Origin: Pseudomonas fulva NBRC 16637 = DSM 17717
GTDB taxonomy: Bacteria; Pseudomonadota; Gammaproteobacteria; Pseudomonadales; Pseudomonadaceae
Assembly (NCBI RefSeq): GCF_000730565.1
Contig: NZ_BBIQ01000017.1
Location: forward strand, 1 to 64,000
Direction of reading: 5' to 3'
DNA length: 64,000 bases
The notes below the pieces were generated by a model. That model made no database searches. It was given only the letters and a program-made list of their open reading frames with translations, and was not told the origin of the DNA. How positions within the stretch are numbered: the stretch's first letter is position 1; each line of letters starts with the position of its first letter. Position numbers and translations under genes: made by a program. Shown here piece by piece: positions 1 through 64,000 of the stretch.

Positions 1-165
1 GGGCTGAAAAAAACCTTTCTAGCCTGCCTGTCGCTCAAGGCACCCCTTCCTGTTCGTCAAGAGCCCGCATTTCGAGCGCCGGGCCATTCGAACCGCAATC
101 TCCAGCCTATGCCGGCCTCCATAAGATCACTAGAATAACCCCACGCACTTACTCAGAAGCGTCCT

Positions 166-825
166 ATGTCCAACCCCGTCGAGCCAGAAACGCTGGCTGA
201 TCTGCCACTCCAAGACCTGGTCGCATGCCATGAATGCGATCTGCTCTTGCGCAAACCTGTGATCCACCCCGGTGAAAAAGCGCTTTGCCCGCGCTGCGGC
301 TACGAGCTCTATGCGCACCGGCATAATGTGGTCAACCGCAGCCTGGCGTTGGTGCTGACGGCGCTCGCGCTGTTCATCCCAGCCAATTTCCTGCCGATCA
401 TGCAGTTGCATCTGCTAGGCCAGACAGCGGACGACACGGTCTGGAGCGGCGTACTGGGGCTATATGATTCGGGCATGCAGGGGGTGGCCATCGTGGTTTT
501 CCTGTGCAGCATGGCCATACCGCTGGCAAAACTGATGTGTCAGCTGGCCGTTCTACTGGCGATTCGGCTCAACACAGGGCGCAGGTTAGGTTTGTTGCTG
601 TACAGAACCTATCACCACTTGCGTGACTGGGGCATGCTCGAGGTCTACTTCATGGGCGTGCTCGTGGCCATCGTCAAATTGGTGGACTTGGCAGAACTTA
701 CCGTAGGGGTTGGTCTGTTCTGCTTCATCAGCTTGCTGTTGATTCAGGTTTGGCTGGAGGTTGTCATGTCACCGCACCAGGTCTGGAGTGCGTTATCGGG
801 GGAGGACCCGCATGCGGGCGATTGA
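166..825 (+). CDS. pqiA: PqiA-type membrane protein, first half
   Basis: A 219-residue inner-membrane protein of the PqiA/LetA family, which works with MCE-domain proteins in lipid movement between the two membranes. The N-terminus carries two CxxC pairs (C21/C24 and C41/C44) that look like a rubredoxin-type metal site. About four hydrophobic segments follow, starting near residue 60 (LALVLTALALFIPANFLPIM). Enterobacterial PqiA is a single protein of about 420 residues with this unit twice. Here each unit is a separate gene, this one overlapping the next by 14 bases. The family call is secure. The pqiA rather than yebS/letA name is inferred from the tandem arrangement. Confidence 0.85.
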   Translation: MSNPVEPETLADLPLQDLVACHECDLLLRKPVIHPGEKALCPRCGYELYAHRHNVVNRSLALVLTALALFIPANFLPIMQLHLLGQTADDTVWSGVLGLYDSGMQGVAIVVFLCSMAIPLAKLMCQLAVLLAIRLNTGRRLGLLLYRTYHHLRDWGMLEVYFMGVLVAIVKLVDLAELTVGVGLFCFISLLLIQVWLEVVMSPHQVWSALSGEDPHAGD

Positions 826-1435
826 TGCAGGTATCGTTGTCTGCAACGAGTGTCATGAACTGAACAGGCAAACCACAGGTGACGCATCCCAAACGTGTAT
901 GCGGTGCGGTGCCAGGGTGCATCCGCGTCGACCGAACAGCATCATGCGCACCTGGGCGCTGCTCATCGCTGCATCCATTCTCTATATTCCGGCCAACGTG
1001 CTGCCGATCATGACCGTCAGCTCATTTGGTCAAGGCACGCCCGACACCATCATGTCGGGCGTCATCGCCCTGCTCAAGCACGGCATGGTTCCGATTGCGG
1101 CCGTGGTATTTACGGCCAGTATCCTCGTACCTACGTTCAAACTGGTAGGAATCGGTTTGCTCCTGTATTCCGTGCAGCGCAGACAGCCCCTGTCGGCGCG
1201 GCAACGGATCTGGATGTACCGTTTCATCGAATTCATAGGACGTTGGTCCATGCTCGACATATTCGTCATCGCCATTCTGGTGGCAGTGGTGAATTTCGGC
1301 AGGATAGCCAATGTCGAAGCCAATCTGGGCGCTGTCGCCTTCGCAACTGTGGTGATCCTGACGATGCTTGCTGCTTTGACCTTCGATCCCCGATTGATTT
1401 GGGATAACACGGAGTCGGATGACGACCATGAGTGA
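812..1435 (+). CDS. PqiA-type membrane protein, second half
   Basis: A 207-residue PqiA/LetA-family protein homologous to the preceding gene. It has the same layout: CxxC pairs at C11/C14 and C29/C32, then hydrophobic segments including LLIAASILYIPANVLPIMTV. The start at 812 was chosen because GGGGGAGGA lies just upstream and the metal site is then complete; an in-frame start at 761 would add 17 residues inside the previous gene. It overlaps the upstream gene by 14 bases and the downstream MCE gene by 17, so the three are surely one transcript. Together the two halves correspond to one full-length PqiA. Confidence 0.85.
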   Translation: MRAIDAGIVVCNECHELNRQTTGDASQTCMRCGARVHPRRPNSIMRTWALLIAASILYIPANVLPIMTVSSFGQGTPDTIMSGVIALLKHGMVPIAAVVFTASILVPTFKLVGIGLLLYSVQRRQPLSARQRIWMYRFIEFIGRWSMLDIFVIAILVAVVNFGRIANVEANLGAVAFATVVILTMLAALTFDPRLIWDNTESDDDHE

Positions 1436-3728
1436 CCTGCCAACGGCTAAAACCCGGCCTGCCTCCAATTGGTCGGCCATCTGGATCCTGCCCTTGATCG
1501 CGCTGATGATCGGAGGCTGGCTCGCATGGCAGGCTTACCGTGAGGCCGGGGTGCAGATCGAGGTGCGTTTCGAATCGGGCGAAGGCATCGTCGCCAACAA
1601 GACCGAAGTCATCTACAAAGGCATGCCGGTCGGTAAGGTCAAGAGTTTGGTACTCGATGCCGAGGGCGAGAATCAGGGTGTCATCGCCACCATCGAGATG
1701 AACCAGGCGGCTGAAGGGCACCTGAACAAAGGCACGCGTTTCTGGCTGGTCAAGCCGAGCGTCAGCCTGGCGGGCATTTCCGGCCTCGAGACGTTGGTAT
1801 CGGGTAACTACATTGCCGTCAGCCCCGGAGAGGGTGAGCCAACCAAGCGGTTCACCGCGCTCAAGGTGGCACCGCCCCTGTCGGATTCCGAACCTGGTTT
1901 GCACCTCACCCTCAAGGCCGAGCGCCTGGGGTCGCTCAATAAAGACAGCCCGATCTTCTACAAGCAGATCCAGGTCGGCCGCGTGAAAAGCTACCGGCTT
2001 TCCGACGACCAGAGCACAGTCGAGGTAAAAATCTTCATCGAGCCTGCCTACGCGAGCCTGGTGCGCAAGCATACGCGCTTCTGGAACGCCAGCGGCGTCA
2101 GCATCGATGCCTCGCTATCGGGGGTCAAGGTGCGCAGTGAATCGCTGTCGAGTATCGTCGCCGGCGGCATCGCCTTTGCCACGCCAGAGCACCGCAAGGA
2201 CAGCCCGCCTACCGACCCAAGCCTGCCATTTCGCTTGTACGAGGACTTCGATGCAGCCCAGGCCGGTATCCGGGTGAAAGTGAAGCTGAGCGACTACGAG
2301 GGCCTGCAGGCCGGGCGTACGCCTGTCATGTACAAAGGCATCCAGGTGGGCTCTCTGAAGACCCTGAAAATGGAGGACAACCTTGCCAGCGCCACTGCCG
2401 AGCTGACATTGGACCCGTTGACCGAAGACTACCTGGTGGAGGGCACTCAGTTCTGGGTGGTCAAACCTTCCATTTCCCTGGCGGGTATCACGGGCCTGGA
2501 AGCACTGGTCAAGGGTAACTACATTGCCATCCGCCCTGGGGAGAAAGGTGCTCGACCTGAACGGGAGTTCGAAGCGCGCGCCAAGGCGCCGCCGCTGGAC
2601 CTGAAGGCGCCGGGCCTGCACATGGTGCTGTTCGCAGATACCCTGGGTTCACTGGAGGTGGGTAGCCCCGTAACCTTCAAGCAGGTGAAGGTAGGTAGCG
2701 TTCAAAGCTATCAGTTCGCCCGTGACAGCAACCGTATTCTGATCGGTGTTCACATCGAGAAAGAATACGAAAAACTGGTAAACGGCTCGACACGGTTCTG
2801 GAACGCCAGTGGCATTACCCTCACCGGTGGCCTGTCCGGCATCAAGATCAAGAGTGAGTCCCTGCAAACCCTGATGGCAGGGGGCATCGCCTTCGACACG
2901 CCAAGGCCCAATGTGCCGCTAAAGCGCCATATCCCGCGTTTCCGCCTGCATGAAAGCCAGGAGGCAGCCAACCGTGCCGGTACCCTTATCACGATCCGTG
3001 TGGAGCGCGCCGATGGGCTCAAGCCAGGCACCGCCATCCGCTTCCGGGGGCTGGATGTGGGCAGTGTGGAAAGTGTCGACCTTACCAAGGACATGCAGGC
3101 CGTGCTGTTGAAGGCACGTATTACCGAAGCTGCAGAGCGCATTGCCCGTGCCGGCACCCAGTTTTGGGTGGTCAAGCCATCCTTCGGCCTGGTGCGCACC
3201 GAAAACCTCGACACGCTGGTGGGCGGGCAGTACCTGGAAGTACAGCCTGCGGTCAAGGACAGGGGCCCGCAGCGTGACTTCATCGCACTGGCCGAAGCGC
3301 CCGAAGTTGCCGGGCCGGAGGTGGGGCTGCCAGTGACCCTCAGCGCACCTCGGCTAGGCTCCATCAAGCCCGGTGTGCCCGTGACATTCCGCGAGGTGGC
3401 GGTTGGCAAGGTGACCGACGTCGAGCTGGGCCAGAGTGCCGACAGGGTGCTGATCCACATTCTGATCGAGCCGCGTTATGCCAGCCTTGTACGAAGCGGC
3501 AGCCGCTTCTGGAACAGCAGCGGTTTCGGCTTCGACTGGGGCTTGTTCAAGGGCGCTACCGTGCGCACGGAGTCGCTGGAAACACTGATCGATGGTGGTA
3601 TTGCCTTCGCGACGCCCGAGGGGGAACGCATGGGCACTCCGGCCCGGCCAAGGCAAACGTTCCCGCTGTTCGAAAAAGCTGAAGACGAATGGCTGCAGTG
3701 GGCACCCAAGATTCAGATCGCCAAGTAA
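1419..3728 (+). CDS. pqiB: PqiB/LetB-type protein with six MCE domains
   Basis: A 769-residue periplasm-spanning protein of the MCE (mammalian cell entry) family, thought to form a stacked-ring tunnel for lipids between inner and outer membrane. One N-terminal transmembrane segment lies at about residues 19-38. Six MCE repeats follow, beginning near residues 44, 158, 283, 399, 520 and 635, recognised by a recurring motif like VIYKGMPVGKV and VTFKQVKVGSV. E. coli PqiB has three MCE domains and LetB/YebT seven, so six is intermediate. A second in-frame ATG at 1428 is possible. GGAG at 1411 favours 1419. No pqiC-like lipoprotein gene follows; a terminator and rpsT come next. Confidence 0.85.
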   Translation: MTTMSDLPTAKTRPASNWSAIWILPLIALMIGGWLAWQAYREAGVQIEVRFESGEGIVANKTEVIYKGMPVGKVKSLVLDAEGENQGVIATIEMNQAAEGHLNKGTRFWLVKPSVSLAGISGLETLVSGNYIAVSPGEGEPTKRFTALKVAPPLSDSEPGLHLTLKAERLGSLNKDSPIFYKQIQVGRVKSYRLSDDQSTVEVKIFIEPAYASLVRKHTRFWNASGVSIDASLSGVKVRSESLSSIVAGGIAFATPEHRKDSPPTDPSLPFRLYEDFDAAQAGIRVKVKLSDYEGLQAGRTPVMYKGIQVGSLKTLKMEDNLASATAELTLDPLTEDYLVEGTQFWVVKPSISLAGITGLEALVKGNYIAIRPGEKGARPEREFEARAKAPPLDLKAPGLHMVLFADTLGSLEVGSPVTFKQVKVGSVQSYQFARDSNRILIGVHIEKEYEKLVNGSTRFWNASGITLTGGLSGIKIKSESLQTLMAGGIAFDTPRPNVPLKRHIPRFRLHESQEAANRAGTLITIRVERADGLKPGTAIRFRGLDVGSVESVDLTKDMQAVLLKARITEAAERIARAGTQFWVVKPSFGLVRTENLDTLVGGQYLEVQPAVKDRGPQRDFIALAEAPEVAGPEVGLPVTLSAPRLGSIKPGVPVTFREVAVGKVTDVELGQSADRVLIHILIEPRYASLVRSGSRFWNSSGFGFDWGLFKGATVRTESLETLIDGGIAFATPEGERMGTPARPRQTFPLFEKAEDEWLQWAPKIQIAK

Positions 3729-3813
3729 TGCAGGGTAGGGCCGCCATGCGGCCCTGCCACTCTACAGCGCGTGCGTTGAGCCGCGAGCCTGGCACTTCAC
3801 AAAACCCAGGCAT

Positions 3814-3842
3814 AAAAAAACCGACCCTGAGGTCGGTTTTTT
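3814..3842. terminator. bidirectional intrinsic terminator
   Basis: AAAAAACCGACC-CTGA-GGTCGGTTTTTT forms a perfect stem flanked by A and T runs. It can therefore end both the pqi operon on the plus strand and rpsT on the minus strand. Confidence 0.9.
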
Positions 3843-3856
3843 GACTAGCGCGTCGC

Positions 3857-4135
3857 TTAGGCAGCTGCAGCTTCTTTCAGCGCCTTGATGTGGCCATTCA
3901 GACGGCCTTTGTGACGAGCAGCCTTGTTCTTGTGGATGATACCTTTGTCGGCCATACGGTCGATTACAGGTACAGCCAGAACGTAAGCGGCTTGCGCTTT
4001 TTCGGCGTCTTTTGCGTCAATGGCTTTGACTACATTCTTGATGTAGGTGCGGACCATGGAACGCAGGCTGGCGTTGTGGCTGCGACGCTTCTCAGCCTGT
4101 TTTGCACGTTTCTTGGCGGAAGGTGAGTTGGCCAC
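3857..4135 (-). CDS. rpsT: 30S ribosomal protein S20
   Basis: A 92-residue basic protein of the small ribosomal subunit that binds 16S rRNA early in assembly. It begins [18 protein letters not shown] and ends with an alanine tail, as expected for bacterial S20, and its length is normal. The start codon is GTG (positions 4135-4133), with AGGAG about ten bases upstream. E. coli rpsT also uses a non-ATG start (TTG) as part of its autoregulation, so the weak start here may matter in the same way; that is inference. The gene is monocistronic, divergent from murJ, and closed by the terminator at 3814-3842. Confidence 0.98.
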
Positions 4136-4385
4136 CGTCGAGCTCCTCGAAAGACTTTAGGTAAATAGCAAACAAAATAGGCCGCGAATCATGCCGATCA
4201 GTCGGGCGGATGTCAAGGCCACTTGCAAGGTTCCGCCGAGCGGTGCGCCAACAAGCGGGAAAGATTCCTTTCTGCTGCGCGACCTGTACACTCGGGAATT
4301 TTTGGCTCCCCTGCGAAGGCGCGGGAGTATCGCACATTCGGACGCGCTCTGGCAGCGTCCTCTGTCATTGGCGTGAATCTTTTCG

Positions 4386-5924
4386 ATGAACCTGCTCAAA
4401 TCCCTCGCTGCGGTAAGCTCGATCACCATGATTTCGCGGGTGCTGGGTTTTGTCCGCGACACCATCCTGGCGCGTATTTTCGGCGCCGGCGTTGCCACCG
4501 ATGCTTTCTTCATTGCGTTCAAGCTACCCAACCTGCTGCGCCGCATCTTCGCCGAGGGTGCGTTCTCCCAGGCATTCGTGCCTATTCTTGCCGAATACAA
4601 AAGCCAGCAGGGCGAAGAGGCCACGCGTACCTTCGTGGCCTACGTCAGCGGCCTGCTGACGCTGGTGCTGGCCGTGGTGACCGGCATCGGTATCCTGGCC
4701 GCGCCCTGGGTGGTGTGGGCCACGGCGCCTGGCTTCGTCGACAACGCCGAGAAATACCAGCTCACCACCGATCTGCTGCGGGTCACCTTTCCTTATATAT
4801 TGCTGATCTCGCTGTCATCCCTGGTGGGCGCCATCCTCAACACCTGGAACCGCTTCAGCGTGCCGGCCTTCACGCCGACCTTGCTCAACGTGGCGATGAT
4901 CGTGTTCGCCGTATTGCTCACGCCGTATTTCAATCCGCCGATCATGGCGCTGGCCTGGGGCGTGCTGGCCGGTGGCCTGGCGCAACTGCTCTACCAGCTT
5001 CCGGCCCTGAAAAGGATCGGCATGCTGGTGTTGCCGCGGCTGAACCTGAAAGATGCAGGCGTGTGGCGGGTGCTCAAGCAGATGCTCCCTGCCATCCTCG
5101 GCGTCTCGGTGAGCCAGATATCGCTGATCATCAATACCATCTTCGCCTCGTTCCTGGTGGCAGGCTCCGTCTCCTGGATGTACTACGCAGACCGGCTCAT
5201 GGAGCTGCCGTCGGGTGTTCTGGGCGTGGCTCTGGGTACCATCCTGCTGCCGACCCTGGCCAAGACCTACGCCAACAAGGACCGGGAAGAGTACTCGCGC
5301 ATTCTCGACTGGGGCCTGCGCTTGTGCTTTTTGCTGGTGCTGCCGTGTACGCTGGGGCTGGCGATCCTAGCCGAGCCGCTGACCGTGGCCCTGTTCCAGT
5401 ACGGCAAGTTCAGTGCAACCGATGCCGCCATGACCCAGCAGGCGCTGATCGCCTATTCCGTCGGCCTGCTGGCAATCATTATGGTCAAGGTGCTGGCGCC
5501 GGGCTTCTATGCGCAGCAGAATATCCGCACGCCGGTGAAGATCGCCGTCTTCACCCTGGTCTGCACGCAGCTGTTCAACCTGGTGCTCATCGGCCCGCTG
5601 GCGCATGCCGGACTGGCCCTGGCCATCAGCCTTGGCGCCTGCCTCAATGCCGGCTTGCTGTTCTGGAAGCTGCGCACCCAGCAGCTATTCCAACCGCAAC
5701 CAGGTTGGGCCATGTTTCTGCTCAAGCTGGTGTTGGCGGCAGGCCTGATGTCCGGTGTCCTGCTGGCTGGCATGCACTACCTGCCGGCCTGGGTCGAGGG
5801 AAACATGCTTGAACGACTGATGCGGCTGATGGCGCTGATCATGGCAGGCGTCGTCACCTACTTTGGTTGCCTGTACCTGTGCGGTTTCCGACCTCGGCAG
5901 TTCGCCCGCAAAGCCTTGCACTAA
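4386..5924 (+). CDS. murJ: lipid II flippase MurJ
   Basis: A 512-residue polytopic inner-membrane protein of the MviN/MurJ family, which flips the peptidoglycan precursor lipid II to the periplasmic face. It starts [21 protein letters not shown] and shows the family sequence [19 protein letters not shown] near residues 24-43. About fourteen hydrophobic stretches follow, and the length is typical. The neighbours rpsT and ribF-ileS-lspA are the usual pseudomonad context. Identification is secure from the N-terminal signature, length and context. Confidence 0.96.
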
Positions 5925-6042
5925 GGCTGCGGGCGCGTCAGGCGTCGGTTTTTCGCAATCCACGCCGCCCTTGGGCGCTGCTGCCTGTCACCGGCGCCCG
6001 GGTGTGGTTATAATCGGCCACTTTATGAGCAAGAAGCGCGTT

Positions 6043-6993
6043 ATGCAGCTGGTTCGAGGTCTTCACAACCTGCGCCCCGAGCACCGGGGGTGTGTCGCCA
6101 CCATTGGCAACTTCGACGGGGTTCACCGCGGCCACCAGGCAATCCTGGCGCGCCTGCGCGAGCGAGGCCAGGCCCTGGGCCTGCCGACCTGCGTGGTAAT
6201 CTTCGAACCGCAACCGCGCGAGTACTTCACGCCCGATACCGCGCCGGCCCGCCTGGCCCGGCTGCGGGACAAGATCGCGTTGCTGGCCGGCGAAGGCATC
6301 GACCGCGTATTGTGCCTGGCCTTCAACCAGCGCCTGGGTGAGCTCGACGCCGATGACTTCGTCAGGACCATCCTGGTCGATGGCCTGGGCGTGCAGCATC
6401 TCGAAGTGGGTGACGACTTCCGCTTTGGCTGTGATCGCAAAGGCGATTTCGCCTTCCTGGTCCAGGCCGGCGCGCAGTATGGTTTTACCGTAGAAGCCGC
6501 CAACACCGTGATCCAGGACGGCCTACGGGTCAGCAGCACCGAAGTACGCAAGGCGCTGGCGCAAGGCAATTTCGAGCTGGCCGAGCATCTGCTGGGCCGC
6601 CCGTACAGCATCACCGGCCGCGTATTGCATGGCCAGAAGCTGGCCCGCCAGCTCGGCACACCCACTGCCAACATCCAGCTCAAGCGTCGCCGCGTACCGT
6701 TGGCCGGTGTCTACCTGGCCAGCATCGAGATCGACGGCAAGGCCTGGGCGGGTGTCGGCAACATTGGCGTGCGTCCTACCGTTGCCGGTGACGGGCGCCC
6801 GCACCTGGAGATCCATCTGCTGGACTATGCCGGTGACCTTTATGGTCGCCGTCTGACGGTGGTGTTCCACCACAAGCTGCGTGAAGAGCAGCGATTCGCC
6901 TCCCTGGAGGCGCTGAAGTCGGCGATCGATGCGGATATCGCCGCCGCACGTGCACATTGGCACGCTCAACCGCTAACCAAGAGCCTGAAATGA
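6043..6993 (+). CDS. ribF: bifunctional riboflavin kinase / FAD synthetase
   Basis: A 316-residue enzyme that phosphorylates riboflavin to FMN and adenylylates FMN to FAD. The N-terminal FAD synthetase half has the nucleotidyl-transferase motif [13 protein letters not shown] (about residues 21-33). The C-terminal riboflavin kinase half has [12 protein letters not shown] near residues 205-216. The start [12 protein letters not shown] at 6043 gives the family length; an ATG at 6025 would add six residues. The stop overlaps the ileS start in ATGA, so the two are translationally coupled. Confidence 0.97.
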
Positions 6994-9821
6994 CCGACTA
7001 CAAAGCCACGCTAAACCTTCCGGACACCGCCTTCCCCATGAAGGCCGGCCTGCCTCAGCGCGAACCGCAGATTCTGCAGCGCTGGGACAGCATTGGCCTG
7101 TACCAGAAGCTGCGCGAGATTGGCAAGGATCGTCCCAAGTTCGTCCTGCACGACGGCCCGCCCTACGCCAATGGCAAGATCCACATCGGTCATGCGCTGA
7201 ACAAGATCCTCAAGGACATGATCGTCCGCTCCAAGACCCTGGCCGGCTTCGATGCGCCGTACGTGCCGGGTTGGGACTGCCATGGGCTGCCGATCGAACA
7301 CAAGGTCGAAGTCACCCACGGCAAGCACCTGACCGCCGACCGTACCCGCGAGCTGTGCCGCGAGTACGCTGCCGAGCAGATCGAAGGGCAGAAGACCGAG
7401 TTCATTCGCCTGGGCGTGCTGGGCGACTGGGACAACCCCTACAAGACCATGAACTTCGCCAACGAGGCCGGTGAAATCCGCGCCCTGGCCGAGATGGTCA
7501 AGCAGGGGTACGTGTTCAAGGGCCTCAAGCCGGTGAACTGGTGCTTCGATTGCGGCTCGGCACTGGCCGAGGCGGAAGTCGAATACGCCGACAAGAAGTC
7601 GCAGACCATCGACGTGGCGTTCCCTGTCGCCGATGACGCCAAGCTGGCCGCAGCCTTCGGCCTGGCGGCACTCGAAAAACCGGCCGCCATCGTGATCTGG
7701 ACCACCACCCCGTGGACCATCCCTGCCAACCAGGCGCTGAACGTTCACCCCGAGTTCCAGTACGCCCTGGTCGACATCGGCGAGCGCCTGCTGGTCCTGG
7801 CCGAAGAGCTGGTCGAATCCTGCCTCAAGCGCTACGAACTGGAAGGTTCGGTGATTGCCACCGCCCCAGGCTCGGCCCTTGAGCTGGTCAACTTCCGTCA
7901 CCCGTTCTACGACCGCCTTTCGCCGGTTTACCTGGCCGAGTACGTCGAACTGGGCGCAGGCACTGGCGTGGTGCATTCTGCGCCGGCCTACGGTGAAGAC
8001 GACTTCGTGACCTGCAAGCGCTACGGCATGGTCAACGATGAAATCCTCACGCCCGTGCAGAGCAACGGCGTGTACGTCGAATCGCTGCCGTTCTTCGGCG
8101 GGCAGTTCATCTGGAAGGCCAACCCGGCCATCGTCGAGAAGCTGGGCGAAGTCGGTGCGCTGATGCACACCGAAACCATCAGCCACAGTTACATGCACTG
8201 CTGGCGTCACAAGTCGCCGCTGATCTACCGTGCCACCGCACAGTGGTTCGTCGGCATGGACAAGCAGCCACGCGACGGCGAACCGCTGCGCGAGCGTGCC
8301 CTGAAGGCCATCGAGGACACCAAGTTCGTCCCGGCGTGGGGCCAGGCACGCTTGCACTCGATGATCGCAAACCGGCCTGACTGGTGCATCTCGCGCCAGC
8401 GTAACTGGGGCGTGCCTATCCCGTTCTTCCTGAACAAGCAGACGGGCGAGCTGCACCCTCGGACCGTCGAGCTGATGGAAGAGGTCGCCAAGCGCGTCGA
8501 GCAACAGGGCATCGAGGCCTGGTTCAAGCTGGACGCCGCCGAGCTGCTCGGCGCCGAAGCCGAGCAGTACGACAAGATCGCTGACACTCTGGACGTATGG
8601 TTCGACTCCGGCACCACGCACTGGCATGTACTGCGCGGCTCCCACGACATCGGCCATGCCACCGGCCCCCGCGCCGACCTGTACCTGGAAGGTTCCGACC
8701 AACACCGCGGCTGGTTCCACTCGTCGCTGTTGACCGGCTGCGCCATCGACGGCCACGCGCCATACCGCGAGCTGCTGACCCACGGCTTCACCGTGGACGA
8801 GAACGGCCGCAAGATGTCCAAGTCGCTGGGCAACACCATCGAGCCGGAGAAGGTCAACAACACCCTGGGTGCCGACATCCTGCGCCTGTGGGTCGCTGCT
8901 ACCGACTACTCCGGTGAAATGGCAGTGTCCGAGCAGATCCTGCAGCGCAGCGCCGATGCCTACCGGCGTATTCGCAACACCGCACGCTTCCTGCTCTCCA
9001 ACCTGACCGGCTTCGACCCGGCACGCGACCTGCTCGCGCCGCAGGACATGCTGGCCCTGGACCGTTGGGCGGTGGATCGCACCCTGTTGCTGCAACGCGA
9101 GCTGGAAGAGCACTACGGCGAGTACCGCTTCTGGAACGTCTACTCGAAGGTGCACAACTTCTGTGTGCAGGAGCTGGGTGGGTTCTACCTCGACATCATC
9201 AAGGATCGCCAGTACACCACGGGTGCCAACAGCGTCGCCCGCCGTTCCTGCCAGACCGCGCTGTACCACATCAGCGAAGCGCTGGTGCGCTGGATCGCGC
9301 CGATCCTGGCCTTCACTGCCGACGAAATCTGGCAGTACCTGCCGGGTGAGCGTAACGAGTCGGTCATGCTCAATGGCTGGTATGAAGGCCTGAGCGAGCT
9401 GCCGGAAGGCACCGAACTCGACCGTGCCTATTGGGACCGCGTCATGGCGGTCAAGGCTTCGGTCAACAAGGAACTGGAAAACCAGCGTACCGCCAAGGTC
9501 ATCGGCGGCAACCTGCAGGCCGAAGTCACCTTGTACGCGGACGAGGGCCTGAGCGCCGATCTGAACAAGCTGGGCGATGAGTTGCGTTTCGTGCTCATCA
9601 CCTCGGCTGCCAGCGTGGTGCCGTTCGCGCAGGCGCCTGCCGAAGCGGTGGCGACCGAGGTCGAAGGCCTCAAGTTGAAAGTGGTCAAGTCCGGCTACAC
9701 CAAGTGCGGCCGTTGCTGGCACTTCCGTGCAGACGTCGGCAGCCATCCGGAGCATCCGGAAATCTGCGGTCGCTGTGTGGAAAACCTGACCGGCTCCGGC
9801 GAGGTGCGCCACTATGCCTAA
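6990..9821 (+). CDS. ileS: isoleucyl-tRNA synthetase
   Basis: A 943-residue class I aminoacyl-tRNA synthetase that charges tRNA-Ile and edits valine. The HIGH motif is seen in [15 protein letters not shown] (about residues 57-71) and the KMSKS loop in [10 protein letters not shown] (about residue 608). A C-terminal zinc knuckle (KCGRCWHF ... CGRCVENL) is typical of the bacterial long form. The start [11 protein letters not shown] at 6990 overlaps the ribF stop; a TTG-initiated extension from 6957 was rejected. The gene overlaps lspA by 8 bases. Confidence 0.98.
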
Positions 9822-10329
9822 CCTTGCAGCGGGGCGCTTCGGGCGCCTCGTATGGCTGTGGCTGAGCTTGCTGGTCCTGGTCGTCGACCAGGCCACCAAG
9901 CTGTACTTCAACAACGCCCTGACCATGTACCAGCAAATTGTCGTCATCCCCGACTACTTCAGCTGGACCCTGGCCTACAACACCGGCGCTGCGTTCAGTT
10001 TTCTGGCCGATGGCGCAGGCTGGCAGCGCTGGTTGTTCGCCCTGATCGCCGTGGTGGTCAGTGCAGTGCTGGTGGTGTGGCTCAAGCGCCTCGGCCGTCA
10101 TGAAACCTGGCTGGCCGTAGCGCTGGCCCTGGTGCTGGGCGGGGCCATCGGCAACCTCTACGACCGTATCGTGCTGGGCCATGTGGTCGATTTCATCCTG
10201 GTGCACTGGCAGAACCGCCACTACTTCCCGGCCTTCAACGTGGCCGACAGTGCCATTACCGTCGGCGCAATCATGTTGGCGCTGGACATGTTCAAGAGCA
10301 AGAAATCCGAGGAGCCGGTCCATGACTGA
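9814..10329 (+). CDS. lspA: lipoprotein signal peptidase II
   Basis: A 171-residue inner-membrane aspartyl protease that cleaves the signal peptide of prolipoproteins after lipid modification. Four transmembrane segments are evident. The two catalytic aspartates fall in the conserved blocks GNLYDR/VDFI (about residues 113-127) and [11 protein letters not shown] (about residues 139-149). Length and ileS-lspA-fkpB context are standard. It overlaps ileS by 8 bases and fkpB by 8 bases. Confidence 0.97.
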
Positions 10330-10759
10330 CATTCGTATCGGCCAGAACACCGAAGTTACCCTGCATTTCGCACTGCGCCTGGAAAACGGTGACACGGTCG
10401 ACAGCACCTTCGACAAGGCGCCTGCCACCTTCAAGGTGGGCGACGGCAACCTGCTGCCGGGCTTCGAGGCCGCGCTGTTCGGTTTCAAGGCTGGCGACAA
10501 ACGCACCGTGGAGGTGGCCCCGGAGAACGCCTTCGGCCAGCCTAACCCACAGAATGTGCAGGTTATGCCAAGGTCTCAGTTCGAAGGCATGGAGCTGTCC
10601 GATGGCTTGCTGATCATCTTCAAGGACGCCGCCAACGCCGAGCTACCGGGCGTGGTGAAGGCCTTCGACGACGATCAGGTGACCATCGACTTCAATCACC
10701 CACTGGCTGGCAAGACCCTGACCTTCGAGGTGGAGATCCTCGAGGTGAAGGCCCTGTAG
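10322..10759 (+). CDS. fkpB: FKBP-type peptidyl-prolyl isomerase (SlpA/FkpB)
   Basis: A 145-residue SlyD-like prolyl isomerase with chaperone activity. The sequence runs [20 protein letters not shown], then an FKBP core with [26 protein letters not shown] (residues about 46-71) and an insert-in-flap region, without the histidine-rich tail of SlyD. The ATG at 10322 lies inside the end of lspA; earlier in-frame codons would lie within lspA. It sits between lspA and ispH, its usual position in gammaproteobacteria. Confidence 0.93.
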
Positions 10760-10773
10760 GCCTGGAGCCGATC

Positions 10774-11721
10774 ATGCAAATCAAACTCGCCAACCCGCGC
10801 GGCTTCTGCGCGGGGGTCGACCGGGCGATCGAAATCGTCAACCGCGCGCTGGAAGTGTTCGGCCCGCCCATCTATGTGCGCCACGAAGTGGTACACAACA
10901 AGTTCGTCGTCGAGGACCTGCGCAGCCGTGGCGCCATTTTCGTCGAGGAGCTGGACCAGGTGCCTGACGATGTCATCGTCATCTTCAGCGCCCATGGGGT
11001 TTCCCAGGCCGTGCGTCAGGAAGCCGGTGGGCGTGGCCTGAAGGTATTCGATGCCACCTGCCCATTGGTCACCAAGGTGCACATCGAGGTGGCCAAGTAC
11101 AGCCGCGATGGCCGTGAGTGCATCCTGATTGGCCATGCCGGCCACCCGGAAGTCGAAGGCACCATGGGGCAGTATGACGCTAGCAACGGCGGGGCCATCT
11201 ACCTGGTAGAAGACGAGGACGACGTAGCCAATCTGCAGGTGAGAGACCCTGACCACTTGGCATTCGTGACCCAGACCACCTTGTCGATGGACGACACCAG
11301 CCGCGTGATCGACGCGCTGCGTGCGCGCTTTCCGAACATCGGCGGGCCGCGCAAGGACGACATCTGCTACGCCACGCAAAACCGCCAGGATGCCGTTAAG
11401 CAACTGGCCGACGAGTGTGATGTGGTCCTGGTGGTCGGCAGCCCTAACAGCTCCAACTCCAACCGCCTGCGTGAGCTTGCCGAGCGAATGGGTACCCCAG
11501 CCCATCTGATCGACGGCGCTGAAGACCTGCAGCGGGCCTGGTTCGACCAGGTTGGCCGCATCGGCATCACCGCAGGCGCGTCCGCGCCGGAAGTGCTGGT
11601 GCGCGGCGTCATCGAACAGCTCAAGGCCTGGGGCGCTACGGGCGCCGAGGAGCTGGACGGGCGTGAAGAGAACGTCACCTTCTCGATGCCCAAAGAGCTG
11701 CGTGTGCGCTCGTTGATCTGA
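10774..11721 (+). CDS. ispH: 4-hydroxy-3-methylbut-2-enyl diphosphate reductase
   Basis: A 315-residue [4Fe-4S] enzyme (also LytB) that makes IPP and DMAPP in the last step of the MEP isoprenoid pathway. The three cluster cysteines lie in [12 protein letters not shown] (C12), [11 protein letters not shown] (near residue 96) and [19 protein letters not shown] (near residue 214). The catalytic region [10 protein letters not shown] is present. It follows fkpB by 14 bases, is the last gene of the operon, and is followed by an inverted repeat shared with the convergent fimT-like gene. Confidence 0.97.
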
Positions 11722-11731
11722 TCGCCTGCGC

Positions 11732-11765
11732 GGGCCTGAGCGGTTAGCCGCGAACGCTCAGGCCC
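11732..11765. repeat. inverted repeat between ispH and the fimT-like gene
   Basis: GGGCCTGAGCG (11732-11742) and CGCTCAGGCCC (11755-11765) are perfect inverted copies around a 12-base loop. The repeat lies between convergent genes and covers the last codons of the minus-strand gene. No T run follows on either strand, so it may act as a processing or pausing hairpin rather than a classical terminator. Confidence 0.6.
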
Positions 11766-12255
11766 CTGCACCTGCGCACCCTCGGGTGTCGCGAGTTTCA
11801 TTCGATACCCTGACTCTGCCGCTGGACGCCATCACCACTTGATGCTGGCTGGTGCCAGCCGACCGCGCGCATACTTCGAAAGTCGCCGCCAGCCAGTTGC
11901 CGGCGGGGTTCACTGGCAGGCCCATGGCCGTGAACGTCATCGTCGTACCTAGGTTCGCGGCGATCTGCAGAGGCCGACGCAGGCGGTGTTCATGCAGCAC
12001 CCGCGAATCCTGCTCCAGCGTCACTCGCCATCCATTGCCCCATGCTTCGTCCAGCGCTTGCACCCGCACGGCCTCACCCAGCAGCATGGCGCGCCCACGC
12101 GCGCTCCGCAGCGTTTGCGACAAGTCTCGCGTGACGGCAGCGCGGTGCACGTCATCGCTGAGCTTGACGTAGGCAGGCGCCCCCAGCTGCGTCAGGACAG
12201 CGAGCACCGCCAATGCCGACACCGTTTGTATCAGTGTTACTCCCTGTTGCTTCAC
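11758..12255 (-). CDS. FimT/GspH-like minor pilin
   Basis: A 165-residue prepilin-like protein. The N-terminus reads KQQGVTLIQTVSALAVLAVL: a short basic leader, a glycine at the PilD cleavage position, then a hydrophobic helix. Position +5 of the mature helix is glutamine instead of the almost invariant glutamate, which is unusual for an incorporated pilin. The C-terminal half (TMTFTAMGLP ... VVMASSGRVRV) resembles GspH/FimT domains. The start is GTG at 12255 with AAGGAG nine bases upstream; the nearby ATG at 12263 is out of frame. It is divergent from the pilV-like gene with 109 bases between them. Confidence 0.75.
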   Translation of the reverse strand: MKQQGVTLIQTVSALAVLAVLTQLGAPAYVKLSDDVHRAAVTRDLSQTLRSARGRAMLLGEAVRVQALDEAWGNGWRVTLEQDSRVLHEHRLRRPLQIAANLGTTMTFTAMGLPVNPAGNWLAATFEVCARSAGTSQHQVVMASSGRVRVSNETRDTRGCAGAGA

Positions 12256-12364
12256 CGTGCATTTCTCCTTGGACGTGCTTGGCTTTAGCTTCACGCACGC
12301 TGGGTCACCCTTCCAGTGGCAGGCGTACATCGACAATGCATGAAAAGTCGCAGGAGCTGCAGGG

Positions 12365-12547
12365 ATGCAGGTAACGCAACGGGGCATGACGCTCCTGGAA
12401 ACGCTGTTGGCCATGGTGGTGATTGCGGTGGGCATGTTTGCCGCAGCAGCGCTGCACATGCAGGCTTTGCAGGCCTCGCAAGACGCTCGGCAGCAGGTGC
12501 AGGCGGTGCTGGCATCTGCCAGTGCACATGAGCAGGCGCTGCCATGA
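12365..12547 (+). CDS. short PilV-like prepilin
   Basis: A 60-residue protein with a class III prepilin signal, RG-MTLLETLLAMVVIAVGMFAA, including glutamate at +5. Known PilV proteins are roughly 150-185 residues. This one ends soon after the hydrophobic helix (stop at 12545-12547), so the globular head is missing. It overlaps the next gene by ATGA, which argues that the short form is the real translated unit rather than a recent truncation. It is assigned from position and the signal only. Confidence 0.65.
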   Translation: MQVTQRGMTLLETLLAMVVIAVGMFAAAALHMQALQASQDARQQVQAVLASASAHEQALP

Positions 12548-13182
12548 GGCCCTGGCAAAAAGGGGTCGGATTGCTCGAGCTGCTACTGGCGCTGGCACTC
12601 GGGTTGATGCTGTTGGCCGGCGCCAGCCAGTTGTTCACCTCTGCCCACCGAGCGTGGCAGCTGCAAGGGGCAGCGCTGCGCATGCAGGAAGATGCACGGC
12701 TGGCCTTGTTGCGCATGGCCCAGGACATCCGCATGGCTGGCATGTTCGGCTGCCTGCGGTTGGAGCCCGCGGATCTGCCAGACGGCGACACCTTTACCGC
12801 ATTTAGCCGACCTCTGGAAGTAGAGGGCTCAAACCTTGAGGTGGTGGTGGCCGACCTTCCTGGCCATCCGCTGAAGCCTCAATGGACCCTGCTCACTGAC
12901 TGCGTGGGGTACGCCAAGGTACATCGAGGGCATGTCCAAGCCGCCGCGCCGCTGATGGCCATCCCCATCACCCGACATCGTTACGCCGTCAGGGGCGCTA
13001 CCCTGTACTTCACCCGTGGCAGCAGCACCCAGCCCCTGCTTGAGCATGTGCGCCGTCTGCACGTGGTGGCTGCGGCCGATGGCCAGCGCATCGACCTGCA
13101 CTTGGATCTGTTCGATCCCGTGTTGGCGCTGGAGCAGCAGTACGTTGTCAGTGTGGCCCGCCGCAACGGGGGCGAGCCATGA
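12544..13182 (+). CDS. PilW-like minor pilin
   Basis: A 212-residue protein with the prepilin signal KG-VGLLELLLALALGLMLL. The next stretch, containing LALLRMAQDIRMAGMFGC (near residues 54-71), is characteristic of PilW-family proteins, where a cysteine and a DIRxAGxxGC motif are common. It overlaps its neighbours by 4 bases on both sides. P. aeruginosa PilW is about 270 residues, so this is a compact version. It probably forms part of the type IV pilus priming complex with the pilV-, pilX- and pilE-like products. Confidence 0.75.
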   Translation: MRPWQKGVGLLELLLALALGLMLLAGASQLFTSAHRAWQLQGAALRMQEDARLALLRMAQDIRMAGMFGCLRLEPADLPDGDTFTAFSRPLEVEGSNLEVVVADLPGHPLKPQWTLLTDCVGYAKVHRGHVQAAAPLMAIPITRHRYAVRGATLYFTRGSSTQPLLEHVRRLHVVAAADGQRIDLHLDLFDPVLALEQQYVVSVARRNGGEP

Positions 13183-13643
13183 CACGCGAACGTGGGGTGG
13201 TGCTGCTGTTGGCATTGGTGCTGAGCCTCTTGCTGGGTGTGCTGACCACCTCGGCGCTACGTGCGGCCGCCGTTGAGACGCAAATGGTGGGCCTGTTCAA
13301 AGAAGGGCAGCTGGCCTTCGAGCAGGCCGAAGCTACATTGGACGTTGGCAAGCAGTCGATCATGCAGGTACGGCCACCGCCATGTGAAGTGTGCCCGCCG
13401 CCTGAGCAGCCGCATCGCCTGGCCGGGGTCTGGGAAGCCGGGCCAGAAGGCTTTTTTCAGGTGCAGAACCTGGGCACCACGCAACGCGCCGTGGGTGTCC
13501 CGGCCGGGCGATCAGTGACAGTGTTCCGGGTAACCGCGGTCAGCCAGCTAAGTCATCCTCGTCAGGTGGTGGAAGCGGTGTATGCCAGCGATGGTAGTGC
13601 GCTTGTACGCATGACGTGGCGACAAAGATTCAGAGGAGACTGA
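13179..13643 (+). CDS. PilX-like minor pilin
   Basis: A 154-residue protein beginning MTRERGVVLLLALVLSLLLG. There is a prepilin-like leader, but no glutamate at +5, as is common for PilX/GspK-type tip subunits. The region RAAAVETQMVGLFKEGQLAFEQAEATL matches the PilX pattern of a helical segment followed by a short C-terminal domain. It overlaps the pilW-like gene by 4 bases and ends two bases before the pilE-like ATG. PilX normally works with PilY1, which is not encoded here. Confidence 0.7.
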   Translation: MTRERGVVLLLALVLSLLLGVLTTSALRAAAVETQMVGLFKEGQLAFEQAEATLDVGKQSIMQVRPPPCEVCPPPEQPHRLAGVWEAGPEGFFQVQNLGTTQRAVGVPAGRSVTVFRVTAVSQLSHPRQVVEAVYASDGSALVRMTWRQRFRGD

Positions 13644-13644
13644 C

Positions 13645-14031
13645 ATGCAGCAAGGCATCAGCCTGATCGAGCTGTTGATTGTGCTGGCCGTCACCGGCAT
13701 TCTGGCAGCCATTGCCTACCCCCGTTACAACGACCACCTGCGGCAGGCAGCGCGCCACGAGGTGGTCGCCCTGTTGCAGGATGCTGCATTGCGCCTGGAA
13801 CGCCATCGCTTGGTTACTGGCCAGTATGCCGAAGGCGACCCGAGCCTGCCTTCGGGCAACCGCTACTACAGCCTGCAAGCGCTGCGCGAAGACCAGACCT
13901 TCACCCTGCGCGCCCGACGTTTGCCAAAAGGGCTGATGGCCGAAGACCGCTGTGGCGATTTCGAGCTTGATCAAGCTGGGGTAGGGCGCAACCACGGCGC
14001 CATCGACAGCGCGCGCTGCTGGGGAGGCTGA
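13645..14031 (+). CDS. PilE-like minor pilin
   Basis: A 128-residue prepilin with the signal QG-ISLIELLIVLAVTGILAAIAYPRYNDHLRQAARHEV, the clearest PilE/PilA-type N-terminus in the set, including glutamate at +5 and the Y-PRY motif after the helix. Two cysteines near the C-terminus (DRCGDFELD and SARCWGG) would form the usual D-loop disulfide. AGAGGAGA lies 5 bases upstream of the ATG. It is the last gene of the minor-pilin operon. Confidence 0.8.
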   Translation: MQQGISLIELLIVLAVTGILAAIAYPRYNDHLRQAARHEVVALLQDAALRLERHRLVTGQYAEGDPSLPSGNRYYSLQALREDQTFTLRARRLPKGLMAEDRCGDFELDQAGVGRNHGAIDSARCWGG

Positions 14032-14087
14032 ACGGTCACAGGTGCCCGGTGCATCGCGGTTTTTTACTTCAGGTGTTGAATCGACAG

Positions 14088-15185
14088 ATGAGCAAGCAAG
14101 TAGTGGTGGTCGGTGGCGGGGTCATTGGCCTGCTGACGGCATTCAACCTGGCGGCGAGCGTCGACCAGGTAGTGATATGCGACCAAGGCGAGGTAGGTCG
14201 CGAGTCCTCCTGGGCCGGGGGCGGTATCGTCTCGCCCCTGTATCCCTGGCGCTACAGCCCGGCAGTGACCGCCCTGGCGCATTGGTCGCAGGACTTTTAT
14301 CCACAGCTGGGTGAGCGCTTATTCGCCAGCACGGGCCTGGACCCTGAAGTGCATACCACCGGGCTGTACTGGCTTGACCTGGATGATCAAGCCCAGGCCT
14401 TGGCATGGGCGGACCGTCAGCAGCGGCCGTTGAGCGCCGTGGACATTTCGGCGGTGTACGACGCAGTCCCTGTGCTCGGGCCAGGCTATGAGCGAGCCCT
14501 CTACATGGAGGGCGTGGCCAATGTGCGCAACCCGCGCCTGGTCAAATCGCTGAAGGCGGCGTTGCAGGCATTGCCCAATGTGAGTGTGCGGGAGCACTGC
14601 CAGATCACGGGGTTCGTGCAGCAGGGCGGTCGTATCATTGGGGTGAGCACCGCTGAAGGCGAGTTGGCGGCCGACGAAGTCGTACTCAGCGCCGGTGCCT
14701 GGAGCGGCGAACTGCTGCGCCACTTGGGCCTTGAGCTTCCGGTCGAGCCGGTGAAAGGGCAGATGATCCTGTTCAAATGCGCTGAAGACTTTCTGCCAAG
14801 CATGGTGCTTGCCAAAGGTCGTTATGCAATTCCGCGCCGGGATGGTCACATTCTGGTGGGCAGTACGCTGGAGCATGCCGGCTACGACAAAACACCCACC
14901 GATGAGGCGCTGGCAAGCCTCAAGGCATCGGCAGTGGATCTGCTGCCCGGCCTGGAAGGCGCGCATGTGGTTGCCCACTGGGCCGGGCTACGGCCAGGTT
15001 CGCCTGAAGGCGTTCCGTTTATCGGGCCGGTGCCCGGTTTCGAGGGCCTATGGCTGAACTGCGGCCATTATCGAAACGGGCTGGTGCTGGCGCCAGCCTC
15101 GTGCCAACTGCTGGCCGATTTGCTCAATGGCGCCGAGCCTATCATCGATCCGGCACCCTACGCCCCGCAGGGGCGCCTTGGCTAA
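14088..15185 (+). CDS. thiO: FAD-dependent glycine oxidase
   Basis: A 365-residue flavoenzyme of the DAO family, matching ThiO, which oxidises glycine to the imine used for the thiazole of thiamine. The N-terminal Rossmann motif VVVGGGVIGLLTAFNLA is followed by RESSWAGGGIVSPLYPWRY, a ThiO-type segment. The C-terminal GLRPGSPEGVPFIGPVPG and NCGHYRNGLVLAP complete the FAD fold. The start MSKQVVVVGGG at 14088 removes a 13-residue extension lacking family character. No other thi gene and no TPP riboswitch was seen nearby. Confidence 0.9.
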   Translation: MSKQVVVVGGGVIGLLTAFNLAASVDQVVICDQGEVGRESSWAGGGIVSPLYPWRYSPAVTALAHWSQDFYPQLGERLFASTGLDPEVHTTGLYWLDLDDQAQALAWADRQQRPLSAVDISAVYDAVPVLGPGYERALYMEGVANVRNPRLVKSLKAALQALPNVSVREHCQITGFVQQGGRIIGVSTAEGELAADEVVLSAGAWSGELLRHLGLELPVEPVKGQMILFKCAEDFLPSMVLAKGRYAIPRRDGHILVGSTLEHAGYDKTPTDEALASLKASAVDLLPGLEGAHVVAHWAGLRPGSPEGVPFIGPVPGFEGLWLNCGHYRNGLVLAPASCQLLADLLNGAEPIIDPAPYAPQGRLG

Positions 15186-15193
15186 CCGCCCGT

Positions 15194-15424
15194 TCAGCCC
15201 TGTCGGCCAGGCCCCTGCTGCAAGTGTGCCTGGCTGCAATACCAGGTGTTGCCCTGCGCCAATGCCTGGTCGGTGGGCAGGTGCACGCCACAATGCGCGC
15301 AGCGAACCATTTTCAGCGGCGCGTCGAGCTTGGCCTCTTGGCGCGGTTGCTGGCTGAGTTTGAATTTGCGCCACAGCCAGAACGCGGCGGCGATCAGGAC
15401 GATCCAGAAAAGTAGGCGAACCAT
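15194..15424 (-). CDS. PP0621-type small membrane-anchored zinc-ribbon protein
   Basis: A 76-residue protein with one N-terminal transmembrane helix (LLFWIVLIAAAFWLW) and a C-terminal CAHCGVHLP ... WYCSQAHL cysteine/histidine pattern that looks like a small metal-binding ribbon. This pairing is typical of the uncharacterised PP0621 family of pseudomonads, which sits beside bamD. The gene is convergent with thiO (8 bases apart) and lies downstream of bamD in the same direction, separated from it by a strong terminator. Function unknown. Confidence 0.8.
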   Translation of the reverse strand: MVRLLFWIVLIAAAFWLWRKFKLSQQPRQEAKLDAPLKMVRCAHCGVHLPTDQALAQGNTWYCSQAHLQQGPGRQG

Positions 15425-15474
15425 GGTGTTCAGCTTGTCGAATGAAAGAGGATGACAGTCTAGGGCGCAGGCAT

Positions 15475-15504
15475 AAAAAAAGGGAGGTCCCAGACCTCCC
15501 TTTC
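15475..15504 (-). terminator. intrinsic terminator of bamD
   Basis: Read on the minus strand, AAAGGGAGGTC-TGG-GACCTCCCTTT is followed by a run of T. This gives a strong hairpin with U-tail about 15 bases after the bamD stop. Confidence 0.9.
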
Positions 15505-15518
15505 ATGCAACGGCTGAA

Positions 15519-16538
15519 TCAGTCGAACAGACCGAAGGTCATGTAGCTGAACCAGGAGCGGTTGCTGTCGGCTTCCTTCGGCCCTGGTGGCTCGATCGGG
15601 TCGCCGTTTTCATCCTTGGGCAGCAGCTCCTTGGGCATTTCATCACGCGCATCCTGGAACTGCTTGATCACGTCCTGGTTGGCGCGGGTCTGACCCGGTG
15701 GCAGCGGGGTGTCGGTTTCGATCAGGCCCAGCGTGGCTTTGGACAGCCAGCCGCGACCGTCAGACTCGGTCTGCTTGGGCTGGAACTCACCATCGGCCAG
15801 GCTTGGGTGGTCCGGGTAGTTGAGCTTCAGGGTTTCCAGGCTGGTGGCAGCCAGGTCGTCCAGGTGCATCTTCTGGTACGCCTCGACCATCACCGCCAGG
15901 CCGTCGCCAACCGAGGGCGTTTCCTGGAAGTTCTCGACCACGTAGCGGCCACGGTTGGCGGCAGCCACGTATGCCTGACGGCTGAGGTAGTAGTCGGCCA
16001 CGTGGATTTCATAGGAGGCCAGCAGGTTGCGCAGGTAGATCATGCGCTGCTTGGCGTCTGGGGCGTAACGGCTGTTGGGGAAGCGGCTGGTGAGCTGCGC
16101 AAACTCGTTGTACGAGTCGCGGGCCGCGCCCGGGTCGCGCTTGGTCATGTCCAGCGGCAGGAAGCGCGCCAGCAGGCCACGGTCCTGGTCGAAGGAGGTC
16201 AGACCCTTGAGGTAGTACGCGTAGTCGACGTTCGGGTGCTGCGGGTGCAGGCGGATGAAGCGCTCGGCGGCAGACTTGGCAGCCTCCGGCTCCGCGTTCT
16301 TGTAGTTGGCGTAGATCAGCTCCAGCTGCGCCTGGTCGGCATAGCGGCCGAACGGGTAACGCGACTCCAGGGCCTTGAGCTTGTTCACGGCGCTGGTGTA
16401 GCTGGAATTGTCCAGGTCAGCCTGGGCCTGTTGATACAGCTCGGCCTCGCTGAGGTTCTCGTCGATGACTTCCTTATTAGAGGAACAGGCCGCGGTGAGC
16501 CCGAGGATGGCGATCAGCAGCAGGTGTTTCACTTGCAT
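15519..16538 (-). CDS. bamD: outer membrane assembly lipoprotein BamD
   Basis: A 339-residue lipoprotein (also ComL) of the BAM complex that inserts beta-barrel proteins into the outer membrane. The signal peptide [18 protein letters not shown] has a lipobox with C18 as the lipidated residue. TPR repeats follow ([35 protein letters not shown]). The start at 16538 was chosen for the lipobox; the same frame stays open for another kilobase upstream, antisense to rluD, and that extension is not real. BamD is usually about 245 residues; the C-terminal extension of about 95 residues ([12 protein letters not shown] onward) is a pseudomonad feature. It is divergent from rluD. Confidence 0.95.
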
Positions 16539-16685
16539 GGCGGCTTGCGTCCCTTTGACGGCCGCTGTCTTGGGCGGGGCCGTCCTGTTATGATGAGCGC
16601 CCCGGCCAACCCCGGGACAAAAGAAGCCGTATTTAACCACAAGCTCGCAGCTGAAACCAAAGGCTGTGCGCCCACTGAATCGAGC

Positions 16686-17648
16686 ATGTCCGAGATCATT
16701 CAACTTAGCGCAGAGGTCCCGTCCGAACTGGGCGGTCAACGCCTCGACCAGGTCGCCGCCCAATTGTTCGACGAGTATTCGCGCTCGCGGCTGACGGCAT
16801 GGATCAAAGATGGCCGTCTGACGGTCGACGGGGCTGTCCTGCGCCCGCGTGACACCGTGCATGGCGGTGCCGTGCTGGCCCTGGAAGCCGAGCAGGAGGC
16901 CCAGGGCGAATGGGAGGCCGAGGACATCGCGCTGGACATCGTCTATGAAGACGACCAGATCCTGGTCATCAACAAGCCTGCGGGCCTGGTGGTGCACCCG
17001 GCTGCCGGCCATGCCAGCGGTACCTTGCTCAACGCCTTGCTGCACCACGTGCCCGACATCATCAACGTGCCCCGTGCCGGCATCGTCCACCGCCTGGACA
17101 AGGACACCACCGGTCTGATGGTCGTGGCCAAGACCTTGCAGGCGCAAACCCACTTGGTCGACCAGTTGCAGAAGCGGTCGGTCAGCCGTATCTACGAATG
17201 CATCGTGGTGGGCGTGGTCACCGCCGGTGGCAAGATCGACGCCCCCATCGGTCGTCACGGCGGCATGCGCCAGCGCATGGCCGTCACCGACGGCGGCAAG
17301 CCAGCGGTCAGCCACTACCGTGTGCTCAAGCGCTTCCGCTCGCACACCCACGTGCGGGTCAAGCTCGAAACAGGGCGTACCCACCAGATTCGCGTGCACA
17401 TGGCCCACGTCGGCTTCCCCCTGGTCGGTGACCAGACCTACGGCGGGCGTTTCCGCATCCCGCCTGCGGCAAGCCCGACCATGGTCGAGGCGGTCAAGAC
17501 CTTCCCGCGGCAGGCCCTGCACGCACGCTTCCTGGCACTGGTGCACCCGGCGACGGGCGAGCGCATGGAGTGGGAATCGCCACTGCCCGACGATTTCGTC
17601 TGGCTGCTGTCGCTGCTCAATCAGGATCGCGAGAGCTTCATCGGATGA
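16686..17648 (+). CDS. rluD: 23S rRNA pseudouridine synthase RluD
   Basis: A 320-residue enzyme that makes pseudouridines 1911, 1915 and 1917 in helix 69 of 23S rRNA. An N-terminal S4 RNA-binding domain ([27 protein letters not shown]) precedes the RluA-type catalytic domain with [15 protein letters not shown] and catalytic D138. The ATG at 16686 gives the family length; the open frame upstream runs antisense through bamD and was ignored. It overlaps pgeF by ATGA. Confidence 0.97.
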
Positions 17649-18385
17649 GTGGCTTGACGCAGTCGCTGCTGACGCCGGACTGGCCTGCGCCAGCTTCGGT
17701 TCGCGCCTGCGTCACCACCCGCCAGGGCGGCGTCAGCCTGCCGCCTTTCGATACTTTCAATCTGGGTGACCATGTGGGGGACGACCCTGCGGCCGTTGCC
17801 CAGAACCGCCTGCGCCTAAGCGGCGAGTTCGACATCCAGCCCGCTTGGCTCAAGCAGGTGCACGGTCTGGCCGTCGCCGATGCAGACCCTTCCCGCGTGG
17901 TCGAAGCCGATGCCAGCTGGACCAACCGGCCAGGCATCGCCTGTACGGTGATGACCGCCGATTGCCTGCCTGTATTGTTTTGTGACCAGGCAGGTACGCA
18001 AGTGGCGGCCGCCCATGCAGGCTGGCGCGGGCTTGCCGGCGGTGTGCTCGAAGCCACCCTGGATCGTCTGAACGTACCACCGGCTCAGGTGCTGGTGTGG
18101 TTGGGCCCGGCCATTGGGCCGCAGGCATTCGAAGTGGGCCTGGAGGTGCGCGATGCTTTTACTGCGGTGCACCCTGAGGCCGCACGGGCATTCGTCGACG
18201 GCGAACGACCCGGCAAGCTGATGGCCGATATCTACGCCCTGGCCCGTATTCGCCTGGCAGCCCGTGGGGTCACGGCGGTTTACGGTGGCGGCTTGTGCAC
18301 GGTGAGCGACGAGCGGTTCTTCTCCTATCGGCGTACCCCGCAAGGCGGGCGTTTCGCTTCTTTGGTGTGGCTGGCGCCGCGCTAG
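17645..18385 (+). CDS. pgeF: YfiH/PgeF laccase-domain protein (peptidoglycan editing factor)
   Basis: A 246-residue protein of the DUF152/YfiH family. Members act on purine nucleosides, and in E. coli YfiH edits wrongly built UDP-MurNAc peptides. The metal-site motifs are present: [20 protein letters not shown] and [10 protein letters not shown], supplying His, Cys and His. It is translationally coupled to rluD (4-base overlap) and followed by clpB, the conserved rluD-yfiH-clpB order. The physiological reaction in this organism cannot be read from the sequence. Confidence 0.93.
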
Positions 18386-18456
18386 CGCGCAATAGGCTGT
18401 ACCTGCCATTACACCTGTGCAAATCCAGCAGCTTGACCTCCGTCAACCGCGCTACG

Positions 18457-18484
18457 CTTGAATCTTCCAGAATCAGCCTTATCT
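18457..18484 (+). promoter_or_regulatory. candidate heat-shock (sigma-32) promoter of clpB
   Basis: CTTGAAT (18457-18463), a 13-base spacer and CCTTATCT (18477-18484) resemble the sigma-32 consensus CTTGAAA-N13-17-CCCCATNT. The site lies 78 bases upstream of the clpB start, which fits the known heat-shock control of clpB. The -10 matches 6 of 8 positions. Confidence 0.5.
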
Positions 18485-18562
18485 ATAAGACATCTCAGGC
18501 AGGTTTCTTCATAAACAGGCGCTGTCCATCGCTCCGACCTGCCCTTTACAGGAAGGTACATC

Positions 18563-21127
18563 ATGCGAATAGACCGTTTGACCAGCAAGCTCCAGCTTGC
18601 AATATCCGATGCGCAATCCCTGGCCGTTGGCATGGACCACCCTGCCATCGAGCCTGTCCACTTGCTGCAGGCCCTGCTCGAACAGCAGGGTGGCTCCATC
18701 AAGCCACTGCTGATGCAGGTCGGCTTCGACATCAATAGCCTGCGTCAGGCCATGGTCAAGGAGCTCGACCAACTGCCGAAAATCCAGAACCCAACGGGCG
18801 ACGTGAACATGTCGCAGGATCTGGCGCGCCTGCTCAACCAGGCAGACCGTCTGGCCCAGCAAAAGGGTGACCAGTTCATTTCCAGCGAGCTGGTAGTGCT
18901 GGCGGCCATGGATGAAAACAGCAAGCTGGGCAAGTTGCTGCTCAGTCAGGGCGTGAGCAAGAAAGCCCTTGAAAACGCCATCAATAACCTGCGCGGTGGC
19001 GCGGCCGTAAACGATGCCAACGCTGAGGAATCACGCCAGGCGCTGGACAAGTACACCGTCGACCTGACCAAGCGTGCCGAAGAAGGCAAGCTTGACCCTG
19101 TGATTGGCCGTGACGACGAAATCCGCCGCACCGTCCAGGTGCTGCAACGCCGTACCAAGAACAACCCCGTGCTGATCGGTGAGCCCGGCGTGGGCAAGAC
19201 CGCCATTGCCGAGGGCCTCGCCCAGCGCATCATCAACGGCGAAGTACCAGATGGCTTGAAAGGCAAGCGCCTGCTCGCCCTGGACATGGGGGCCCTGATT
19301 GCCGGCGCCAAGTACCGGGGTGAATTCGAGGAGCGCCTCAAAGGCCTGCTCAACGAACTGTCGAAGCAAGAAGGGCAGGTGATCCTGTTCATCGACGAAT
19401 TGCACACCATGGTCGGCGCCGGTAAAGGCGAGGGTGCCATGGACGCAGGCAACATGCTCAAGCCTGCCCTGGCCCGTGGTGAACTGCACTGCGTAGGCGC
19501 CACCACCTTGAACGAATACCGCCAGTTCATCGAGAAGGATGCGGCCTTGGAACGTCGCTTCCAGAAGGTACTGGTGGAGGAGCCTAGCGAAGAGGACACC
19601 ATCGCCATTCTGCGTGGCTTGAAAGAACGTTATGAAGTCCACCACAAGGTGGCCATCACCGACGGCGCTATCATCGCGGCGGCCAAGCTCAGCCACCGCT
19701 ACATCACCGATCGTCAGTTGCCCGACAAGGCCATCGACCTGATCGACGAGGCAGCCAGCCGTATTCGGATGGAAATCGACTCCAAGCCGGAGGTGCTCGA
19801 CCGTCTTGACCGCCGTCTGATTCAGCTGAAGGTCGAGTCCCAGGCACTCAAGAAAGAAGAGGATGAGGCTGCCAAGAAGCGCTTGGAGAAACTGACCGAG
19901 GAAATCGAGCGCCTGGAGCGTGAATATTCCGACCTCGAGGAGATTTGGGCGTCGGAAAAAGCTGAAGTCCAGGGTTCGGCCCAGATTCAGCAGAAGATCG
20001 AACAAGCGCGCCAGGAGCTCGAGGCCGCCCGCCGCAAAGGCGACCTGAGCCGCATGGCTGAGCTGCAGTACGGGGTAATCCCGGACCTGGAACGCAGCCT
20101 GCAGATGGTCGACCAGCACGGCAAGACCGATAACCAGTTGCTGCGCAACAAGGTCACCGAGGAAGAAATTGCCGAAGTGGTTTCCAAGTGGACGGGCATC
20201 CCAGTGTCCAAGATGCTGGAGGGCGAGCGCGAGAAGCTGCTGAAAATGGAAGCGCTGCTGCACCAGCGCGTCATTGGCCAGAGCGAGGCCGTCACTGCCG
20301 TGGCCAATGCGGTGCGCCGGTCCCGGGCAGGTCTGTCCGACCCCAACCGGCCCAGCGGCTCGTTCATGTTCCTCGGCCCGACCGGCGTGGGCAAGACGGA
20401 GCTGTGCAAGGCGCTGGCCGAATTCCTGTTCGACACCGAGGAAGCCATGGTGCGTATCGACATGTCCGAGTTCATGGAGAAACACTCCGTGGCGCGGCTG
20501 ATCGGTGCACCGCCAGGCTACGTGGGGTACGAGGAGGGCGGTTACCTGACCGAGGCCGTGCGCCGCAAGCCGTATTCGGTGGTGCTGCTCGATGAGGTGG
20601 AGAAGGCTCACCCCGACGTCTTCAATGTGCTGTTGCAGGTGCTGGAAGACGGACGCCTGACCGACAGCCATGGCCGCACCGTGGACTTCCGCAATACGGT
20701 CATCGTGATGACGTCCAACCTGGGCTCGGCGCAGATTCAGGAGTTGGTGGGCGACCGCGAGGCGCAACGTGCCGCTGTAATGGATGCGGTAGGTGCGCAC
20801 TTCCGTCCCGAGTTCATCAACCGGATCGACGAAGTGGTGGTGTTCGAACCGCTGGGCCGCGAGCAGATCGCCGGCATTACCGAGATCCAGCTGGGACGGC
20901 TGCGCAGCCGCCTGATGGAGCGTGAGCTTTCGCTGAGCTTGAGCCCGCAGGCCCTGGACAAGCTGATCGCAGTCGGTTACGACCCGGTGTATGGCGCGCG
21001 GCCGCTCAAACGTGCGATTCAGCGCTGGATCGAAAACCCGCTGGCGCAGTTGATCCTGTCGGGCAAGTTCGTGCCAGGTACGGCCATCACTGCCACCGTG
21101 GAAGGCGACGAAATCGTGTTTGCGTGA
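18563..21127 (+). CDS. clpB: ATP-dependent disaggregase ClpB
   Basis: An 854-residue Hsp100 chaperone that pulls proteins out of aggregates together with DnaK. Domains in order: N-terminal Clp-N repeats (1-145); AAA1 with Walker A GEPGVGKT near residue 206; a long coiled-coil middle domain (about 405-520, rich in E, K and R), which distinguishes ClpB from ClpA; and AAA2 with Walker A GPTGVGKT near residue 605. Length is normal. AGGAAGG lies about 7 bases before the ATG. Confidence 0.98.
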
Positions 21128-21142
21128 TGTTGGTCGCATAGG

Positions 21143-21258
21143 GTTGTTGGGGCCGTCTCGCGGCCAATGGGCCAGGCAGGCCCCGCGCGGTCAATGTAGG
21201 CGCGCCCTTGCCGGGGCGCCGGACCGGCCGTGATGGGACGCAACGCGGCCCCAACAAC
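21143..21258. repeat. widely spaced perfect inverted repeat downstream of clpB
   Basis: GTTGTTGGGGCCG (21143-21155) and CGGCCCCAACAAC (21246-21258) are exact inverted copies 90 bases apart. The enclosed DNA is itself GC-rich and partly self-complementary (GGCGCGCC...GGGGCGCC around 21190-21208). It begins 16 bases after the clpB stop, so it could fold into a branched terminator or RNA-stabilising structure. It does not match the common 35-base P. putida REP sequence. From here to 21594 I see no gene, only this repeat and two promoters. Confidence 0.6.
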
Positions 21259-21352
21259 CTCTATGCTGTCTTCAAGGAGACCAGCTAACCCCTGTAAATC
21301 CGGGCCTTTGTACCCATCCAAGATAACTCGCTGAAATTTTTGAAATTTATGC

Positions 21353-21381
21353 TTGCATGATCAATCGAGTGGCCCTAATAT
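21353..21381 (+). promoter_or_regulatory. distal promoter of the tRNA cluster
   Basis: TTGCAT (21353-21358), 17 bases, TAATAT (21376-21381), followed by the GC-rich stretch ACGCCGCG. A run of A and T just upstream (21331-21350) resembles an UP element. These are the marks of a growth-rate-controlled stable RNA promoter. It lies about 205 bases before tRNA-Asn. Confidence 0.55.
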
Positions 21382-21472
21382 ACGCCGCGTTGTCAGGCAC
21401 TAAGCGAATCACCAGCAACAACGGTGACCGCAAAACAACTTAGAAATCAGTAAGTTGAATGAAAAAAAGTGG

Positions 21473-21500
21473 TTGACAAGCAAAACGAAGAATGTAGAAT
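21473..21500 (+). promoter_or_regulatory. proximal promoter of the tRNA cluster
   Basis: A perfect TTGACA (21473-21478), 16 bases, TAGAAT (21495-21500), then a GC-rich discriminator AGCCGGCC. It lies about 85 bases before the mature 5' end of tRNA-Asn. The discriminator suggests stringent control. Confidence 0.75.
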
Positions 21501-21594
21501 AGCCGGCCTCAGCAGCGATAACGCGAAAGCGGATAGCCAAAGAGACCGAAGTTAACACAAGCTTCGAAGATGTAAGGTTGTACCGAAGTTCAGT

Positions 21595-21670
21595 TCCGCG
21601 ATAGCTCAGTCGGTAGAGCAAATGACTGTTAATCATTGGGTCCCTGGTTCGAGTCCAGGTCGCGGAGCCA
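21595..21670 (+). tRNA. tRNA-Asn (anticodon GTT)
   Basis: 76 bases with acceptor arms TCCGCGA/TCGCGGA, D arm with AGCTCAGTCGGTAGAGC, anticodon loop CTGTTAA, T arm GGTTCGAGTCC and an encoded CCA. Confidence 0.98.
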
Positions 21671-21674
21671 ATCT

Positions 21675-21751
21675 CGGGGTGTAGCGCAGTCCGGTAGCGC
21701 GCCTGCTTTGGGAGCAGGATGTCAGGAGTTCGAATCCCCTCACCCCGACCA
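21675..21751 (+). tRNA. tRNA-Pro (anticodon TGG)
   Basis: 77 bases with acceptor CGGGGTG/CACCCCG, anticodon loop TTTGGGA, T arm AGTTCGAATCC and encoded CCA. It follows tRNA-Asn after 4 bases, so both are cut from one transcript. Confidence 0.98.
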
Positions 21752-21757
21752 TTTTCC

Positions 21758-21833
21758 GGGTCGTTAGCTCAGTTGGTAGAGCAGTTGGCTTTTAACCAAT
21801 TGGTCGTAGGTTCGAATCCTACACGACCCACCA
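21758..21833 (+). tRNA. tRNA-Lys (anticodon TTT)
   Basis: 76 bases with acceptor GGGTCGT/ACGACCC, anticodon loop CTTTTAA, T arm GGTTCGAATCC and encoded CCA. It is the last tRNA of the cluster and is directly followed by a terminator. Confidence 0.98.
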
Positions 21834-21838
21834 TGTAA

Positions 21839-21868
21839 GAAGGGCATCTCGAATGAGATGCCCTTTTT
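21839..21868 (+). terminator. terminator of the tRNA cluster
   Basis: AAGGGCATCTC-GAAT-GAGATGCCCTTTTT: an 11-base stem followed by a T run, starting 6 bases after tRNA-Lys. Confidence 0.95.
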
Positions 21869-21956
21869 CTTTTGTCTCGGTTTTTCCAAAGCCCTGTATT
21901 TTCCCGCAAATCCGCTATTCTGCCCTGTGTCTTTGGCAGTCTGGGGACCTATTGGC

Positions 21957-23003
21957 ATGGGAGCCAACACATCAAGTGTCGTGGTCGTGGGTGGAGGCAT
22001 CATGGGTGCTTCCATTGCGTGGCACCTTGCAAGGCTCGGTGCCCGGGTCACTGTTCTGGAGCAAGGGTCCCGCGCCGCCAGTGGCGTTACCCGTTGGTCC
22101 TATGGCTGGGTAGGCACCGCCAGCGCCAGTGCATCGGACAACCCGGCGGCATTTTCCTCCACGTTGCAGGCTATTGCCGATTTCAAACGGCTGGCGCTTG
22201 ACCTCGGGCCTTTGCCGATTGCCGCACGTGGCGCCATGGTGTGGTTGGAAAACGATGCACAAACGTCCGCCCTTATCAATCAGCAACGTTCTGCCGGCGT
22301 AAACCTTCAACCCCTGAATGCCCAGCAGATAAGCGCCCTTGAGCCTTGCATGATCACGCCACCGGCCCTGGCGGCGTGGGCGCCGGACGATTTTGCCGTG
22401 GAGCCCGTTGCCTTGGCGAAGATGCTGTTGAGCGGCGCTGAGCAGGCCGGGGCAGAGATTCTCTACGGCCGGCGGGTCGATGGCATAGACACGCACAACG
22501 GACGCGTGACGGCCGCCAGGTGCGCAGCGCAAACCTACGCCGCCGATACCGTGGTGCTGGCCAATGCCGGTGCCGCTATCGGCCTTGCAGCGGGTGTCGG
22601 TCTGCCCTTGCCCTTGCTTACCCGGCCTGCCGTACTGATGCGCTTCGCGGCGCCTGCCGGTGTAGTGCGGCACCTGGTCTACGGTAATGGTTTGGAGTTA
22701 CGCCCGGCATTGGAAGGGGGCGTGGCCTGCGCCGAAGAAGCGCCCGCCGAGGGTGAGGCAGGGTTGCCAGCCTTGGTCGAGCTTACGACCAAGGCCATCC
22801 GGCAGATGTTCATCGGCGCCACGGCGCTTTCGCTGCGCGCGGTCAGTATCGGGCACCGACCGATGACCCCGGAAGGCAAGCCTGTGATGGGTTACCTTCC
22901 TGGTGTCGAGGGGTTGTATACCTTGGTGGCACACCCTGGGATCGTGCTTGCACCCCACCTCGGCCGTCTGGCAGCCGAGGAAATCGTACGAACGCGAAGC
23001 TAG
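21957..23003 (+). CDS. FAD-dependent oxidoreductase of the DAO/DadA family
   Basis: A 348-residue flavoprotein with an N-terminal Rossmann motif VVVVGGGIMGASIAWHLARLGARVTVLEQ and the C-terminal DAO signature GHRPMTPEGKPVMGYLPGVEGLYTLVAHPGIVLAP. The family deaminates or demethylates amino acids, such as D-amino acids, sarcosine or glycine derivatives. The substrate cannot be read from sequence. The ATG at 21957 removes a 33-residue extension that runs back into the tRNA terminator. It stands alone downstream of the tRNA cluster and is convergent with ndh. Confidence 0.8.
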   Translation: MGANTSSVVVVGGGIMGASIAWHLARLGARVTVLEQGSRAASGVTRWSYGWVGTASASASDNPAAFSSTLQAIADFKRLALDLGPLPIAARGAMVWLENDAQTSALINQQRSAGVNLQPLNAQQISALEPCMITPPALAAWAPDDFAVEPVALAKMLLSGAEQAGAEILYGRRVDGIDTHNGRVTAARCAAQTYAADTVVLANAGAAIGLAAGVGLPLPLLTRPAVLMRFAAPAGVVRHLVYGNGLELRPALEGGVACAEEAPAEGEAGLPALVELTTKAIRQMFIGATALSLRAVSIGHRPMTPEGKPVMGYLPGVEGLYTLVAHPGIVLAPHLGRLAAEEIVRTRS

Positions 23004-23039
23004 CCGGGCGCCTGCGAACGCACCCGGTCAGCAGCCAGG

Positions 23040-24335
23040 TCAGTGCAACTTCAGCCTTGGTTCGGTGCCGCGGCCAATCTTGCTGCCCAGCATCATCAGG
23101 GCCGTGCGGAAGAATCCGTACAACGCCATCTGGTGCATGCGATACAGCGACACGTAGAACATCCTTGCCAGCCAGCCTTCGAGCTTCACATTGCCCATCA
23201 AGTTACCCATCAGGTTACCCACTGCCGAGAATCGCGAGAGCGACACCAGCGAGCCATAATCCTTGTACTGGTAGGTCGGCAGCGGCTTGTTCTCCAGGCG
23301 TGCCTTGATGCTCTGTGCCAGCATTGAAGCCTGCTGGTGAGCTGCCTGCGCCCGGGGCGGCACGTTGCGATCGCTGTCTGGCTGCGGGCAGGCGGCGCAG
23401 TCACCGAAGGCGAAAATATCGTCATCACGGGTGGTTTGCAGGGTAGGACGTACGACCAGTTGGTTGATGCGGTTGGTCTCCAGGCCATCGATCTCCTTCA
23501 AGAAGCCCGGCGCCCGGATGCCCGCTGCCCAGACCTTCAGGCTGGCCTGGATCACTTCGCCGTCCTTGGTCTTGAGACCTTCAGCCGTCACTTCGCTGAC
23601 AGCCGCGTTGGTCATTACTTTCACCCCAAGCTTCTCAAGGGTCTGATGCACGGGCACGCTGATGCGCTCCGGCAGTGCCGGCAGCACGCGTGGGCCCGCC
23701 TCGATCAGGGTGATGTGCATGTCCTTGGGTTGGATGCGATCCAGGCCGTAGGCCGCCAGCTCATGCGCCGCGTGGTGCAGCTCGGCAGCCAGCTCCACGC
23801 CCGTGGCACCCGCACCGACGATGGCCACGCTGATCTTTTCGCTGGCCACATCGCCTGCATGGGCGCGCAGGTAATGGTTAAGCAGTTGCTGATGAAAGCG
23901 CTCTGCCTGTTTGCGCGTGTCCAGGAACAGGCAATGCTGCGCCGCACCCAAGGTGCCAAAGTCGTTGGTGTTGGACCCGACGGCGATGACCAGGGTGTCG
24001 TAGGCAAGGGTGCGCGCGGGCAGCAACTCGCGACCATCTTCATCCAGCGTGGCAGCCAGCTGGATCCGCTTGCTCTCACGCTCCAGGCCACTCATGCGCC
24101 CCAGTTGGAAGTTGAAGTGGTTCCACTTGGCTTGCGCTACGTAGTTCAGTTCGTCTTCGGAGGAGTTCAACGAGCCGGCGGCCACTTCGTGCAGCAGCGG
24201 TTTCCAGATATGGGTGAGGTTGGTGTCCACCAGGGTGATGTCAGCTTGCTTGCGCTTGCCCAGGGTCTTGCCCAGGCGGGTCGCCAGTTCCAGGCCGCCG
24301 GCGCCGCCGCCGACAATCACGATGCGATGAGTCAT
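23040..24335 (-). CDS. ndh: type II NADH dehydrogenase
   Basis: A 431-residue single-subunit NADH:quinone oxidoreductase (NDH-2) that passes electrons to ubiquinone without pumping protons. The FAD-binding motif is IVIVGGGAGGLELATRLG (residues 4-21) and the NAD-binding motif is VAIVGAGATGVELAAEL (near residue 170). The quinone-site region CAACPQ ... PPRAQAAHQQA is typical. The C-terminal amphipathic stretch (LARMFYVSLYRMHQMALYG) would bind the membrane peripherally. Monocistronic by layout. Confidence 0.95.
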   Translation of the reverse strand: MTHRIVIVGGGAGGLELATRLGKTLGKRKQADITLVDTNLTHIWKPLLHEVAAGSLNSSEDELNYVAQAKWNHFNFQLGRMSGLERESKRIQLAATLDEDGRELLPARTLAYDTLVIAVGSNTNDFGTLGAAQHCLFLDTRKQAERFHQQLLNHYLRAHAGDVASEKISVAIVGAGATGVELAAELHHAAHELAAYGLDRIQPKDMHITLIEAGPRVLPALPERISVPVHQTLEKLGVKVMTNAAVSEVTAEGLKTKDGEVIQASLKVWAAGIRAPGFLKEIDGLETNRINQLVVRPTLQTTRDDDIFAFGDCAACPQPDSDRNVPPRAQAAHQQASMLAQSIKARLENKPLPTYQYKDYGSLVSLSRFSAVGNLMGNLMGNVKLEGWLARMFYVSLYRMHQMALYGFFRTALMMLGSKIGRGTEPRLKLH

Positions 24336-24684
24336 GGGAATATCTCATAAGGTTTACGGAATTCTTGGCCCAACGGGCCGGTCGCACGGGGCATGAGGGG
24401 AGGGCGAGCGCAAGGCAGCTCATAGCTCCGGTCCACTCAACAGGTGCCTGACCCAAGACGACGGGGGTAGCGAGGTACTCGACACAGCGTCCCAAGGGCT
24501 TGCAGGTCATCATCGACACTGGCTGACACGCAGGGTTCAGGCGATGGGTCATGCTGGGCCTCTAGGCATAGACGTTCGCGCATCGGCAAACGCTACAGCG
24601 CTCGCGCACGCGGCTGTGACAAATGATAATCCTTTCTATCGGCGCCGCCGAGTGTACGTCATCGCAAGCGATCACTGCATAGGA
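24336..24684. other. 349-base intergenic region with a Fur-box-like site
   Basis: No convincing gene is visible on either strand between ndh and the DUF1780 gene. Both flanking genes are on the minus strand, so this is upstream of ndh and downstream of the DUF1780 gene. The one notable element is the AT-rich Fur-like site at 24621-24639. Confidence 0.5.
24621..24639. promoter_or_regulatory. possible Fur box
   Basis: AAATGATAATCCTTTCTAT resembles the Fur consensus GATAATGATAATCATTATC: the left half (ATGATAAT) is good, the right half poor. It lies about 285 bases upstream of the ndh start. The match is partial and its target unknown. Confidence 0.35.
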
Positions 24685-25314
24685 TCAAAGACTGATCCCC
24701 ACATCGAAGACGATGCTGCGCCCCAGGTTACCGCGTAGGAAATCCGGCGCATCTGGGTGGGCGAACAACACCCGGGCAAAGGTTGGCCCGACCAGCGACA
24801 GTGAGCGCCAGCCCTGGCGCAAGTACTCGGTGGGCGGCGGGAAGTGGGTGTTGAGGTCCAGCACCTCGCGTTTGAGACTGGCGAAGGCAATGATGTCCAG
24901 CTCGTTCAGGTCTAACCCGCGTTCACGGTAGTTGTGCGCTTTCTTGCGCAGGGTGGGCGCCAGCCTGCCCAGCAACTCGGTCGCACTGATGCGGCGAGGG
25001 CGTGCTTCGCGTCGCACCAGTTGCGCCAGTGAAAAGGCGCTGCGCCTGCGTTGCAGCTCTTCTCGCCATTCATCGTTAAGTCGGCGACCCTCGTCCAGCA
25101 CGAAGAACACCTCGAAGGCCGCATCGCGGAACAGTACGTCAGGCGGCTCCTGGCCGGCGGGCGTGAAGTCGTCGTTGCGATAGGCGATATTCAGGCCTTG
25201 GAGCAGGCGCTGGCAGACCCAACGCTCGCGCTCCCATTTGCGGGCATTGGACAAGAAGGCGTTGGCTTGTTCGGCCTGGATGGTAAGCAGGCGCAGGTAA
25301 TCGGAGTCATCCAT
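24685..25314 (-). CDS. DUF1780 family protein
   Basis: A 209-residue soluble protein without signal peptide or membrane segment. It starts MDDSDYLRLLTIQAEQANAFL and contains the acidic/basic stretch VLFRDAAFEVFFVLDEGRRLNDEWR and a C-terminal VGPTFARVLFAHPDAPDFLRGNLGRSIVFDVGISL. This matches the pseudomonad DUF1780 family, whose members are thought to have an endonuclease-like fold. The biological role is unknown. It is divergent from the following membrane-protein gene. Confidence 0.75.
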   Translation of the reverse strand: MDDSDYLRLLTIQAEQANAFLSNARKWERERWVCQRLLQGLNIAYRNDDFTPAGQEPPDVLFRDAAFEVFFVLDEGRRLNDEWREELQRRRSAFSLAQLVRREARPRRISATELLGRLAPTLRKKAHNYRERGLDLNELDIIAFASLKREVLDLNTHFPPPTEYLRQGWRSLSLVGPTFARVLFAHPDAPDFLRGNLGRSIVFDVGISL

Positions 25315-25460
25315 GAAGCAAGCTTAGCTGTAATTTGATGACGATCAGGAGTTGATCGCGCCTTGAATCAATGAATTACCTGCCCTTTGGGCCAAAAGCA
25401 CGCTGATGGCAATCCGTGTAGACTCGCATTTATCCATGCATTGCTTGAGGTTATTCCTAC

Positions 25461-26144
25461 ATGATCAGCGCGCAGGTGCTGTCGGCAACAACGCTGACCG
25501 TTGGCTGGCTAGGCTACGGGCCACTGCTCGCGTGGGCCGCCAGTCAAGCCCGCTGGGTCGAGCTGGTCACGGACCGGCGGCGCCAGCACTTGCTGTTCGG
25601 CACTGTGGTTGGGTTGTTCGCGCTGTGGTTGGTTCGGCGCGATTTCGACACGGGCGTGTCCTACCACTTCATCGGCATGACCGCCGTTACCCTGCTGCTG
25701 GACTGGCCGCTGGCGGTACTGGGTGGCTTCATGGCGCAACTGGGCCTGCTGCTGCTCGGGCGTCAGGCGTTGGCTGGGTTAGGGGTCAACGGTCTGCTGC
25801 TGGTCGGCCTGCCGGTCCTGGTCACCGAAGCCTGTGCCATCGCGGTGGAACGAGCGCAGCCGCGAAATCTTTTCGTGTACATCTTTTGCTCAGGGTTTTT
25901 CCCGGCGGCACTGACGGTGGTCGTGTGCCTCACCGCCGCGCTGGGGCTGCTCTGGCTCGATGGCCTGTTCGCCATGCCGGAGTGGCTAAGTGATTTTGTG
26001 GGCTACCTGTGGCTGATGATGTTTCCCGAAGCGTTCATCAACGGAACCGTGATCAGCGCACTGGTGGTCTTTTGCCCTGAATGGCTGGAGACGTTCAACC
26101 GCACTCGATACCTGCAGGCCCCCTGGAAAGAAGGGGGTGACTGA
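25461..26144 (+). CDS. CbiM-like integral membrane protein
   Basis: A 227-residue protein with about six or seven hydrophobic segments (LTVGWLGYGPLLAWAA; HLLFGTVVGLFALWLV; AVTLLLDWPLAVLGGFMAQLGLLLLG; and others). The motif YHFIGMTAVTLLLDWPLAVLGG resembles the HIPxG-type region of the CbiM/ECF permease superfamily, hence the usual label of energy-coupling-factor permease. No ECF ATPase or EcfT gene is near, so substrate and partner are open. It could equally be an uncharacterised membrane protein. Convergent with yacG. Confidence 0.55.
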   Translation: MISAQVLSATTLTVGWLGYGPLLAWAASQARWVELVTDRRRQHLLFGTVVGLFALWLVRRDFDTGVSYHFIGMTAVTLLLDWPLAVLGGFMAQLGLLLLGRQALAGLGVNGLLLVGLPVLVTEACAIAVERAQPRNLFVYIFCSGFFPAALTVVVCLTAALGLLWLDGLFAMPEWLSDFVGYLWLMMFPEAFINGTVISALVVFCPEWLETFNRTRYLQAPWKEGGD

Positions 26145-26193
26145 AAGCCATGCCCCCCTGCACAGCGTCTACGGGGTGTATTTCTCCAAAGAA

Positions 26194-26394
26194 TCAGTGA
26201 CGAGGCTCTAGATCCCCCGAATACAATTCGTCTTCCGAGTCCTCGGCCCCGGGAATCTTGTGCTCCTCGGACGCCCAGGCGCCCAGGTCGATCAGTTTGC
26301 AACGGTCGGAGCAGAATGGCCGGAAGGTGTTCTTATCGTTCCATTCCACAGGTGCGCCGCAGGTCGGGCAATCGACGGTCAATGGCTGGCTCAT
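26194..26394 (-). CDS. yacG: zinc-binding DNA gyrase inhibitor YacG
   Basis: A 66-residue protein with the four-cysteine zinc finger [10 protein letters not shown] ... [14 protein letters not shown], which defines YacG. In E. coli YacG binds GyrB and blocks DNA binding by gyrase. Its start overlaps the coaE stop by ATGA. It is the last gene of pilC-pilD-coaE-yacG, a standard gammaproteobacterial order. Confidence 0.95.
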
Positions 26395-27014
26395 GGCTGG
26401 CCTCCTCGTAAAGTCAGGTAAAAGTTGTGCAATCGGTCGATCTGCGCATGCAAATGGCCCAGGTCGCCGTCATTGACCACCACGTCATCGGCATGGTGCA
26501 GGCGTTCTTCACGCGGCAGCTGGGCCTGAAGAATGGCCTGCACCTGTTCGGCGCTGGTGTGGTCACGGGCAAGGGTGCGTGCTACCTGCAGTGTTTGCGG
26601 TACGTCGATGACCAGTACGCGCTGAGTTTTTCGATACTGCCCCGACTCGATCAGCAGGGGCGAGACATACACCGCATAGGGCGATTGCCCTTTGGCCAGG
26701 TAACTGAAAATCTCCTGGCCGATCAGCGGGTGCAGCAATTGCTCCAGCCATTTGCGCTGCGCCGGGTCGGTGAAGATCAACTGGCGCAGCGCGGCACGGT
26801 CAAGCTGCCCATCGGCCTGCAGCACGGCGGGGCCGAAGTGCTCGACGATGCTCGCCAGAGCCGGGCGTCCGGGCTCGACCACCCAGCGCGCCGCCTGGTC
26901 GGCATCGACCAGGTGCACGCCAAGCTCGACAAAGCGCTCGGCTGCGGCGCTCTTGCCGCTGCCGATGCCGCCGGTAAGGCCCAGAATCCAGGGTGTTGTG
27001 GCCGCTGTGGTCAT
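26391..27014 (-). CDS. coaE: dephospho-CoA kinase
   Basis: A 207-residue P-loop kinase that phosphorylates the 3' hydroxyl of dephospho-CoA in the last step of coenzyme A synthesis. The Walker A motif is [17 protein letters not shown] (residues 13-29), followed by [14 protein letters not shown], the CoA-site signature, and a lid region ending DVVVNDGDL. Coupled by 4-base overlaps to pilD upstream and yacG downstream. Confidence 0.96.
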
Positions 27015-27880
27015 TGGGATCCAAGCAGTTGCATGTAGGAGGGGGATATTTCATCATCCCAGAGCACGGCAATCCACCCTGCAATGGCCAGATAAGGCCC
27101 AAAGGGCATTGCCGCCCCCATGGCATGCCGACGCAACGCGATCAGGCACAGCCCTATGAATGCGCCTGCCACCGAGGACAGCAAAAGGGTTAGCGGCAAT
27201 GCCTGCCAGCCACCCCAGGCACCGATGAGCGCCATCAACTTGAAGTCACCGTACCCAAGGCCTTCCTTGCCGGTCAGCAGCTTGAACGTCCAGTAGACGG
27301 CCCACAGGCTCAGATAACCCAGCACGGCACCCCATAGCGCATCGCCAAGTGGCGCGAACCCATCGCCAGCATTGACGATCAGCCCCAGCCACACTGCCGG
27401 CAGCACCAGTACGTCGGGCAACAGCTGGTGATCCGCATCGATCAGGCTCAGCGTCAGCAGGCACCAGGTCAGCAGCAGCGCGTAGAGCGCTTGCTCCGAC
27501 GGGCCGAAGCGCCAGGCAATCGCCACCGACAACACAGTACAGGCCACCTCGACCAACGGATAGCGCACGCTGATTTGGCCCTTGCACCCCCGGCAACGGC
27601 CATTGAGTGCCAGGTAACTGAGCACAGGGATGTTCTGCCACGCACGGATGACGTGGTTGCATAGAGGGCAATGCGAGCCGGGCAACCATAGATCGAACCG
27701 CGCAGACGTACTCAAAGGTAACTTCAGCACCTCTTGCGCAGTGCGTCGCCATTGCCGCTTGAGCATGATCGGCAAACGATACGCCACGACATTGATGAAG
27801 CTTCCTGCCAGCAGACCGAGCAGCGCGGCCCAGGCGATGAAGTGCGCAGGTTCCATGCCCTGCAGTGTCCATACCGTCAT
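27011..27880 (-). CDS. pilD: prepilin peptidase / N-methyltransferase PilD
   Basis: A 289-residue inner-membrane aspartyl protease that cleaves and N-methylates type IV prepilins and type II secretion pseudopilins. The cytosolic zinc site is formed by CPLCNHVI and CRGCKGQI. The two catalytic aspartates are in [11 protein letters not shown] and GYGDFKL. About eight hydrophobic segments; normal length. It should process all five minor prepilins at 11.8-14.0 kb and PilA here. It is also needed for any type II secretion system elsewhere, which may explain its retention even if the pilus is incomplete. Confidence 0.96.
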
Positions 27881-27881
27881 A

Positions 27882-29090
27882 TCAGATCAGGCTACCCAGT
27901 TGGAAAATCGGCAGATACATCGCCACCACCAGTCCACCGACCAGCACCCCCATCACCAGCACGATGGCCGGCTCCAGCAGACTGGCCAGCTGGTCCAAAG
28001 CCTGGCTGACCTGGTCCTCATAGTGGCTCGCAGCCTTGTCCAACATCTGGTCCAAGGTCCCGCTGGCCTCGCCGATCGCCGTCATTTGCACTAGCAAGGG
28101 AGGAAACACGCGTTCCTCGGCCATCGCCTGATTGAGCGCCCGACCGTTTTCCATTGCCTGCCGCAACCGCATCACCGCCTGCTCGTGAAGCTCACTACCG
28201 CACGCGCTGGCCACTGTGCCCAGCGCGTCCAGCAACGGTACCCCAGCCGCATAACTGGTCGCCAGGCTGCGGGCGAACCGTGCCAGCGCGGCCTGCCCCA
28301 ATAGCGCCCCGAACACCGGCATTCTCAGCAGTTGCTGTGCGCACCATAGGCGTGTCGGTGCATGCTGGCGATACCGCTGGCGCCCTCCGACGCCCAGCAG
28401 CACCCCCACAAGCGCCATCCAGGGCGCCACCTGCCCGAACCCCGCAGACAGGTCTATCACCCACTGGGTGAGGGCGGGCAAGGCCGTACCCATGCCAGCG
28501 AACATCGACTCGAACTGCGGAATCACTTCCAGCAACAGAATGGTCGAAACCCCCAACCCTGTAAGGAACAGCAGAATGGGATAGGCCATCGCCTTTCGTA
28601 CTTTCTTCTCAAGCGTACGCCGCTGCTCCAACATGCACGCCAACTGTTCGAGCTGCCGATCCAGCGTCCCCGACTGCTCACCTACCCGCACCAGATTGCA
28701 GTACAACCCATCGAACCAGTGAGGATGGCGCTGCAAGGCATCCGCCAGCCCCAACCCTGCGCCCAAGTCTTTTTTCAGCGCCAGCAGCACCGCCGCCTGC
28801 CCTTCGGGGCAGCCGCTACGGCTCATCACCTCGAACGCCTGCAACAAAGGCACCCCCGCTCGCAGCAAGGTTGCCAGCTGCCGACTGAAGCCCGCAGTGT
28901 CCGGCCTGGCCTGCCAACGCGGCCAGCTCAGTGCCAGCCCACCCGCTGGCCGTACCCGCGCCACCGTGATGCCCTGGCGAATCAGCGCAGCCTGTACATA
29001 GGCCGGGCTGCGCCCCGTGGTCTTGCCGCTGACGTGGGCGCCGCTGGCGTCCGTTCCCTGCCAGGTGTAGAGATGCGTAGATGACGTCAT
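27882..29090 (-). CDS. pilC: type IV pilus inner-membrane platform protein PilC
   Basis: A 402-residue GspF/PilC-family protein with two repeated GspF domains (roughly residues 65-190 and 265-390), each followed by transmembrane helices (ILLFLTGLGVSTILLLEVIPQFE; PAIVLVMGVLVGGLVVAMYLPIF). It forms the platform on which the PilB and PilT ATPases act. It is the first gene of pilC-pilD-coaE-yacG. In most pseudomonads pilB lies between pilA and pilC; here the 213 bases between pilC and the divergent pilA hold no such gene. Confidence 0.93.
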   Translation of the reverse strand: MTSSTHLYTWQGTDASGAHVSGKTTGRSPAYVQAALIRQGITVARVRPAGGLALSWPRWQARPDTAGFSRQLATLLRAGVPLLQAFEVMSRSGCPEGQAAVLLALKKDLGAGLGLADALQRHPHWFDGLYCNLVRVGEQSGTLDRQLEQLACMLEQRRTLEKKVRKAMAYPILLFLTGLGVSTILLLEVIPQFESMFAGMGTALPALTQWVIDLSAGFGQVAPWMALVGVLLGVGGRQRYRQHAPTRLWCAQQLLRMPVFGALLGQAALARFARSLATSYAAGVPLLDALGTVASACGSELHEQAVMRLRQAMENGRALNQAMAEERVFPPLLVQMTAIGEASGTLDQMLDKAASHYEDQVSQALDQLASLLEPAIVLVMGVLVGGLVVAMYLPIFQLGSLI

Positions 29091-29144
29091 TCACATGTCC
29101 TTTTCGTCCCTGCGACAAGCCTGGAAACAGCTTGCCCCGTCCCT

Positions 29145-29162
29145 GGAAAGGCGCGCCTTTCC
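29145..29162. repeat. 18-base perfect palindrome between pilC and pilA
   Basis: GGAAAGGCG followed directly by CGCCTTTCC, without a loop, midway between the divergent pilC and pilA genes. A loopless palindrome here would suit a dimeric DNA-binding protein better than a terminator. Confidence 0.5.
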
Positions 29163-29303
29163 GATGGTCACTAGAGTAGTGCAGCGAGGGCAAAGCCCAA
29201 GCGGGCAGGGGTGACAAAAGGTGTCTGTTCAGGCCTACTGCGCCGCTGCCGGTCGAGGCAAGCCTGACCTCACTGAGTCTGCGTATCGAAAAGGAAATTG
29301 TTC

Positions 29304-29714
29304 ATGAAAGGGCAACGCGGCATCACCCTGATCGAACTGATGATCGTCGTCGCGATCATCGGCATTCTGGCGACCATCGCCTTACCGATGTACACCAACC
29401 ACCAAGCCCGCTCCAAGGCCGCCGCCGCCCTGCTGGAAATCAGCGCCCTGAAAACCGCGATGGACCTGCGCCTGAACGAAGGCCGCGACGTCACCGACGT
29501 CGCCAGCCTCGGCGGCCAGCCCAGCACCGCCCACTGCGCGATCACCGCCACCGGCAAGGCCACAGATGCCAGCGGCCGTATCGTCTGCACCCTGGTCGAC
29601 GCCCCCGCGACCGTGTTGGGCAAGGCCCTGACCCTGACCCGCTCAGCGACCGGTTGGGCCTGCACCACCGACATCGAAACCGACCTCGCACCCAAAGGCT
29701 GCGCCGCGCCGTGA
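29304..29714 (+). CDS. pilA: type IV pilin PilA
   Basis: A 136-residue type IVa major pilin. The leader MKGQRG precedes [33 protein letters not shown], with glutamate at +5. A C-terminal cysteine pair ([11 protein letters not shown] ... GCAAP), and another pair at HCAITA/IVCTLV, would give disulfides in the head. The start at 29304 is chosen because it gives the typical six-residue leader; an in-frame TTG at 29298 is less likely. AAGGAAA lies about 7 bases upstream. Confidence 0.93.
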
Positions 29715-29784
29715 GGGTGGCGGAATAAATGAGCGGAAACAGGGGTTTGCGTAACGGGTGTAGCAGTGGTACGTTGCGCTACAC

Positions 29785-29860
29785 GCCGGTGTAGCTCAGT
29801 CGGTAGAGCAGCGCACTCGTAACGCGAAGGTCGCAGGTTCGATTCCTGTCTCCGGCACCA
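29785..29860 (+). tRNA. tRNA-Thr (anticodon CGT)
   Basis: 76 bases with acceptor GCCGGTG/TCTCCGGC region, D arm AGCTCAGTCGGTAGAGC, anticodon loop CTCGTAA, T arm GGTTCGATTCC and encoded CCA. A broken tyrosine-type integrase lies just downstream, so this tRNA was probably used as an integration site. Confidence 0.97.
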
Positions 29861-29904
29861 CATCCAGCTCCACTGCATTCCGCTGAATGCTTTGGAAGCC
29901 CTCT

Positions 29905-29928
29905 AAACCGGCCTTCTGGCCGGTTTTT
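29905..29928 (+). terminator. terminator of tRNA-Thr
   Basis: AAACCGGCC-TTCT-GGCCGGTTTTT: a 9-base stem with T run, 45 bases after the tRNA. Confidence 0.9.
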
Positions 29929-30024
29929 CTTTTCCACGACCCTCCGTCGGGAACCAACAAAATCCCCAATAAACGGGGGTGTTTTTGGGGTACAGCGTCT
30001 TTCCTGAATGGAGAACGTACCCCT

Positions 30025-30312
30025 ATGCCACGCCTAGCCATTCCGCTCAGCGACCTAAAATGCTGTACGGCCAAACCGCGTGATCGTGCATACAAACTGT
30101 TCGACGACGGGCGTATCTACCTATAAGTCGCGCCCAGTGGCTTGAAGACTTGGCGGCTGCGGTATTTCAAACCCAGCGGCAAGGAGGGCACGCTGATCGC
30201 TGCAAGATGCCAGCCCCGCGAAAACTTGGCGCTCACGTCCAACAACCGTTCTTCTGTTCCGCACCAGTATCACTTGGCCTATAGCGATGTCTCGCTAGCT
30301 GGCATCAATAGG
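30025..30312 (+). pseudogene. remnant of a P4-type integrase
   Basis: The frame from ATG 30025 reads MPRLAIPLSDLKCCTAKP, then RDRAYKLFDDGRIYL and a TAA stop at 30124-30126. It continues in the same frame with VAPSGLKTWRLRYFKPSGKEGTL and, further on, YSDVSLAGINR. The intact family (N-terminal DUF4102 arm-binding domain) reads roughly ..AKPKDKPYKLFDGGGLYLEV.PSGSKLWRLKYR... and later YPDVSLAEAR. So this is the arm-binding end of an integrase, with a nonsense codon and about 25 foreign residues before the last motif. The catalytic domain is missing. Its place next to tRNA-Thr fits an old, decayed island. Confidence 0.75.
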
Positions 30313-30335
30313 AGCCCGCCTCATGCGGGTTTTTC
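30313..30335 (+). terminator. small intrinsic terminator
   Basis: GCCCGC-CTCAT-GCGGG followed by TTTTT. It lies between the integrase remnant and the PAAR toxin gene. Confidence 0.65.
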
Positions 30336-30484
30336 TGTTGTGCGTAGCTCCCAAACCGCCAAGTCGTGCCCTAGTCCAAAATCCGCGTTACTCGTAGGAA
30401 TCGTCTCGTTAGCTGCTTGAGGCCTCATTTGCCCCTTCTTAGCTGTTAGGTTCTCTCGATCCTACAATTCGCAAGGGACTCTAA

Positions 30485-30598
30485 ATGCGCGTCAGTCTGG
30501 ATGGGCTTGGCCAAGCAGTAGATGGTGATATGACCACCACAGGTGCAATTGCATCGCCACCGGGGAAGATTACCTCGACAAGGGGCGAATGGTCCTGA
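30485..30598 (+). pseudogene. 5' end of the PAAR toxin gene, cut off by a frameshift
   Basis: ATG 30485, with AAGGGA seven bases upstream, starts MRVSLDGLGQAVDGDMTTTGA, the usual opening of a PAAR-repeat protein. The frame then drifts to a stop at 30596-30598 after 37 codons. The missing second half of the motif (CIATGEDYLDKGRMVLRLGD) is found in the -1 frame from about 30550. Restoring one T in the AATTG at 30547-30551 would join the two frames into one normal PAAR domain. This is either a real one-base deletion or a sequence error. Confidence 0.7.
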
Positions 30599-31884
30599 GG
30601 CTGGGGGATCCCACCACACCTTGTCCACTGTGCGGGCTGGAAGGAAAGGTCGTCGAAGGGGTTTGGCACTTCATCTCGGATGGCCAGCCAGTCGCGATGG
30701 ATGGGGCGTTAGTTGATTGCGGTTGCCCAGAGGGTAGCAACCGGGTGGTGGCGCCTTTAGGGGAGATGCCCCCGCCGCGGCTACCGGTTGCCGTACGCAT
30801 TAGCGTCGAGCCCGCTGGCCCTGGGAGCTCTAGCGCTTTAGCAGGGGCCTCGCCCGCCAGGGTTGGCGGATTGCCTGGGCAAATGCAGCCGGGATTCTAT
30901 GTGGTGCCCCGGAGCATGTCGTTCCCGCAGATTCTGTTGGAGCTGGCTAGACATGATCCGACCTTGCCCATTTCGTACCTTCAACGCCTGAACCCGACTT
31001 TCGAGCAGGGGTTCAAGGCAGGGGAAATCTTCGTCATCGGCGATCCGGATAACGGTTATGCCTGCACCCAGGAGGAGGGCCAACTCATGGCAGCCGCTGA
31101 GCACGCGCGACGTTCCTTGGCTGTACTCGATTTTGCCGAGTCAGATTTCATGATGGAGTATCAGGCTGAAATTGCCGGACTGCTTAGTGACGCCAGTCTC
31201 GCAATGGGTGTGGGTAAGGACATGATGGATCACGGCCTTCGGCAGCTTCGCAGCACACTTGGCAATATCGAGCGTTTGCATCAGCAAGAATTTCTGCGCC
31301 ATGGCCATCTGAATAGCCCATCGTTCTTCGCCGAGCGACGACTGTTATTGGAGCAGCTAAATGGTCAGCTGAAGGCGACTTTTCTTAATAAACATCTGAA
31401 TCTTGGGGCTTACGAGAAGCTGAAGAAAAGCTTGAATATTTCCACCAGGAGCCTTGTGCATCATTGGTCGAAAGCCGGTGGGCCAGGGCATATTCCTGGA
31501 TACGCCACATACTTGGACAAAGTGGCAAAACTTAGTAAGTACCTCAGGTATGGTGGGTATGTCGGAATTGGCTTAGGTGGGACATCGTCCTATCTGAAAG
31601 TCCAGGAGGCCTGCCGTGCAGGGGAAACAAAGGCCTGCAAAAAAATTCGTTTGTCTGAGGCAGGAGCTTTCACTGGGGGGCTAGTGGGAGGCACCGCGGG
31701 TGGCAAGATTGCTGGGATCACTGCGCTCGCTGTATGTGGGGTGTTCTCTGCGGGTACCGCGGGTCTCGGAGCTCCAGTGTGTGGCATTGCGCTGGTCGGG
31801 GGAGGGTCTTTAGCTGGGAGCATCGCCGGTGCGCAGGGCGGTGAGCAAGTGGGCGAGCTGATCTACGAATCACATTATGACTGA
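30589..31884 (+). CDS. PAAR-domain toxin, C-terminal 431 residues (probable type VI secretion effector)
   Basis: The open frame starts inside the PAAR domain (VLRLGDPTTPCPLCG ... VDCGCPEGSNRVVAPLGE, residues 2-61). A proline-rich linker follows, then a LysM-like stretch (YVVPRSMSFPQILLELA ... LQRLNP, about residues 103-140) and a helical middle. A long glycine-zipper region ends it (GGLVGGTAGGKIAG ... GGGSLAGSIAGAQGG, about residues 360-422). PAAR proteins cap the VgrG spike and carry toxic tails. Glycine-zipper tails usually insert into membranes, so a pore-forming toxin is likely; that is inference. Codon use is more AT-rich than the flanking core genes. As read, the protein lacks the first 21 or so PAAR residues because of the upstream frameshift. 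Confidence 0.65.
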   Translation: MVLRLGDPTTPCPLCGLEGKVVEGVWHFISDGQPVAMDGALVDCGCPEGSNRVVAPLGEMPPPRLPVAVRISVEPAGPGSSSALAGASPARVGGLPGQMQPGFYVVPRSMSFPQILLELARHDPTLPISYLQRLNPTFEQGFKAGEIFVIGDPDNGYACTQEEGQLMAAAEHARRSLAVLDFAESDFMMEYQAEIAGLLSDASLAMGVGKDMMDHGLRQLRSTLGNIERLHQQEFLRHGHLNSPSFFAERRLLLEQLNGQLKATFLNKHLNLGAYEKLKKSLNISTRSLVHHWSKAGGPGHIPGYATYLDKVAKLSKYLRYGGYVGIGLGGTSSYLKVQEACRAGETKACKKIRLSEAGAFTGGLVGGTAGGKIAGITALAVCGVFSAGTAGLGAPVCGIALVGGGSLAGSIAGAQGGEQVGELIYESHYD

Positions 31885-32266
31885 GTTCGAGAATTGGCCC
31901 GTGTGGCTGAAGTGGATAATGCTGGCATGTCCGTTCGTGATCTCGTCGGCCGGTTGTGCAATCAGTGCATTCATCGCGGGTACAAGACATTTCACTGTTG
32001 CAACCTCGGCTATCCAAAGTAATCCCGGCCTGGAACAGATGAAACTGTTTTTGGGCACGCGGCGCTTTCGCGCTCGGTGGCTGCTGATAACATTTCTTTG
32101 TGGAATACTCATTTGGCCTGGCATACACATGCGCAGGGGGCATCTGGACATTGAAGAATTCGAAAACTTTCCTGCAAAAATTAAGTTGGCTCTACAAATA
32201 TCCTCGTGGCTGACGGCCTTCGGCTTCGCTTGGATGTGGGTGACCTACGCATTCATCAAGGCATGA
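31877..32266 (+). CDS. membrane protein, probable immunity to the PAAR toxin
   Basis: A 129-residue protein with three hydrophobic segments at about residues 11-33 (LKWIMLACPFVISSAGCAISAF), 68-86 (WLLITFLCGILIWPGI) and 108-127. The gene overlaps the toxin stop by 8 bases. No family was recognised. The tight overlap, the small size and the membrane location fit an immunity protein against a membrane-inserting toxin, which is inference from context. It shares the AT-rich codon use of the toxin gene. Confidence 0.6.
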   Translation: MTEFENWPVWLKWIMLACPFVISSAGCAISAFIAGTRHFTVATSAIQSNPGLEQMKLFLGTRRFRARWLLITFLCGILIWPGIHMRRGHLDIEEFENFPAKIKLALQISSWLTAFGFAWMWVTYAFIKA

Positions 32267-32343
32267 ACGTTGATGCCACGGCGGTCGTCGCTCTCGCGCA
32301 ATGCGATTTTTAACCTCCGCCTAAGCAGGCATCACCGTACCAA

Positions 32344-32865
32344 TCACTTAAAAGTCCAATCTCGCCCCAACACCACCTCACAAAACGCCCCCTCAAGCGT
32401 CGCATTATGATGCGCAACAATCTGCTCAGCCCGCATCTGCGCTGTATCCGTACAACTGTGTCCATCCGCAACCAGCACCGCTTCGAACCCGAGATCCCGA
32501 GCAGCCCTGCAGGTACTGTCCACACAGTACTGAGTCTTCATACCGCCAATCACCACCCCAGTCACCCCGAGTGCCCGCAAATCCTCAGCGAGCGCCGTCC
32601 GTGTAAACGCATTGGGCCGGTGCTTCTCGAACACCACCTCGCCACCCGCAAGCCTCAGTTCCGGCGCAAGTTGCGTCAACACACTGTCAGGCGCAATCGG
32701 CGAGCCAGCGGGGCCTACATGACGGGCGAGAAAGATCGGCGCGCCAGCATTGCGCGCCTTGTCCATCAGTTCGTTGACGGTTGCCAACAATGCTTCGCAA
32801 CGCCAGGGCTTTTCCTGGCCATGCACCAACCCAACTTGAACATCCAGAATCAATAGCGCGTACAT
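32344..32865 (-). CDS. isochorismatase-family cysteine hydrolase
   Basis: A 173-residue protein with the catalytic triad of the isochorismatase superfamily: D8 in LLILDVQVGLV, K81 in VVFEKHRPNAF and C114 in GMKTQYCVDSTCRAARDLGF. The family includes nicotinamidases and other amide or vinyl-ether hydrolases; the substrate here is not evident. The start at 32865 is preceded by AAGGAA at good spacing. An upstream in-frame ATG at 32883 is possible but has no ribosome site. The gene is preceded by a leader peptide and terminator (32906-33030). Confidence 0.85.
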   Translation of the reverse strand: MYALLILDVQVGLVHGQEKPWRCEALLATVNELMDKARNAGAPIFLARHVGPAGSPIAPDSVLTQLAPELRLAGGEVVFEKHRPNAFTRTALAEDLRALGVTGVVIGGMKTQYCVDSTCRAARDLGFEAVLVADGHSCTDTAQMRAEQIVAHHNATLEGAFCEVVLGRDWTFK

Positions 32866-32905
32866 TCGTGCGTTTCCTTGCATGAGGCCATTGAGGCAAG
32901 GGCAC

Positions 32906-32938
32906 AAAAAAGGCCCTGTCCATCGCTGGCGGGCCTTT
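32906..32938 (-). terminator. attenuator-type terminator upstream of the isochorismatase-family gene
   Basis: On the minus strand AAAGGCCC, a 14-base loop, GGGCCTTT, then more T. It lies 20 bases after the stop of the leader peptide and 40 bases before the hydrolase ATG, so it would cut off transcription before the gene unless disrupted. The sequence CCGCC just after the 5' arm can instead pair with GGCGG inside the leader peptide coding region, giving a competing antiterminator. Confidence 0.75.
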
Positions 32939-32958
32939 GAAGTCTGTTCGCTATCTGC

Positions 32959-33030
32959 TCACGACACCTCGCACGCTCCGCCATGGGCGGTCGTGGTGGT
33001 GGTTGCGGTGGTCGAATGGTAGATGATCAT
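32959..33030 (-). CDS. threonine-rich leader peptide
   Basis: A 23-codon open frame, ATG 33030 to TGA 32959-32961. It encodes a peptide beginning MIIYHS, followed by a block with seven threonines out of eight residues (TTATTTTT) and AHGG. The run of ACC/ACG codons, the hairpin CCGCC-CAT-GGCGG immediately after it, and the terminator downstream form the layout of an amino-acid attenuator, like thrL in E. coli. No clear ribosome site is seen; the predicted transcription start falls near the ATG, so it may be leaderless. Confidence 0.65.
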   Translation of the reverse strand: MIIYHSTTATTTTTAHGGACEVS

Positions 33031-33036
33031 TGCCCG

Positions 33037-33065
33037 ACACTAGCAACACGGCGCTGCGCTGACAA
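33037..33065 (-). promoter_or_regulatory. promoter of the leader peptide and isochorismatase-family gene
   Basis: On the minus strand TTGTCA (33065-33060), exactly 17 bases, TAGTGT (33042-33037). The expected start point is within a few bases of the leader ATG at 33030. Confidence 0.5.
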
Positions 33066-33121
33066 GCGTGGTCGGATTCAACATCACTGCCCCATGAGAT
33101 CCTTGCCACGGCCATCGATCA

Positions 33122-33523
33122 TTATCGGATAACCCAGTCTTCGCTCCGCAGTCCAGGTACTCGCTCAAACTCACGACGGTTATTAGTGACAATAATCAGA
33201 CCTTGTGAGCGAGCGTGACCAGCGATCATTTGATCGAAAGGGCCAATAGGCGTGCCCAAACGTGCCAATTCAGCACGGAGCTGTTCAGTGTGGGCGGCAG
33301 CGTTTCTATCATATGTAAGAACTTCCAAGCGCGCTGCCAGGTCTTCAACCGCTGCTAGATTACGCTCGGGATTCGAGGATTTCTCAGCACCATAAATCAA
33401 CTCCAAAGTGACGGTGCTTATGCACATCTAGTCATGATGCCGCTTGAAGGCATCGCGTACTTAGATAGGACGGTTTTTGATAGTGAAAATACATATAGTT
33501 GTGTCGAGCATGAATTTGAGCAT
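33122..33523 (-). pseudogene. vapC: vapC toxin gene with two in-frame stop codons
   Basis: The frame from ATG 33523 reads MLKFMLDTTICIFTIKNRPI, a TAA, VRDAFKRHHD, a TAG, then MCISTVTLELIYGAEKSSNPERNLAAVEDL and on to VPGLRSEDWVIR. Apart from the two stops and one missing codon (family: TLMELIYG), it is a normal 130-residue PIN-domain ribonuclease that stays in one frame throughout. The part after the second stop (33122-33427, 101 residues) could be translated alone but lacks the first catalytic aspartate (D7). The toxin should be inactive. Confidence 0.85.
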
Positions 33524-33753
33524 CAAAAACGCTCGCGCTCTTGATCAGCCGGCTGATCACGTTCTGTCATGAAATCTTCTGTAGGGGCTAAGTCGTCGAA
33601 CCAGCTATCCCACGCTTCCCCGGCAGGTGTGATGATGCGTGTGCGCCCAATCGCGACGACGTCAACGCGCTTGACGTCTTCCGAAAATGCTGCAGCTTTG
33701 GGCAGTCTTATAGCTTGGCTACGATTACTCAAAAAAACGGCACCATGTTCCAT
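33523..33753 (-). CDS. vapB: VapB antitoxin
   Basis: A 76-residue antitoxin with an AbrB-type N-terminal DNA-binding part (VFLSNRSQAIRLPKAAAFSEDVKRVDVVAIGRTRIITPAGEAWDSWFD) and an acidic C-terminus that would bind VapC. The start at 33753 has GGAGGT close upstream. The TGA stop overlaps the vapC ATG (TGATG), the normal coupled arrangement. The gene is intact although its toxin partner is broken. Confidence 0.9.
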   Translation of the reverse strand: MEHGAVFLSNRSQAIRLPKAAAFSEDVKRVDVVAIGRTRIITPAGEAWDSWFDDLAPTEDFMTERDQPADQERERF

Positions 33754-34218
33754 ACCTACCTCCAGAACATGGGAGAAGAAGTCACATGGGATGATAACGT
33801 GAGGAAGAGATATGGCAATGGGATATGGCAGATACTTACCCATCATTCCCAAGCGTCGAAGGATCAACCACCGCTCACGGCCTATCCTCGCTCGCGTTTT
33901 CCACAGCACAAGTTCTGATCATACTGCGCCCCGTCGCAGCGCACCGGTTCAGTTCCGTGGGAGGTACGCACCGTACCCTGGCACAGCGCTGAGCCTAGTG
34001 CTCGGCGGGGTAGCATGCCGCGCCGTGGGCGCTTCAAGCCATCCGAGCTCCATCAGGAGCCGGATGGCTTACCCGTATTCAGCATGTGCTGGCGTTGGCC
34101 TGCATGCACTCGACGGTGCGTCCCGGCTCTGAACCGTTCCATCCATTGCCTGCCAGCGCAACGCGGCTTTACAACACTGACCTGACGTTCAAAATGGCGG
34201 GCTGAAAAGGAGCCCCCA
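33754..34218. other. 465-base region without a convincing gene
   Basis: Between vapB and the P-loop gene no open frame looks coding: composition drifts and no family motif appears. It should hold the vapB promoter (left end) and the promoter of the P-loop gene (right end). The only strong structure is the hairpin at 34036-34070. Confidence 0.5.
34036..34070. repeat. strong hairpin in the vapB upstream region
   Basis: AAGCCATCCG (34036-34045) pairs perfectly with CGGATGGCTT (34061-34070), and inside this GCTCC pairs with GGAGC around an ATCA loop, with one bulged A. No T run on either side, so it is not a standard terminator. Confidence 0.6.
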
Positions 34219-34749
34219 ATGAAACGCGTCATGATCGTTGGTCAGCCAGGCGCCGGCAAAAGCACGCTTGCTCGCCAGCTGGGCGAGCGAACCGGCTTGC
34301 CGGTCGTGCATATCGATACCATTCACTGGCTACCCGGCTGGGTCGAGCGCAGTCGGGACGAAAAGACCCGCCTGTGCCATGAAGTGGAGGCGCGCGAGCG
34401 GTGGATTTTCGAGGGCGGGCATTCGGCAACCTGGGAGAACCGTCTTGCCAGGGCCGACCTGTTTATCTGGATTGACCGTTCCCTGACGGTCCGACTGTGG
34501 CGTGTCCTGGTCAGGACCTTGACCCAGTTGGGCCGCACACGTCCGGACTTGCCAGATGAATGCCCCGAGTCGCTACGCAACTTGCCTGGCTTCATCCGGT
34601 TCATCTGGTCCACGCGGCATTCTTCACAGGACAAGATCAAGCACCTGATGGCGACGGCGCCTCCCGGGTGTCAGGTAGTGCACCTGCGCTCCAACCGGCA
34701 GACGCGTCAGTTTCTGGCATCGCTCGATTCGCCGTCCCCTGGCATGTAG
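34219..34749 (+). CDS. P-loop nucleoside/adenylate-kinase-like protein
   Basis: A 176-residue protein with Walker A GQPGAGKSTLARQLGERTGLP (residues 8-28), then HIDTIHWLPGWVER and a lid-like basic region. This pattern belongs to the adenylate-kinase-related group often labelled FlaR or topology-modulation protein. No experimental function is generally agreed. AAAAGGAG precedes the ATG. It is convergent with the hybrid kinase gene, 18 bases apart. Confidence 0.7.
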   Translation: MKRVMIVGQPGAGKSTLARQLGERTGLPVVHIDTIHWLPGWVERSRDEKTRLCHEVEARERWIFEGGHSATWENRLARADLFIWIDRSLTVRLWRVLVRTLTQLGRTRPDLPDECPESLRNLPGFIRFIWSTRHSSQDKIKHLMATAPPGCQVVHLRSNRQTRQFLASLDSPSPGM

Positions 34750-34767
34750 CGCGCGTCGACCATGGCG

Positions 34768-36726
34768 CTAGCGTCGTGTGGCCTGGTCCCGCAATGGGGG
34801 CGCATCCTGCGGGTCAGCGAGCATCCCTTCGACACACGCCTTGAACTGGCCGAGCGTGAAGGGCTTGGGCAGCAAGCGCGTATGCGGCTGCTGCTCGGCA
34901 AGGCTGGTCGGCGCCTCGATCAACCCAGAAATGAACAGCACCCGCACCGCTGGCACGAGCGCCTGCACCCCTTGGGCGATGTTGTCTCCCGTCAAGCCGC
35001 CGGGCAGGACCAGGTCGGTTACCACAAGCTGCAGGTCCTGGCACTGTTCGATCAGGTGCAGCGCATCGGCAGGATGAGTGACTTCGATTACGTCGAAACC
35101 CAGCTCCTGCAAGGCTTCGCTGACCAGCTCCCGGATCGCGCCCTCGTCTTCGATCACCAGTGCACTGCCGCGGTGGTCGGTGCGGGCCGCCAGGGTGGCG
35201 TGCGTGATCGCTGTGACACTGGACGAAACGGACTCAAGGTGGACGGGCAGCAGCAGGCTGACTGTGGTGCCGCTGCCCATCACCGACTCGATCACTGCGG
35301 TGCCGCCCGCCTGGCGAGCGAAGTCCCTGACCATCGACAGCCCCAGACCCGTGCCCGACCCCAGCGGCTTGGTGGTGAAGAACGGTTCGAAGGCCCGCTC
35401 GGCAATGCTGGCCGGCATCCCCAGACCCGTATCGGTGACGCTCACCTGAATGTATTCGCCAGCGCGTAGCCCAAGCTGCTCCAACTCAGCCGTGCCGCTC
35501 GTCACCTTGCTGACCCGCACCTGCAAACGGCCCCCTTGGGGCATGGCGTCACGTGCGTTGATGCACAGGTTCAGCAGCGCATTTTCCAGTTGATGAGGGT
35601 CGCAGTAGCACAAGGCTGGCGACGGATGCGGGCTGAGCTGAAACTCGATCTTGGGTGTAAGGGTTCTGGCCAGCAGCTCTTTCATGTCGTCCACCAGCAG
35701 CACCACATCGACCGTGGCGCTGGCCAGCGGTTGTCGTCTGGCGAAGGTCAGCAGGCGGTGGGTGAGGGTGCTGGCTTTGCGAGTGGCAGTTCTGGCCAAC
35801 GACAGGTAACGACCCAGCTCGTCGTGCCGGCCTTGCGCCAGGCGTTGTTCGATCATGTCCTGCGTGCCGGTGATCACGGTCAGCAGGTTGTTGAAGTCAT
35901 GGGCCAGGCCGCCGGTGAGCTGGCCGAGCGCTTCCATCTTCTGGCTTTGCTGCAGTTGCTGGCTGACCTGCTCGAACGCCTGCTGCCGCTCGCGGTACTG
36001 GGTGACGTCCCGCGCCACGGCGAAGTAACGGCCCTCGAACTTGGCTATGCGCCAGTTGAGCAGCAAGGGTTGGCCATCGCTGCGCACGCTCTGGGTGTCG
36101 AGCTCGACGATGGGCTTGTGGTTGAGCTCACGTAACGCGTTCGCCAATTGCGCGGGGGAGATGAAACTGTAGAACGTCCCAGCCTTGAGTTGCTCTTCAG
36201 TGAAGCCCGTTTCTACCTGCCATGCCGGGTTCACCGACAGCACCTGACCGTTTTCGGACAACGTGCAGATCAGGTCGGGGGACACGTTCCACAGGCTGTC
36301 GCGCTCACCCGTTCGGTGTTGCACTTGCTGCTCGAGCGTTTCATTGAGCCGTTCCACGGCGCTCAGGTTACGCCTGAGCGAAGCACACACCACTGCCATG
36401 GCGAAGGTCACCACGCCAAAACTCAGGCTGTTGGCCCATGTGGTCCAGTCAGCATCGAAACCCAGCGGTCCGATGAAGAAATACTGGGCGATCAGCACCG
36501 CCATGATGCAGCCCAGCAGTGACGGGCCTGCGCCGAACCAGAACCCGATCAGCATCAGGCCAGGAATGAAAAACAGGTACGGGAGCGCGGCAGGCGACAT
36601 CTGCGCGCGCGCCAGGGAGCACGCAGCGATGATCAACGCGGCGCCCACGTAGCGGCTGGCCGTGCTCGGCTTGGCACGTCGCAGGCGTTGCAGGATGGCG
36701 GTAATCCTTTCTTTGAACCAGGCCAA
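34768..36726 (-). CDS. hybrid sensor histidine kinase with C-terminal receiver
   Basis: A 652-residue inner-membrane kinase. The N-terminus has about four hydrophobic segments (24-42, 50-66, 68-85, 100-116), like the DUF4118/KdpD sensor. A PAS domain follows (about 145-245), then HisKA with H276 in GLAHDFNNLL, and HATPase with the N box NLCINARDAM and G boxes DTGLGMP and GSGTGLGLS. A receiver domain ends it, with D571 in VVTDLVLPGG. The HDFNN form of the H box and the fused receiver are common in PAS-type hybrid kinases. No partner regulator is adjacent. It is divergent from the EAL gene, with 211 bases between them. Confidence 0.88.
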   Translation of the reverse strand: MAWFKERITAILQRLRRAKPSTASRYVGAALIIAACSLARAQMSPAALPYLFFIPGLMLIGFWFGAGPSLLGCIMAVLIAQYFFIGPLGFDADWTTWANSLSFGVVTFAMAVVCASLRRNLSAVERLNETLEQQVQHRTGERDSLWNVSPDLICTLSENGQVLSVNPAWQVETGFTEEQLKAGTFYSFISPAQLANALRELNHKPIVELDTQSVRSDGQPLLLNWRIAKFEGRYFAVARDVTQYRERQQAFEQVSQQLQQSQKMEALGQLTGGLAHDFNNLLTVITGTQDMIEQRLAQGRHDELGRYLSLARTATRKASTLTHRLLTFARRQPLASATVDVVLLVDDMKELLARTLTPKIEFQLSPHPSPALCYCDPHQLENALLNLCINARDAMPQGGRLQVRVSKVTSGTAELEQLGLRAGEYIQVSVTDTGLGMPASIAERAFEPFFTTKPLGSGTGLGLSMVRDFARQAGGTAVIESVMGSGTTVSLLLPVHLESVSSSVTAITHATLAARTDHRGSALVIEDEGAIRELVSEALQELGFDVIEVTHPADALHLIEQCQDLQLVVTDLVLPGGLTGDNIAQGVQALVPAVRVLFISGLIEAPTSLAEQQPHTRLLPKPFTLGQFKACVEGMLADPQDAPPLRDQATRR

Positions 36727-36937
36727 GGCTGACTCCGTAACAGGCTGAGCATCATCTATGCAATCTGCCGTGCCAAGCGCGGCTGACAGCCTTTTAGGCT
36801 AGCTGACCGCAGGCGTCCAATAGATTTTTTGGCCGACCACCGGTGGGGGCGCTCAATTGTCGAGAGAAACCGATCACAGCTAAGCTGGCAATGTGCCTTA
36901 TGGGCTAGAATTTGCTGTTACCGCGACCGGAGTTTTC

Positions 36938-38713
36938 ATGGACAACTTGACGACCCTTCGAGACGAGCGCTTGCGCCTGGTTGAAGTGGACCGCCTTACA
37001 TCGGACCTGGCAAATGGAGAGGATCCGGTGCTCAACGGCGTCGTCAACATGCTCTGTGCGCACTTCGACGTCCCGACCGCGCTGGTCAGCATCGTCGACC
37101 GCGATTACCAGGTATTCAAGGCCAAGATCGGCATGGCCGACGACCGCACGCCGCGCGAAATGTCCATCTGCGCCCACGGCCTGCGCCAGGAAACGCTGCT
37201 GGAGATCTGCGACACGCTGCAGGATCCCCGCACGGTGGATAACCCCCTTGTGCAATCGGCCCCCCACATTCGCTATTACGCCGGCGCGCCGCTGATCGTT
37301 CGGCCAGGCGTCAGCCTGGGTGGGCTGTGCATCATCGACCATGCCACGCGCGAAGCCTTGTCGGAGCGCGACCGTAACCTGCTGACCAACGCCGCCAACG
37401 TGGTGGTGGCCCGGCTGCAATCGATCCACCGGCAGAACTTCTACGATCCGATGACCGGGCTGCCCAATCGGCGGCGCTTCGAGACGGACTTCAAGGAAGG
37501 TGCCGTGACGGCCGGGCAGGTGGCTGTTTTCATCGAGCCGGTGTCGGCTGCGGGTATGGACCGGCTGTTCAAGGCGCTGGGTATCGAGTTCTTTACCGAT
37601 TTCATGCTGGCAGTCAAAGAAGTGCTGCTCACGGCACTTGTGCCCGGTTGCCGCCTTTATCGGGCCAGCACCCTTGGCTTCATGACGGTCATCGATGCGT
37701 GCGATACCCGCTTTCTCGCCGGTTGGCTTCAGACGCTGGTGGCTTCGCTCAGTGGGCCGCTGCGCAGCGGTCACATACCGGTTACGCCGGATGTTGGCAT
37801 CAGCGTCCTGACGTTGGGTGTGGACGCCAGCGCCTCGTCGGACATCCTGCGGCTGATGGCCAGCATGACCGACACCGCTCGCAAGAGCGAGCAGCGCTGG
37901 TTGGCGTACGACCCGGTGGTGGACGCGAACCTGCGTCGCAACACCGCCATACTCAACGCCCTGGAAGCCGCACTGCTGGCACCGGACCAGTTGAGCCTGG
38001 CCTACCAGCCCAGGATCGACCTTGGCAGCAACCGCTGCGTGGCGGTCGAGGCGCTCTTGCGCTGGACGCACCCGCAACTGGGTGTGATCAGCCCTGCCGA
38101 GTTCATTCCGCTGGCAGAAACCACCGCTTCCATCCGCGGCATCACGCGCTGGGTCGTGGAGCAGGTGTGTCGTCAGATCGCCCAGTGGCAGGCCAGCAAC
38201 GTGGTGTTGCAGGTCTCGCTGAACATCTCGGCCCTGGACCTGGGTGATGGCCAGTTGTACGAAGATGTCACCCGAGCGCTGGCCCGACACCAGGTCCACC
38301 CGAGCCTGGTGGAACTTGAGTTCACCGAAAGCGCCCTGGTGGCCGATTTCGATGCCGTGCAGGAACAGCTCCAGCGCTTCCGCGCCCTGGGTATCTCGAT
38401 TGGCATCGACGATTTTGGTAGCGGCTACAGTAACTGGATCTACCTGCGCAAAATCCCCGCCACCAGCGTGAAGCTCGATCGCTCCCTGCTGGCCGAACTG
38501 CAGCCAGGCGGTAACGACTGGCACATCGTGCGCGGGTTGGTCAGCCTGCTGCGTGACCTGCGCCTGACGGTAGTGGCCGAGGGCGTGGAGACGGACCTGC
38601 ACCATCATGTGCTACGGGGATGGGGCTGTGATCAAGGACAAGGCTATTATTACGCAAGGCCCCTCTCGGCAGATGACCTGGCGACATGGTTGTGTCAGCC
38701 GCGGCAAGCCTGA
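36938..38713 (+). CDS. GAF / degenerate GGDEF / EAL c-di-GMP phosphodiesterase
   Basis: A 591-residue cytosolic protein. A GAF domain (about 25-165, [23 protein letters not shown] ... SICAHGL) comes first. The next domain starts like a GGDEF domain ([13 protein letters not shown]), but the GGDEF motif itself is replaced by [12 protein letters not shown], so cyclase activity should be lost. The EAL domain is intact: E371 in VEALLRW, N in LNISALD, E in [17 protein letters not shown] in VKLDRS and E in VAEGVET. The product is probably a c-di-GMP hydrolase controlled by the GAF sensor. The start at 36938 has CCGGAG upstream. Confidence 0.88.
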
Positions 38714-38799
38714 CGTTGTGTGAAGCAGCACTCGGTGTGCGCTGCCTGACAGCGCCTGTTCATTCCCAACAGTTGTCATCCGCAATGACGAGGATCGCC

Positions 38800-40128
38800 A
38801 TGTTCAACAAAGCGCTTAGGGATGAGGTCGAGGCACTCAAACGGGAGCTTCATGGGCTCAGGGCTGCGCAACAGAGCAGGTCCGACGAGATGCTTGAAAT
38901 CACCGTGGACCGTGACCTGCTGATCACGGCCGTCAATCCGCGGTTTTCCAGCTTCGTAGGTATCGACGCTTCGAAGCTTGTCGGTACATCGATGGGCACG
39001 CTCACGCCTGACTATGTGAGGGACTTGCCATGCTACGAGGATTTTCAGACCGCGATGAGCCAGGGCACTGGGGTGAGCGACGACTACCGCTACATCGCGG
39101 CCGATGGGCGCCTGGTCTGGATGCGCGCGGCGTGGTGCCCGGTCAAGACCCCCAGCGGCGAGGTGACCCACATGACGGCTTACGGCACCGAGGTCACCGC
39201 TGCCATCGACAAGGCCCGGGAAAACGATGAGTTGATCAAGGCGCTTTCCCGCTCCACGGCGGTGATCGAGTTCGGGCTGGACGGCACCATACTCACCGCC
39301 AACCAGAACTTCCTGAATACGGTGAACTACACGCTCCCGGAAATCGTCGGCAAGCACCACAGTATTTTCTGCGATCCGGCCTACATGAAGTCGCCGGACT
39401 ATCAGCGACTGTGGGCCAGCCTCAACGATGGTCGCTTCGTCGCCGAACGTTTTCAGCGGTTCGACAAGGGCGGCCGCGAGCTGTGGCTTGAAGCTTCCTA
39501 CAACCCCGTGCGCGATACCCGGGGGCGGCTGTACAAGGTCGTGAAATTTGCGGTGGATATCACCGCTCAGGTCGAAAGCGAGAAACAGGTCAGCTCAGCG
39601 GCGGACGTTGCCTACGAGATCTCCATGAAGACCGACAGCTCCGCCCAGCGCGGCGCTGAGGCGGTCAGGGACACGGTAGAAACCATGAACCGCATCGTCG
39701 AGCAGGTCTCGAACGTATCCAGCGGCGTCGAGGCGCTGGGGCATCAGTCGCACCTGATCACGTCCATCGTGTCGACCATCGGCGGCATCGCCCAACAGAC
39801 CAACTTGTTGGCCCTGAACGCGGCCATCGAAGCTGCGCGTGCAGGTGACCAAGGGCGGGGCTTTGCCGTGGTGGCGGACGAGGTGCGCAAGTTGGCCGGC
39901 CGAACCAGTGCCGCGACCCAGGAAATCGTCGAGGTGGTGCAGAAGAATAACGCCTTGGTGGAGGAGGCAGTACACAGCATGGGCGAGAGCAGGAAGCAGG
40001 CTGAGCTGGGCCTGAGCCTGGCCCAGCAGGCAGGTACCGTGATCACGGAAATACAATCAGGTGCGCAGGAGGTGGTCACTGCCGTGGGCCAGTTTTCCTC
40101 GAAACTGGTGGCAGAGGCGGGACGTTAG
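38800..40128 (+). CDS. soluble PAS-PAS-MCP chemoreceptor, BdlA-like
   Basis: A 442-residue protein without transmembrane segments. Residues 1-25 are helical ([21 protein letters not shown]), then two PAS domains (about 27-140 and 145-262, the second with [23 protein letters not shown]). A methyl-accepting signalling domain follows, with the conserved tip [40 protein letters not shown]. This is the layout of P. aeruginosa BdlA, which drives biofilm dispersal, and of Aer-type receptors. GAGGA six bases upstream favours 38800; ATG 38785 is possible. It lies 86 bases after the EAL gene in the same direction. Confidence 0.8.
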
Positions 40129-40203
40129 CCCCATCGGCGTCTGACTGGCGATTGATTGCTACGCTCGCCCCTGCGCAGTGGCCGGGGCAGGCGCTACGCA
40201 CCT

Positions 40204-41025
40204 TCAGCGCTGATAGGCTTTGCCGTAGTGCCGCTCAAGGCGCGCCTGCACCAGCTCCAGCGCGATCGACAGCACCCAGTAGATCACGGCAGCGGTGGTC
40301 AGCATTTCCAGGTAGCGGTAGCTCGACCGTCCGTAGGACTGGGCCAGGAACATGATTTCCCACACCCCCATCACCGAGATCAACGACGAATCCTTGAGCA
40401 TGGAGATGAACTGGTTGGCGGTTGGCGGGATGATCACCCGCATGGCCTGCGGCAGTACGATGTGGCAAAAAATCTGCGGCGGGCGCATGCCCAGCGCCAG
40501 CGCCGCTTCGCGTTGGCCTCGGGCAACACCCAGGATGCCTGCGCGAAAGATCTCACTGAGATAGGCGCCGTAGTTCAGCGACAGGGCGATGATACCGGCA
40601 CTGATCGCGCCGGGCACCAGGCCTATCTGGGGCAACCCCAGGTAAATGAGCAGAATCTGGATCAGCAGCGGTGTACCACGGAAAAAAGACGTGTAGAAAC
40701 TGGCAACACCCACCAGCACCGCGCTGCCGGACAAGCGTGCCAGCGCGGCGGCAAAGCCCAGCGCCACCGACACCACCATCGAGCACATGCACAGGAACAG
40801 CGTCAGCGCTGCGCCCTGCAGAAAACCATTGGGTCCCAGTTTGAAACCGGCCAGGTTAGGAAACTTCTCCAGGATGATCGAGAACTTGAGGTCGAAGCTC
40901 AGGAAGAACCCGACGAACAGGGCGAACATCACCAGCCAGGTGAGCATCAACCGTGTGCGAAAACCCAGCAGGCGTGTGCCCGTGGTATTGGCCACGGGCT
41001 TGGGGGAGGGCGTAAAGGTGCTCAT
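40204..41025 (-). CDS. amino-acid-type ABC transporter permease
   Basis: A 273-residue permease of the His/Glu/Gln family with about five transmembrane helices and the coupling loop RAGILGVARGQREAALALGMRPPQIFCHIVLPQAMRVIIPP (residues about 163-203). The N-terminus carries an extra 60-70 residues, with a first helix before the core (LQGAALTLFLCMCSMVVSVALG). Its ATG overlaps the stop of the binding-protein gene. No ATPase gene lies beside it; it must be supplied elsewhere. Confidence 0.88.
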   Translation of the reverse strand: MSTFTPSPKPVANTTGTRLLGFRTRLMLTWLVMFALFVGFFLSFDLKFSIILEKFPNLAGFKLGPNGFLQGAALTLFLCMCSMVVSVALGFAAALARLSGSAVLVGVASFYTSFFRGTPLLIQILLIYLGLPQIGLVPGAISAGIIALSLNYGAYLSEIFRAGILGVARGQREAALALGMRPPQIFCHIVLPQAMRVIIPPTANQFISMLKDSSLISVMGVWEIMFLAQSYGRSSYRYLEMLTTAAVIYWVLSIALELVQARLERHYGKAYQR

Positions 41026-41849
41026 TTGCTGATATCGGCGCCGATCCACTTCTGCGAGAGCTTGCTCAGGGTGCCGTCCGCCTTGAGTTCGGCGAACACC
41101 TGGCGAACTTTGGCATCCCACTCCGGGTCGCCCTTCTCGATGGCGACCGAGTTGGGTTCTTCATACAGCGGCGCACCGGCGAGCTTGAAGCGTTTGTCCT
41201 GGTCCAGGCGCGGCTTGGCCGTGACCAGGTTGGTCAGGATCGCATCCAGGCGCACGCCCGCGCCCAGCCCAAGGTCCTGGAACGCCACATTGTCGGTGTC
41301 ATACGGGGCGATCTGCACGAAATCGAAGGGGTAGTCGAGGGCGCGTTCTTCGTCACCCTCGATGACCAGGTTCTTGTTCAGGTAGCTTTCATAGCTCGAC
41401 GCGCTGGTCAGGCCGACCTTGCGCCCGTCCAGGTCCTTTGCACCGTGGATGCGCTCATCCTTGGCATTGACCACGATGACGGCCGGGGAGGCGTAGTACT
41501 CCACCGGGAAGTCGAACACCTGGGCGCGGGCCTTGCTGGGGGTCATCGAGCAGATGCAGATGTCGTAGCGCCCACTCCAGCGACCGGCGGCGATTACATC
41601 CCAGGAAGGGGTCTCCAGGCGCAGCTTCACGCCCAGTTTATCCGCCACCGCCTTGGCAACATCCACGTCAAAGCCGTCGAGCTGGTTCTGGTCATTGAGG
41701 AACGAGAACGGGGGATAGCTCTCCATCAGCACATTGACCAGTTCCTTGCGTGATTCGACCCGCTCCAGCGTAGCGCCGGCAAAAGCCTGAGTGGCGGTCG
41801 CAAGCAGCGCAAGGCCTGCACCGAGCAATGTGGAAAAACGCATGTTCAT
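41022..41849 (-). CDS. periplasmic amino-acid-type ABC binding protein
   Basis: A 275-residue solute-binding protein with a Sec signal peptide (MNMRFSTLLGAGLALLATATQAFA) and the family-3 motif QLDGFDVDVAKAVADKLGVKLRLETPSWDVIAAGRWSGRYDICICSMT. Two starts are possible, 41849 and 41843; the second has better spacing to the AGG at 41851-41853. It is the first gene of the binding protein-permease pair and is divergent from the homocysteine S-methyltransferase gene. That suggests S-methylmethionine or another methionine-related ligand, which is inference. Confidence 0.88.
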   Translation of the reverse strand: MNMRFSTLLGAGLALLATATQAFAGATLERVESRKELVNVLMESYPPFSFLNDQNQLDGFDVDVAKAVADKLGVKLRLETPSWDVIAAGRWSGRYDICICSMTPSKARAQVFDFPVEYYASPAVIVVNAKDERIHGAKDLDGRKVGLTSASSYESYLNKNLVIEGDEERALDYPFDFVQIAPYDTDNVAFQDLGLGAGVRLDAILTNLVTAKPRLDQDKRFKLAGAPLYEEPNSVAIEKGDPEWDAKVRQVFAELKADGTLSKLSQKWIGADISK

Positions 41850-41911
41850 ACCTGAAGTGTTGGCCAAATGAGTATTAGGGTATTAAATAGTTATATATCC
41901 AACCCACATAA

Positions 41912-41924
41912 TGAATTTTATTCA
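41912..41924. promoter_or_regulatory. MetR-type operator
   Basis: TGAA-TTTTA-TTCA matches exactly the MetR recognition pattern TGAA-N5-TTCA, and extends to ATGAAT-TTT-ATTCAT. It lies between the divergent ABC transporter and homocysteine S-methyltransferase genes, in an AT-rich stretch. MetR is a LysR-type activator of methionine genes that uses homocysteine as co-factor. Confidence 0.6.
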
Positions 41925-41946
41925 TAAGCACCTTCAGAGTAGTTAT

Positions 41947-42846
41947 ATGAAAGAGCGAGCGATGGTGATTCTCGACGGTGGCATGGGCCGCGAACTGCAG
42001 CGCAGCGGTGCGCCGTTCCGCCAGCCAGAGTGGTCCGCACTGGCGTTGACCGAGGCCCCGGAAGCGGTGGTGGGGGTGCACGCGGCGTTCATTGCCGCAG
42101 GTGCCCAGGTCATCACCAGTAACAGCTATGCGGTCGTCCCCTTCCACATTGGTGAAGCGCGCTTTGCCGAAGAGGGCCGGCAGTTGGCCAATGTCGCCGG
42201 TCAACTGGCCCGCCACGCGGCCGACACCGGCCCGCACCCGGTGAGGGTGGCCGGTTCGCTGCCGCCGTTGTTCGGGTCCTATCGTCCCGACCTGTTCCAG
42301 CCTGAGCGCGTCGAGGAAGTCCTGCGGCCGCTGCTAGAGGGCCTGGCGCCACACGTTGACCTGTGGCTTGCCGAAACCCAGAGCGCGATCGCTGAAGTGC
42401 GCGCCATACGTGCCCACCTGCCCGAGGACGGTCGCCCGTTCTGGGTGTCCTTCACCTTGCAGGACGAAGACGTCGATACGGTGCCGCGCCTGCGCTCCGG
42501 TGAGCCGGTGGCCGAGGCGGTGCAAGCGGTGATCGAGCTCGGCGCGGCAGCGGTGCTGTTCAACTGCAGCCAGCCAGAAGTGATCGGCGCGGCCATCGAT
42601 GTCGCCCGTTCGGTCATCGATCAGCAGGGTGGAGAAGTCGCCATCGGTGCCTATGCCAATGCCTTCCCGCCCCAGCCCAAGGAAGCCACCGCCAACGACG
42701 GGCTGGACGAACTGCGCGAAGACCTGGACCCACCGGGCTACCTGGCCTGGGCCAAGGACTGGCGCGCACGCGGCGCCAGCCTGGTAGGTGGCTGCTGCGG
42801 CATTGGCCCTGAGCACATTGCCGAGCTCAAATTAAGCCTCGGCTGA
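41947..42846 (+). CDS. mmuM: homocysteine S-methyltransferase
   Basis: A 299-residue zinc-dependent methyltransferase that moves a methyl group from S-methylmethionine or a similar donor to homocysteine. The three zinc cysteines are present: C207 in VLFNCSQPE and C283/C284 in GGCCGIGPEHI. The N-terminal ILDGGMGREL is the start of the barrel fold. Possible starts are 41947 and 41962 (MVILDGG); an earlier ATG at 41911 lies within the MetR-type palindrome and is unlikely. Divergent from an ABC binding-protein gene that may bring in the methyl donor. Confidence 0.85.
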   Translation: MKERAMVILDGGMGRELQRSGAPFRQPEWSALALTEAPEAVVGVHAAFIAAGAQVITSNSYAVVPFHIGEARFAEEGRQLANVAGQLARHAADTGPHPVRVAGSLPPLFGSYRPDLFQPERVEEVLRPLLEGLAPHVDLWLAETQSAIAEVRAIRAHLPEDGRPFWVSFTLQDEDVDTVPRLRSGEPVAEAVQAVIELGAAAVLFNCSQPEVIGAAIDVARSVIDQQGGEVAIGAYANAFPPQPKEATANDGLDELREDLDPPGYLAWAKDWRARGASLVGGCCGIGPEHIAELKLSLG

Positions 42847-42894
42847 CGGGTTCCAGAGCATCTGCAAGGCAAACGAAGCGTTTAAGTTTGGGAA

Positions 42895-42924
42895 ATGCTG
42901 GAACTGACGGTAAGGTTTCAGCAT
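42895..42924. repeat. imperfect inverted repeat upstream of betT
   Basis: ATGCTGGAAC (42895-42904) and GTTTCAGCAT (42915-42924) are inverted copies with one mismatch and a 10-base spacer, about 80 bases upstream of the betT start. The size suits a dimeric repressor site, but no regulator gene is adjacent. Confidence 0.4.
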
Positions 42925-43004
42925 CTTCCATTCATCATGCGCCACGGGCAGTCGTGTTCTGACTGCCCAACCATGGAGCGCAGCGCTGAACGTCAGAAGG
43001 AGCA

Positions 43005-44984
43005 ATGCCTATGCCTGAAGAACAACAACGCACGAGCACCATCAACCCACCTGTCTTTTTCACCAGTGCCGTACTGATCCTGTTATTGGTGCTGTATGCC
43101 ACTTTGTTTCAAGAGCATGCCCAAGGTGTGTTCGAAGCGGTTCAGCAATGGATCATCACCAATGCCAGCTGGTTCTACATTCTGTCTGTCGCGTTGATAT
43201 TGATCTGCGTGGTCTTCCTCGCCATCAGTCGATATGGCGATATCAAGCTCGGGCCTGACCATAGCGAGCCGGATTACCGCAACAAGAGCTGGTTCGCCAT
43301 GCTCTTCTCTGCCGGTATGGGCATCGGCCTGATGTTCTTTGGCGTAGCCGAGCCGGTCATGCATTTCATCAACCCCCCTGTGGGCGACCCCAACACCGTT
43401 GCCGCTGCCCGGGAGGCCATGAACATCACGTTCTTCCACTGGGGGCTGCATGCATGGGCCATTTACGCCATGGTGGCGTTGATCCTGGCCTACTTCAGTT
43501 TCCGCAACGGCCTGCCGCTGACGCTGCGATCAGCACTGTATCCGCTGATCGGTGAGCGCATCTACGGACCCATCGGCCATGCCGTAGACATCTTCGCCAT
43601 TCTGGGTACGGTTTTCGGGGTCGCGACATCGCTGGGCTACGGCGTGCTGCAGATCAACAGCGGCCTCAACCAGTTGTTCGACTTGCCGATCAACACGACC
43701 GTCCAGGTGATCCTCATTGCCGTGACGTGTACCTTGGCCACGCTCTCGGTAGCGAGCGGGCTCGACAAGGGCGTCCGGATTCTGTCCGAGGTCAATCTTG
43801 GCCTTGCCGCCATACTGATGCTGTTCGTGCTCACCGTAGGGCCGACGGTATTTCTGCTGCAAGCGTATGTGCAGAACACTGGCGCGTATCTGTCTGACAT
43901 CGTCAGCAAGACCTTCAACCTCTTCGCCTACGAACCCACCGACTGGATTGGTGGCTGGACCCTGCTCTACTGGGGCTGGTGGCTTTCCTGGTCGCCCTTT
44001 GTCGGGTTGTTCATCGCACGCATCTCGCGTGGCCGGACCATTCGTGAGTTCGTCTGCGGCGTCTTGTTCGTGCCTGCCGGTTTCACCCTGCTGTGGATGA
44101 CGGTATTCGGCGACTCGGCCATCCATATGATTCTGCATGGGGGTGTCAAGGAACTCGCGGCGGTGGTGGACAAGGACAGTTCACTGGCCCTGTTTGCATT
44201 CCTTGAACAATTCCCTTGGTCAACGGCCATTTCCATGGTGGCAGTGCTGATGGTGGTGGTGTTCTTCGTCACCTCCGCCGACTCGGGTGCATTGGTCATC
44301 GACATGCTGGCCTCCACCGGCAAGGGGCAATCGCCGTTGTGGCAACGCGTGTTCTGGTCGATCACAACTGGCGCGGTGGCCATTGCCCTGCTGTTGGCCA
44401 ATGGATTGAAGGCGTTGCAGGCGGCCACTATCGCCAGTGCCTTACCCTTTGCGATCATCCTGCTGGTGGCCATGTGGGGGCTGTTCAAGGCATTAGGCAT
44501 GGACGCCACGCGCCGCGGCCTGCGCACACAGGCGCTACCTGGCCAGCGTCAGCACCGGCAGAACCACGGTGGATGGCAGCGCCGTCTGCGCAACATCGCC
44601 ATGATGCCGCGTCGCGCTCACGTCACCCGGTTCATTGGTGAGGTGGTGAAGCCAGCCTGCGAGGAAGTTGCTCAGGAACTGCGCAAGCAGGGCTATGACG
44701 TCACTGTCGATGAACGTGAAGACGGCCGCGTTGCACTGGAACTGTCCCATGCTGGCGAAGGCCGTTTCCGGTACGAAGTGCGCCCGCGTGCGTTCAACAC
44801 CCCGAGCTTCGTGTTGCGCGAAACCGACGACAGCAATGATTCACGCAAGTATTTCCGTGCGGAGGTGTACCTGCGCCAGGGTGGGCAGGACTACGACGTC
44901 ATGGGCTGGAGCCGTGAAGATGTGATCGGCGACATCCTCGACCAGTACGAGCGCCACCTGCACTACCTGCACGTGGTCAGCTGA
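43005..44984 (+). CDS. betT: BCCT-family choline transporter
   Basis: A 659-residue secondary transporter with twelve transmembrane helices and the BCCT signatures GMGIGLMFFGVAEPVMHF and LLYWGWWLSWSPFVGLFIARISRGRTIREF, the tryptophan-rich choline/betaine site. A long hydrophilic C-terminal tail (about residues 505-659) is typical of BetT proteins, where it senses osmotic state. AGGAG stands at 42998-43002, close upstream of the ATG at 43005; ATG 43011 is an alternative. No betI, betA or betB lies nearby, so this is a solitary transporter gene. Confidence 0.92.
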   Translation: MPMPEEQQRTSTINPPVFFTSAVLILLLVLYATLFQEHAQGVFEAVQQWIITNASWFYILSVALILICVVFLAISRYGDIKLGPDHSEPDYRNKSWFAMLFSAGMGIGLMFFGVAEPVMHFINPPVGDPNTVAAAREAMNITFFHWGLHAWAIYAMVALILAYFSFRNGLPLTLRSALYPLIGERIYGPIGHAVDIFAILGTVFGVATSLGYGVLQINSGLNQLFDLPINTTVQVILIAVTCTLATLSVASGLDKGVRILSEVNLGLAAILMLFVLTVGPTVFLLQAYVQNTGAYLSDIVSKTFNLFAYEPTDWIGGWTLLYWGWWLSWSPFVGLFIARISRGRTIREFVCGVLFVPAGFTLLWMTVFGDSAIHMILHGGVKELAAVVDKDSSLALFAFLEQFPWSTAISMVAVLMVVVFFVTSADSGALVIDMLASTGKGQSPLWQRVFWSITTGAVAIALLLANGLKALQAATIASALPFAIILLVAMWGLFKALGMDATRRGLRTQALPGQRQHRQNHGGWQRRLRNIAMMPRRAHVTRFIGEVVKPACEEVAQELRKQGYDVTVDEREDGRVALELSHAGEGRFRYEVRPRAFNTPSFVLRETDDSNDSRKYFRAEVYLRQGGQDYDVMGWSREDVIGDILDQYERHLHYLHVVS

Positions 44985-44990
44985 AGCCGC

Positions 44991-45947
44991 CTACGTGCGG
45001 GCGATCACTGGAATCGCCCGCACGTACACCAACTCGCAGATCAGCTCGACCAATGTCTGCGTGATCACCGCCGCTGCTGCCAGCGTTCGTATCTGCTCTG
45101 GCAAGGCGAGCGCCAACGGCAACACTACCAACGAATTGCGCGTCGAAGCACTGAACATCACGGCGCGCTTTTGTTGTACAGGCAAGCCCATCAACCTTGC
45201 CGTCGCCCAGCCAATGACCGGTGCCAAAAGCGCAAAGCCCAGGTACACCGGCACCACCGGCAGCAATTGGTCCAGCCTGTGCAATACCATGCCGATCTGC
45301 GAAGCGATCACCACGAACAGCACGAGTGCCATCCCCGGCACGGGCATCCACGCCCAGGCGTCGTTCCAGCGACTGACCCGCTCTGATTTGGCCACCTGTG
45401 CACTGGTCAGCACCGCCAAGGCCAATGGCACGGCGATCATCAGCAAGAACGCCTGCACGAAAGGCCCGACCGTCAGGCTTATCGCATGGTCCTCTTCGAT
45501 CATGAGCGTCAGGTAAAGCGGCAGAAGCACCAGTTGCAGCAGCAACAGCACGGGTGTTGCGGCCAGCATGAGCCGTGCATCGCCCTTGCCCATGTGCGTG
45601 AACACCACCACGTAGTCGATGCAGGGTGCCAGCAGGACCAGCAGGGCGCCGATGAGCAAGGCCGGGTGGCCTGTCAGCCCACGGGTCAACGCCCAAGCCA
45701 GGACGGGCACCAGCACAAAATTGGCCAGGAGCAAGGCTGTCATGAACCGCCGATTTGCCAGGCTTGCGCGCAGGTGCAGAAAGGGGATTTGCAGGAACAT
45801 GGCGTACATCAGCACGGCGATGGCTGGTGTGATCAGTGCTTCCAGAACAGCGCTAGTGGTATCGGCTACAAGGCCGAAGGCGATGGCTGCCAGCACGGTG
45901 GCGAAATACACGGGTGTCTGCCGGGTTTCGAGTTGGTCTTTGGTCAA
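44991..45947 (-). CDS. ACR3/BASS-family exporter (arsenite-type)
   Basis: A 318-residue membrane protein with about ten hydrophobic helices, of the bile acid:sodium symporter superfamily. The segment LLVLLAPCIDYVVVFTHMGKGDARLMLAATPVLLLLQ, with C109, resembles the conserved cysteine block of ACR3 arsenite exporters. Pseudomonad relatives are usually called arsenic resistance proteins, but no arsR, arsC or arsH is near, so the substrate is uncertain. Its 3' end contains the inverted repeat shared with betT. Confidence 0.65.
   Translation of the reverse strand: MTKDQLETRQTPVYFATVLAAIAFGLVADTTSAVLEALITPAIAVLMYAMFLQIPFLHLRASLANRRFMTALLLANFVLVPVLAWALTRGLTGHPALLIGALLVLLAPCIDYVVVFTHMGKGDARLMLAATPVLLLLQLVLLPLYLTLMIEEDHAISLTVGPFVQAFLLMIAVPLALAVLTSAQVAKSERVSRWNDAWAWMPVPGMALVLFVVIASQIGMVLHRLDQLLPVVPVYLGFALLAPVIGWATARLMGLPVQQKRAVMFSASTRNSLVVLPLALALPEQIRTLAAAAVITQTLVELICELVYVRAIPVIART
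44992..45026. repeat. 14-base perfect inverted repeat at the convergent end of betT
   Basis: TACGTGCGGGCGAT (44992-45005), loop CACTGGA, ATCGCCCGCACGTA (45013-45026). It begins 8 bases after the betT stop and lies inside the last codons of the minus-strand exporter gene. A long stem without T run. Confidence 0.65.
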
Positions 45948-46047
45948 GAGCGTACCTGCTTGGAAAAAGGCGCAGCGCTGCAGGGGGATGCGGCAATTGA
46001 GCGCGTGTAGCCGTTTTAAGACTCGTCTGAGTTATCCAACAGCGCCA

Positions 46048-46070
46048 GGGCTGCATTCTATGCGCAGCCC
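46048..46070 (+). repeat. hairpin in the leader of the fimbrial operon
   Basis: GGGCTGC (46048-46054) and GCAGCCC (46064-46070) form a 7-base stem 25 bases upstream of the pilin ATG. It could lie in the 5' untranslated RNA. The ribosome site downstream (CAGGA) is weak. Confidence 0.4.
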
Positions 46071-46094
46071 ACATAACAACCACAGGACGCTGTA

Positions 46095-46640
46095 ATGAAT
46101 ATTCGCGCTATCGCTTTTGCTGCAGCTGCAACCCTGGCCGTGCCTGGCCTGGCGAACGCGGCCAACACCATCACGTTCAGCGGCGAGGTCACCGACCAGA
46201 CCTGCTCGGCTGTCGTCGATGGCAACACCGAGCCAACCGTTGTCATGCAAAGCGTTCCGGCCAGTGCGCTGAACGGCAGCATCGGCAAAAACACCGGGGA
46301 AACCCAATTCACCCTGCGCCTGACCGGCTGCGCCGCGCCGACCGACGCCAACGAGCAATTCACCACGCTGTTCCAGGCTACCAACCCGACATCGCTGGGC
46401 AACCTGACCAACACCGCCACCAATGGCGCGACCGGCGTTGCATTGCAGTTGCTCGACGCACCCGGCGGCAGCCCGGTGGACCTGGCAGGTGGTGCAGCCG
46501 TCACCGCCGGACAAATCATCCTGAGTTCCGGCCAGACCTCCACAAGCCACGATTATGCCGTGCGTTACGTGTCCGAGGCCGCCACCGTTACGGCAGGCCC
46601 TGTCCTTGGAGCCGTTACTTACACCCTGCGTTACGAGTGA
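46095..46640 (+). CDS. chaperone-usher fimbrial major subunit
   Basis: A 181-residue pilin of the FimA/CupA1 type. Signal peptide MNIRAIAFAAAATLAVPGLANA (1-22), then the domain with TITFSGEVTDQTCSAVV and a second cysteine in LRLTGCAAP, the conserved disulfide of type 1 pilins. The C-terminal beta-zipper strand AVTYTLRYE, ending in an aromatic before the last residue, is present. First gene of a five-gene fimbrial set. A hairpin between this gene and the next (46664-46696) could keep pilin expression above the rest. Confidence 0.93.
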   Translation: MNIRAIAFAAAATLAVPGLANAANTITFSGEVTDQTCSAVVDGNTEPTVVMQSVPASALNGSIGKNTGETQFTLRLTGCAAPTDANEQFTTLFQATNPTSLGNLTNTATNGATGVALQLLDAPGGSPVDLAGGAAVTAGQIILSSGQTSTSHDYAVRYVSEAATVTAGPVLGAVTYTLRYE

Positions 46641-46663
46641 TTGGCGCACGCCACTTTTTCCGA

Positions 46664-46696
46664 CTGCCGCCATGGGGCTCGTATCCAGAGCGGCAG
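46664..46696 (+). repeat. hairpin between pilin and chaperone genes
   Basis: CTGCCGC (46664-46670) pairs with GCGGCAG (46690-46696) around a 19-base loop. No T run. A partial terminator or RNA-stabilising hairpin after the major pilin gene is common in fimbrial operons. Confidence 0.45.
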
Positions 46697-46713
46697 GCCT
46701 TCGAGGTATCTGC

Positions 46714-47469
46714 ATGAGAACTTTGCCAGTGGGCCGGTTCAGGCTGGTCGCCATTGCGCTTGCCTTCGTGCTCGGCATGACGGGCGCCACCCTCGTCCAG
46801 GCCAGCGTGGTAGTGACGGGGACGCGGGTCATTTATCCCGGAAATGCGAAGGAAAAAACCCTGCAGCTCACCAACCAGGACCCCTTCGCCAATGTGGTGC
46901 AGGCCTGGGTGGACGTCGATGACCCCGCCTCCACACCTGAAACCGCCAAGGCTCCGTTCATGGTCAATCCGGCCGTGTCACGCGTGGCTTCGGGCAGCGG
47001 ACAATCCCTGAGGCTCATATATACCGGCGCCGCGCTCCCCCAGGACCGGGAGTCGGTGTTCTATCTGAACGTGCTCCAGATCCCCCCGCGCAACGCTGCA
47101 CAGGCCGACAGAAGCCAGATGCTGCTGATCCTGCGCAATCGCCTGAAGCTGTTCTACCGGCCTGCTGGCATCGCAGGCGCGGTCGAGCAGTTGCCTGAAA
47201 AACTACGCTTCAGGCTGGTCGAAAACGGCGCCAGCTGGCAAGTGCTCGTCGATAATCCGACGGGCTTCTATGCCTCGTTCGGGGCTGCGACGATCACTGT
47301 CGGCAACAGACAGGTGAAACTCCATGCTGCCATGGTGCCGCCCTACGGCTCGGTGCACTGGACGCCAGAGGCTACCGGAGCGCTCACAGGTACAGCGCCG
47401 CAGCTCACGGCGCAGTTGATCAACGACTATGGTGCACGTGTGGGCATCACTCATGCCTTGCAGCGCTAA
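46714..47469 (+). CDS. periplasmic fimbrial chaperone (first)
   Basis: A 251-residue PapD/FimC-family chaperone. Signal peptide MRTLPVGRFRLVAIALAFVLGMTGATLVQA, then the PapD N-domain (VVVTGTRVIYPGNAKEKTLQLTNQD), the family signature DRESVFYLNVLQIPPRN and the basic residue region RNRLKLFYRP. It donates a strand to subunits and brings them to the usher. The start at 46714 has GAGGT upstream. It overlaps the usher gene. Confidence 0.93.
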   Translation: MRTLPVGRFRLVAIALAFVLGMTGATLVQASVVVTGTRVIYPGNAKEKTLQLTNQDPFANVVQAWVDVDDPASTPETAKAPFMVNPAVSRVASGSGQSLRLIYTGAALPQDRESVFYLNVLQIPPRNAAQADRSQMLLILRNRLKLFYRPAGIAGAVEQLPEKLRFRLVENGASWQVLVDNPTGFYASFGAATITVGNRQVKLHAAMVPPYGSVHWTPEATGALTGTAPQLTAQLINDYGARVGITHALQR

Positions 47470-50041
47470 TGTGCGGCGCACCTCGGTCCTGCTGGGCAGC
47501 ATTGCCTGGATGATGGCCCGGCTGGCCCACGGCGAAGGCGACTACCGTTTCGACGACAGCCTGTTGCTGGGCTCGGGGCTGGCCGGTGGCAGCCTGGAGC
47601 GCTTCAATCGGGTGCAGCAGATCGACCCGGGTACTTACCTGGTCGATGTGTACGTGAACACGCACTACGTGAACCGAAGCGAAGTGAGTTTTCGACTGCA
47701 AGACGATGCTGTCGAACCTTGTTTTTCCGAACGGTTTTTGCATCGACACATGAACGCCCGCAAGCTTGAAACCCCTACCGCCGACGCGGGCCAGTGCCTG
47801 GCGCTGAGCACGCGGCTACCAGGGTCAACGTTCCAATATGACTCAGCCCGCTTGCGCCTGGACCTCTCCGTGCCCCAGGCATTGCTCGACATCAAGCCGC
47901 GCGGCTACGTCGATCCGCAGGACTGGGACGCAGGCGGTACGATGGGCTTCGTCAACTACGAAGCAAGCCTGTACAACTCGCGCTACGAAGCCTCAGCAAG
48001 CGAGGCGGCCAATTACGGTTACCTGGGCCTGAACACGGGGGTGAACGTTGGGCTCTGGCGTTTGCGGCATCAGTCCAACTACAGCTACTCAAGCTTCGGC
48101 GGCGCCGCGGTCAGCCGCTGGAACAGCATTCGCACCTATGCCCAGCGTGCCATTGCCCCTTGGCAGAGCGAACTGACGGTCGGTGACAGTTTTACCGAGG
48201 GCAACCTGTTCGGTAGCATCGGCTTTCGAGGCGTGCGCCTGGCCAGCGACGATCGCATGCTGCCCGACTCTCAGCGTCAATATGCCCCACAAGTGCGCGG
48301 CACGGCGGTGAGCAACGCGCGCGTGGTAATCAGCCAGAACGGCCGCAAGGTGCATGAAACCACAGTGGCGGCGGGTCCCTTTGTCATCGACGATCTGTAC
48401 GGTACGGCCTACAACGGTGACTTGGACGTTCAGGTAATCGAGGCCGACGGCAGCGTCACGCGCTTCACTGTCCCCTATGCGGCGGTGCCCGACTCCATCC
48501 GTCCGGGTATCTCTCGCTACAGCACCACGCTCGGTGAGGTACGCCAGACGGGCGCGAACCAAGGGGCTTTTGCCGAGGCCACTTATCAACGGGGCCTTAG
48601 CAATGCACTTTCCGCCAACCTGGGCGCTCGGGTAGCGCAGGATTATCTCGCCGTGCTGGGCGGTGGCGTACTGGCAACGCCCTATGGTGCCTTCGGGGTC
48701 AACAGCACGTTTTCCAGCGCCACCGTTGAAAACCAACAGCGCAAGCAAGGCTGGCGCATGGGGCTTAGCTACAGCCGTACCTTCCAGCCAACCAACACCA
48801 CCCTCAACCTTGCCGGCTATCGATACTCAACCCAAGGGTACCGGGATCTGGCCGATGCGCTAGGTGCGCGGCAGGCCTCCGAGCGCGGTGACAGTTGGGA
48901 CTCGACCAGTTTCAAGCAGCGTAACCAGCTGACCTTGCTGGTCAACCAGGGGCTGGGGGGGTACGGAAACCTGTACCTGTCTGGCTCGAGCAGCGACTAT
49001 TACGACGGCAAAAGCCGTGATACGCAGGTGCAGTTCGGTTATTCCAACACCTGGCGGCAGCTCAATTACAGCCTGGCCTATTCACGCCAGCGCACGACGT
49101 GGTACCGGGACACGGTAACCAGTGCCGTGCCCGATTTCGCAAACCCGGCAGACCAGCGCGACACCAGCAGTCGTACCAACACCCTGACGCTGACGTTCTC
49201 CATGCCCCTGGGCAACTCGACCCGGGCACCGAGCATCAGCTCGATGCTGACGCAGCGCTCAGGTGATACCCGGGGCAGCAGTCTCCAGACGGGGATCAAC
49301 GGCACCCTGGGCGCCCAACGCGACATGAGCTACGCAATCGCAGCCAGTCGTGACAGCGCCGGACGCGGGACGAACTGGACTGGCAATCTCCAGGCACAGA
49401 GCGCCGTTGCCACCTTCAACGGTGGCTACTCGCAAAGCGCCGATTACCGGCAAATCAATGGCGGCATTCGCGGTGCAGCTGTCTTGCATGAAGGCGGTCT
49501 GACCTTGGGGCCTTATGTGGGCGACACCTTCGCGCTGGTGCGGGCCAAAGGCGCAGGTGGCGCGACCATCCGGGGCGGGCAGGGGGCTCGTGTGAACGCT
49601 GATGGCTATGCGCTGGTGCCTTCGTTGTCGCCCTACCGGTACAACCCGGTAGGGCTCGACCCCAGCGGCATGGGTGATCAGGCCGAGCTGATCGAAACGG
49701 AGCGAAAGGTCGCGCCCTACGCCGGTGCTGCGGTGGTGGTGGATTTCAAGACGTTGCTCGGCCATGCCTTGTTGATCCAGGCCAGCTTGCCGGGCGGTGG
49801 GGCTATCGCGCTGGGCGCCGATGTGCTGGATGAGCACGGCACCATCATTGGCATGGTGGGGCAGGGAGGGCAGGTGTATGCACGCGCCCAGGCTGATAGC
49901 GGGCGCCTGCAGGTTCGCTGGGGCGCAGGCCCTGACCAGGCATGCCTGTTGCCCTTCGACGTCAACAGCAGCAACGCCCATGACAGCCAGGGCTTCATTC
50001 ATCTGAAAAGTATATGCACGCCTAACGAGGAACCCACATGA
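47453..50041 (+). CDS. outer membrane fimbrial usher
   Basis: An 862-residue usher of the FimD/PapC family. Signal-like N-terminus (MPCSANVRRTSVLLGSIAWMMARLAHG), N-domain with FDDSLLLGSG ... GTYLVDVYVN, then a 24-strand barrel with plug region (GPFVIDDLYGTAYNGDLDVQVIEADGS), and C-domains ending in PFDVNSSNAHDSQGFIHLKSIC. ATG 47429 upstream would put charged and polar residues before the signal, so 47453 is preferred. It overlaps the chaperone by 17 bases and the tip gene by 4. Confidence 0.93.
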   Translation: MPCSANVRRTSVLLGSIAWMMARLAHGEGDYRFDDSLLLGSGLAGGSLERFNRVQQIDPGTYLVDVYVNTHYVNRSEVSFRLQDDAVEPCFSERFLHRHMNARKLETPTADAGQCLALSTRLPGSTFQYDSARLRLDLSVPQALLDIKPRGYVDPQDWDAGGTMGFVNYEASLYNSRYEASASEAANYGYLGLNTGVNVGLWRLRHQSNYSYSSFGGAAVSRWNSIRTYAQRAIAPWQSELTVGDSFTEGNLFGSIGFRGVRLASDDRMLPDSQRQYAPQVRGTAVSNARVVISQNGRKVHETTVAAGPFVIDDLYGTAYNGDLDVQVIEADGSVTRFTVPYAAVPDSIRPGISRYSTTLGEVRQTGANQGAFAEATYQRGLSNALSANLGARVAQDYLAVLGGGVLATPYGAFGVNSTFSSATVENQQRKQGWRMGLSYSRTFQPTNTTLNLAGYRYSTQGYRDLADALGARQASERGDSWDSTSFKQRNQLTLLVNQGLGGYGNLYLSGSSSDYYDGKSRDTQVQFGYSNTWRQLNYSLAYSRQRTTWYRDTVTSAVPDFANPADQRDTSSRTNTLTLTFSMPLGNSTRAPSISSMLTQRSGDTRGSSLQTGINGTLGAQRDMSYAIAASRDSAGRGTNWTGNLQAQSAVATFNGGYSQSADYRQINGGIRGAAVLHEGGLTLGPYVGDTFALVRAKGAGGATIRGGQGARVNADGYALVPSLSPYRYNPVGLDPSGMGDQAELIETERKVAPYAGAAVVVDFKTLLGHALLIQASLPGGGAIALGADVLDEHGTIIGMVGQGGQVYARAQADSGRLQVRWGAGPDQACLLPFDVNSSNAHDSQGFIHLKSICTPNEEPT

Positions 50042-51387
50042 CGCTCAGGGCCTGGCTATTGGCAGCCTTCATGTTCGTAACCGTTCAGCACGCCTGGGCG
50101 ACCTGCTACAAAGTGACCTCTGTGGGGGGCGCCACTACCACGGCCAACACTGCTATCAGGCCTGGTGAGGGAACTGCCGGCAGCTGGGCCGGGGCGTGCG
50201 ATACCTGCAATGGATCATTGGGCTTACCGAGTGTGATCAACGTCAGTGATCCAAGCTTTCAACCCTATGGCACGTTGATTGCGAGTTCCGTAGTGCCCTT
50301 CACGCAGTATGGTGTGACCGCTGGCTACAATCCGGAGTACGTATTTTTTCGCTGCGCGGGGCAAGATGCGGTTTACGAAATGTGGTCCACCAATGGCGAT
50401 GACCTCTACAGCGGTTGGTACCAAGGGGGTGACAGCGTCGGCCAAAGTATTGGTTTGCAAGACGCCTACAGGACAGCCTGGCCGAATGTGCTGTTGAAGC
50501 TATTTCATCTCGAAAGCGGCGAGCCTTTCACCCACATTTGGCGTGAGCGCAGGCTCACTGGCCTGGACATCGATTCTCGCGGCTTCCAGTTGGTCAAGGC
50601 CAAGAACCTCAGTGCCGTACGCGCGGAGCTATACAGTGCACCGAAAGACCCCAGTTACAACTACTACAGCGAAACCGTCCCATCGCAGCTCTACGCCTAC
50701 GCACAGGCGGCGGCCTATATCGCCATCAAGGGGCCAGGGCTGGCCTATCCAACAGTGGGTCAAACGCACTATGGAAACTGGAGTGGCTGGTACGGAAACT
50801 GGCCGGGAGCGTTGGGCTTGTACAACAAGGTCACGCTCAAGCGTTACCCCACCTGCAGCGTCACCAGTGTCACCCCCTATGTGGTGTTTCCCTCGATCAG
50901 CGTGAGCGAGATCAACGCGGGCGGGCGCCGCGAAATGCCTTTTCAGATCAACTTTCGCTGCCAGAGCAACATCGTCAACAGCACCAGCGCCAACGGCACG
51001 GCCATTGGCATCAAGGTTTCATCCGGTGCCCTGGCTGCGTCGTCTTCCCTGGGTTTGGTCAATGCCCAGGGCGGCCTTACCTACCTGCTGGCGGACCGTT
51101 ATGGCCAGGCAGGTGTGGCGCAGGGAGTAGGCATACAGTTGCTGCGCGACGGTGCGCCCATCAATTTGCTGGCCAATGAGGATTCTGCCAATGGCAGCGG
51201 CGCGGCTGGCCGGGGTTGGTACCCGGTGATCAGCAGCGCTGCCAACCTGACCGGTACCGTCAATGGCATCGGTCAGTACACCGAGACATTCCGAGCGCGT
51301 CTGGAGAAACTCTCCACCGGCACCATGCCTACCGTAAGGCCCGGCCGGGTCGAGGCCACAGCGCAGGTGGTGATACGTGTTCAATAG
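50038..51387 (+). CDS. fimbrial tip protein / two-domain adhesin
   Basis: A 449-residue secreted protein with signal peptide MTLRAWLLAAFMFVTVQHAWA. Residues about 22-265 form a lectin-like N-terminal domain with several cysteines (CYKV; ACDTCNGS; FFRCAGQD) and many aromatic residues. Residues about 290-449 form a pilin domain (CSVTSVTPYVVFPSISVSEINAGG ... GRVEATAQVVIRVQ) that would accept the chaperone strand. The length and two-domain layout match CupA4/CupD4-type tip adhesins. The ligand is unknown. It overlaps the usher by 4 bases and the second chaperone by 11. Confidence 0.85.
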   Translation: MTLRAWLLAAFMFVTVQHAWATCYKVTSVGGATTTANTAIRPGEGTAGSWAGACDTCNGSLGLPSVINVSDPSFQPYGTLIASSVVPFTQYGVTAGYNPEYVFFRCAGQDAVYEMWSTNGDDLYSGWYQGGDSVGQSIGLQDAYRTAWPNVLLKLFHLESGEPFTHIWRERRLTGLDIDSRGFQLVKAKNLSAVRAELYSAPKDPSYNYYSETVPSQLYAYAQAAAYIAIKGPGLAYPTVGQTHYGNWSGWYGNWPGALGLYNKVTLKRYPTCSVTSVTPYVVFPSISVSEINAGGRREMPFQINFRCQSNIVNSTSANGTAIGIKVSSGALAASSSLGLVNAQGGLTYLLADRYGQAGVAQGVGIQLLRDGAPINLLANEDSANGSGAAGRGWYPVISSAANLTGTVNGIGQYTETFRARLEKLSTGTMPTVRPGRVEATAQVVIRVQ

Positions 51388-52114
51388 CTGCGGGCAGCGT
51401 CTGCTGCTGCTGGTCGCCGTGCTGATCAGCACCCTCGCCGATGCTGGGGTCACTGCCGAGCGTACGAGGGTCATCGTGCATGAGGGCCAGCGCGAAACCT
51501 CACTGGCGCTGGTCAATCAAAACGCCTATCCGGTCGTGGTCCAGACCTGGATCGACAATGGGGATCTGGCTGTTACCCCGGACACGGCAAGCGCACCGAT
51601 CATGCCGCTTCCTCCGATGTTCAGGCTTGAACCCCAACAGCAGCGAAGCGTGCGCCTCGTGACGACCGGGCAGGTGCTTGCCCAGGACCGAGAGTCGCTG
51701 TACTGGCTTAATGTGTACGAGATTCCACCTCGGCCAAGCGAGGTGCTGGAGGAGGGCGCGACGCGCCTGACGATCACCCTGCGCACTCAGCTGAAAGTCA
51801 TCTACCGGCCCAAGGGTTTGTCAAACAAGGCCGAGCTAGCGCCTTCGCACCTGGTTGTCAGGGTCCAGGGTCGCCGTGTGCAGTTGCGTAATCCGACGCC
51901 GTTCTACATCTCCCTCTCCCACGCACAGATCGGCGAAGGCGAGCGTTCGATCATTCTGGATGCGCCCATGCTGGCACCGTTCAGTACGCAGCATCAGACG
52001 GCACCGGCCACCGCGCCGAGCGACGCGACGTTTCGCTTTTCATGGCTGGATGATGAGGGTAATGCGCAGCGCGGTGAGCGGCCCATCACGCACGCGGTGT
52101 CCATCAGCCCGTAA
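51377..52114 (+). CDS. periplasmic fimbrial chaperone (second)
   Basis: A 245-residue PapD-family chaperone with signal peptide (CGQRLLLLVAVLISTLADA), N-domain TAERTRVIVHEGQRETSLALVNQN and the signature DRESLYWLNVYEIPPRPSE. The start codon is GTG at 51377 inside the tip-protein gene, so translation is coupled. Two chaperones flanking usher and adhesin is the CupA/CupD order; the second probably serves the tip subunit. Confidence 0.92.
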   Translation: MFNSCGQRLLLLVAVLISTLADAGVTAERTRVIVHEGQRETSLALVNQNAYPVVVQTWIDNGDLAVTPDTASAPIMPLPPMFRLEPQQQRSVRLVTTGQVLAQDRESLYWLNVYEIPPRPSEVLEEGATRLTITLRTQLKVIYRPKGLSNKAELAPSHLVVRVQGRRVQLRNPTPFYISLSHAQIGEGERSIILDAPMLAPFSTQHQTAPATAPSDATFRFSWLDDEGNAQRGERPITHAVSISP

Positions 52115-52186
52115 GGCCACATACCGTCTCGCCAGATTGAGATTCGTCCTATTCAGGTCTGTCGGTGCCGCCCCTAGGCTGGCTGG

Positions 52187-55009
52187 ATGAAGCTAGCCAA
52201 CCTGTTACCTGCCGCCCAGTGGAACCTGTCGACGCCTATTGCAGCGCGTAATCTCTTACGCCTGTTTGCGATCACCCTCGTAGCGGGTGTCTATGTCGGC
52301 GCCTACGGTTACATGCGCATGACCCTGAACGAGGAGATTTCGTCCCGGCGCAGGTACATGAACGAGGCCATCTTCAACGCTCAGGATTTCTTTGTCAGCC
52401 GTCAGACCCTGCTCAGATCGCTGGGGCTCTCGACGGTCAAGCACGCCGCTGCTGCGGGCGATAGCGAGACCTACATTCCAGGCGAGGAAGTCCACATTTT
52501 CCTCCGTCAGCCCGGGGGTACCTGGAGCTTGTGGCTGACGCCACGCATGCTGGATTTTCTACGCGCCAAGCAGACCAACCTGGTCTACGTGCCGCACGCC
52601 CTGGATGCCTCGGTGCAGTGGCTCTACAGCCGGCCTGAGGTCCCACCCCTGGTCCCCAACGCCGTGCTGCAACGTCTGCGTGGATCGACCGGCGAACCTG
52701 GGGACGAGCAAATCTGGCTGGCGGAGCCTGGAGACGATAAACCGCCTTCGCTCTACATTTTCACTGCCATGGATGAGCGCGACCGCGCTTCAGGTTGGCT
52801 GGGGCTCGAAGTAGAGGGCCCGCAGTTGGTCGCAGCGTTGCGCCATGAGCAGGCTGGTGACTTCCAACTGGTCGACAGCGCAAGCCAGATCATCGCCAGC
52901 AAGGACCGCGAGCAGCAATTGACTTCCCAGCGCCATACGGCAACGCGCGTGGATGATGGTTTCGGTTGGGAGGGCGGCTATTGGCTCCCGGACCGCCTGA
53001 CCATTCGCAAACAGCTCGACCATTCGGACTGGCAGATCATCTACAGCGCACCCTTGGCCTCTATCATTCCGGCGCTGATTCTGCCGTTCGGGCTGGCAGT
53101 GCTGATCAGCGTTGCCGTCACACTGTTGATGCTGTGGCTGGTCCGCCGGGTCGACGTGCGACTCATCCGCCCGGCAGCTGCTCGAATCGAGGCATTGGTC
53201 GAGAGCGAAGCGTTCAGCAGTGCCGTCATCCGCACCGCCCCGGTTGCGCTGTGCGTGTTGCGCCGCAGTGACGGTGCAGTGGTGCTGGCCAATCGGCTGA
53301 GCGAGCAGTGGCTTGTAATGGGTGATGAGCGAACCCGAGTCTGTCAGGACTGGATTACCCGTGCGTTCGGCAAGCCTGCGCAGACCAGTTGCACACAAGA
53401 GCTGCAAATGGCCGATGGCCGTCACCTGTGTCTGAGTTACGCACCTACCCGCTATCGACGTGAAGATGTTCTGATCTGCGCCTTCAGCGACATCACCGAA
53501 CGAAAAACCGCCGAGCTGTCGCTGCAACAGGCCAGGGCACTGGCCGATGCTGCCAATGAAGCAAAAACGCTGTTTCTCGCCACCATGAGCCATGAAATCC
53601 GCACGCCGCTCTACGGCATGCTGGCAACGCTGGAACTGCTTTCACGCACCCACCTCGATAGCCAGCAAAGGGGGTACCTCAATGCCATCGAAGGTTCATC
53701 GGCTACCTTGCTGCAACTGATCTGCGATGTGCTGGATGTGTCCAAGATCGAGGCTGGTCAGCTGGCGCTGGAGGTCAGTGCGTTCTCACCCGTCGAGCTG
53801 ACCCAGGACGTCATGCAAGGCTATATGGGGGCCGCACACACCAAAGGGTTGCAGTTGCTGAGTTGCATGGATCCGCAGCTTCCTGAACAGGTAGTGGGTG
53901 ACACGACGCGTACGCGCCAGATCCTTGGCAATCTGCTTAGCAACGCGGTCAAGTTCACTCGCAGTGGCCGAATCATGGTCAGGCTTCACCTGGTTGGGGT
54001 CGAAGGTGATCGCATGATGCTGCGCTGGCAGGTAGTGGACACGGGGCAGGGCATCCCTGAGCAAGACCAGCAACACTTGTTCGAACCGTTCTTCCAGAGC
54101 GGTCCCAGTACCAACACGGTGGCAGGGACCGGCCTTGGCCTGTCCATTTGCAAGCGGCTGGTCGAGTTGATGAACGGGTCGATTCGTGTGTTCAGCGAGC
54201 CGGGTCTGGGCAGCAGCTTCTCGTTCACGCTGCCACTGGGGCAATTGGCGCTCGATGAGGACCAGAGCTGGGCCCAGCCTTTGCTCAACCAGGGCGTCAT
54301 GGTTTATTCACCTGTGCCCGAACTGGCCGATCATGCCGCTGGCTGGCTACGTCGCTGGGGCGCCCGGGCGCAAGTGATTGCCGTGCCGGACGTCCGTCAT
54401 GAACCGGGCATCGTGCTGGTCGAGTTATGTCCAGGGCCTGCCAGCTCGGCTGTCATCAGGCAATGGCCTGGCCCATTGGTACTGGCCTGCGCCGATGAGC
54501 ACGCGCTTTCGCGTCCTTCGGCTCAATACTGGCAGGTGGGGCTGAACAATCTTCAGTGCCTTAACCAGGCGGTGAGCCAGGCCCAGGGCATCGAGGCACG
54601 ACACAGCGCAACGGCCCGTCAGGCAATGATCGAAACCAAACTGTGCATTCATGTGCTGGTGGCGGAGGACAATGTCATCAACCAGTTGATACTGCGGGAT
54701 CAACTGGAGAAGCTCGGCTGCACGGTCACCCTTGCCAACGATGGCGAGCAAGCGCTGGCCCTGTGTCAGAAGGAGGTCTTCGACCTGGTACTGACCGATG
54801 TGAACATGCCCAGACTCAACGGGTATCAGTTGGCGCAGAACTTGCGCCAACAGGGCCATGCCCTACCCATCATCGGCGCAACTGCCAACGCCATGCTCGA
54901 TGAGGCAGAGCGTTGCCTGGGCGCCGGAATGGATCAGTTTCTGGTCAAGCCCTTCACTCTGCACGCGCTCTATCAGTGCCTGCTGCCGTATCGCAAGGGC
55001 TCGGCCTGA
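52187..55009 (+). CDS. hybrid sensor kinase without Hpt (PvrS/RocS-like)
   Basis: A 940-residue inner-membrane kinase. Transmembrane helices at about 22-42 and 291-317 enclose a 245-residue periplasmic sensor. A PAS-like domain follows (about 345-440), then HisKA with H469 in MSHEIRTPLYG, HATPase (VDTGQGIPEQDQ; GTGLGLSICKRL), a degenerate receiver-like stretch (about 700-800) and a receiver with D871 in LTDVNMPRLNG. No Hpt domain follows. It starts 73 bases after the fimbrial operon, same strand, and its TGA overlaps the ATG of the REC-EAL gene. The position and architecture fit the kinases that govern Cup fimbriae. Confidence 0.88.
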   Translation: MKLANLLPAAQWNLSTPIAARNLLRLFAITLVAGVYVGAYGYMRMTLNEEISSRRRYMNEAIFNAQDFFVSRQTLLRSLGLSTVKHAAAAGDSETYIPGEEVHIFLRQPGGTWSLWLTPRMLDFLRAKQTNLVYVPHALDASVQWLYSRPEVPPLVPNAVLQRLRGSTGEPGDEQIWLAEPGDDKPPSLYIFTAMDERDRASGWLGLEVEGPQLVAALRHEQAGDFQLVDSASQIIASKDREQQLTSQRHTATRVDDGFGWEGGYWLPDRLTIRKQLDHSDWQIIYSAPLASIIPALILPFGLAVLISVAVTLLMLWLVRRVDVRLIRPAAARIEALVESEAFSSAVIRTAPVALCVLRRSDGAVVLANRLSEQWLVMGDERTRVCQDWITRAFGKPAQTSCTQELQMADGRHLCLSYAPTRYRREDVLICAFSDITERKTAELSLQQARALADAANEAKTLFLATMSHEIRTPLYGMLATLELLSRTHLDSQQRGYLNAIEGSSATLLQLICDVLDVSKIEAGQLALEVSAFSPVELTQDVMQGYMGAAHTKGLQLLSCMDPQLPEQVVGDTTRTRQILGNLLSNAVKFTRSGRIMVRLHLVGVEGDRMMLRWQVVDTGQGIPEQDQQHLFEPFFQSGPSTNTVAGTGLGLSICKRLVELMNGSIRVFSEPGLGSSFSFTLPLGQLALDEDQSWAQPLLNQGVMVYSPVPELADHAAGWLRRWGARAQVIAVPDVRHEPGIVLVELCPGPASSAVIRQWPGPLVLACADEHALSRPSAQYWQVGLNNLQCLNQAVSQAQGIEARHSATARQAMIETKLCIHVLVAEDNVINQLILRDQLEKLGCTVTLANDGEQALALCQKEVFDLVLTDVNMPRLNGYQLAQNLRQQGHALPIIGATANAMLDEAERCLGAGMDQFLVKPFTLHALYQCLLPYRKGSA

Positions 55010-56193
55010 TGATCCACCGCGTCTTGATCGTCGAGGATCATCCCTTTCAACACCAGTACCTGGCTCAGCTGTTCCGGTCCGTCGGTGGGTTCGACGTCGA
55101 GCTGCAAGCCGATGCCAACCTGGCGATCGAGCAGTTGCGCAATCAAGCCTTCCACCTTGTCGTCACTGACCTGATGATGCCGCAACTGGATGGGGTACAG
55201 TTCATCCAGAGAATGAGCCTGCTACCGTCGCCTCCGGCGCTGGGGCTGATGACCGCTGCCCCTGCGCGCGTGCTCGCAGGCGTTGGCAAGGTCGCCGAAA
55301 ACCTCGGTATCCGCCTGGCCGGCATGATCAGCAAGCCCGTGCAGGGTCATCATGTCGCTGCACTGCGTCGCTACATGGATAGCACCTGCGATCAAGGCCA
55401 TCTGCAACCTCGATCCTGTTCCGGTGGCCATTCGGTCAGTGCGCTTACCCGTGCACTGCAGGCGGGCGAGATCCAGGCGTGGTTTCAACCCAAGAAATCC
55501 ATGCTCGACGGCAGGATCGTCGGTGCCGAGGCCCTGGCCAGGTGGCTGCATCCGGTCGAAGGTCTTTTGTTGCCGCGGGCATTTCTGGCCGATTTGGAAT
55601 CTGCAAGGCTCGATTTGCCGTTGCTGTACAACATGCTTGAGCAAACGCTCACCGCTCAATCACGCTGGGCCGCAGCAGGATACAGGCTGCCGGTCTCGAT
55701 CAATCTGCCTACACACCTGCTGGACCGTCCTGATCTGGTCGACACGTTGTACCGAACGGTCCGAGAGCGAGGTGCCGACCCCAGGACCATCACCTTCGAG
55801 CTGACCGAAACGTCGACCACCCGACGGTCCAGTGATTACTTTGCAGGGACGTGCCGGCTGCGCATGATGGGCTTCGGCCTGGCCCAGGATGATTTCGGCA
55901 AGGGGTACAGTTCCTATTCCAACCTGGTATCCACGCCCTTCACCGAAATGAAGATTGATCGCTCTCTGGTCAGTGGTTGTGCGAGCAATCCTGACATGGC
56001 TATCGCTTTGGCCAGTGCCGTCCACCTCGGCCGCGCACTGGGGCTTGTGACAGTAGCAGAAGGCGTTGAAACGCGTGATGAGCTGGAAGTTGTCCGCAAG
56101 GCTCAGTGTCATCAGGTGCAGGGGTTCATCATCTCCCCGGCTGTGAACCGAGACGGCATGCTCCCATTGCTGAACGGACAGCTCTCCGAATGA
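55009..56193 (+). CDS. REC-EAL response regulator (PvrR/RocR-like)
   Basis: A 394-residue response regulator. Receiver domain (1-125) with D54 in VVTDLMMPQLDG. EAL domain (about 140-390) with E174 in AEALARW, N in SINLPTHLL, E in FELTETS, DDFGKGYSS, K in MKIDRS, E in VAEGVET and Q in VQGF, all residues needed for c-di-GMP hydrolysis. In P. aeruginosa the equivalent proteins (PvrR, RocR) counteract the fimbrial activator. TGATG coupling to the upstream kinase. Confidence 0.9.
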   Translation: MIHRVLIVEDHPFQHQYLAQLFRSVGGFDVELQADANLAIEQLRNQAFHLVVTDLMMPQLDGVQFIQRMSLLPSPPALGLMTAAPARVLAGVGKVAENLGIRLAGMISKPVQGHHVAALRRYMDSTCDQGHLQPRSCSGGHSVSALTRALQAGEIQAWFQPKKSMLDGRIVGAEALARWLHPVEGLLLPRAFLADLESARLDLPLLYNMLEQTLTAQSRWAAAGYRLPVSINLPTHLLDRPDLVDTLYRTVRERGADPRTITFELTETSTTRRSSDYFAGTCRLRMMGFGLAQDDFGKGYSSYSNLVSTPFTEMKIDRSLVSGCASNPDMAIALASAVHLGRALGLVTVAEGVETRDELEVVRKAQCHQVQGFIISPAVNRDGMLPLLNGQLSE

Positions 56194-56289
56194 GGGGTGA
56201 GTTAGCGAAGAAACGTTTCAGCATCTGCAATGTGCCGCCATATGGCATGAATTTTGTGTCTGTTTGAGCACTCTCATCTTCATAACGTG

Positions 56290-59208
56290 ATGTCGACGAT
56301 CAACACCATGAAAAATGCCAGCCTGCGCATGGATAAACTTGCGCGCAGCTCTCAGCGCCTGAACAAAGCCATCTTGCTGCTCAGCGGGCTCATGCTGCTG
56401 TTGTCCAGTACCTGTTATTGGGCAGTATCGCGCCTTCTGGAATCGGAACAGCAGCGGTTGGAGCTCCATTTTGCCCGGGTGATCGAAATCATCCATGAGC
56501 ATGAGATCTTCTTGCGCAATCTCGCCAACAGCATGCCAGCCGGTCGCGCGCTTCCTGCGCCGGTGGAGCAGGGCGTCATGATGCTCGATTCGACCAGCGT
56601 CGATGGCAAGACACTGGTCAAGGCAAAAGGCTTCGAACTCTCCTTGCCCTTCACCCTGGCCTACACCGGCGACTTTCGGGCTCAGGAGATACGCGGCGCC
56701 TTGGGGTTGGGGTTGCGTATGACCGACTACTACGGGGGGTTCTGGGCCCGCTCGTTCTACGCATCGCCTCAGCTGTTCGTGCTCGAACGGGGAACCGGCG
56801 CGAGCATTGCCGTCCCCGCGGCTGGCGACCAACGTCAGCATCAGCCGCTGTTGCCTCACCATTATGTGACCGTGGTTGATCGCTTGGAGCACTTACTGGC
56901 TCAACCCGACCTGCTACCCGATCAGCATGTCCACTGGGTGCGAGCGCCAGCACGCCTTTACAATGACAACCTGCGCATGGTGGCGCTTCTGAAGTTGGGG
57001 GCTGAGCACACCCTCAAGCCGAGTACGACGGGCGACCGGACAATGGTCTTGGCTGCCGTAATGGATACGGAGCAGATCGACGAATTCGAGCGTGTGCTCA
57101 GGTTATCGGTCTACAACCAGTTCACCCTGATTTCCCCGGATGGCAAGGTCTTGATGGGAGAGCGCAGCAAGGGTGATCTGGCGCCGCTTGGCCTGAGCTT
57201 CAACCGTAGCGGCTTGCGTTTCAAGATGATGTCGTCGTCGGGAGACGCATGGACTGGGCTTTATGCCATCAGTTACGGGGACTTTCTGCGCTACGCCAAA
57301 TGGCCGCTGCTTGGCCTGGCGTTGACAATCATCGCTGCGATCCTGCTAGGGCTCTGGGTCAATCACTGGTACAAGTCGCGCATTGTTCGGCCCGCCCAAC
57401 GAGCACAAGTCCGGCTTGCAGAAAGCGAGGCCTTCAGCCGCATCATCCTTCACAACGTGCCGGTCGGGCTGTGCGTCGTGAGGCGACATGATCACAGGGT
57501 GTTGTTGGAAAACGAATGCGCGGTACAACTGGGCGTTACCGCAGCGGTGCTGCAACTGCTGCGTGATAACCACGGTGACCAGGCGCCGGGCGAACTGTGC
57601 CTGCTGGTGGATGGGCGTTACGTCCAGGTGGTGGCGGTCGCTACCCGTTATGACGGAGAAGACGTGTTTCTATGCGGCTGCAACGACATCACCCGCCACG
57701 TTGGCGAGCAATTGCAGCTCAATCAGGCCCACCAGCGTGCAACGGCTGCCAATGAAGCCAAGACCGTTTTCCTGGCCACCATGAGCCATGAGATAAGAAC
57801 CCCGCTCTATGGTGTGCTGGGCAACCTTGAGCTGCTGTCGCTGACCGAACTCAGCGAACGCCAGAGGCATTACCTGCAAATCATCGAAACCTCGTCGACA
57901 GTCCTGTTCCAGCTGATCAGTAATGTTCTGGATGTGACCAAGATCGAGTCTGGGCAGATGGCCTTCGAGCATGCCGCATTCGATCCGCGTCAGCTGGTCG
58001 ACGATGCGCATGCCAGTTTCGAGGCCACAGCGCAAAGTAAAGGGCTGCAACTTGAGGCTGAAATCGACGCACAAGTGCCTGCACGGGTGGAAGGAGATGC
58101 CGGGCGAATCAGGCAGATCCTGCACAACTTGCTGGGCAACGCGATCAAGTTCACCCCCTCCGGACGCGTACGTCTGCGCCTGATCGTTCAAGAGCGAAGC
58201 GACCAGGATGTGTTGTTGCAATGGCAAGTGACGGACACCGGAAAAGGTATCCCTGAAAAAGCCCTGGAGCATCTGTTCAAACCGTTCTATCAGGTGTCCG
58301 CAGGGCAGGAAGGTGGGGGTGCAGGGCTCGGGCTTTCCATCTGTTCACGCTTGAGTGAGTCGATGGGCGGTACCATGCGCGTGGTCAGTGAGCCCGGTCT
58401 GGGGAGCAGCTTTTCCCTGTTCATACGCTTGCCCATTGTGGCCTCCTCGCCGGTCTTGGTGCCTGTGCCGAAAGAGGGTTCGCAGGCGCCGTCTGCGCCG
58501 TTGAACTTGAGCGTGTTGGTGGCTGAGGATAACCCAGTCAGCCAGGCGGTCATGCGTGAGCAGCTCGAAGCCATCGGGGCTTACCCAACCGTCGCGGCTG
58601 ACGGCCACCAGGCACTTCAACTTTGGCAATCCAAGCGTTTCGACATGGTCATCACCGACATCAACATGCCCAGGATGAACGGTTACGAGCTGACCCGCGC
58701 GCTGCGAGAGGCAGGTGTCGAAGCGCCCATCATCGGCATCACCGCCAATGCGCTGCGCGAAGAAGGTGAGCGCTGCCTGCAAGCGGGTATGACCGCGTGG
58801 ATAGTCAAGCCTCTGAGCCTTGGTACCCTTCGGCAGGTACTGATGAACCACTGCCCTGGAACGATTGACACTCACGTTGCACCCGACCCGGGCAGGGATG
58901 ATTTTTCAGGCTGGATTCAACTGTCCCAGCCCATGCGCCAATTGCTTGCCCAGACGTTGGCCAGCGATATCGAGCAGTTGGAGAAGGGGGTGATCGAGCA
59001 CGATGCGGTTCTGGTCGAACAACGGTTGCACAGCTTGAGCGGTGCACTGGCCAGCATCAATGCCACGGCGTTGTACGGCGCATGTCAACGGCTGGAAAAC
59101 ATGTTGCAGGAGCTGCCGCTCGACGCACGCCTGGGCGGGCAAGTCCGTGCTCTGTGCAGGCGGCTTGCCAAGGTCGCGCAGCGCTTGTCAGACGAGATTC
59201 CCGGATGA
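56290..59208 (+). CDS. hybrid sensor kinase with Hpt domain (RcsC/RocS-like)
   Basis: A 972-residue kinase homologous to the first one. Transmembrane helices at about 31-52 and 338-360 enclose a periplasmic sensor. HisKA has H500 in MSHEIRTPLYG, HATPase has DTGKGIPEKALEHLFKPFY and GAGLGLSICSRL. The receiver has D790 in VITDINMPRMNG. A C-terminal Hpt domain carries H914 in HSLSGALASINA. The start is uncertain: ATG 56290 and ATG 56308 both lack a good ribosome site. It is followed 28 bases later by the RcsB-like gene, its likely output. Confidence 0.87.
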   Translation: MSTINTMKNASLRMDKLARSSQRLNKAILLLSGLMLLLSSTCYWAVSRLLESEQQRLELHFARVIEIIHEHEIFLRNLANSMPAGRALPAPVEQGVMMLDSTSVDGKTLVKAKGFELSLPFTLAYTGDFRAQEIRGALGLGLRMTDYYGGFWARSFYASPQLFVLERGTGASIAVPAAGDQRQHQPLLPHHYVTVVDRLEHLLAQPDLLPDQHVHWVRAPARLYNDNLRMVALLKLGAEHTLKPSTTGDRTMVLAAVMDTEQIDEFERVLRLSVYNQFTLISPDGKVLMGERSKGDLAPLGLSFNRSGLRFKMMSSSGDAWTGLYAISYGDFLRYAKWPLLGLALTIIAAILLGLWVNHWYKSRIVRPAQRAQVRLAESEAFSRIILHNVPVGLCVVRRHDHRVLLENECAVQLGVTAAVLQLLRDNHGDQAPGELCLLVDGRYVQVVAVATRYDGEDVFLCGCNDITRHVGEQLQLNQAHQRATAANEAKTVFLATMSHEIRTPLYGVLGNLELLSLTELSERQRHYLQIIETSSTVLFQLISNVLDVTKIESGQMAFEHAAFDPRQLVDDAHASFEATAQSKGLQLEAEIDAQVPARVEGDAGRIRQILHNLLGNAIKFTPSGRVRLRLIVQERSDQDVLLQWQVTDTGKGIPEKALEHLFKPFYQVSAGQEGGGAGLGLSICSRLSESMGGTMRVVSEPGLGSSFSLFIRLPIVASSPVLVPVPKEGSQAPSAPLNLSVLVAEDNPVSQAVMREQLEAIGAYPTVAADGHQALQLWQSKRFDMVITDINMPRMNGYELTRALREAGVEAPIIGITANALREEGERCLQAGMTAWIVKPLSLGTLRQVLMNHCPGTIDTHVAPDPGRDDFSGWIQLSQPMRQLLAQTLASDIEQLEKGVIEHDAVLVEQRLHSLSGALASINATALYGACQRLENMLQELPLDARLGGQVRALCRRLAKVAQRLSDEIPG

Positions 59209-59236
59209 GCCTTGTCCCCTAATGGAGTAATTCTGC

Positions 59237-59884
59237 ATGCCTCATCACAAGGTTGTCATCGCTGACGATCATCCCATCGTCCTGCTGGGGGTGCGTGAAG
59301 TCGTTCAACGCATCGGGCGCTATAAAGTCGTCGGTCAAGCCACCAACTCATCGGAATTGATCGATCAACTGCGCCTGCACAACCCCCGCACCCTGATCAC
59401 CGACTTCAATATGCCGGGGGATTGTACCTACGGAGATGGCTTCAAGCTCATCGAGTACATTCTGCGTCACTTCCCGGACACCCAGGTCCTCATTCTGACC
59501 ATGATTTCCAATGGGTTGATTCTTTCCCGGCTTCAGGAACTGGGTGTGGCAGGGGTCATTCAAAAAAACCACCTGCATGATGAAATCGAAAAAGCGCTGA
59601 GTGCCATCCGCAAGCGGCGTCGGTACCGAAGCCCGTTGCCGCCACCTACATCCGTGGTACGCGAAGCAGTGAAGGTCGAGGCCCGCTTCAATCAGCTGTC
59701 CCCCAGGGAGCTCGAAGTCGTCCGGCTCTTTGTCACTGGCATGACCGTAGGTGATATCGCGCGGCAACTGTCGCGCAGCAACAAGACAGTCAGCGCCCAG
59801 AAGGTGTCGGCGATGCGCAAGCTCAACGTCGACAGTGACCAGGACTTGCTGACTTACTGTATCGAATCCAGGCAGTTTCAGTAA
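59237..59884 (+). CDS. RcsB-like LuxR-family response regulator
   Basis: A 215-residue regulator: receiver domain with D56 in LITDFNMPGD, followed by TYGDGFKLIEYILRHFP, a stretch nearly identical in form to E. coli RcsB, then a LuxR-type helix-turn-helix (LSPRELEVVRLFVTGMTVGDIARQLSRSNKTVSAQKVSAMRKL, about residues 153-195). It is the likely activator of the fimbrial operon, phosphorylated through the Hpt of the preceding kinase; that role is inferred from RcsB/RocA1. Last gene of the co-oriented block. Confidence 0.9.
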   Translation: MPHHKVVIADDHPIVLLGVREVVQRIGRYKVVGQATNSSELIDQLRLHNPRTLITDFNMPGDCTYGDGFKLIEYILRHFPDTQVLILTMISNGLILSRLQELGVAGVIQKNHLHDEIEKALSAIRKRRRYRSPLPPPTSVVREAVKVEARFNQLSPRELEVVRLFVTGMTVGDIARQLSRSNKTVSAQKVSAMRKLNVDSDQDLLTYCIESRQFQ

Positions 59885-59965
59885 CGAGGTTCTGTGCTTG
59901 GCGAGGCGTTGCCCAGCCGGTGCGTGGCCCTGATGACACGCGTACAGACGATTGGACCCGCAGCG

Positions 59966-59990
59966 CAAAAAGCCCAGCTACTCGCTGGGC
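59966..59990 (-). terminator. terminator of the orphan hypothetical gene
   Basis: On the minus strand GCCCAGC-GAGTA-GCTGGGC followed by TTTTTGCG, 40 bases after the stop at 60030. Confidence 0.85.
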
Positions 59991-60029
59991 AATCTATCGG
60001 TCTTCAGCCGACGATCATCATTCAAAGCG

Positions 60030-60617
60030 CTACGCTGGCTTGAGCCAATCTACATTCCGCTCCTGAATGACCAATTTGAGCGAGCGGCCAACTGCATTGG
60101 CGTGACATACCGAATAGTCGCCAACAGGGTAGAGCGCATGACGTCCCCACGGCCCTGCCTTGCTTTCCAGTTTGATATCGACCTGGTCACCTTCGCTGGT
60201 TGTCAGATCAAACGCGTTACCGCTCGACGCCTCGGTGATTTTCCAAGCGGTAGGGTCTTGCTGCTCGATGCGCTTCACTTCCACCAGACCATGCGTTGTC
60301 GCGAAAATCCCCTTACGAAGATGTGCTCCGCTGCGAACGTAGAGGCGGTAGCCGTCCTCACTGTGCCGGAAATACAGCAACAGGGGTAGGACAGCAGAGG
60401 ATTTCTCGAAATTGACCAGCCCCAGTTCTTGACCGTGGTGCCAATCGTCTTCGGAACAATTCAGTGCACCCAGCGTAGCGGCGCCGTCCACGGCATATCC
60501 GGGCGTGGTCAGGGGGCTTGCCAGTACCACATTGTCGTTCGTCATGCTGTCGAAGGTGTTCAACGGGCAATCAGCTGCATGCAGTGTCGCGAGAAAAGAG
60601 TGCGCTTTGTGATTCAT
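60030..60617 (-). CDS. hypothetical protein
   Basis: A 195-residue protein not recognised as a member of any family. It has no signal peptide or membrane helix. The N-terminal half is polar (MNHKAHSFLATLHAADCPLN, DDWHHGQELGLVNFEK) and the rest is rich in beta-forming residues (LLYFRHSEDGYRLYVRSG; FDLTTSEGDQVDIKLESKAG). It has its own terminator and stands alone between the RcsB-like gene (convergent) and glyA. Intact reading frame with normal pseudomonad codon use, so probably expressed. Confidence 0.6.
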   Translation of the reverse strand: MNHKAHSFLATLHAADCPLNTFDSMTNDNVVLASPLTTPGYAVDGAATLGALNCSEDDWHHGQELGLVNFEKSSAVLPLLLYFRHSEDGYRLYVRSGAHLRKGIFATTHGLVEVKRIEQQDPTAWKITEASSGNAFDLTTSEGDQVDIKLESKAGPWGRHALYPVGDYSVCHANAVGRSLKLVIQERNVDWLKPA

Positions 60618-60705
60618 CGTATACCTCCAGTGTTCATGAATACACTCAGGAGGCTATGCCGACACGCGCGAGGGGACTAACCGGAACGGGTTCCAGACGC
60701 AGGAT

Positions 60706-60735
60706 GCAAAAAGCCCGGCACTTGGCCGGGCTTTC
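60706..60735 (-). terminator. terminator of glyA
   Basis: On the minus strand AGCCCGGC-CAAGT-GCCGGGCT followed by TTTTGC, about 20 bases after the glyA stop. Confidence 0.88.
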
Positions 60736-60752
60736 CAGTGGGCGATCAGCGA

Positions 60753-62006
60753 TCAGTTGCCGTAGACCGGCAGCTTCTTGCAGATGGCTTTGACCTTCTC
60801 GCGCACGGCGTCGATCACCGCTTCGTTGTTCAGGTCGGCAAGGATGTCGCAGATCCAGCCAGCCAGCTCACGGCACTCGGCTTCCTTGAAACCGCGGGTG
60901 GTCACGGCCGGGGTGCCGAAACGCAGGCCCGAGGTGACGAACGGAGAGCGCGGGTCGTTAGGAACCGAGTTCTTGTTGACGGTGATGAACGCCTTGCCCA
61001 GCGCCGCGTCAGCGTCTTTGCCCGAGATGTCCTGCTTGATCAGCGACAGCAGGAACAGGTGGTTTTCGGTGCCACCGGAAACCACGTCGAAACCGCGCTC
61101 GATGAAGACGCTGGCCATGGCCTGGGCGTTTTTCACCACTTGCTGCTGGTAAGCCTTGAACTCCGGCTGCAGGGCTTCCTTGAAGCAGATGGCCTTGGCC
61201 GCGATCACGTGCTCCAGTGGGCCGCCCTGGGCGCCTGGGAAGACAGCGGAATTGAGCTTCTTCTCGATCTCTTCGTTCTTGCGAGCCAGGATCAGGCCGC
61301 CGCGCGGACCGCGCAGGGTCTTGTGCGTGGTGGTGGTGACGACGTCGGCGAAAGGAACCGGGTTAGGGTAGACACCGGCGGCGACCAGGCCAGCCACGTG
61401 CGCCATGTCGACGAACAGGTAGGCACCCACCTTGTCGGCGATGGCGCGGAAGCGGGCGAAGTCCAGCACCTGCGAGTAGGCCGAGAAACCGGCGACGATC
61501 ATTTTCGGCTTGTGCTCGACCGCCAGGCGCTCGACTTCGTCGTAATCGATCAGGCCGTTGCCATCGATGCCGTACTGCACGGCGTTGTACAGCTTGCCCG
61601 ACGAGCTAACGGAGGCACCGTGGGTCAGGTGACCACCATGGGCCAGGCTCATGCCCAGGATGGTGTCACCGGCCGACAGCAGGGCCAGGTAGACAGCGGC
61701 GTTGGCCTGGGAGCCGGCGTGCGGCTGGACGTTGGCGTAGTCGGCACCGAACAGTTGCTTGGCGCGGTCGATGGCCAGCTGCTCGACGACGTCGACGTAT
61801 TCGCAGCCACCGTAGTAGCGCTTGCCTGGATAGCCTTCGGCGTACTTGTTGGTCAGTACCGAACCCTGGGCTTCCATGACGGCCGGGCTGGTGTAGTTTT
61901 CCGAGGCGATCAGCTCGATATGCTCTTCCTGGCGCAGAGCTTCTTGCTGCATGGCTTCGAAGAGCTCGGCGTCGTACTTGGCAATGGTCAAATCACGGCT
62001 GAACAT
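60753..62006 (-). CDS. glyA: serine hydroxymethyltransferase
   Basis: A 417-residue PLP enzyme that converts serine and tetrahydrofolate to glycine and methylene-tetrahydrofolate. Signature [18 protein letters not shown] contains the PLP lysine. The N-terminus [19 protein letters not shown] and the [19 protein letters not shown] motif are typical. The start at 62006 follows TGAGGA; a four-residue extension to 62018 is possible. Pseudomonads carry more than one glyA; this is the copy beside morA. Confidence 0.97.
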
Positions 62007-62257
62007 GGCGGTCCTCAAGGATCGGGGGTGAAGTGGGTGGGCATTCTACCCCATTGATCCGCCGCTGGCATATGAAGTGGCATCAAGTCGCGGACCAGTG
62101 GGGTTCATGTTGCATCCCGCGCCGTTGCTGGGCTGGGCGGGCATCCGAGTTGACTTTCAGGTCCGGTTTCTGGCGTTGCCTGCGCGTGGTGGCGGGCCGG
62201 GCGTGACGGGCCCCGCTGGCGTTTCGGCAGCAGCATGAGGGCAGGGCCAGGGGCGAC

Positions 62258-64000
62258 TCAATTGAACATGAACAACGTCTCATTGGCGAATTGCGCCTCG
62301 AACTGATGCGCCGGCATCGGTCGCCCGAACAGGTAGCCCTGTACTTCGTCGCACCCGTGTTCACGCAGAAACTCAAGTTGTTCATGGGTCTCGACGCCTT
62401 CGGCGATGACCGCCAGGTTCAGGCTGTGGGCCATGGCGATGATCGCCCTGGCGATCTGCGCATCCTGCTCACCTTCGGGCAGGCCGTCGACGAAGGTGCG
62501 GTCGATCTTCAACACATCGATCGGGAACTGCTTGAGGTAGTTGAGCGAGGAATAGCCGGTCCCGAAATCGTCCACCGCGATGCTCAGGCCCAGGTTCTTG
62601 AGGCTGGCCAGAATCTGCAGCGCTTCGTTTACTTCGCGCATCAGGATGCTTTCGGTCAGCTCAAGCTCAAGACACGCCGGTGGCAGGCCGCTTTCTTCCA
62701 GGATGTTGGCGATCCGCGTGCCCAGTTGACCATCGGAGAACTGGCGCGCGGAAATGTTGACCGACACTTTCGGCACACGCACCTTGGCCTTGTGCCAGGC
62801 CTTCAATTGTCGGCTGGCTTCGCGCAGTACCCAGTCACCCACGTCCACCACCAGGCCCAGCTCTTCGATGACGGGAATGAAGTCCCCCGGTGGCACCAGG
62901 CCGCGGGTAGGATGCCGCCAGCGTAGCAGTGCCTCGGCGCCGGTCAGGCGCTTGCCGTCGCCGCTGAATTGCGGCTGGTAATACAGAATGAATTCGTTCT
63001 GCTCCATGGCATGGCGCAGATCGCTTTCCAGTTCCAGGCGCTCCAGGGCACTGGCGTTCATTTCAGCCTGGTAGAACTGGAAGTTGTTCTTGCCGCGCTC
63101 TTTGGCGTGGTACATGGCGGTGTCGGCGTTCTTCATCAATTGGCTCAACTCGCCGCCATCCTGCGGGCTGAGTGCGATGCCGATGCTGGCCGTGACGAAG
63201 AACTCGCGGTTCTCCAGCACGAACGGCTTGACCAAGCTGCCCAGGATGTTTTCGGCCACGTGAATGGCGCGGTTCAATGCCAGCTCGCGAGTAGGCCGAG
63301 GCTGGAGCAGCAGCGTGAATTCATCGCCGCCCATGCGCGCGACCGTATCGTCCTCGTCCACGCAGGCCAGCAAGCGCAGGGCCATGTCCTTGAGCATGCG
63401 ATCGCCCGCGGCATGGCCCAGGGAGTCGTTGATGGGCTTGAAACGGTCCAGGTCCAGGAACATCAACACCACCCAGGCCTTCTGCCGCTCGGCCTGCTGC
63501 AAGGCGTTGTACAGCCGGTCCTGGAACAACGTACGGTTGGGCAAGTGGGTCAGGGCGTCGTAGTAGGCCAGGCGGTGAATGCGCTGTTCGCTGGCCTTGC
63601 GTTCGCTGATGTCGGTAAAGAAGCACACGTAGCTGGCCAGGTCGCCTTCATCGTCCAGCACGGCAGTGATGCCTACCCAGGCCGGGTAGTGATCGCCATC
63701 ACGGCGCTTGAGCCACACCTCGCCCTCCCAGCTGCCACGCTGGTTGAGCTGCTTGAGAATATAGCGCAGGTGCGCCTGCTGCTGGTCGTTCATCACCAGC
63801 ATGCTCGGCAGTTGGTCCAGCACCTCGCTGACTGCGTAGCCGCTGACCCGGCTGAAGGCCTCGTTGGCCTGCACGATGTAGCCGGCAGGGTCGGTGATCA
63901 GAATGGCCGAAGTCGAGTGCTCGAAAACCGTCGCGGCCATGCGCAGGTCTTTCTCCGCCCGGCGCTGCTGGCTGATGTCGCGACCTACCCCCAGTACGCC
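62258..64000 (-). CDS. morA: PAS-GGDEF-EAL protein, C-terminal part (MorA-like)
   Basis: The last 580 residues of a larger protein whose frame runs off the window at 64000. A PAS domain (MAATVFEHSTSAILITDPAGYIVQANEAFSRVSGY) is followed by a GGDEF domain with intact GGDEF in ARMGGDEFTLLL and an EAL domain with GAEALLRW, VDDFGTGYSS, IDRTFV and AEGVET. Both catalytic motifs look functional. The upstream residues (GRDISQQRRAEKDLR) show a preceding PAS unit. MorA of P. putida and P. aeruginosa lies next to glyA and controls flagellar timing and biofilm; the name rests on this context. Confidence 0.85.
   Translation of the reverse strand, partial: GVLGVGRDISQQRRAEKDLRMAATVFEHSTSAILITDPAGYIVQANEAFSRVSGYAVSEVLDQLPSMLVMNDQQQAHLRYILKQLNQRGSWEGEVWLKRRDGDHYPAWVGITAVLDDEGDLASYVCFFTDISERKASEQRIHRLAYYDALTHLPNRTLFQDRLYNALQQAERQKAWVVLMFLDLDRFKPINDSLGHAAGDRMLKDMALRLLACVDEDDTVARMGGDEFTLLLQPRPTRELALNRAIHVAENILGSLVKPFVLENREFFVTASIGIALSPQDGGELSQLMKNADTAMYHAKERGKNNFQFYQAEMNASALERLELESDLRHAMEQNEFILYYQPQFSGDGKRLTGAEALLRWRHPTRGLVPPGDFIPVIEELGLVVDVGDWVLREASRQLKAWHKAKVRVPKVSVNISARQFSDGQLGTRIANILEESGLPPACLELELTESILMREVNEALQILASLKNLGLSIAVDDFGTGYSSLNYLKQFPIDVLKIDRTFVDGLPEGEQDAQIARAIIAMAHSLNLAVIAEGVETHEQLEFLREHGCDEVQGYLFGRPMPAHQFEAQFANETLFMFN

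Follow-up and report, generated by a model that had tools for sequence, protein, structure and literature searches.

The window, i.e., the whole 64,000-nucleotide stretch of Pseudomonas fulva DNA that was analysed, carries a gene for a 173-residue hydrolase of the isochorismatase family (PF00857; 32344-32865, ATG at 32865), preceded by a compact regulatory element; both lie on the minus strand, as do all features of the element described below. The promoter consists of the -35 box TTGTCA (33060-33065; TTGACA, TTGTCA or TTGCCA in relatives) and, after a 17-nt spacer, the -10 box TAGTGT (33037-33042), which is separated by 6 nt from the leader ATG. The frame opened by this ATG comprises 23 codons, MIIYHSTTATTTTTAHGGACEVS plus a stop (32959-33030), with seven Thr codons located within codons 7-14 (33012-32989). 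The pause hairpin 1:2, CCGCC-CAT-GGCGG (32978-32990), is built from arm 1 (CCGCC, 32990-32986) and arm 2 (GGCGG, 32982-32978); in the locus comparison, its outer stem is not alike across clades. In the predicted nascent fold, arm 2 pairs instead with a second CCGCC (arm 3, 32932-32928), giving the antiterminator 2:3 (32928-32982). Arm 3 is placed within the 5' half of an intrinsic terminator 3:4 (32906-32938), in which AAAGGCCC (32938-32931) and GGGCCTTT (32916-32909) enclose a GNRA-type cap, CCA-GCGA-TGG, and are followed by a T run to 32906. Between the terminator and the gene, the inverted repeat CCTTGC (32901-32896) and GCAAGG (32881-32876), spanning 32876-32901 and called as a pair in the window locus (L001), would mask the Shine-Dalgarno (SD) sequence.

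The promoter (33065-33037), the frame of 23 codons with Thr at seven of eight successive positions, the CCGCC-CAT-GGCGG hairpin and the alternative GGCGG/CCGCC pairing had all been named in the original prediction, and each is present. The proposed extension of the latter pairing by CCAT/ATGG is not conserved: the three loop bases vary freely in relatives (by eye), and the ATGG of the terminator is explained by its being part of the CCA-GNRA-TGG cap. The short distance between the -10 box and the leader ATG, as well as the SD-masking inverted repeat, had been overlooked. A covariance model of the hairpin and terminator (R1, 15 sequences) matches 32904-33003 with 90.4 bits, the window sequence being one of the 15 training rows. 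Taken alone, the folding of the window element is unremarkable (z -1.15); it is the conservation of the DNA within the genus, together with the retention of a Thr-rich leader at homologous loci, that indicates that the element is not due to chance.

Two further gene groups flank the locus. At 33122-33747 (minus strand) a VapBC toxin-antitoxin pair is found whose VapC looks broken: its frame does not cover model positions 1-32, and an ATG frame upstream of it, which resembles the beginning of VapC, ends after about 20 codons (by eye). Beside the hydrolase, at 29785-32266, a tRNA gene is accompanied by a gene for a PAAR-domain protein and by a small gene of convergent orientation that matches no family; the region has the appearance of a variable island encoding a secreted effector together with its partner.

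The assignment of the hydrolase to PF00857 is clear from both the Pfam score (E 8.1e-33, 114.4 bits, cut-off 27) and the residues Asp8, Lys81 and Cys114, which are invariant in a 10-sequence alignment and correspond to the catalytic triad of isochorismatase-like cysteine hydrolases. The AlphaFold model derived from ten orthologues has a mean pLDDT of 92.6, and its closest folds are 3oqp and 4h17 (query TM 0.90), isochorismatase-like proteins with no assigned function. No NCBIfam equivalog was reached, the best score being 54.5 bits vs a cut-off of 195. An assignment of the substrate from homologues was therefore set aside, because the nearest PDB members are unassigned and the NCBIfam ones score far below the cut-off; to our knowledge, no substrate is known for this subfamily. 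An anti-phage role was likewise rejected, as 0 families matched among the PADLOC models. A conserved operon partner was sought by clustering ORFs with 90 aa or more in the neighbourhood of 80 named loci, the 80 best among 253 relatives, and was not found: no neighbour occurs in more than 12 loci, and the 12-locus cluster is an antisense reading frame. The hydrolase itself is recovered by this procedure as one cluster of 64/80 loci, so that about a fifth is missed. The gene is patchy across genomes and at times multi-copy, the protein being found in 155 of 398 genomes at E 1e-30 or better.

The DNA of the element has a match in 59 of 199 genus genomes. When the DNA and protein searches are pooled, 152 distinct Pseudomonas loci are obtained, 148 of which have at least four Thr in eight codons upstream of the gene and 143 at least five. 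The four loci without a Thr-rich leader are L032, which is a gene remnant, L038, L122 and L128; at L032 (G038 C20) the attenuator and the hydrolase gene have both decayed. Of eight further low-scoring genus genomes, seven show at least five Thr in eight codons; the eighth has the most distant homologue, with 41% identity. The same holds for 78 of the 80 named loci, the two without the leader being L231, which is the same place as L122, and L239. The loss of Thr codons with retention of the gene, which the original prediction had singled out as decisive, is thus rare (4/152, one of them the remnant, 1/8 and 2/80); the gene is retained with a lost or damaged leader at L038, L122, L128 and L239. 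Wider searches of 398 phylum and 148 family genomes provided 54 loci for analysis (L254-L307, up to 30 per search). All 13 loci with a profile score of at least 220 bits carry at least five Thr in eight codons, whereas the 41 loci with a score of 161 bits or less carry at most three; the Thr-rich leader therefore accompanies 13/13 orthologues vs 0/41 more distant family members. Among the named loci the group reaches Delftia tsuruhatensis, and in a plasmid collection of 63 records it is found in Burkholderia, Paraburkholderia and Pantoea/Duffyella. The leader is present at five of the six plasmid-collection loci read and absent from the Aeromonas record. These locus sets overlap in species, and their counts are not additive.

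Throughout the relatives, the Thr run is retained while the N-termini of the leaders drift (by eye). Covariation had been proposed as a test of the alternative stem 2:3, and none is observed, since the arms are nearly invariant. Comparison of the loci shows, at the level of sequence, that the leader, the hairpins, the terminator, their spacing and the pairing with the gene are conserved. This pattern indicates that the association of the leader with the hydrolase subfamily is old and nearly one-to-one, rather than the result of recruitment in a single genome; consequently, the choice initially posed between a hydrolase acting in threonine/2-oxobutanoate metabolism and a recruited element is not the best split. 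The Pantoea-type loci keep a hairpin and an SD-facing repeat and show no clear T run. Termination is doubtful there because no U tract is obvious, and their architecture suggests translation-level control.

The best -35/-10 pair lies close to the leader, ending 6-9 nt 5' of its ATG at 123 of 147 loci vs 3.9% of shuffled upstream sequences; TTGACA-17-CATGAT-6-ATG is the form typical of one clade. Because no SD sequence fits into the 6-9 nt between the -10 box and the ATG, the leader mRNA is probably leaderless, the transcription start being placed by the promoter spacing.

The predicted switch was further characterized by folding. Since indels spoiled the folding of the MAFFT alignments, which gave a poor whole-alignment consensus, the stems were analysed singly. 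Nascent RNAs ending before the 3' arm of the terminator were folded for 142 of the 147 loci with arm 1 either masked or unmasked. Arm 3 pairs with arm 2 with a mean probability of 0.85 under masking of arm 1 and of 0.24 without it; pairing 2:3 exceeds 0.5 in 139/142 and 34/142 loci, respectively, while other windows of the spacer pair with arm 3 with a mean probability of 0.00. In full-length folds, masking of arm 1 lowers the terminator from 0.51 to 0.18 in clade 1, and only from 1.00 to 0.91 in clade 2. As the terminator of clade 2 is still dominant under masking, the switch there must be kinetic, with the antiterminator forming first; winning by early formation is usual for the antiterminators of attenuators. 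Mutually exclusive antiterminator and terminator structures are therefore predicted, less clearly for the window sequence, whose thermodynamic case is weaker than that of its relatives because 2:3 is already present in the unmasked nascent fold and the terminator persists in the full-length fold with arm 1 masked.

In most loci the hydrolase SD sequence is masked by a further hairpin, with pairings that are unrelated between the two clades. In clade 1, CCTTGYGT pairs with ACGCAAGG; in clade 2, GTTTCTCC pairs with GGAGAAAC, or TTGCTCC with GGAGCAA. A first criterion detects the stem in 53 of 76 clade 2 loci (score at least 15) vs 3.9% of shuffles, and in 0/70 clade 1 loci. A second criterion, in which the arm is allowed to begin 5' of the SD, detects it in 52 of 70 clade 1 loci (score at least 16) vs 8.3% of shuffles, and in only 6/76 clade 2 loci vs 5.4% of shuffles. 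Both criteria were set after looking at the sequences, and more weight is therefore given to the permutation test, the shuffle control and the existence of two different pairings. The core CTCC..GGAG is present in 55 of 75 clade 2 loci, and the arms of the mask covary: across the 14 distinct combinations, 36 of the 42 flanking pairs can form; permuted arms give a mean of 28.3 pairs and a maximum of 35 in 5000 permutations, a statistic that ignores the kinship of these related sequences.

The mask also appears to respond to the state of the switch. For clade 1, the model gives an SD accessibility of 0.28 that increases to 0.68 once arm 2 holds arm 3, with a gain above 0.15 in 56 of 66 loci and a decrease in none; the corresponding values for clade 2 are 0.33 and 0.59, with such a gain in 53 of 73 loci and a decrease in one. 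Shuffling of the freed terminator segment leaves the accessibility at only 0.33 (clade 1) and 0.38 (clade 2); the real segment exceeds the shuffled ones by more than 0.1 in 57/66 and 54/73 loci, and falls behind them in one and two loci, respectively. The gain is less marked in full-length folds with arm 1 masked, which still allow the terminator to form; it exceeds 0.2 in 31/66 clade 1 loci (6 fall) and 15/74 clade 2 loci. From these models we infer that SD unmasking is linked to antitermination.

The same architecture is not confined to the hydrolase. Searching 199 genus genomes with R1 gives 112 matches of at least 46 bits, the next best scoring 36.2 bits; ten of these weaker matches (36.2 bits and below; L404-L413) were examined and look like ordinary terminators. 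Hydrolase loci account for 75/112. The other 37 comprise 28 before a gene for a GNAT that aligns almost end to end, two before GNAT fragments (L400, L401), two before an MFS gene (G079), one at an insertion sequence (L033 region) and four without that GNAT (L378, L380, L398, L399), although a different GNAT-like frame lies downstream of L399 (by eye). None of these 37 traced matches precedes a threonine-synthesis gene. The GNAT loci with a Met-rich attenuator number 28 (L338-L344, L052, L379, L381-L397, L402, L403); their leaders, e.g., MTYTRRMNMMCSSMTASGGP, belong to a second conserved attenuator with a presumably leaderless ORF and combine the same hairpin and GNRA-capped terminator with the same short ATG spacing (by eye). 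A leader is found at 13 of 28 GNAT homologues (27/99 genomes), 12 by script and L444 by eye, so that the pairing of the Met leader with GNAT is looser than that of the Thr leader with the hydrolase. In the L400 leader, MTTQSRMHIIRSSIFAFGGA, the conserved MM...M positions are Ile codons, and the GNAT match downstream is partial.

The Met-type leaders bear directly on whether the Thr-rich ORF is a sensor at all. The ACC run might be nothing but the 5' arm of an RNA structure, with a plain terminator and an SD mask ensuring constitutive low expression: the last Thr codons do overlap arm 1, and the last Met codon of the Met-type leaders also pairs, ATG with CAT (by eye). This explanation is nevertheless most unlikely, given that Thr 5' of the arm is kept by ACC, ACT, ACA and ACG alike (by eye), the length of the Thr run changes in whole codons (L002) and the Met family retains Met outside the stem.

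The MFS gene of G079 is preceded by a nine-Thr leader in two copies (L345, G079 C62, and L062, G079 C104). The start of the transporter, MDDFDHRALRNKLDL, is identical in 10 of 15 positions (by eye) to a threonyl-tRNA synthetase (ThrRS) start, MDDLDHRNLGVKLKL, as if a ThrRS-type leader and its first codons had been fused to the transporter gene. The best NCBIfam matches of this MFS protein are the efflux proteins MdtH and YdeE; because they lie far below the cut-off, drug export is a guess. A C4-antisense target RNA (RF03163) is located nearby within L345 and suggests a phage-satellite setting.

Extension of the R1 search to 249 phylum genomes reveals Thr leaders before ThrRS-like genes in three non-Pseudomonas proteobacteria (L415, 64.6 bits; L416, 60.4 bits; L417, 51.1 bits). 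The encoded proteins comprise 412, 410 and 405 aa, respectively. Those of L415 and L417 contain tRNA-synt_2b and HGTP_anticodon domains only (the two scanned), and the alignment of the L417 protein with the full-length ThrRS 1qf6 covers residues 243-611 of the latter. Each of the three genomes contains one other ThrRS, encoded in an open reading frame 662-684 codons long, which makes the attenuated gene a shortened second copy. At L424 (39.1 bits) and L425 (37.3 bits) a Thr/Lys leader (MTISTKATTKTKAPSGGSGAVRA in L424) precedes a gene that reads as aspartate-semialdehyde dehydrogenase (Asd; by eye); with scores close to those reached by chance in the genus search, the two loci have their main support in the leader itself. 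Five loci of one genus with 7-9 Mb genomes (L418, L419, L420, L422, L423; 41.0-49.4 bits) show leaders like MIKSSRTFNRNHMTRFGWAVGGVAR and a similar terminator before small DUF1127-like proteins, while L421 (35.8 bits) is likely a chance site. The R1 training alignment contained L062 and L052, whose matches therefore depend on the model; the other GNAT, ThrRS and Asd matches are independent of it.

A short ORF rich in one regulatory codon thus lies directly upstream of the hydrolase gene, and the attenuator itself is well supported by comparison. Most likely, the attenuator is ribosome-mediated and senses the charging state of tRNA-Thr; the hydrolase that it would induce may be protective. RNA polymerase would start at the leader ATG, or within a base or two of it, and the ribosome would translate the leader without a Shine-Dalgarno sequence. 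If tRNA-Thr is charged, the ribosome would clear the Thr run, so that 1:2 pairs and transcription ends at the terminator that then forms; if the tRNA is uncharged, the ribosome would stall and cover arm 1, leaving GGCGG free to take CCGCC and allowing read-through. In most relatives, holding of arm 3 by arm 2 would also loosen the SD-masking stem, because the freed terminator bases can, in the model, pair around it. Termination and translation would then switch jointly, with a single solitary cysteine hydrolase as the output. In the account originally given of "textbook attenuation" on Thr codons, the ribosome-mediated mechanism with Thr as the regulatory codon is retained, while "textbook" is not appropriate for an element that is probably leaderless and has a second, SD-masking layer.

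The signal could, in principle, differ from tRNA-Thr charging: the leader peptide might sense a ribosome-targeting drug or a nascent-chain signal, as the erm or bmrCD leaders do, and resistance-gene leaders can work in this way (PMC4191407). This is very unlikely here, as what is conserved is a stretch of a single amino acid behind N-termini that vary freely, and the identity of this residue, Thr or Met, is the main difference between relatives of the same chassis.

If tRNA-Thr charging is indeed sensed, the benefit of the hydrolase has to be considered. A rather unlikely answer is threonine supply, in which the enzyme either provides a threonine precursor, for instance through ring opening of the homoserine lactone derived from acyl-homoserine lactones, or recovers amide nitrogen during amino-acid starvation. 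Attenuators usually serve the pathway of their own codon, and the Asd-like gene, an enzyme of that pathway, stands behind a Thr/Lys leader of similar chassis at L424/L425. Moreover, HqiA, an enzyme of the cysteine-hydrolase group, degrades acyl-homoserine lactones (PMC5430456); however, HqiA has 237 aa vs 173 aa for the hydrolase, and the two are likened by description, not by sequence. The missing operon partner and the patchy, sometimes multi-copy occurrence of the gene also argue against supply, as does the fact that MFS, GNAT and second ThrRS genes are driven by the same chassis. Because this chassis is found on a transporter, a GNAT and a second ThrRS, tRNA-charging stress fits better than threonine synthesis.

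Protection under charging stress could mean that the hydrolase acts when threonyl-tRNA synthesis is blocked, perhaps by hydrolysing a ThrRS inhibitor, a suggestion made with less confidence than the switch itself. A ThrRS inhibitor leads to the loss of charged tRNA-Thr. Obafluorin, a beta-lactone from P. fluorescens, inhibits ThrRS and hydrolyses in a pH-dependent manner, and the strain that makes it owes its protection to a second ThrRS, ObaO (PMC10619133). A hydrolase opening an obafluorin-type beta-lactone ring would fit, and a threonine-supply role would still be compatible with the data. A more comprehensive reading, conceivable and offered tentatively, is that of a modular regulon of leaderless attenuators in Pseudomonas and other proteobacteria, in which the loss of charging of a single tRNA induces protection against synthetase inhibitors or amino-acid mimics. 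The hydrolase behind the Thr leader would be an inducible inactivator of a ThrRS inhibitor, e.g., obafluorin (drug hydrolysis); the Thr leader with MFS would provide export, the Thr leader with truncated ThrRS target bypass and the Met leader with GNAT drug acetylation, and every module would link termination with SD unmasking.

Amino-acid attenuators accordingly extend beyond biosynthetic operons, with one RNA chassis in which both the codon and the gene have been swapped. A widespread hydrolase gains a concrete regulatory signal and, with it, a short list of candidate substrates. A leaderless ORF ending in A-x-G-G followed by a GNRA-capped terminator offers a handle for charging-stress genes in Gram-negative bacteria, and possibly a route to new resistance functions against synthetase inhibitors.

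In the open-access literature, judged by title and the start of the abstract, no paper was found on a Thr leader before an isochorismatase-family gene, and neither "isochorismatase" nor "threonine" occurs in the accessible main text of the attenuator survey PMC2965389. No Rfam family reaches its gathering cut-off for the window element or for five relatives, although the element would operate in the manner of the enterobacterial thr leader. The best match is Thr_leader (RF00506), over the full length, with 18.5 bits and E 0.27; the element is not a member of this family, since the score is below the cut-off of 55 and a hydrolase rather than a threonine biosynthesis gene lies downstream. The enterobacterial Thr_leader comprises a Thr-rich leader ORF, a pause hairpin and a U-tailed terminator, and the thrL leader has an Ile codon block. 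All three parts of the former recur here; unlike it, the present element controls a lone hydrolase instead of thrABC, has no Ile codon block, is probably leaderless and carries an extra SD mask. The Streptomyces trpRS1 attenuator uses Trp codons; there, as in bmrCD of B. subtilis and as predicted here, a protective gene is switched on by a ribosome that stalls within a leader ORF. The bmrCD attenuator differs in that it responds to antibiotic pressure, not to one amino acid (PMC4191407). The trpL attenuator RNA of Sinorhizobium meliloti, whose 5' end is the leader ORF ATG, resembles the predicted leaderless RNA, whereas it has Trp codons and a biosynthetic gene and no SD mask is described for it in the available text of PMC7298713. 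Finally, although no attenuator is mentioned for ObaO in the part of PMC10619133 at hand, and the L415-L417 genes code for only 405-412 aa, the leaders of these three loci precede a second ThrRS in truncated form, and ObaO is likewise a second ThrRS.
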